From the IMG/VR virus record IMGVR_UViG_3300025108_000442, positions 1-21,595 of that record: a stretch of DNA of 21,595 nt. One strand, 5' to 3'. Made by a program: the position numbers and the translations under genes. The DNA is from a virus. Under the pieces are notes generated by a model, which saw only the letters and a list, made by a program, of their open reading frames with translations, searched no databases and was not told the DNA's origin. Below are positions 1 through 21,595 of the stretch, one piece after another (positions within the stretch are counted from its first letter, which is position 1; the number at the start of each line of letters is the position of its first letter).

Positions 1-59
1 CCCACTACCACACTCTCACTTCACTGTACAGAATCTCCAGTGACCAGATCAGTCTGCAC

Positions 60-170
60 AGTCACACTAAAGTCTTGACAATCTGTGCAGCCTGTGCCAG
101 GTCGCTAGCGTGACCAACATAGCCTATATAGTCACTTTCTAGGCTTGACAATTGCTGTAGTCTGTGCTAA
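60..170 (+). repeat. Imperfect direct repeat, 41 bp, period 70
   Basis: Positions 60-100 and 130-170 align. Both begin AGTCAC, both carry CTTGACAAT (TTGACA at 75-80 and 145-150) and both end in CTGTGC followed by CA or TA. Each looks like a -35 box followed at 17 bp by a TGTGC resembling an extended -10. However, the -10 hexamers themselves (98-103 and 168-173) are poor, so promoter activity is doubtful. Confidence 0.55.
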
Positions 171-357
171 ACAGGGACGGGGGAGGGGGCGTAGCTGCGG
201 AGATTGTTACTGTACCAGCCCAGATACAAAAAAGAGGTAAAATAGACTAAATAGCAACACAGTTATAACAAATAGCTATATAGGCTAAGTAGTTGATAGC
301 TAAGGGCTATAACGGCCACTGCGGAGACGCTGTTACGGCTGAGAATCCGCCTATAAA

Positions 358-391
358 GGAACTACATAGGAACTACATAGAGGCTACATAG
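358..391 (+). repeat. Tandem repeat of GGAACTACATA with CTACATAG cores
   Basis: GGAACTACATA occurs twice back to back (358-368 and 369-379), followed by a third degenerate copy (380-390). The shared core CTACATAG lies at 362-369, 373-380 and 384-391. The same core recurs at 669-676 and 678-685, just before the first gene. The related palindrome CTATATAG occurs at 124-131, 276-283 and 465-472. The pattern is iteron-like, but no binding protein can be named. Confidence 0.6.
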
Positions 392-433
392 CAGTTAATT
401 AACCAATAACATAGAATTAACAGTAAATAATGC

Positions 434-462
434 TTGACTTCTGTTAAAAAGTATGCTATAAT
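434..462 (+). promoter_or_regulatory. Sigma70-type promoter with extended -10, for packaging genes
   Basis: TTGACT (434-439), a 17-bp spacer and a perfect TATAAT (457-462) preceded by TGC, which forms an extended -10. Transcription would start near 469, inside the palindrome CTATATAG (465-472), leaving a leader of about 240 nt before the GTG at 707. The 16 bp at 425-440 are identical to those of the promoter at 5751-5779. The quality of the match suggests recognition by the host sigma factor. Confidence 0.82.
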
Positions 463-508
463 AGCTATATAGTTCATTAAAGAGTGTTTAAGTTGTTAAA
501 GTAATATA

Positions 509-652
509 GCTTTAAAGCGTTAAAGCAACAGAGCGTTAAAGCTTTAAAGCATTAGAGACGTTAAAGAGGAATTTAAGATCAAATAATTATTATTCTTAGC
601 CTTACAACGTCTTTAATGCTTTAAAGCTTTAAAGTCTCTGATGCTTTAAAGC
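509..652 (+). repeat. Four copies of the palindrome GCTTTAAAGC
   Basis: Perfect 10-bp palindromes lie at 509-518, 541-550, 618-627 and 643-652. They are interspersed with GTTAAAG half-sites at 495-501, 519-525, 535-541 and 560-566. A 19-bp direct repeat beginning TTAAAGCAAC is present at 520-538 and 646-664. The cluster sits between the promoter and the first packaging gene. It may be a multi-site target for a DNA-binding protein (operator, origin or packaging site); this is inference. Confidence 0.75.
536..632 (+). other. Long inverted repeat / predicted leader stem-loop
   Basis: Positions 536-561 are the reverse complement of 607-632 over 26 positions, with one mismatch (555 against 613) that would be a G-U pair in RNA. 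The loop is 562-606 and A/T-rich. The whole structure lies inside the predicted leader RNA of the promoter at 434-462. It has no U-tract after it, so it is not an ordinary intrinsic terminator. It could be an RNase III-type processing stem or a cruciform-forming DNA site. Confidence 0.65.
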
Positions 653-706
653 AACAGAGCGTTAGCGACTACATAGTCTACATAGTATCTCAATAGAGGC
701 AATTCT

Positions 707-1081
707 GTGACTGAAAAAAAGATAGGAAGACCTAAGAAGGCGAAGATCAAGAGTGTTACCAAGGGGCAACGCAGAGGCGTTGGTAGACCTAAAGGTGATG
801 CCGCCATCATCAACGAATACAAAGCCAGGATGTTAGCATCGCCTAAGAGTAAGAAGGTGTTAGATTCTATAATGAATGCAGCGTTAGATGATGACCATAA
901 GAATCAAGCAGCAGCTTGGAAGCTGTGCATGGATAGATTGTTACCCGTTAGCTATTTCGAAAAAGACAAGGCTAGTGGCGGTAAGAGTGCTATTAATATT
1001 TCCATTACTGGTGTCGGTGGCGAGACTACCGTCATAAGCGGTAATGAAGAACCCATAGAAGGGGAGTACACAGATGTATAA
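707..1081 (+). CDS. AT-hook protein, candidate small terminase subunit
   Basis: A 124-aa basic protein beginning at GTG, with AGAGG at 695-699 seven bases upstream; no better in-frame start is seen. The N-terminus has two AT-hook-like GRPK motifs (residues 7-10 and 26-29). A helical part follows (about 33-75), then a short linker and a Gly/Thr-rich, acidic tail. It is the first gene after the repeat-rich leader and lies two genes before the large terminase, the usual place for a small terminase that recognises phage DNA and loads the packaging motor. Size and DNA-binding motifs fit, but small terminases diverge strongly. A late-gene regulator that binds the upstream palindromes is the main alternative. 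Its last 8 bases overlap the next gene. Confidence 0.55.
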   Translation: MTEKKIGRPKKAKIKSVTKGQRRGVGRPKGDAAIINEYKARMLASPKSKKVLDSIMNAALDDDHKNQAAAWKLCMDRLLPVSYFEKDKASGGKSAINISITGVGGETTVISGNEEPIEGEYTDV

Positions 1082-1448
1082 TATCAATGAAGACCTTGAT
1101 TATTTCACTAGAGAAGAGTTTGCCTGTCAGTACACAGGAGAGAACGAGATTAGTGATAGATTGTTATTGAAGTTAGATTTGTTACGTGCAAGGTGTGGAT
1201 TCCCCTTTGTTATCACCAGTGGTTATCGTTCAGAAGACCACCCCATTGAAGCAAAGAAGGAGAAAGCAGGAACTCATGCCCAAGGTATTGCAGCGGACAT
1301 TAAAGTCAGAGACGGTGTACAGCGGTTTAGAATTGTTGAGGAGGCTATCAAAATGGGCTTTTCAGGAATTGGAGTTGCTAGTAGCTTTGTCCATGTTGAC
1401 ATCCGCTGTCTGGACGGTAACGAGTCTCCTGTAATGTGGACGTACTAA
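1074..1448 (+). CDS. M15-family zinc peptidase, probable endolysin
   Basis: This 124-aa protein matches the peptidase M15_3 (D-alanyl-D-alanine carboxypeptidase-like) family. The pattern ITSGYRS (residues 47-53) is followed by GTHAQGIAAD, giving zinc ligands His68 and Asp75, and by VHVD with the third ligand His107. These enzymes cut peptide cross-links in the cell wall, and in phages they usually act as single-domain endolysins released through a holin pore. No signal peptide or membrane segment is seen, so export would depend on the holins encoded 10 kb downstream. ATG 1074 overlaps the preceding stop by 8 bases, suggesting translational coupling. Its position inside the terminase cluster is unusual compared with classical lysis cassettes. 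A virion-associated murein peptidase is a less likely alternative. Confidence 0.85.
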   Translation: MYNINEDLDYFTREEFACQYTGENEISDRLLLKLDLLRARCGFPFVITSGYRSEDHPIEAKKEKAGTHAQGIAADIKVRDGVQRFRIVEEAIKMGFSGIGVASSFVHVDIRCLDGNESPVMWTY

Positions 1449-1449
1449 T

Positions 1450-1827
1450 ATGCCTATAACCTTAGAGCCTTTTGATTACAAGAAACATAAACCCCAAGAC
1501 GTTGGTTTAGGAGGCCTATCTACTGAGTATTTAATTACTGTAGACTCTCCAGAGGGAGGGGTTATGGTTATTCCTTCTATCTGGTGGGACTCTGACGGAA
1601 AACCAAAGCTAGTAGAGAACCAGAGAGAAGCTGTGTTGTTAGCTAAAGATTACGAAAAAACAACTAACAAACAGTTTCCTCGTTTTGCTCCTAAAGCATA
1701 TCAAGAAGCTGATAAGTTTGCTAGAGAGCGTTCTAAAGCAGGAGGCGCTTCTAATAGCTACCTAGCTAGAGACATAAAAGAAGAAAGAGCCAAGACAGCT
1801 AAGACGTTTAAGGAATCCCTTGACTGA
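1450..1827 (+). CDS. Conserved phage protein next to large terminase, function unknown
   Basis: A 125-aa soluble protein without a recognised domain. The N-terminal half contains LSTEYLITVDSP and GVMVIPSIWWD (about residues 23-47), which looks like a small beta-rich core. The second half is helical and charged, with PRFAPKAYQEADKFARERSK (about 77-96) and a Lys/Arg/Glu-rich end. It starts one base after the endolysin stop and overlaps the TTG start of the large terminase by 8 bases, so it is co-translated with packaging genes. I have the impression that similar proteins sit beside terminases in other marine podoviruses, but I cannot assign a role. A virion or packaging accessory protein is possible. 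Confidence 0.7.
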   Translation: MPITLEPFDYKKHKPQDVGLGGLSTEYLITVDSPEGGVMVIPSIWWDSDGKPKLVENQREAVLLAKDYEKTTNKQFPRFAPKAYQEADKFARERSKAGGASNSYLARDIKEERAKTAKTFKESLD

Positions 1828-3073
1828 TTTAAAGGTTGAGCTACTGCCGTGGCAGCAAGAGGTCTACAACGACCCTACACGGTTTAAGGTTATTGCCGCA
1901 GGTAGACGTACAGGTAAGAGTAGGTTAGCCGCTTGGTCGCTAATACTGAACTGCTTGTCAGCTAAGAAAGGTCAGGTGTTCTACGTTGCCCCTACACAGG
2001 GACAGGCTAGGGACATCATGTGGCAGATGCTACTGGAGCTAGGACATAGTGTCATAGCCTCTAGCCATGTCAACAACCTACAGATTAAGTTTATCAACGG
2101 TGCGTTGCTGACGCTGAAGGGTGCTGATAGACCTGAGACTATGCGTGGTGTTAGCCTAAAGTTCTTGGTTATGGATGAGTACGCTGACATGAAGCCAGAG
2201 GTGTGGGAGCAAATCCTACGCCCTGCTCTTGCGGATCAGAAGGGTGATGCGATGTTCATTGGTACGCCAATGGGACGTAACCACTTCTACGAACTATATA
2301 CATACGCTTGTGTGTCTGAAGACCCTACATTCAAAGGTTATCACTACACGAGCTTTGACAACCCATTGCTAGACCCGAAAGAGATTGAAGCTGCTGAGAA
2401 GAGTATGTCAGCCTTTTCCTTCCGACAGGAGTTCATGGCAAGTTTTGAGGCCCACGGTAGTGAACTCTTTAAAGAAGAGGATGTTACGTTTAGCGAGGAA
2501 GAACCTGCTGACGGTGATTATTATATCGCTGTCGATTTGGCAGGATTTGCAGACGTACAGAAAGTCACAACCAAAACAAAGAGGCTTGACCAAACAAGCA
2601 TTGCGGTTGTTAAATGTGGTACTACTGGTTGGTGGGTTAGCAATATCATCCACGGGCGGTGGGGCGTTGAAGAGACAGCTAGACGTATCTTCCAAGCGGT
2701 ACGAGATTATCAACCTGTTGCCGTCGGCATTGAGAAAGGAGCGTTAAAGAACGCTGTGTACCCTTACCTCAATGATGAGATGAAGAAGAACCAACGATTC
2801 TTCCGCATAGAGGAACTCACCCACGGTAACAAGAAGAAGACAGATAGAATCGTGTGGGCGTTACAAGGACGCTTTGAACACGGTAACATTACACTAAACA
2901 AGGGTAAGTGGAATACTCAGTTCCTAGACGAGTTGTTTCAGTTCCCTAATCCACTAGTCCACGATGACTTGATAGACTCACTAGCATACATAGATCAGTT
3001 AGCCAAGGTTAGCTATGCTTATGACTACGAGGAAGAGGACTACGAATTTTTAGATAAATACGCAGGGTATTAA
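1820..3073 (+). CDS. terL: Terminase large subunit (packaging ATPase and nuclease)
   Basis: This 417-aa protein is the DNA-packaging motor that docks on the portal, pumps DNA into the prohead and cuts the concatemer. The ATPase domain shows Walker A AGRRTGKS (residues 27-34), Walker B LKFLVMDE (113-120, with catalytic Glu120) and the coupling-type motif GTPMGRN. The RNase H-like nuclease domain shows an acidic strand with Asp239 (IAVDLAG) and a C-terminal HDDLID (381-386). The length is normal for a compact terminase. The start is TTG at 1820, with AAGGA at 1810-1814. No ATG lies between there and the Walker A motif, so a rare start codon is required. It overlaps the upstream gene by 8 bases and is followed after 2 bases by the portal gene. 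Confidence 0.95.
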   Translation: MTDLKVELLPWQQEVYNDPTRFKVIAAGRRTGKSRLAAWSLILNCLSAKKGQVFYVAPTQGQARDIMWQMLLELGHSVIASSHVNNLQIKFINGALLTLKGADRPETMRGVSLKFLVMDEYADMKPEVWEQILRPALADQKGDAMFIGTPMGRNHFYELYTYACVSEDPTFKGYHYTSFDNPLLDPKEIEAAEKSMSAFSFRQEFMASFEAHGSELFKEEDVTFSEEEPADGDYYIAVDLAGFADVQKVTTKTKRLDQTSIAVVKCGTTGWWVSNIIHGRWGVEETARRIFQAVRDYQPVAVGIEKGALKNAVYPYLNDEMKKNQRFFRIEELTHGNKKKTDRIVWALQGRFEHGNITLNKGKWNTQFLDELFQFPNPLVHDDLIDSLAYIDQLAKVSYAYDYEEEDYEFLDKYAGY

Positions 3074-3075
3074 CT

Positions 3076-5079
3076 ATGGAACTAGAAGGCGCAGATAACT
3101 TTACTCTGGAGCAAGACCTAGAAGGTTGGGTCATGGAGAAGTGTGACGGTTGGCGTGATCACTACGAAGCTAACTACTCAGAACGATTTGATGAATACTA
3201 CCGCCTATGGCGTGGTCAGTGGTCAGCACAGGATCAGACCCGTCAATCAGAGCGATCTAAGATTATATCCCCTGCACTACAGCAAGCAGTAGAGTCCTCT
3301 GTAGCGGAACTAGAGGAAGCTACCTTTGGCCGTGGCAAGTGGTTTGACATTAAAGATGATGTCAGAGATCAGAACCCTGCCGACATTGCAGCCCTGCGTG
3401 GCTACCTAGAGGAAGACTTTGCTAAGAACAAGGTGCGGAAAAGTGTTGCAGAATGTCTAATTAATGCGGCAGTATTTGGTACAGGCATTGCGGAAGTTGT
3501 ATTAGAAGAAGAAAAAGAGATGGCTCCCGCTACACAGCCTGTCATGGGTGGTGAGCTACAGGCGGTAGGTGTTAGCATTAAAGACCGTACTTGTGTTAAG
3601 CTACGCCCTGTCATGCCACAGAACTTCCTGATTGACCCAGTAGCTACGGACATTAACTCTGCACTGGGCTGTGCTGTAGATGAGTTTGTATCTAGCCACT
3701 TGGTTGAACAGCTACAGGAAAGCGGTGTATACCGTGATGAGCATCTGTCAATAGCCTCTAGTGACTTTAACCTAGAGCCTGACCAAGACCTCACTACCTT
3801 CTCTGAGGATAAGGTTAGACTGACCAAATACTATGGCCTAGTTCCTACCCACCTCCTTAAAGAAGCTATGCAAGACCCTGAAGCAGTAGACGAGGAAGTT
3901 GTAGAGTTTAGCGAGGAAGAGGAAGATAACTACTACACTGAGGCAATGGTTGTTATTGCTAACGGTGGTATTCTCCTCAAGGCTGAGAAGAACCCTTACA
4001 TGATGCAGGATCGTCCTGTTGTCGCATTCCCTTGGGATGTCGTTCCTAGCCGCTTCTGGGGCAGAGGAGTATGTGAGAAAGGGTATAACAGCCAAAAGGC
4101 GTTAGACGCAGAACTACGCGCTAGAATCGACGCCCTTGCCCTGACCATCCACCCAATGATGGCTATGGACGCATCACGTATGCCCAGAGGTGCAAAGCCT
4201 AGCATACAGCCAGGGAAAACTATTCTAACCAACGGCAACCCTGCTGAGGTTTTACAGCCATTTAACTTTGGTAACGTAAGCCAGATCACCTTTGCACAGG
4301 CACAGTCTCTACAGACTATGGTACAAACTGCCACAGGCGCTATTGACTCAGCAGGTATTGCAGGGTCTATCAACGGAGAGTCTACAGCAGCAGGTGTCTC
4401 TATGTCGCTAGGTGCTATCATCAAGCGTCACAAGCGTACACTGATTAACTTCCAAGACTCCTTCCTGATTCCGTTTGTACAGAAGGCGGCATGGCGTTAC
4501 ATGCAGTTTGAGCCTGAGCTATACCCAGTAGCTGACTACAAGTTCCATACCTCTAGCTCACTAGGCATCATTGCCCGTGAGTATGAAGTAACACAGCTTG
4601 TGCAGTTGCTACAAACCATGTCACCAGATCAGCCTATGTATCCTAAGCTAGTGACATCCATCATTGACAACATGAACCTGTCTAACCGTGAAGAACTAAT
4701 CGCTACACTTGAGCAAGCTAATCAGCCTAACCCAGAAGCACAGCAAGCGGCACAGGCGGCACAGCAAGCTCAGTTGGCATTCCAAGCATCACAGACTGCT
4801 GCACTCAACGGACAGGCGCAAGAGTCTGCTGCTAGAGCGCAGAAGTTGGCTGTCGAAGCAGGAGCTATCCCACAGGAGCTTGAGATTGACCGTATCAAAG
4901 CGGCCACTACTAACCTCAAGGCAGGTGACGCAGATGACAAAGAGTTTGAGAAGCGTCTAAAGATTTCAGAGCAGTTACTGAAAGAAAGAGAAGTAGCAGT
5001 AAAGGAGGGTAATGTTGCTAATCAAACGTCTGTACAACCTCAGACAGCAACTCCTCAACCAACACAAGGACTACAGTAA
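3076..5079 (+). CDS. Portal protein
   Basis: A 667-aa protein placed directly after the large terminase. Its size is typical of large P22-type podovirus portals, which form the dodecameric ring for DNA entry and exit at one capsid vertex. The N-terminal region (about residues 18-85) has the wing/stem-like sequence DEYYRLWRGQW and an ISPALQQAVESSVAELEEA helix. The middle contains a FPWDVVPSRFWGRG motif, common in podovirus portals. From about residue 550 the chain becomes Ala/Gln-rich and then a charged helix (QAAQAAQQAQLAFQ onward), consistent with a C-terminal barrel or coiled-coil extension that reaches into the capsid. Identification rests on context, length and motif impression. Its TAA overlaps the ATG of the next small gene by one base. 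Confidence 0.88.
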   Translation: MELEGADNFTLEQDLEGWVMEKCDGWRDHYEANYSERFDEYYRLWRGQWSAQDQTRQSERSKIISPALQQAVESSVAELEEATFGRGKWFDIKDDVRDQNPADIAALRGYLEEDFAKNKVRKSVAECLINAAVFGTGIAEVVLEEEKEMAPATQPVMGGELQAVGVSIKDRTCVKLRPVMPQNFLIDPVATDINSALGCAVDEFVSSHLVEQLQESGVYRDEHLSIASSDFNLEPDQDLTTFSEDKVRLTKYYGLVPTHLLKEAMQDPEAVDEEVVEFSEEEEDNYYTEAMVVIANGGILLKAEKNPYMMQDRPVVAFPWDVVPSRFWGRGVCEKGYNSQKALDAELRARIDALALTIHPMMAMDASRMPRGAKPSIQPGKTILTNGNPAEVLQPFNFGNVSQITFAQAQSLQTMVQTATGAIDSAGIAGSINGESTAAGVSMSLGAIIKRHKRTLINFQDSFLIPFVQKAAWRYMQFEPELYPVADYKFHTSSSLGIIAREYEVTQLVQLLQTMSPDQPMYPKLVTSIIDNMNLSNREELIATLEQANQPNPEAQQAAQAAQQAQLAFQASQTAALNGQAQESAARAQKLAVEAGAIPQELEIDRIKAATTNLKAGDADDKEFEKRLKISEQLLKEREVAVKEGNVANQTSVQPQTATPQPTQGLQ

Positions 5080-5231
5080 TGGTAAGCACAAGAGATTTAG
5101 AGAACGTAGTAGCTCAAGTAAATGTAAAGTTTGAGGAACTATTTAAGAAGATTGTACAGCTTGAGAAACAATTAGCTGATAATACAGGAGCAGAGAAGAA
5201 TGGCAAAAGTAAAAGACCCAAGACTAGCTAG
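5079..5231 (+). CDS. Small coiled-coil protein, 50 aa
   Basis: A short gene starting at the TAATG junction with the portal stop and ending at TAG 5229-5231. The product is 50 residues. Residues 6-33 form an amphipathic helix with hydrophobic positions in a heptad-like order (LENVVAQVNVKFEELFKKI). A short basic tail follows. It overlaps the next gene (start 5200) by 32 bases in another frame. The coupled start, the coding-like heptad pattern and its fit between two real genes support it. Function is unknown; a small oligomeric accessory of the portal or head is possible but not shown. Confidence 0.62.
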   Translation: MVSTRDLENVVAQVNVKFEELFKKIVQLEKQLADNTGAEKNGKSKRPKTS

Positions 5232-5490
5232 AGCAGGAGTTGATGGATACAATAAACCGAAGCGTACCCCTAATCACGACACAAAAAGCCATATTGTCGT
5301 GGCAAAGGAAGGTGACATAATCAAGACCATTAGGTTTGGAGAACAGGGGGCAAGCACAGCAGGTAAACCTAAAGCGGGAGAGTCCGAAGCAATGAAAAAG
5401 AAACGTGCTAGTTTTAAAGCTAGACACGCAAAGAACATAGCTAAAGGTAAAATGTCTGCGGCTTATTGGTCAGATAGAATTAAGTGGTAG
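5200..5490 (+). CDS. Small basic conserved phage protein, possibly DUF6321-like
   Basis: A 96-aa, very basic protein. Recognisable segments are GYNKPKRTPNHDTKSHIVVA (about residues 16-35), a strand pair with IIKTIRFGEQG (about 40-50), and a C-terminal KARHAKNIAKGKMSAAYW (about 73-90). This layout resembles a family of small proteins widespread in tailed phages that I associate with DUF6321; the number is from memory and unverified. The high Lys/Arg content and its place in the head gene cluster suggest nucleic acid binding or packaging within the virion, which is inference. The AGGAG-like sequence at 5188-5192 serves as ribosome binding site. The gene starts within the preceding 50-aa gene. 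Confidence 0.8.
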   Translation: MAKVKDPRLARAGVDGYNKPKRTPNHDTKSHIVVAKEGDIIKTIRFGEQGASTAGKPKAGESEAMKKKRASFKARHAKNIAKGKMSAAYWSDRIKW

Positions 5491-5495
5491 TACAC

Positions 5496-5511
5496 TTATA
5501 TGTACATATAA
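5496..5511. promoter_or_regulatory. 16-bp perfect palindrome TTATATGTACATATAA
   Basis: A perfect 16-bp palindrome lies in the 57-bp gap after the 96-aa gene, 26 bp before the strong AGGAGG of the next gene. It could be an operator for a dimeric DNA-binding protein or a weak RNA hairpin. The all-A/U outer stem makes a terminator unlikely, and no U-tract follows. Confidence 0.5.
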
Positions 5512-5547
5512 ATGCAGAAATACGACACTTTAATGTAGGAGGCTATT

Positions 5548-5625
5548 ATGCCAAAAGGTAAAGGTACATACGGTAGTAAAGTAGGCAGACCACCAAAGAA
5601 GAAAAAGAAGGTTGTTAAAAAGTGA
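5548..5625 (+). CDS. 25-aa lysine-rich AT-hook-like microprotein
   Basis: The reading frame from ATG 5548 to TGA 5623-5625 encodes 25 residues beginning MPKGKGTYGSK. GRPP (13-16) follows, and then nearly continuous lysine to the end. A perfect AGGAGG (5537-5542) lies five bases before the start, the strongest ribosome binding site seen in the window. GRPP plus lysines resembles a single AT-hook that binds the DNA minor groove. I have the impression that very similar tiny proteins occur at this place in other marine phages. A possible role is DNA condensation or charge neutralisation in the head, which is inference. Its stop overlaps the GTG start of the next gene (GTGA). Confidence 0.75.
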   Translation: MPKGKGTYGSKVGRPPKKKKKVVKK

Positions 5626-5747
5626 AGGGTCAGACCCACGGTGGCAAAGGTAGTACCCAGAGAAAGACAGACCAGAAGAAGTTTGCTAGTAATTGGGACG
5701 CTATATACAACAAAACTGCACAGAAGTCAAGTAAAAATAAGAAATAA
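5622..5747 (+). CDS. 41-aa basic microprotein
   Basis: Starts with GTG at 5622 in a four-base GTGA overlap with the preceding stop, and ends with TAA 5745-5747. The product has 41 residues: KGQTHGGKGSTQRKTDQKKF, then a small aromatic patch (NWDAIYN) and a lysine-rich tail. The Gly/Lys/Arg-rich start and NWDAI patch resemble small conserved phage proteins I have seen next to the MPKGKGTYGS type. The AAGAAGAAAAAGAAGG stretch inside the preceding gene may act as ribosome binding site. Translational coupling is likely. Function is unknown. Its final codons overlap the upstream element of the next promoter. Confidence 0.68.
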   Translation: MKGQTHGGKGSTQRKTDQKKFASNWDAIYNKTAQKSSKNKK

Positions 5748-5750
5748 TGC

Positions 5751-5779
5751 TTGACTTTCTTATGCTTTTATGTTATAAT
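5751..5779 (+). promoter_or_regulatory. Sigma70-type promoter with extended -10, for head genes
   Basis: TTGACT (5751-5756), a 17-bp spacer, and TATAAT (5774-5779) preceded by TGT. The start site would be near 5786, giving a leader of about 42 nt before the ATG at 5828. The 16 bp at 5742-5757 are identical to 425-440 in the first promoter. Inverted repeats cross the -35 box (AAGTCAAG at 5724-5731 against CTTGACTT at 5750-5757; TAAGAAA at 5738-5744 against TTTCTTA at 5756-5762) and could matter for regulation. This promoter would add transcripts for scaffold and coat, the most abundant virion components. Confidence 0.82.
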
Positions 5780-5827
5780 AACAGGGTACACTAACATTAA
5801 CTCAGCTGTCCTAATAGGAGAAACAGT

Positions 5828-6073
5828 ATGATTGACCCTAAGCTAGAACTATATTACCGCAACATGAGAGATATGTTTCGTTCAGAAGGTTGGAAACAAC
5901 TGTTAGAAGACCTGAACTCTAATGCGGTACTAATTAACTCAGTAGAATTAACTAAAGATGTGGAAGACCTACACTTTCGTAAAGGCCAACTTTCAATCAT
6001 AGCTAATATACTTAATCTAGAAGCACAGCTTGACACGGCTGAACAACAGCAACTAGAAGATGCACAAGAGTAA
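5828..6073 (+). CDS. Small conserved phage protein, 81 aa, function unknown
   Basis: The first gene after the internal promoter at 5751-5779. AGGAG (5816-5820) lies seven bases before ATG. The product is predicted nearly all helical: MIDPKLELYYRNMRDMF at the start, SEGWKQLLEDL in the middle, then a Gln/Glu/Leu-rich end (about residues 62-81) likely to be coiled-coil. No catalytic motif, membrane segment or signal is visible. Position between portal and scaffold suggests a head or connector accessory, but no function can be assigned. It is joined to the next gene by a TAATG overlap. Confidence 0.75.
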   Translation: MIDPKLELYYRNMRDMFRSEGWKQLLEDLNSNAVLINSVELTKDVEDLHFRKGQLSIIANILNLEAQLDTAEQQQLEDAQE

Positions 6074-6303
6074 TGCGTATCCTGGTTGACTTTAAGTGTG
6101 ATGACGGCCACATCAACGAAAGACTAGTTGATTCTGAATGTACTCACATACCGTGTTTAGACTGTGACAAGATAGCACAAAGAATTGTAAGTCCTGTGCG
6201 TTCCAAGTTAGACCCTCTGTCTGGTGATTTTTTAGGTGCAACTAGACAGTGGGAGAGGAATAGAGCGCAGAAGCTACAACAAGAGCGTAAGGCTAACTCC
6301 TAA
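6073..6303 (+). CDS. Small zinc-ribbon-like phage protein
   Basis: A 76-aa protein with cysteines and histidine arranged like a small zinc-binding fold: Cys9 and His13 (CDDGH), then Cys23, Cys28 and Cys31 (CLDC). A conserved-looking IVSPVRSKLDPLSG stretch (38-51) and a charged helical C-terminus follow. The spacing resembles FmdB-like zinc ribbons, in which two knuckles sit about 20 residues apart, although the first knuckle here is C-x3-H rather than C-x2-C. Role unknown; nucleic-acid or protein binding are both possible. Starts at ATG within the TAATG junction with the upstream gene, so its translation is probably coupled. Confidence 0.72.
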   Translation: MRILVDFKCDDGHINERLVDSECTHIPCLDCDKIAQRIVSPVRSKLDPLSGDFLGATRQWERNRAQKLQQERKANS

Positions 6304-6354
6304 CCGAATCCTTACATAATACACCTCCATAATGAGAAATCACGGAGTTTAATA

Positions 6355-7143
6355 ATGGCAACACTAATAGACGAGCGTCCAGTAGAAGAACTAGACAACG
6401 AGCAAGAAGTAGTAGATCAAGTAACTGAGGAACCTCAACTAGAGGAAACTCCTCAAGAACAAGAAGAAATCCCTGACAAGTACAAAGGAAAGTCAACGGC
6501 TGAGATTGTACGGATGCACCAGGAGGCTGAGAAGTTATTAGGCCGACAGAGCAGTGAAGTAGGGGAGCTACGTAAAGTTGTTGATGACTACATACAGACA
6601 CAACTCGACACGACAACACAAGCACCACAAGAAGCTGAAGAAGATATAGACTTTTTCTCTGATCCCGACAAGGCAGTCGAGAGAGCGATTAAGAATCATC
6701 CTTCAATCAAAGCTGCTGAAGCACAAACACAGCAGTACAAGCAACAGACAGCGCAGTCTCATTTGCTACAACGTCATCCCGACATGCAAGAGATTCTGCA
6801 AGATGGTAAGTTTGTTGATTGGATTAAAGGATCAAAGATTCGTACTCAACTCTTTGCACAAGCGGATACGCAGTATGACTATGAAGCCGCTGATGAGCTT
6901 TTCAGTTTATGGAAGGAACGTCAACAAGCTGTTGGTCAGACTGTAGCACAGGAAAAAGCGAGCAGGAAAGAAGCTGTTAAAACTGCCTCAACAGGCGGTG
7001 CAAAGGGAAGTGGTGAGACAGCATCTCGCAAAGTTTATAGACGCTCAGACATTATTAAACTAATGCAGGATGATCCTGATAGGTATTTGTCTTTGTCTGA
7101 TGAAATCATGCAAGCATATGCTGAAGGGAGAGTCCGAAACTAA
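6355..7143 (+). CDS. Capsid assembly scaffolding protein
   Basis: A 262-aa hydrophilic protein directly before the coat gene. The composition is typical of a scaffold: a very acidic Glu/Gln-rich N-terminus (about residues 1-45), long helical and coiled-coil stretches, low-complexity linkers (TASTGGAKGSGETAS, about 217-231), and a basic helical C-terminus beginning RKVYRRSDIIKLMQDDP. In podoviruses the basic C-terminal helices usually bind the coat protein and the scaffold leaves the prohead before packaging. Identity rests on composition and context; no conserved motif is diagnostic. A GGAG ribosome binding site precedes the ATG in the 51-bp gap after the zinc-ribbon-like gene. Confidence 0.82.
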   Translation: MATLIDERPVEELDNEQEVVDQVTEEPQLEETPQEQEEIPDKYKGKSTAEIVRMHQEAEKLLGRQSSEVGELRKVVDDYIQTQLDTTTQAPQEAEEDIDFFSDPDKAVERAIKNHPSIKAAEAQTQQYKQQTAQSHLLQRHPDMQEILQDGKFVDWIKGSKIRTQLFAQADTQYDYEAADELFSLWKERQQAVGQTVAQEKASRKEAVKTASTGGAKGSGETASRKVYRRSDIIKLMQDDPDRYLSLSDEIMQAYAEGRVRN

Positions 7144-7164
7144 TTTCATTATAGGACTTTTATT

Positions 7165-8091
7165 ATGACTGATTCAACTTATCCCGCAATGGGCGGTGCA
7201 GTAGACAACACATCTGCTGCTAAATTTATTCCAGAAATCTGGAGTGACGAAGTAATTGCTGCATACAAGAGCAATCTTGTTCTAGCTAACCTCGTTAAAA
7301 AAATGAGCATGACTGGTAAGAAAGGCGACACCATCCATGTTCCTAAGCCAACTCGTGGTGCGGCTCACGCCAAAGCCGAAGGTGTTGCAGTTACTATTCA
7401 GAACGCTGTTGAGTCTGAAGTACTGATCAACATCAACAAGCACTTTGAGTTTTCACGTATGATTGAAGACATCACTGAAGTACAGGCTCTCGCTTCTTTG
7501 CGTCAGTTCTACACTGGTGACGCAGGTTACGGCCTAGCCAAGCAAGTAGACGATGATCTGTTTACTCTTGGTAAGTCTTTCGGTAACGGTGACGGTTCTT
7601 CTTGGGTACACAACGCTGCATTCCAGATCACTTCTGGTGGAGCTTTGGAAGCCTACGATGCTGACGGCACTGCTGACGTTAATGCCTTCACTGACGGTGC
7701 GTTCCGCGCATTGATTCAGAAGATGGATGACGCAGACGTTCCTATGGACGGACGTAGCTTTATCGTTCCTCCTTCACTGCGTAACGCTATCATGGGTATT
7801 GATCGCTACACTTCTACTGACTTTGTTAACGGCAAAGGCGTAGAGACTGGCAAGATTGGTAACCTCTATGGCGTTGATGTATTCGTTTCTACTAACGTAC
7901 CTACTATTGAATCTGGTGTACGTGGCGCACAGCTAATCCACAAGGACACTAATGTTCTTGCAGAGCAGCAAGGCGTTCGCTCACAGACTCAGTACAAGCA
8001 AGAGTTCTTGGGTACTCTCTACACTGCTGATACGCTTTACGGTTGTCAAGTAATGCGTCCTGAAGCAGGATTCGTATTGGCTGTTCAGTAA
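7165..8091 (+). CDS. Major capsid protein
   Basis: This 308-aa protein follows the scaffold gene and is followed by a strong terminator, the classic setting of a major coat gene. The sequence begins TDSTYPAMGGAVDNTSAAKF and has PEIWSDEVIAAYKSNLVLAN, GKKGDTIHVPKPTRG and a long acidic helix HFEFSRMIEDITEVQAL. These patterns match HK97-fold coats of the short podovirus type, with an N-arm, E-loop strand and spine helix in that order. The late part carries MDGRSFIVPPSLRNAIMG and a YGVDVFVSTNVP strand of the A domain. No separate Ig-like decoration domain is present. The upstream sequence has only a modest AGGA. Codon choice looks more regular here than in the neighbours, as expected for a highly expressed gene. 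Confidence 0.92.
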   Translation: MTDSTYPAMGGAVDNTSAAKFIPEIWSDEVIAAYKSNLVLANLVKKMSMTGKKGDTIHVPKPTRGAAHAKAEGVAVTIQNAVESEVLININKHFEFSRMIEDITEVQALASLRQFYTGDAGYGLAKQVDDDLFTLGKSFGNGDGSSWVHNAAFQITSGGALEAYDADGTADVNAFTDGAFRALIQKMDDADVPMDGRSFIVPPSLRNAIMGIDRYTSTDFVNGKGVETGKIGNLYGVDVFVSTNVPTIESGVRGAQLIHKDTNVLAEQQGVRSQTQYKQEFLGTLYTADTLYGCQVMRPEAGFVLAVQ

Positions 8092-8103
8092 GCTAATACA
8101 ACT

Positions 8104-8127
8104 AAGGGGATTCTACGGAGTCCCCTT
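8104..8127 (+). terminator. Intrinsic terminator after coat gene with UACG tetraloop
   Basis: Positions 8104-8113 pair with 8118-8127 over ten base pairs, including one G-U pair, closing a C(UACG)G tetraloop, an exceptionally stable loop class. The downstream tract (8126-8150) is rich in T but interrupted by C runs, so termination may be partial. This would let some transcripts continue into the fibre genes, lowering their dose relative to coat. Confidence 0.85.
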
Positions 8128-8164
8128 TCCCTTTTCCCTTTGTTTGTTTTCGTAGGAGTTATTA

Positions 8165-9733
8165 ATGGCTATATTTAGAGGTGACGGTGGTGCAGGTGAT
8201 TCCAATACGGACGCCACGTTATTAGCCGTTACAGAACAAGCTGTCATAGCTACTACGAAAGCAAGCGATGCAGCGGCCAGTGCTGTTGATGCGGCTAACT
8301 CTGCAACGACAGCATCTACCAAAGCAACTCAGGCGGCTACATCTGCAACTGATGCGGCCAACAGTGCTTCAGGTGTTGCAGGGTATGCTACTGCCGCAGG
8401 TAACTCAGCGACTGCCGCAGCTACTTCAGAGACTAATGCGGCCAATAGTGCTACAGCCTCTGCTACAAGTGCTACAGCAGCCAGTGCCTCTCAGACAGCC
8501 GCTAGTACCTCTGAGAGCAACGCAAGCACTTCCGCTACCACTGCTACTACTAAAGCCACAGAAGCCGCTACAAGCGCAACCAGTGCGTCTAACAGCGCAT
8601 CTACGGCTACGACTAAGGCATCAGAGGCATCTACTAGCGCATCTAACGCTTCCACCTCTGAGAGCAATGCGGCTACGTCAGCATCTAATGCGGCAACATC
8701 AGCTACGAACGCTAGTGACTCCGCTACAGCATCAGCAGGTTCAGCAAGTGGTTCAGCTACTTCTGCTACTAACGCAAGCAGCAGTGCATCAGCGGCTAGT
8801 ACATCAGAGACTAATGCCGCTAGTTCAGCCACAGCAGCATCTACGTCAGCGACTAACTCTGCTAACAGTGCTACTGCATCAGCGACTAGTGCGGCAACAT
8901 CGACAACTAAGGCAGGTGAAGCAAGCGCCAGTGCCACAGCAGCGGCCTCTAGCGCATCTACAGCGTCTACACAGGCAAGCAATGCAGCCACTAGTGCTAC
9001 AGCGGCATCCACTGCTCAGGCCAATGCAGAGACAGCGGAGACTAATGCTGAGACTGCTGAGACTAATGCAGCAGCTAGTGCAACAGCAGCGGCTAGCAGT
9101 GCTACGTCAGCGGCTACTAGTGCATCCAATGCCGCTAGTACATTAGCGTCAGCGGCACTGAAGGCTAACAACCTGTCCGACTTAGCTAGCGCAAGCACAG
9201 CTAGAACTAACTTAGGCTTAGGCACTGCGGCAACTACAGCGTCTACTGACTACCTAGCCTCTACAGGTGGTACAGTGACAGGGACTGTGGAGCTTGTTAG
9301 TACAGACACTAGCTCCTCTGCTGATCCTATTCTATGCTTGTATCGCAACAGTGCATCCCCTGACGATGGTGACTACTTAGGTCAGATTAAGTTCCAAGGA
9401 GAGAGCGACACAGGTGTAACAAGGCTATTTGCTAAGATCACTGCCAAGACTTCAGATGTCACTAACGGTACAGAAGACGGCTTGATAGAGACAGCAGTGA
9501 AGCAGAATGGTTCTAATGTTATTGTTTCTCGTCAGACAGGATCAGCTTTAAAACTTATTAATGGCTGTGCTATAGAAGTAGACGGTACAGTGACAGCAAC
9601 AGGCGGTACATCTACTAACTGGAATACAGCTTATGGTTGGGGCAATCACGCTTCAGCAGGTTATTTAACATCTTCATCAACTTTAAATGCAGACAACGTG
9701 ACTACTGGTACGCTTGATGGCGGCACATACTAA
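8165..9733 (+). CDS. Tail fibre-like protein with Ala/Ser/Thr heptad repeats
   Basis: A 522-aa protein. After a short conserved-looking head, MAIFRGDGGAGDSNTDATLL, residues about 25-330 are almost only Ala, Ser, Thr and Asn, in seven-residue periods such as SETNAAN-SATAAS. This is typical of the trimeric coiled-coil shaft of phage side-tail fibres. A motif NNLSDLASASTARTNLGLG (about 334-352) follows, common at shaft-to-head transitions. Then comes a beta-rich domain (about 365-480), the widespread NTAYGWGNHASAGYLT segment and the end TLDGGTY. The role is virion appendage and probably host recognition. The T7-type N-terminal tail-fibre domain is absent, so how it is anchored is unclear. AGGAG (8154-8158) lies before ATG. 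The low-complexity shaft makes the opposite strand look open, but those frames are shadows. Confidence 0.87.
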   Translation: MAIFRGDGGAGDSNTDATLLAVTEQAVIATTKASDAAASAVDAANSATTASTKATQAATSATDAANSASGVAGYATAAGNSATAAATSETNAANSATASATSATAASASQTAASTSESNASTSATTATTKATEAATSATSASNSASTATTKASEASTSASNASTSESNAATSASNAATSATNASDSATASAGSASGSATSATNASSSASAASTSETNAASSATAASTSATNSANSATASATSAATSTTKAGEASASATAAASSASTASTQASNAATSATAASTAQANAETAETNAETAETNAAASATAAASSATSAATSASNAASTLASAALKANNLSDLASASTARTNLGLGTAATTASTDYLASTGGTVTGTVELVSTDTSSSADPILCLYRNSASPDDGDYLGQIKFQGESDTGVTRLFAKITAKTSDVTNGTEDGLIETAVKQNGSNVIVSRQTGSALKLINGCAIEVDGTVTATGGTSTNWNTAYGWGNHASAGYLTSSSTLNADNVTTGTLDGGTY

Positions 9734-9745
9734 AGGTATATAAAC

Positions 9746-11011
9746 ATGGCAACAAAAATTGTAACAAAGAATAGTTCAACTGCTTCTGCCGTCCCTACAG
9801 CAAGTGATCTTGTACAGGGTGAACTGGCGGTCAATGTAGCTGACAAACGATTATTTACTGAGGACAACGGTGGCAGTATTGTTGAGCTTGGTACTAACCC
9901 TAGCACCATAGACATCAACGCAGGTTCTATCGACGGCACAGCCATTGGCGCATCCTCTGCATCCACAGGCGCGTTTACTACGCTGACTGCTACTGGTGCA
10001 TTCACAAGCCGTGGTATTGATGACAATGCTGATGCCACTGCAATCACTATTGATTCTTCAGAGAATGTGGGCATAGGGACTAGTTCGCCAACGCTGCCGT
10101 TATCCGTCGATGGGGATATCTGGCAGGGGAATACTGGCGGTGTAGAGATTGGGCGCATTACGAACAATGCTGGTTGGTACGACTTCGGTGCTAGCTCAAA
10201 CGTCAATGGCGCACAGATGTCCCACCCTGCGATTGTAAGGTTTAATACTAACAACACAGAACGCCTACGCATCGACTCCTCTGGCAACGTGGGCATAGGG
10301 ACTAGTTCGCCAACAGCAGATTTAAGTGTGGGTTCTACCACAACATCCTCTGGCGACATCCACCTCAGAACTACAAAGACAGCGGCAAGTATTACACCTA
10401 GTAACTCAGATGCAGGTGGTCTGGATATTGGAGTAGGTTGGGTAGCAGGTGGTCAAGGCCCACTAACTTTTTCCGTTGGCACAGAACGCATGCGCATAGA
10501 CTCCTCTGGCAACCTGTTGGTGGGTACTACTTCACCGTCAACAACTTCTAACATTTATGCTAGTGGAGCATCAGGTAATGCATTTGCTGCTGGTTTTGAT
10601 GCGGCAAGCGCATCGTCTGCTGCTGCTGCTTTCAGCAATCCCAATGATGGTGCGGTACTAAGGTTTTACAGAGCGTGGGCTGGTAGCGGCGTTGGCTCAA
10701 TTAATGTCAGCGCCTCTGCTACAGCCTACAACACCTCTTCCGACCAACGCCTCAAGGAAAACATTGCAGACGCTGATGACGCAGGTAGCAAGATAGACGC
10801 TATCCAAGTACGACAGTACGACTGGAAGGCTGATGGCTCTCACCAAGACTACGGCATGATTGCACAGGAACTCGTTGAGGTAGCCCCAGAGGCTGTGACT
10901 GTTCCTGCTGACTCAGAAGAAATGATGGGCGTGGACTACTCAAAGCTAGTACCAATGCTTATTAAAGAAATTCAATCATTACGCAACCGTGTTGCACAAC
11001 TAGAGGAATAA
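9746..11011 (+). CDS. Tail fibre with C-terminal peptidase S74 intramolecular chaperone
   Basis: A 421-aa protein. The N-terminus MATKIVTKNSSTASAVPTAS with GELAVNVADKRLFTED (about residues 27-42) is common at the start of phage fibres. The middle contains beta-helical repeats of the type RIDSSGNVGIGTSSP, seen three times in variant form. The C-terminus begins SSDQRLKENI, the Peptidase_S74 signature. Ser332 and Lys337 have the five-residue spacing of the autocleavage dyad, and LEE at residue 421 ends a coiled-coil tail. In this family the chaperone trimerises the fibre and then cleaves itself off before Ser332, leaving about 331 residues in the virion. Only 12 bases separate it from the previous fibre gene, with AAAGG as ribosome binding site. 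Confidence 0.9.
   Translation: MATKIVTKNSSTASAVPTASDLVQGELAVNVADKRLFTEDNGGSIVELGTNPSTIDINAGSIDGTAIGASSASTGAFTTLTATGAFTSRGIDDNADATAITIDSSENVGIGTSSPTLPLSVDGDIWQGNTGGVEIGRITNNAGWYDFGASSNVNGAQMSHPAIVRFNTNNTERLRIDSSGNVGIGTSSPTADLSVGSTTTSSGDIHLRTTKTAASITPSNSDAGGLDIGVGWVAGGQGPLTFSVGTERMRIDSSGNLLVGTTSPSTTSNIYASGASGNAFAAGFDAASASSAAAAFSNPNDGAVLRFYRAWAGSGVGSINVSASATAYNTSSDQRLKENIADADDAGSKIDAIQVRQYDWKADGSHQDYGMIAQELVEVAPEAVTVPADSEEMMGVDYSKLVPMLIKEIQSLRNRVAQLEE
10067..10314 (+). repeat. 26-bp perfect direct repeat inside fibre gene
   Basis: Positions 10067-10092 and 10289-10314 are identical over 26 bases, 222 bp apart, encoding part of the VGIGTSSP repeat in the same frame (222 is 74 codons). A related block occurs around 10268-10288 and 10493-10513 (RIDSSGN). 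These repeats could promote recombination that deletes or adds exactly one 74-residue module, or exchange with related fibre genes. Confidence 0.8.
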
Positions 11012-11015
11012 AACA

Positions 11016-11309
11016 ATGGCAGTAACTTGGACAATCTCAACACTAGAACGCAACACTGACGACGGTGTTGTTGTAGCACACTGGCGAGCCTCAGACGCTG
11101 ACGGTGAACACTCAGGTAGCTCATACGGCACTTGCGGCTTTACCCCTGACGCAGATGCTGACGGCTATACAGCCTACGCAGACATCACAGAGGCTCAGGT
11201 CATTGGGTGGGTAAAGGCTGACGTAGACGCTGACGCTATTGAGGCAAGCATTGCGGCACAGATTGCAGACAGCAAGGCTCCCGCGATTACTGTTGGAGTG
11301 CCTTGGTAA
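11016..11309 (+). CDS. Small Asp/Ala-rich phage protein, function unknown
   Basis: A 97-aa acidic protein beginning MAVTWTISTLERNTDDGVVV. The first half looks beta-rich (VVVAHWRASDADGEHSGSSY, about residues 19-38), followed by a segment of Asp/Ala repeats (DADADGYTAYADITEAQVIG). The C-terminal helix ends IAAQIADSKAPAITVGVPW. I recognise the general pattern (VTWTISTLER, VIGWV) as a recurrent small protein near tail-fibre genes in marine phages, but no function is established to my knowledge. GAGGA in the last codons of the fibre gene provides the ribosome binding site. A TAATG overlap couples it to the next gene. A fibre-assembly helper is possible from position only. Confidence 0.72.
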   Translation: MAVTWTISTLERNTDDGVVVAHWRASDADGEHSGSSYGTCGFTPDADADGYTAYADITEAQVIGWVKADVDADAIEASIAAQIADSKAPAITVGVPW

Positions 11310-11788
11310 TGATTGATCCAGTCACGGCCATCAGCATAGCCACTAACGCCTTTGGTACGATCAAGCGTATGGTAGCAGCAGGTCGTGATGTGGAGGATAC
11401 ATTATCACAGATAGGGCGGTGGTACGGAGCAGTAAGTGATTTAAATGAATGTCAACGAAGGGCAGAAAACCCACCACTATTTAAAAAGATTGTTGCGTCA
11501 CAGTCTGTTGAGCAAGAGGCAATGCAGGTATATGCTCACCAGAAAAAGATACAGCAACAAGAGAAGGAACTCAGAGAACTCCTGATGTATTCCTACGGGC
11601 CAAACGGCTACAAAGAGTTGGTAGAGTTACGTAGGAAGATTAAGGAGCAACGAGAGAAGACTGTATACGCACAAGAGCGTAGACGTAAAGCGTTATACTG
11701 GAACACAATACAAGCCGCAGGTATCCTGGTATTAGCCTCTGGTGTTTACTTAACAATCTCTTGGATCATGGGACAAGGAAATGGATGA
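11309..11788 (+). CDS. Coiled-coil protein with one C-terminal membrane segment
   Basis: I chose ATG 11309 (TAATG overlap with the previous stop), giving 159 aa; an upstream TTG at 11303 adds two residues but has no advantage. Residues 1-45 include hydrophobic MIDPVTAISIATNAFGTI, which may be an amphipathic helix. Residues 60-130 are charged coiled-coil (KKIQQQEKELRELL). A single membrane segment spans about 133-154 (TIQAAGILVLASGVYLTISW). A C-terminal anchor with the coiled coil inside the cell is unlike classical i-spanins, which are N-terminally anchored. Because it directly precedes two holin candidates, with an 8-base overlap to the next gene, a role in lysis is plausible. An unrelated membrane protein is equally possible. 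Confidence 0.68.
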   Translation: MIDPVTAISIATNAFGTIKRMVAAGRDVEDTLSQIGRWYGAVSDLNECQRRAENPPLFKKIVASQSVEQEAMQVYAHQKKIQQQEKELRELLMYSYGPNGYKELVELRRKIKEQREKTVYAQERRRKALYWNTIQAAGILVLASGVYLTISWIMGQGNG

Positions 11789-11972
11789 ACAAACGAAAGA
11801 CATGTTGGACGTTACTGCAATATCTACGGCTATACTATCGCTAGCATCTTGGCTACCACCTGTAGCATCACTGCTGACAATCATATGGCTAGGTATTCGC
11901 ATCTATGAGTCTGACACTGTGCAGAAACTTGTGCATGGTGAAACAAAGAAAGAACTTGACAAACAAGACTAA
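11781..11972 (+). CDS. Small membrane protein, probable class II holin
   Basis: A 63-aa protein with a short cytoplasmic-like start, then two closely spaced hydrophobic segments (about residues 11-24 and 27-40) separated by a Pro-Pro turn at 26-27 (SWLPPVASLL). A charged tail ends KKELDKQD. Two membrane segments in about 65 residues and a charged C-terminus are typical of class II holins, and the T7 holin is of similar size. The gene sits between a coiled-coil membrane protein and a second holin candidate. Holins time the release of the endolysin, here encoded at 1074-1448. The consensus promoter of the next gene starts inside its last codons. Sequence similarity alone does not prove the holin role. 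Confidence 0.68.
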   Translation: MDEQTKDMLDVTAISTAILSLASWLPPVASLLTIIWLGIRIYESDTVQKLVHGETKKELDKQD

Positions 11973-11984
11973 ATAGTGTATAAT
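11956..11984 (+). promoter_or_regulatory. Consensus sigma70 promoter over a holin start
   Basis: TTGACA (11956-11961), a 17-bp spacer and TATAAT (11979-11984): both hexamers are perfect consensus. The start codon of the following gene is at 11987, only 2 bases after the -10. Transcription would therefore begin at or just after that ATG (about 11990-11992), and this transcript could not use it normally. It would serve the downstream genes (from 12370), or an internal start. It could also fire early to supply the long tail/internal protein operon. Confidence 0.7.
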
Positions 11985-11986
11985 AT

Positions 11987-12370
11987 ATGAGTATTTTAAA
12001 TAGTTTAATAGGGCCAGTGACAGGTCTTTTAGATAAATTCATAGAAGATAAAGATAAGAAAAACCAAATCGCCTATGAACTATCTACTATGGCTGAGAAA
12101 CATGCTCAGGAATTACTTAAGGGTCAGCTAGAGGTCAACAAGACTGAAGCGGCACACAAGAGTTTATTTGTCGCGGGATGGCGTCCTGCCATTGGTTGGA
12201 TATGTGGACTAGCCTTATTCTATTCTACCATCCTAGCTCCAATACTAGGCATCTGGTTTACTGTCCCACCTGTTGATAGCTCATTACTCACAAGTGTACT
12301 GATGGGCATGTTAGGCTTAGGTGCTATGCGTACAGTAGAGAAGACTAAGAACGTACAGAGAGAACGATAA
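11987..12370 (+). CDS. Three-TM holin family protein (GTA-type)
   Basis: A 127-aa protein resembling the Holin_3TMs family found in gene transfer agents and many phages. It has an N-terminal amphipathic helix SLIGPVTGLLDKFIED (residues 6-21) and a charged helix with AEKHAQELLKGQLEVNKTEA (36-55). The hallmark AGWRPAIGWICG (63-74) leads into the first membrane segment (about 69-90), and a second segment spans about 98-116. The charged end EKTKNVQRER faces the cytoplasm by composition. Start ATG 11987 matches the family's usual N-terminus but has no ribosome binding site and lies on top of a promoter. It would be translated only from upstream transcripts, by coupling or weak initiation. The TAATG overlap joins it to the following large gene. 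Confidence 0.85.
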   Translation: MSILNSLIGPVTGLLDKFIEDKDKKNQIAYELSTMAEKHAQELLKGQLEVNKTEAAHKSLFVAGWRPAIGWICGLALFYSTILAPILGIWFTVPPVDSSLLTSVLMGMLGLGAMRTVEKTKNVQRER

Positions 12371-14415
12371 TGGGTGGTGGTGGATTCGGCAGAGCCTACG
12401 CAAGCGGCTCAAACACACAGATAAATAAAGCTGCTTTAGCTAAGGCCGCTGCTCGTGCGCCTAAGACTGTAGGTTCTGTCATATCTAAACAACAAGAAGA
12501 ACTTGTCGATTTATACTCTAACCCTTTTTCATCTACTATAGATTCTCCTAGCATTGGTCTACCAGAACCTATTAAAGTTACGGGTTCTAGAACTGAGCCT
12601 ACTACACCTGCGTTTAAAGCAGGAGATAGGGAAGATGTATATGACGACGCAGGAAACAAAGTAGGCTTTACTCTTTACAAAGAACAAAAAAGCTATGACG
12701 GCTATGGTAATGTAACAGGCAGTAAGGTAGTTCCTCGCACTACTTATTATGCTCCTTCAACTGTACAAAAAACAGCAGAAAGAAAAAAAAGCTACGGAGA
12801 TAAGAGCATTGCAGACATAGCCGCACAGTTGGAAGCGGAAGCTCCTGCTAAGGCTAGAACAGGGATGGATTTATATAGCGAGTTTGACCCCAATCGTGGA
12901 GCTATGCAGGGCTACAGTGTTGACTCTTATAACAGAGAAATAAATGTAGAACAGCCTTTGCTCCAAGCGTTTCAAGATTTAGAAGTACCTGCGTATAAAG
13001 AGTTTGATGTTCCTGAGTTAGACACTGGCGGTCTTGATTACGATAAGACAAAACTATACACTAACTACGGTAAGCGTGGACAGCTAGAGTTTCCGAATGA
13101 AGCTGCTAGACAAGAGTATTACGAAAAAGAAAGAACAGGAACTTTCCACGATGTTTCTGAACTACTAGGTATTGATTCAGAACTAGGTCAGCAAACAATG
13201 GTGTGGGTTAAGAATCCACCAGAGCCTAGTAAGTGGGAGAAGTTTTTAGGCAACCCTGTACTACAGGTTGTAGGGCTGTTGAATCCTACTGTTGCGTTAG
13301 CAACTACAGGAGCTAAGTTAGCTTCAGGTGTAGACGTATCTCCTGTTGAGTTAGCTAGTAGTGCCTTAACTGGTTTAAACATGGCGGGAGTAACTAAGCC
13401 TCCTGCACTAGGTGACATACCTGTTGGTGGTGGGCCGCCTCAGATGACTAAAGGCACTGGCTTGTTTGGTACTACTTACGGACAAACACAGACTGCATTA
13501 AACGTAGCAGCCGCAGGAGATGCCAAAGGTGCTGCTATTGCTTTGGTAGGCAATGACATTATTAAAGGTGGGTTAGACAAAGTAGGGCTAGACCAAGCGA
13601 CTATTGAACGTGCAGGTATCCAGTACGATGACTTTGAGGCAGGGTTAGGTAAGACTGTACAAAAACTAGCAGCAGGTGAGGAGCTAGATGAGGCTCTTGC
13701 ATTTGGTTTAGGTACTTATATCAGAGAAGGCGGTACACTAGGCTCTATTGATTTACCTGAGACTAACATAGACTTAGGCGTTATTGAAGACGTTGTTAGA
13801 GATATTGTACGCCCTATTGGTAAAGTAGGTACAGCCCTTGCTGACTTTGTTGAAGAGGCTATGCCTGATATAGACGTAGATATAGATATAGATACTAGAG
13901 CATTACGTCCTCTTGAAGATGTTATTAAAGCAGGTGGTAGAGCAACTGAAGATGCTGTTAGGGCGGCAGGTAGTGTTATAGATGATACTGTTATACAGCC
14001 TATCAGAGAAGCAGGAAAAGAGTTTGATGATGTAGTAACACAGCCTGTTGGTGACGCTCTGTCTGCTTTAGATACAGCCATTAGACAGGCTCTTCCAGAC
14101 ATTGACTTACCAGATGTAGACCTGCCTAGTATTGACCTACCTAGCATTGACTTACCTTTTGACTTACTACCTTCTCTTATGTCAGACACAGGTCAAGACT
14201 TTATACCGTCACCTACACGCACAACAGACAGCTTGTTTAATGATGAGTTGTTTAAGTTTGAAACAGAGATAGGTATCAGCGATTACCCACTAGTAGACGA
14301 AGAACTAGAGTTGTTTTACCCAGAGTCTGCGCCACAGTTAGACTACGCACCAGATTATGACAACTTCTTTGAAAACACTATTTACGAAGCTAAACCACGG
14401 AGTTACGATTTCTAA
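12370..14415 (+). CDS. Large putative internal virion protein with Asp/Pro repeats
   Basis: A 681-aa protein. The N-terminus is Gly-rich (MGGGGFGRAYASGS), followed by a Ser/Pro/Thr-rich, probably disordered region to about residue 130. A middle part shows Tyr and Lys/Glu-rich segments. A hydrophobic helix at about 295-320 (VLQVVGLLNPTVALATTGAKL) follows. The Gly/Ala-rich region from about 345 ends in acidic DIDVDIDIDT (about 500-509) and in a repeat of the DLPSI type (579-598). The end PQLDYAPDYDNFFENT is acidic and aromatic. No catalytic motif is visible. Such proteins between lysis/tail and adaptor genes in marine podoviruses are usually assumed to be internal or ejection proteins, which is inference here. 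It starts at the TAATG of the holin gene and ends at the TAATG of the adaptor gene. Confidence 0.65.
   Translation: MGGGGFGRAYASGSNTQINKAALAKAAARAPKTVGSVISKQQEELVDLYSNPFSSTIDSPSIGLPEPIKVTGSRTEPTTPAFKAGDREDVYDDAGNKVGFTLYKEQKSYDGYGNVTGSKVVPRTTYYAPSTVQKTAERKKSYGDKSIADIAAQLEAEAPAKARTGMDLYSEFDPNRGAMQGYSVDSYNREINVEQPLLQAFQDLEVPAYKEFDVPELDTGGLDYDKTKLYTNYGKRGQLEFPNEAARQEYYEKERTGTFHDVSELLGIDSELGQQTMVWVKNPPEPSKWEKFLGNPVLQVVGLLNPTVALATTGAKLASGVDVSPVELASSALTGLNMAGVTKPPALGDIPVGGGPPQMTKGTGLFGTTYGQTQTALNVAAAGDAKGAAIALVGNDIIKGGLDKVGLDQATIERAGIQYDDFEAGLGKTVQKLAAGEELDEALAFGLGTYIREGGTLGSIDLPETNIDLGVIEDVVRDIVRPIGKVGTALADFVEEAMPDIDVDIDIDTRALRPLEDVIKAGGRATEDAVRAAGSVIDDTVIQPIREAGKEFDDVVTQPVGDALSALDTAIRQALPDIDLPDVDLPSIDLPSIDLPFDLLPSLMSDTGQDFIPSPTRTTDSLFNDELFKFETEIGISDYPLVDEELELFYPESAPQLDYAPDYDNFFENTIYEAKPRSYDF
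14104..14163 (+). repeat. Four 15-bp tandem repeats encoding Asp-Leu-Pro-x-Ile/Val
   Basis: Units at 14104-14118, 14119-14133, 14134-14148 and 14149-14163 share GAC-Y-T-CC at the same positions and encode DLPDV, DLPSI, DLPSI and DLPFD. Third-base differences show the copies are not very recent. Copy number could vary between relatives by slippage in steps of five residues. Confidence 0.75.
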
Positions 14416-15059
14416 TGACTTACTTACAACTGGTAAACAGCGTACTACGCAGACTGAGGGAGGATGAAGTAACTACTGTTGCTCAAACATCCTACTCTAA
14501 ACTTATTGGTGAGTTTGTCAATGACGCTAAACGCACCGTAGAAGACTCTTATGATTGGACTGCACTACGCACTACTCTCACTGTGTCAACTACAACAGAT
14601 ACATTTAACTATGTACTTACTGGCTCACAGAACAGAATGAAGTTGTTAGATGTTGTTAATGACACATCAGATTGGTTCATGCAGTACCGTGGCTCACGTT
14701 GGATGGACAATGCTTTTTTGATTGAGACTCCACCTATAGGCGCACCACAGTTCTACAGCTTTAACGGTGTTGACGCTAACGGTGACAATGCTGTTGATGT
14801 ATACCCAAAGCCTGACGGTGTATATCAACTACGCTTTAACGTGGTGTTACGTACAGCAGACTTTACAGAAGACACAGACAAGCTAGGCGCACCTTCATCA
14901 CCTGTCATACAACTAGCCACTGCATTGGGTGCTAGAGAGCGTGGTGAAACTGGAGGCACTAGCGCAGCAGAGTTGTTTGCACTAGCAGATAACACCTTGG
15001 CTGACGCTATTGCTATTGATGCGTCACAACATCCTGAAGAAACTATCTGGTATTCTTAA
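14415..15059 (+). CDS. Head-to-tail adaptor protein (SU10-type)
   Basis: A 214-aa protein beginning MTYLQLVNSVLRRLREDEVT, followed by helical VNDAKRTVEDSYDWTALRTT (about residues 35-54) and a beta-rich middle with DWFMQYRGSRWMDN. A further strand/helix part contains YPKPDGVYQLRFNVVLRT, and the C-terminal helix region ends DASQHPEETIWYS. The pattern NDAKRxVEDSYDWTALRTT at this position is typical of the podovirus adaptor/head-completion family related to phage SU10. That family forms a dodecameric ring under the portal that receives the nozzle. The length fits. It starts at a TAATG junction, with CGGAG about 12 bases upstream, and is joined by another TAATG to the nozzle gene, matching their assembly order. 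Confidence 0.8.
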   Translation: MTYLQLVNSVLRRLREDEVTTVAQTSYSKLIGEFVNDAKRTVEDSYDWTALRTTLTVSTTTDTFNYVLTGSQNRMKLLDVVNDTSDWFMQYRGSRWMDNAFLIETPPIGAPQFYSFNGVDANGDNAVDVYPKPDGVYQLRFNVVLRTADFTEDTDKLGAPSSPVIQLATALGARERGETGGTSAAELFALADNTLADAIAIDASQHPEETIWYS

Positions 15060-16591
15060 TGGCACAACAATTACAGAACATTACCGTTGCCGCCCCTGGT
15101 TTTGCAGGTCTTAACACACAGGACTCGCCTATTGGTGTTGATCCATCGTTTGCCGCTGTTGCAGACAACTGTGTTATTGACAAGCTAGGCCGTATTGGTG
15201 CGCGTAAGGGTTGGGAAGCAGTATCTAGCAATGGCTCTTCTGTACTAGGAAGCAGTCGTGGCATAGAGACTATGTACGAGTTTATTGATAACTCTGGTGA
15301 CAAGGTTGTGTTGTCAGCGGGTAACAATAAAGTATTCAAAGGCACTTCAACCTTAACAGACATTACTCCCAGTAGTTATACTCCTTCAGCTAACGACTGG
15401 AAGATAGTAACATTAAACAACCATGTCTACTTGTTCCAGAGAGGACATGAGCCGCTGATAGGCACAGATGAGTCAGGTTCTTTTGTGTTAGAAACTATGT
15501 CAGCACATAGTCACAGCACTGGTACTGCTCCACAGGGCAACGAAGTCCTAGCAGCCTACGGTAAGCTATTTGTAGCTGACATCACAGGTGACAAGCACAC
15601 TATCTACTGGTCAGATACACTTAACGGTCACGCATGGACAGGAGGCGCTACAGGCTCATTAGACGTAACTCTTGTATGGCCTACAGGCTTTGACGAGATA
15701 ACGGCTCTAGCGGCTCACAATGGCTTCCTAATCATCTTTGGTAAGAAGTCTATACTTGTGTACTCAGGTGCGTCCTCTCCTGCCTCTATGACGCTTACAG
15801 ACACCATAGAAGGCATTGGCTGTATAGCTCGTGACTCAGTACAGCACACAGGCACTGATATACTGTTCTTGTCTGAGACAGGTGTACGTAGCTTTGGTAG
15901 GACTATACAAGAAAAGTCTATGCCTATGCGTGACATCAGCAAGAATGTACGCACTGACTTGTTAAACCTGATACCGCTACAGACTAACCCTATCAAATCT
16001 CTGTACAGTTCTGAAGAGGCTTTCTACCTACTAACTCTACCAGACAGCAACACTGTGTACTGCTTTGATATGCGTACTGCACTGCCTGATGGGTCACAAC
16101 GGGCTACAACGTGGTCAGGAATGTATCCTCTGTCGTTTGCTGTGTTGGAAGGTGGTGAGATATACATTGGTATCTCTAGCGGCATAGTTGAGTACACAGG
16201 CTATATGGACGGTGCTGTTAAGTACGAGATGAGATACTTCAGTAACCCTATGGACTTTGGTAACACTTCCAATCTAAAGTTCTTGAAGAAGTTTAACATG
16301 ACCATCATTGGTGGACAGAACACACCTACTACATTGAACTGGGGCTATGACTATACAGCGAATTATACTAAACAAGCGTTTACATTCGGCTCTAGCAACA
16401 TTGGCGAGTACGGTGTTTCTGAGTATAACACTACAGCAGAGTACACCTCCTCTATTCTAATCAACACACCAAAGGTTAACACTAGCGGTAGTGGTGAGGT
16501 AGTAACCATTGGTATTGAGGCAGAGGTTAATGGTGCTGCTTTTTCTATTCAAAAAATTGACATACACGCTCTACTAGGGAGACTTATCTAA
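15059..16591 (+). CDS. Tail nozzle protein (tubular B-like)
   Basis: A 510-aa beta-rich protein. The start MAQQLQNITVAAPGFAGLNT and the phrase DNCVIDKLGRIGARKGWEAV (about residues 36-55) are typical of podovirus nozzle/hub proteins, which form a hexameric tube below the adaptor. The repeated strand units (WKIVTLNNHVYLFQRG, LAAYGKLFVADITGD, LAAHNGFLIIFGKKS) look like beta-propeller blades. ILFLSETGVRSFGRTIQEKS (about 270-289) belongs to the same fold. It follows the adaptor directly and is followed by a fibre-like stub. Family assignment is from motif memory and context. At the TAATG start no clear ribosome binding site is visible, so coupled re-initiation from the adaptor is probable. Confidence 0.82.
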   Translation: MAQQLQNITVAAPGFAGLNTQDSPIGVDPSFAAVADNCVIDKLGRIGARKGWEAVSSNGSSVLGSSRGIETMYEFIDNSGDKVVLSAGNNKVFKGTSTLTDITPSSYTPSANDWKIVTLNNHVYLFQRGHEPLIGTDESGSFVLETMSAHSHSTGTAPQGNEVLAAYGKLFVADITGDKHTIYWSDTLNGHAWTGGATGSLDVTLVWPTGFDEITALAAHNGFLIIFGKKSILVYSGASSPASMTLTDTIEGIGCIARDSVQHTGTDILFLSETGVRSFGRTIQEKSMPMRDISKNVRTDLLNLIPLQTNPIKSLYSSEEAFYLLTLPDSNTVYCFDMRTALPDGSQRATTWSGMYPLSFAVLEGGEIYIGISSGIVEYTGYMDGAVKYEMRYFSNPMDFGNTSNLKFLKKFNMTIIGGQNTPTTLNWGYDYTANYTKQAFTFGSSNIGEYGVSEYNTTAEYTSSILINTPKVNTSGSGEVVTIGIEAEVNGAAFSIQKIDIHALLGRLI

Positions 16592-16824
16592 TGTCTAATT
16601 ACACTAAGACAACTAACTTTGCTACAAAGGATTCTCTCCCTTCAGGCAATGCTGCTAAGATTGTGAGAGGTACAGAGATCGACACTGAATTTAACAACAT
16701 TGCCACGGCCAGTGCCACTAAAGCTGACACTGCTAGTCCTACTTTCACAGGTACTGTAACAGCCGCTACCGTGAACGTCACAGGTACACTGACGGCTGAC
16801 ACAATTACTGGAGGGTCATACTAA
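16591..16824 (+). CDS. Short fibre-like protein, possible adaptor or stub, 77 aa
   Basis: The protein begins MSNYTKTTNFATKDSLPSGN and has AAKIVRGTEIDTEFNNIA (about residues 21-38), a segment that opens many larger phage fibres. A short Ala/Thr/Lys stretch and TGTVTAATVNVTGTLTADTI follow, and the chain stops at GGSY. The last four residues resemble the end of the fibre at 8165-9733 (GGTY). It therefore looks like the anchor and first beta-strands of a fibre without shaft or tip. It could be a genuine small virion protein, a platform for a separately encoded fibre, or the leftover of a longer gene. AGGGAG upstream and a TAATG on both sides support expression. No frameshift is apparent after the stop, because the next gene starts at once in another frame. 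Confidence 0.7.
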   Translation: MSNYTKTTNFATKDSLPSGNAAKIVRGTEIDTEFNNIATASATKADTASPTFTGTVTAATVNVTGTLTADTITGGSY

Positions 16825-17918
16825 TGGCTGTAAATTCTACTATGGGTAATCTTTTCAACGTAGGAGCTAGTTATTTACTAGGCCGTGAAGGAGAGCAAGC
16901 ATTTGAGAAGTTAGGTCGACAAGCTCAGACAGGCGCTGAAAGGATAGGAACACAGGCTGTTGAGGCTACAGAGTTTAAACCTTATACTGTTACTAGTGGG
17001 TTGGCTAATATAGCTACTACACCTGAAGGCGGTTTTGGCATTGGTTTGTCACCAGAGCAAGAGGCTTTACAGCAACAAATCATGGGTCAAGCAGGTGGCT
17101 TCTTTAGTCAACTACAGGCTGATCCTGCGGCTGTACAGGCTGACATCTATGAAAGCATACGAGCTACACAGCGTCCTGAAGAGGAACGTCAGCGTCTAGC
17201 ATTAGAAGAGCGTATGTTGTCACAAGGACGTTTAGGACTTGGCTCTGCCGCCTACGGTGGTTCTTCCCCTGAGTTACTAGCTCAAGAGACTGCACGACAG
17301 GAAGCTATGGCACGAGCTAACTTAGGTGCTAGAGAGCAAGCAATGGCAGAGCAAAAGCAAGCTGCGGGTATTGCAGGAGGATTGTTAGGTGCAGGTTACA
17401 TGCCCCAACAGCAAGCATTAGATTTATTTGGTGCTGCTAATCTTCCTGCACAGCTACAGCAGAGAGGCCAGTTAGGCGGTGCTGAACTACAAGCCTTGTT
17501 AGGTCAAACAGGGCTAGAAGGTTACTTACAAGCCGCAGAACTAGGACAGGCAGAGAGACTAGCTAACCTAAGCACAATGGCTAATATTCTAGGCGGTAGC
17601 GGTACAGGAGCTACAGCAAGAACTGGTTTAGTAGATCAGTTGCTAGGGTTAGTCAGACCAGAGCAGGAAACAGGAAACATGCTGTCTTTCCCTGACACGC
17701 CTTCTTCATCTTTCTTAGGAGGAAGTGGTTTTTTAAGCAGTATTTTACTACCTGAAGTAACTAACCCATACGACACAGGTTCTTTATTTAGCGGGTACGT
17801 TCCATCAGCTATACCAACACCGGGGCAACCAATAAACTTAGGCAATATAGGCTCAGTGCAAGATATTGACTCAAGTGGTTTTAACGAATCTGCGTTTAAC
17901 GCTGCACTAGGTCTTTAA
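16824..17918 (+). CDS. Putative internal/ejection protein, Ala/Gln/Gly-rich
   Basis: A 364-aa protein. After MAVNSTMGNLFNVGASYLLG the chain is dominated by charged and Gln-rich helices, notably RPEEERQRLALEERMLSQGR (about residues 113-132) and ARQEAMARANLGAREQAMAE. A Gly/Ala-rich helical segment contains AAGIAGGLLGAGYMPQQQA. The C-terminal third is Ser/Gly/Pro-rich and probably extended. It contains hydrophobic patches but no clear single membrane helix. Helical, Gln/Ala-rich proteins in this place of podovirus genomes are commonly ejection (internal virion) proteins. No enzyme motif is seen. GGAGG before the TAATG start gives a good ribosome binding site. Confidence 0.6.
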   Translation: MAVNSTMGNLFNVGASYLLGREGEQAFEKLGRQAQTGAERIGTQAVEATEFKPYTVTSGLANIATTPEGGFGIGLSPEQEALQQQIMGQAGGFFSQLQADPAAVQADIYESIRATQRPEEERQRLALEERMLSQGRLGLGSAAYGGSSPELLAQETARQEAMARANLGAREQAMAEQKQAAGIAGGLLGAGYMPQQQALDLFGAANLPAQLQQRGQLGGAELQALLGQTGLEGYLQAAELGQAERLANLSTMANILGGSGTGATARTGLVDQLLGLVRPEQETGNMLSFPDTPSSSFLGGSGFLSSILLPEVTNPYDTGSLFSGYVPSAIPTPGQPINLGNIGSVQDIDSSGFNESAFNAALGL

Positions 17919-17930
17919 GGAGAACAACTA

Positions 17931-19133
17931 ATGGCTAGAGTAAGTATTGAAGGGTTGCTGACAGGTTTAGCGGGAACTCCTGATTTAAGAGAAGAAGGTA
18001 TCACGAGAGCGAGTGCTATACAAGGTAGAGGACTAGGCTCTAATTTAGCTCGTTCACTGGCTTTACAAGCACCAGAGCGTCAGCAGATGATGCGTAGAGG
18101 CGCAGGAGGCTTACTAGGCGTAGATACTCGTACTGCGGGTGAGAAAGTACAAGAGCAACTATCTAGTCTAGATATAACTACCCCACAGGGTCAAAAACAA
18201 GCGGTTGCTTTAGTTTCTCAAGTTGATCCTGCTAGGGCATTGGCTTTGCAGACTCAGTTTAACGAAGCAAACATTGCTAAACAAACGGCTGAAAGAGAGT
18301 TTTCTTTAGAAGAAAGACGAGTAGCGGCTCTTGAAAGCGAAGCTAACATTTCTAAACAAGAAGCTGTAGGTAAACTCAATCCTCAAATGTATACTCCTGA
18401 GAGTTTACAGGCTTTTGCAGATAATTTAGAAAAAACTGGACAAAAAGATTACGGATTATTAAAAGAAATAGACTTAGTTAAAAAAACTTTTGAAATAAAA
18501 ACATCAGAAGATATTGTATCTAAGATAGGCAAAAGGGCTGAACAATTATCTAGTTCTTCACAAAGACAGTCTTCTCTTAATCAAATGTCTCGTTTATTAG
18601 ACACTGGGTTAAAAACAGGCTCTCTGGCGGGACTGTCTAAATCTTTTAAAGGCGTGTTATCTAGTGTTTTAGATGTGGAAATTGAAGGTTTAGCAGAAGC
18701 AGAAGCGTTAGAAGCTATCTCAAATAAATTAGCATTAGAAGTCAGAAACCCTGCATCTGGTATGGGTTTGCCTGGAGCAACTTCAAACAGAGACTTGGAT
18801 TTTTTGATTGCTTCTATACCAGGTTTACGTAAGTCTGTAAAAGGCAATAGACTAATGATCGCTCTTGCTAAAGAGCAACATAAAATGCGTCAAGCAATTG
18901 ATAGAGAGCAAGCAAGAGTCATTAAAGAAAACGGTGGTTTTGCTCCTCTTGATTTAGAAACGCAACTTTCAAGTTTTTATACAGAGTATCAAATTGATCC
19001 TGCACTTAGAAAAGAAGCTGAAGAATTATTAGACCCATCAGCAACAGAAAAAACTTGGTCTGATGATGATTTAGAAGCTAGGTTAGCAGAATTAAAGAAA
19101 AATAGAAATCCCAACCCAATAGGAAGACGTTAA
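17931..19133 (+). CDS. Putative internal/ejection protein, helical
   Basis: A 400-aa mostly helical protein with no signal peptide. The start MARVSIEGLLTGLAGTPDLR leads to a basic segment with ERQQMMRRGAGGLLGVDTRT (about residues 49-68). A charged coiled-coil region includes TAEREFSLEERRVAALESEA (about 118-137), and the C-terminal half contains NPASGMGLPGATSNRDLDFL (about 272-291), followed by IPGLRKSVKGNRLMIALAKE. That LPGATSNRDLDFL segment is a recurrent pattern in phage internal proteins, to my impression. AAGGAGA ends just before ATG in the 12-base gap after the previous gene. The last part is A/T-richer than upstream genes. It is joined to the next gene by TAATG. Confidence 0.6.
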   Translation: MARVSIEGLLTGLAGTPDLREEGITRASAIQGRGLGSNLARSLALQAPERQQMMRRGAGGLLGVDTRTAGEKVQEQLSSLDITTPQGQKQAVALVSQVDPARALALQTQFNEANIAKQTAEREFSLEERRVAALESEANISKQEAVGKLNPQMYTPESLQAFADNLEKTGQKDYGLLKEIDLVKKTFEIKTSEDIVSKIGKRAEQLSSSSQRQSSLNQMSRLLDTGLKTGSLAGLSKSFKGVLSSVLDVEIEGLAEAEALEAISNKLALEVRNPASGMGLPGATSNRDLDFLIASIPGLRKSVKGNRLMIALAKEQHKMRQAIDREQARVIKENGGFAPLDLETQLSSFYTEYQIDPALRKEAEELLDPSATEKTWSDDDLEARLAELKKNRNPNPIGRR

Positions 19134-21103
19134 TGGCTATGTCTGAATACGAAGTAGGTAACTGGTTACTTGATAATGACTCTTTAAAAGGAACTGCTGA
19201 GTACGCTAGAAATGCTGATTTATTTATGAGCTTTTCTATTAAAAACCAAGCTAAAGAAAATAAAGAAGAGTTAGGGGATTGGCTACTTAACAACGAAAAT
19301 AAAAAAGGAACTGCTGAGTACGAACGAAAAGCAGACGCTTTTATGAGTGTTGTCAATAAAGTAGATGAAAACAGAAACGAAGACTCTTCTAACATGTCTG
19401 CTTATATGCGAGGAATTGCTCAAGGAGCTACCTTTGAGTTATATGATGAAGCTAAAGCAGGAGCGTTAGCTGTTGGTGATTTTCTTGTTAACAACCCAAG
19501 TGATTCTGATTTTTCAGAGTTGTATGAAAGCAGAAAGCAGAAAGAAAACGAGTTGTTAGATTCTTATAGAAAAGACAACAGTAAATCTTACTTTGCAGGG
19601 CAAGTAACTGGTGGCGTTGCTACTCTGCCTTTAGGAGGCACGTTAGGCAAGGCAGGTCAGTTTTTATTCGGTGTCGGAGGCAGAGGAGCTACGTTAGGGA
19701 CAACTGCCGCAAGAACCGCTGCTGCGGGAGCTACTCAAGCGGGTCTATCAGGATTCGGTATGGGTGAAGGATTAGAGGATAGACTAACAAAAGCGTCATT
19801 AGGTTTTGGCGTAGGTGGTTTAGTAGGTGGAGGACTAGGTGCAGGAGGTTATAAACTAGCTCAAAAAGTAGCTAACTCTTCTACTGGTCTTGTTAACAAT
19901 GCCGCAGGTATGGGTGGAGTTGCTAAAAGTTCTTTAGAATTAGGAGAAGAATTAGAGCCTCAATTAGGTAAAATTGCTCAAGATGCTGCAAATGCTCGTT
20001 CATCTGCTTACAACTCTTGGCGAGAAAGACTAGATAAGGCTATTGAAGCTACAAAAACAAAGGTAACGAGAAACGCAGATCAAGACAATGCTCCTGAGAT
20101 AATACCAATGGGAGCTTTAAAAGGAATAATAGACGGTACTCAAGGTTTATTAACAGATCAGAAAAACATACTATCTATTTTACAAAAACCAGATAAAGTA
20201 ACTTTTGACACTTATCGCCAGATGTATAAAACAGCTTGGGATTTACAGAAGCAGTTACCTCCTGCTGAGGCCGCTACATTGGCTAAAAGACTAAAAGATT
20301 TAGAAGGTTTTGAGTATAGACATTTAGATAGTATTCTAGGAACAAGTAACCTAGGTACTGCTCGTAAGCAAATAGACCAAGCCGTTAAAGGTTTTGAAAC
20401 TGGACAACTTCTTAATAAAGAATTAGTAACTAAGATAGCTAAAGGAGAACCATTAGACCCTACTTTTGCTATGCAGTTTTTACCAAATAACTCGTCTAGT
20501 TTGAGTAATTTTTTAAACCTGCAAAAAAGAATAAAGTCTTGGGCGGCAGAAGCTAAAGTATCTGCAAAAGAAGCAGATGAGATTTTATCTCCGCTACGAG
20601 CTAACGCCTTATCTGATGTTGTTAGTTCGCCTAAGTTATTAGAGGCTGTAGCAAATCCTAAAACAACCCAGGATTTTGACATTATTAAACACTATGAAGC
20701 ACTGTTATCTCCACAACAGTTCAGATACGTTAAAAGTTTGGCTAGTAGTCCTAAAGGACTGATTGCTAAAAGAATAGAATCTTTGTCTGCTTATCAAACT
20801 GCCGCAGGTGTTTTATCTTTGGGAGGCGTAGGAGCAACAGTTGCGGGAGCAGGAGGAGCAGCAGGAATGACTGTTCTTGGTTTATATTTATCTAGTCCTG
20901 TTCTTGTTCGTTCTCTTGCGAATAAGCCTCAAATACTAGCATTGGTTAATAAAGTGTTAAACGCTCCCGCAGGAACATCTACAGAAGCGTTAGCTAAATC
21001 GACAGAGATGTTAGGTAAAGCAGCAATAAAGGCGGGTATAATAACGCCTACTACTGCTTTATCTTCTATGGTAGGGGCAGGAAAACAGCCACAACAGCAG
21101 TAA
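19133..21103 (+). CDS. Large putative internal/ejection protein with N-terminal duplication
   Basis: A 656-aa protein ending the late operon. Residues 7-33 and 46-72 are two copies of a 27-residue unit of the form E-x-G-x-WLL-x-N...KGTAEY-x-R-x-AD-x-FMS. This resembles a short helical repeat seen in many phage virion proteins. A Gly/Ala-rich hydrophobic region (about 165-245, LGGTLGKAGQFLFGVGGRGAT) and another near 555-600 (GVLSLGGVGATVAGAGGAAG) could insert into membranes during DNA ejection. The middle is helical and charged. No lytic transglycosylase motif is visible, unlike T7 gp16. GGAAG precedes the TAATG start. The gene ends immediately before the bidirectional terminator. Confidence 0.65.
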   Translation: MAMSEYEVGNWLLDNDSLKGTAEYARNADLFMSFSIKNQAKENKEELGDWLLNNENKKGTAEYERKADAFMSVVNKVDENRNEDSSNMSAYMRGIAQGATFELYDEAKAGALAVGDFLVNNPSDSDFSELYESRKQKENELLDSYRKDNSKSYFAGQVTGGVATLPLGGTLGKAGQFLFGVGGRGATLGTTAARTAAAGATQAGLSGFGMGEGLEDRLTKASLGFGVGGLVGGGLGAGGYKLAQKVANSSTGLVNNAAGMGGVAKSSLELGEELEPQLGKIAQDAANARSSAYNSWRERLDKAIEATKTKVTRNADQDNAPEIIPMGALKGIIDGTQGLLTDQKNILSILQKPDKVTFDTYRQMYKTAWDLQKQLPPAEAATLAKRLKDLEGFEYRHLDSILGTSNLGTARKQIDQAVKGFETGQLLNKELVTKIAKGEPLDPTFAMQFLPNNSSSLSNFLNLQKRIKSWAAEAKVSAKEADEILSPLRANALSDVVSSPKLLEAVANPKTTQDFDIIKHYEALLSPQQFRYVKSLASSPKGLIAKRIESLSAYQTAAGVLSLGGVGATVAGAGGAAGMTVLGLYLSSPVLVRSLANKPQILALVNKVLNAPAGTSTEALAKSTEMLGKAAIKAGIITPTTALSSMVGAGKQPQQQ

Positions 21104-21105
21104 CA

Positions 21106-21141
21106 AAAAAGCCCTATGCAGTCATCTACATAGGGCTTTTT
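21106..21141. terminator. Bidirectional intrinsic terminator between convergent operons
   Basis: The stem GCCCTATG (21111-21118) pairs with CATAGGGC (21129-21136), flanked by an A-tract on the left and a T-tract on the right (21106-21110 and 21137-21141), with a 10-base loop. On either strand the hairpin is followed by a run of T. It ends the rightward late operon just after its stop codon and the leftward reductase gene, whose stop codon is at 21156-21158. Confidence 0.93.
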
Positions 21142-21155
21142 AGTACCTACAACAT

Positions 21156-21595
21156 TTACACTATCTCACATGCACCACCTACACAGGCCAACTCCTGGCT
21201 ACCTGTTGTGTTGTCATCCTGCTCAAACTGTTCCAGAGCAGACCAGTCTACACTCACTGGCATAGCCGCTAGTAACTCCTCATACTTCTCAGCGTCTATG
21301 TCCTCATACGGAGCTTGTTGATATACATGATCGCTATACGGCAACAGACTAATACCACTACACAGATCAAAGTTATCCCATATCCACTGTGCAACTTCCA
21401 AGAACTCATCGTCTGTATAATAAACAGTAATGCTTGGTTTATGTTCACACCAATGGTTCTGGTAGGCTTTCCACAGCTTTAACTGCTCCATAGCACCTAC
21501 CTGCTTAACTGTGGTGCAACCTTGTGGAGACTCGACAGGAAAGCTGAATACCAGTGACGCTTGGCTCATCAGGTCTTGCTCTACTGGGAATCCCA
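21156..21595 (-). CDS. Class II (adenosylcobalamin-dependent) ribonucleotide reductase, C-terminal part
   Basis: The reading frame stays open to the window edge, so this is the 3' part of a longer gene; 145 codons are visible, starting GFPVEQDL. The visible segment fits the C-terminus of monomeric vitamin B12-dependent ribonucleoside-triphosphate reductases: FSFPVESP, SITVYYTDDEFLEVAQWIWD, SGISLLPYSDHVYQQAPYED, DWSALEQFEQDDNTTGSQEL and a final CVGGAC with the redox-active Cys pair. These enzymes make deoxyribonucleotides for phage DNA synthesis. The catalytic radical-bearing part lies outside the window. The ATG at 21569 is only an internal methionine. Phage-encoded class II reductases are frequent in marine podoviruses such as the cobavirus group. 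It faces the late operon and shares a terminator with it. Confidence 0.9.
   Translation of the reverse strand, partial: GFPVEQDLMSQASLVFSFPVESPQGCTTVKQVGAMEQLKLWKAYQNHWCEHKPSITVYYTDDEFLEVAQWIWDNFDLCSGISLLPYSDHVYQQAPYEDIDAEKYEELLAAMPVSVDWSALEQFEQDDNTTGSQELACVGGACEIV

Follow-up and report, generated by a model that had tools for sequence, protein, structure and literature searches.

Phage late-operon leaders can carry regulatory RNA or DNA elements, well-known cases being the lambda pR'/qut leader and the put sites of phage HK022. Lambda cosB and SPP1 pac are recognition sites of small terminases, and the lambda N leader, the T7 sites and the ompA 5' UTR provide examples of leader hairpins that are processed by RNase III or that stabilize a 5' end. 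Repression of a terS-led late operon by SaPI satellites is discussed in PMC7567579. The locus described here is known in kind, insofar as it has a structured, repeat-bearing late leader, but it is unusual in that symmetry persists at one site while the sequence is replaced. We found no published description of such an arrangement in the open-access literature, which does not prove its absence.

The late leader and its dyad block

The window, that is, the whole stretch of viral DNA that was analysed (21,595 nucleotides), derives from an uncultured, marine, podovirus-like lineage that has T7-like replication genes and for which no close cultured member was found. Cultured phages gave short DNA matches only, and among their proteins the relatives of the large terminase (TerL) are ~33-42% identical and those of the portal, from distant HMO-2011-type phages, ~21-25% identical. 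Host inference yielded two MAG contigs, which belong to different phyla.

A late sigma-70 promoter at 434-462 on the plus strand (TTGACT-17-TATAAT with an extended -10 TG, matching at 11 of 12 positions) precedes the rightward operon, and a near-identical promoter was found in the relatives inspected. The leader (463-706, +) extends from the first base past the -10 box up to the start codon; near its end, TATCTCAATAGAGG (686-699, +) holds the Shine-Dalgarno GAGG inside a small CTC/GAG hairpin that recurs in the leaders termed type I below. The first gene (707-1081, +; 124 aa) is a candidate small terminase gene, terS, named from position only: profile searches with its product returned no terminase match, and the predicted structure, a low-confidence model with a mean pLDDT of 62, had no PDB match. 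Two AT hooks, GRPKK and GRPKGD, are present in its product; the GRP core of each does not vary among 39 aligned homologues, of which 28 gave weak Pfam AT_hook matches. According to PHROGs, the genes downstream encode a peptidase/endolysin, the large terminase (1820-3073, +), the portal and the major capsid protein. Upstream of the promoter, a long intergenic region separates the operon from leftward genes; on the 35-kb, near-complete contig G004 the leftward arm encodes RNR, endonuclease I, an exonuclease, a family A DNA polymerase and a Toprim/DnaB-type primase-helicase, and no RNA polymerase was noticed there among the listed ORFs of at least 120 codons, with seven proteins scanned against Pfam.

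Several further elements were observed around the promoter. A block of the form TGTACC...CAGATACAAAAAAGAGGTAAAATAG occupies 211-246, and relatives have similar blocks upstream of their promoters. Ahead of the late promoter, CCACTGCGGAGACGCTGTTACGGCTGAGAATCCGCC (314-351) forms a GCGGA/TCCGC hairpin that the window's relatives conserve. Direct repeats of the CTACATAGGAA type, with 11-bp spacing, precede the promoter at 351-395, and a similar set precedes the start codon at 678-700; the upstream set is missing from one relative (L005).

Within the leader, a symmetric block spans approximately 505-666, and pairing is weaker outside these limits. It comprises two facing arms of iterated AT-rich boxes and an AT-rich centre, and relatives repeat its symmetry, not its sequence. 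A preliminary description of this DNA had placed a cluster of palindromes, half-sites and direct and inverted repeats at 509-664; all of these elements are present, and the limits were nearly right. The palindrome GCTTTAAAGC stands, as had been reported, at 509-518, 541-550, 618-627 and 643-652, four exact copies where 0.03 would be expected in the 21.6 kb of the window, a number attained in none of 100 dinucleotide shuffles. The 19-bp direct repeat TTAAAGCAACAGAGCGTTA, also as reported, occupies 520-538 and 646-664 (both +). The core inverted repeat pairs a left arm (536-562) with a right arm (606-632); its single G-U is real, although its length is 27 rather than 26 nt, and it is 96% complementary, the sole departure being that G-T (G-U as RNA). 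In a second register, 541-566 is 92% complementary to 627-652. The centre, or loop, at 563-605 contains TCAAATAATTATTATTCTTAGCCTT and is similar in the L041 and L392 lineages. On a score that weights G-T and A-C alike, the inverted repeat at 517-652 is the strongest of the window (74, vs 43 for the runner-up), and shuffles of the leader scored 31.6 on average and 57 at most.

Symmetry and sequence among relatives

Relatives were collected in scans of viral contigs: TerS proteins from different lineages served as queries in four, the large terminase in one and a promoter pattern in another. These scans gave just under 400 loci, many of which are overlapping pieces of the same contigs. From them we assembled a set of 97 distinct leaders with a recognized promoter, in 24 k-mer clusters; a leader whose promoter fell outside the search pattern was excluded from this set. 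A second extraction comprised 32 type I leaders. Type I leaders start near CTATATAG and mostly end in the small CTC/GAGG hairpin, and type II leaders are characterized by CTTAAG boxes. The order of promoter, leader and candidate terS, first noted in the window, holds throughout the relatives fetched.

What most leader types share is twofold symmetry: short AT-rich boxes make up two arms that face each other across an AT-rich centre, and the whole keeps a constant position downstream of the late promoter and ahead of the first gene. The leader contains the top-scoring inverted repeat of its own locus in 20 of 24 leader types, which are k-mer clusters and not strictly independent, and 18 of the 28 types tested reached p<=0.01 against dinucleotide shuffles. 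Six types (L054, L338, L151, L343, L155 and L392) were without significant symmetry, at p above 0.05. Only the nearest relatives have the palindrome GCTTTAAAGC itself, L041 carrying a variant of it. The preliminary description had proposed a search of related phages for the same palindromes, and the repeats are indeed conserved among close relatives, which keep the palindromes; distant relatives mostly keep the symmetry alone.

Sequence turnover is faster in the leader than in its flanks, and recombination swaps blocks. Lineages whose TerS proteins are 80-92% identical share the promoter and the start region, but their leader sequence differs and often cannot be aligned. At 80-85% identity of the TerS core, the leaders are identical at a fraction of 0.42, vs 0.66 for the upstream noncoding DNA, both values being averages over pairs of chosen representatives with the shared leader ends included. 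For example, when the window is compared with L110 and L113 by blastn, 174-472 and the sequence from 683 onward align, and the leader between them does not. The arms gain or lose blocks of 8, 17, 30 and 32 bp with no matching change in the opposite arm. Type II leaders keep their CTTAAG boxes, 9-10 bp apart centre to centre, and their spacers vary in an uncompensated manner: left-hand spacers read TATA, TGTA or TAC, and right-hand ones TATA or TATC.

Two loci display such exchange directly. Over most 100-base steps, L085 is 97-100% identical to the window from ~1000 through the large terminase, but below ~800 it has a type II leader and the AT-hook segment of another lineage; by blastn, L087 follows the same pattern. 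The leader and the AT-hook segment can therefore move together, and either leader can be accompanied by almost the same large terminase. As a separate observation, the gene at 1450-1827, between the peptidase and the large terminase, fails to align in L085.

Duplex DNA, leader RNA and other explanations

The block probably controls the late genes. The reading that we prefer, tentatively, is of a cis-acting, fast-changing dyad element that would control the late (packaging and structural) operon from within its leader, mainly as duplex DNA. It competes with the proposal that the late mRNA opens with a large hairpin, which would stabilize the 5' end, be processed from it (e.g. by RNase III) or restrict the first gene's translation. 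On the sequences compared, DNA appears slightly favoured and folded RNA would be nearly as likely.

Location speaks against DNA, as the symmetric block lies inside a transcribed leader, between the promoter and the Shine-Dalgarno sequence, as expected of a folded mRNA leader. The predicted RNA fold of window positions 468-706 has an energy of -79 kcal/mol (z = -8.6 vs shuffles), and most of the other type I leaders fold with z of about -3 to -9, many type II folds being weak or absent. Additionally, L027/L034 and L072 have non-palindromic repeats that face one another across the two arms, and the left arms of L154 and L143 could pair with the Shine-Dalgarno region. The suggestion of a processed 5' leader RNA fits in position and folding; where it falls short is in the identity of the mismatches. 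Selected pairing in a transcript should leave G-U, not A-C, as the tolerated mismatch, yet no overall bias of this kind emerged, whether the counts were summed as cluster means (G-U 38.5 vs A-C 53.4), as distinct mismatch states (47 vs 40) or as isolated mismatches in solid helices (9 vs 9), against a background of essentially 1:1 in other hairpins of the same loci (164 vs 166). Terminator-like hairpins, taken as a positive control, gave 6 G-U, 4 A-C and 6 other mismatches, were too few and were mostly not real terminators. One such hairpin, GGGGATTCTTCGGAGTCCCC followed by a T-rich tail and with a G-U pair in its stem, was seen in L363, L372 and L130.

Other comparisons of the strands were similarly divided. 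Across the 97 leaders the transcript strand folds no better than its complement, and the same is true of type II, whereas in type I the transcript strand has the better fold in 9 of 13 lineages. In the window's clade the core stem has three G-T (G-U) states, no A-C and two T-T, and the outer helix has mostly A-C mismatches. Compensatory pairs within leader clusters are few, and a search of window positions 1-1200 against Rfam gave matches only below gathering scores. These tests accumulated on the same sequences, with sub-groups examined after a neutral overall result, and together they constitute one body of weak evidence that would disfavour a strict constraint on RNA pairing and would still be compatible with a loose one. 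The type II boxes, with their uncompensated spacers, look like DNA sites. Elsewhere, the comparison of G-U with A-C offers a cheap separation of RNA stems and DNA dyads, for which a good positive control is still needed.

Three further explanations must be weighed against a control element. The block might be a packaging (pac or cos) site read by the adjacent small terminase, since it lies directly upstream of the candidate terS; the neighbouring protein carries AT hooks, and the AT-hook segment was exchanged along with the leader in L085/L087. The preliminary description envisaged such a site, but sequence-specific recognition by TerS is unlikely because the protein is constant and the leader changes: proteins that are 92% identical, with the same AT hooks, stand behind unrelated leaders, and near-identical downstream DNA (past ~1000), the large terminase included, occurs with the other leader type. 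Furthermore, the identity of TerS comes from its position, and we regard a packaging site as unlikely. Contig ends, which may bear on the same question, do not cluster in the leader; an excess of them lies ~395-482 bp upstream of terS and partly coincides with G-rich runs and the block right after. A contact based on DNA shape, or autoregulation, may nonetheless involve the AT-hook protein, because the AT-hook segment travels with the leader in the L085/L087 recombinant.

A replication origin, also raised at the outset, would join the promoter to an AT-rich dyad close to DnaA boxes; the phage has T7-like replication genes, and no phage RNA polymerase was noticed in one near-complete contig (ORFs of at least 120 codons listed, seven proteins scanned against Pfam). 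The replication genes do lie leftward. Many relatives have DnaA-box arrays in the intergenic region upstream, where, over at most 1.4 kb before terS, the pattern occurs 1.3 times per kb vs 0.03 downstream, and L087:3713-3800 holds an array of the DnaA-box-like TGTGGATAA with 11-bp spacing in places. However, the boxes sit mostly ~420-620 bp upstream of terS and none was seen in the leader; the strict pattern is missing from many relatives and cannot be seen ahead of the promoter in the window itself, and nothing links the leader to initiation. We therefore consider it improbable that the leader is part of an origin, a role that, if anywhere, would belong to the upstream DnaA-box arrays. Long G or C runs were also noticed beside the DnaA-box region (L129:1-40, L059:1-30 and L043:20-45), and several contigs start at or near them. 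Finally, template switching and repeat slippage could both perfect palindromes and lengthen them in a leader under no other constraint; the block indels, the independently changing arms, the fast turnover and the equal mismatch classes agree with a mutational by-product of this sort, which we nevertheless judge very improbable, as most leader types show symmetry in this same position and such symmetry is unusual in the rest of those loci.

A probable late control element among known systems

If the block acts as a duplex DNA control element, its dyad array, reaching from about +37 to +200, would offer a DNA-binding protein places to dock, and the bound protein would gate late transcription as an operator or a roadblock. 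The adjacent, conserved AT-hook protein is one candidate binder, because AT hooks contact the AT-rich minor groove rather than an exact sequence; proteins that are 92% identical and face different boxes would require a tolerant, or a different, binder. It is conceivable, though doubtful, that an arms race (e.g. with host factors or satellites acting against late expression) drives the letters to change while the AT-hook protein or an RNA fold still reads the shape. That a widespread lineage of marine phages keeps symmetry, but no conserved sequence, at a single position is unusual and would escape ordinary motif searches. The block is a concrete target for studies of late-gene switching in this lineage, whose replication genes are T7-like.

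Each of the systems introduced above shares some features with this locus and differs in others. As in the lambda N leader, the T7 sites and the ompA 5' UTR, a long, near-perfect stem is situated in a 5' leader, but over the family as a whole no signature of pairing on the transcript strand is seen here. The likeness to SaPI repression (PMC7567579) is that a late operon headed by terS serves as the control point; unlike that case, no satellite or repressor was identified here, and satellites are at most a possible cause of the fast turnover. The block resembles lambda cosB and SPP1 pac in having repeated sites that adjoin terS, whereas the sites here are wholly different between phages with almost the same protein. 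With lambda pR'/qut and HK022 put it has in common an element just past a strong promoter and ahead of the genes controlled; in contrast to those leaders, no Q-type site or U-run terminator was recognized, and it is the symmetry of the element, not its sequence, that recurs.
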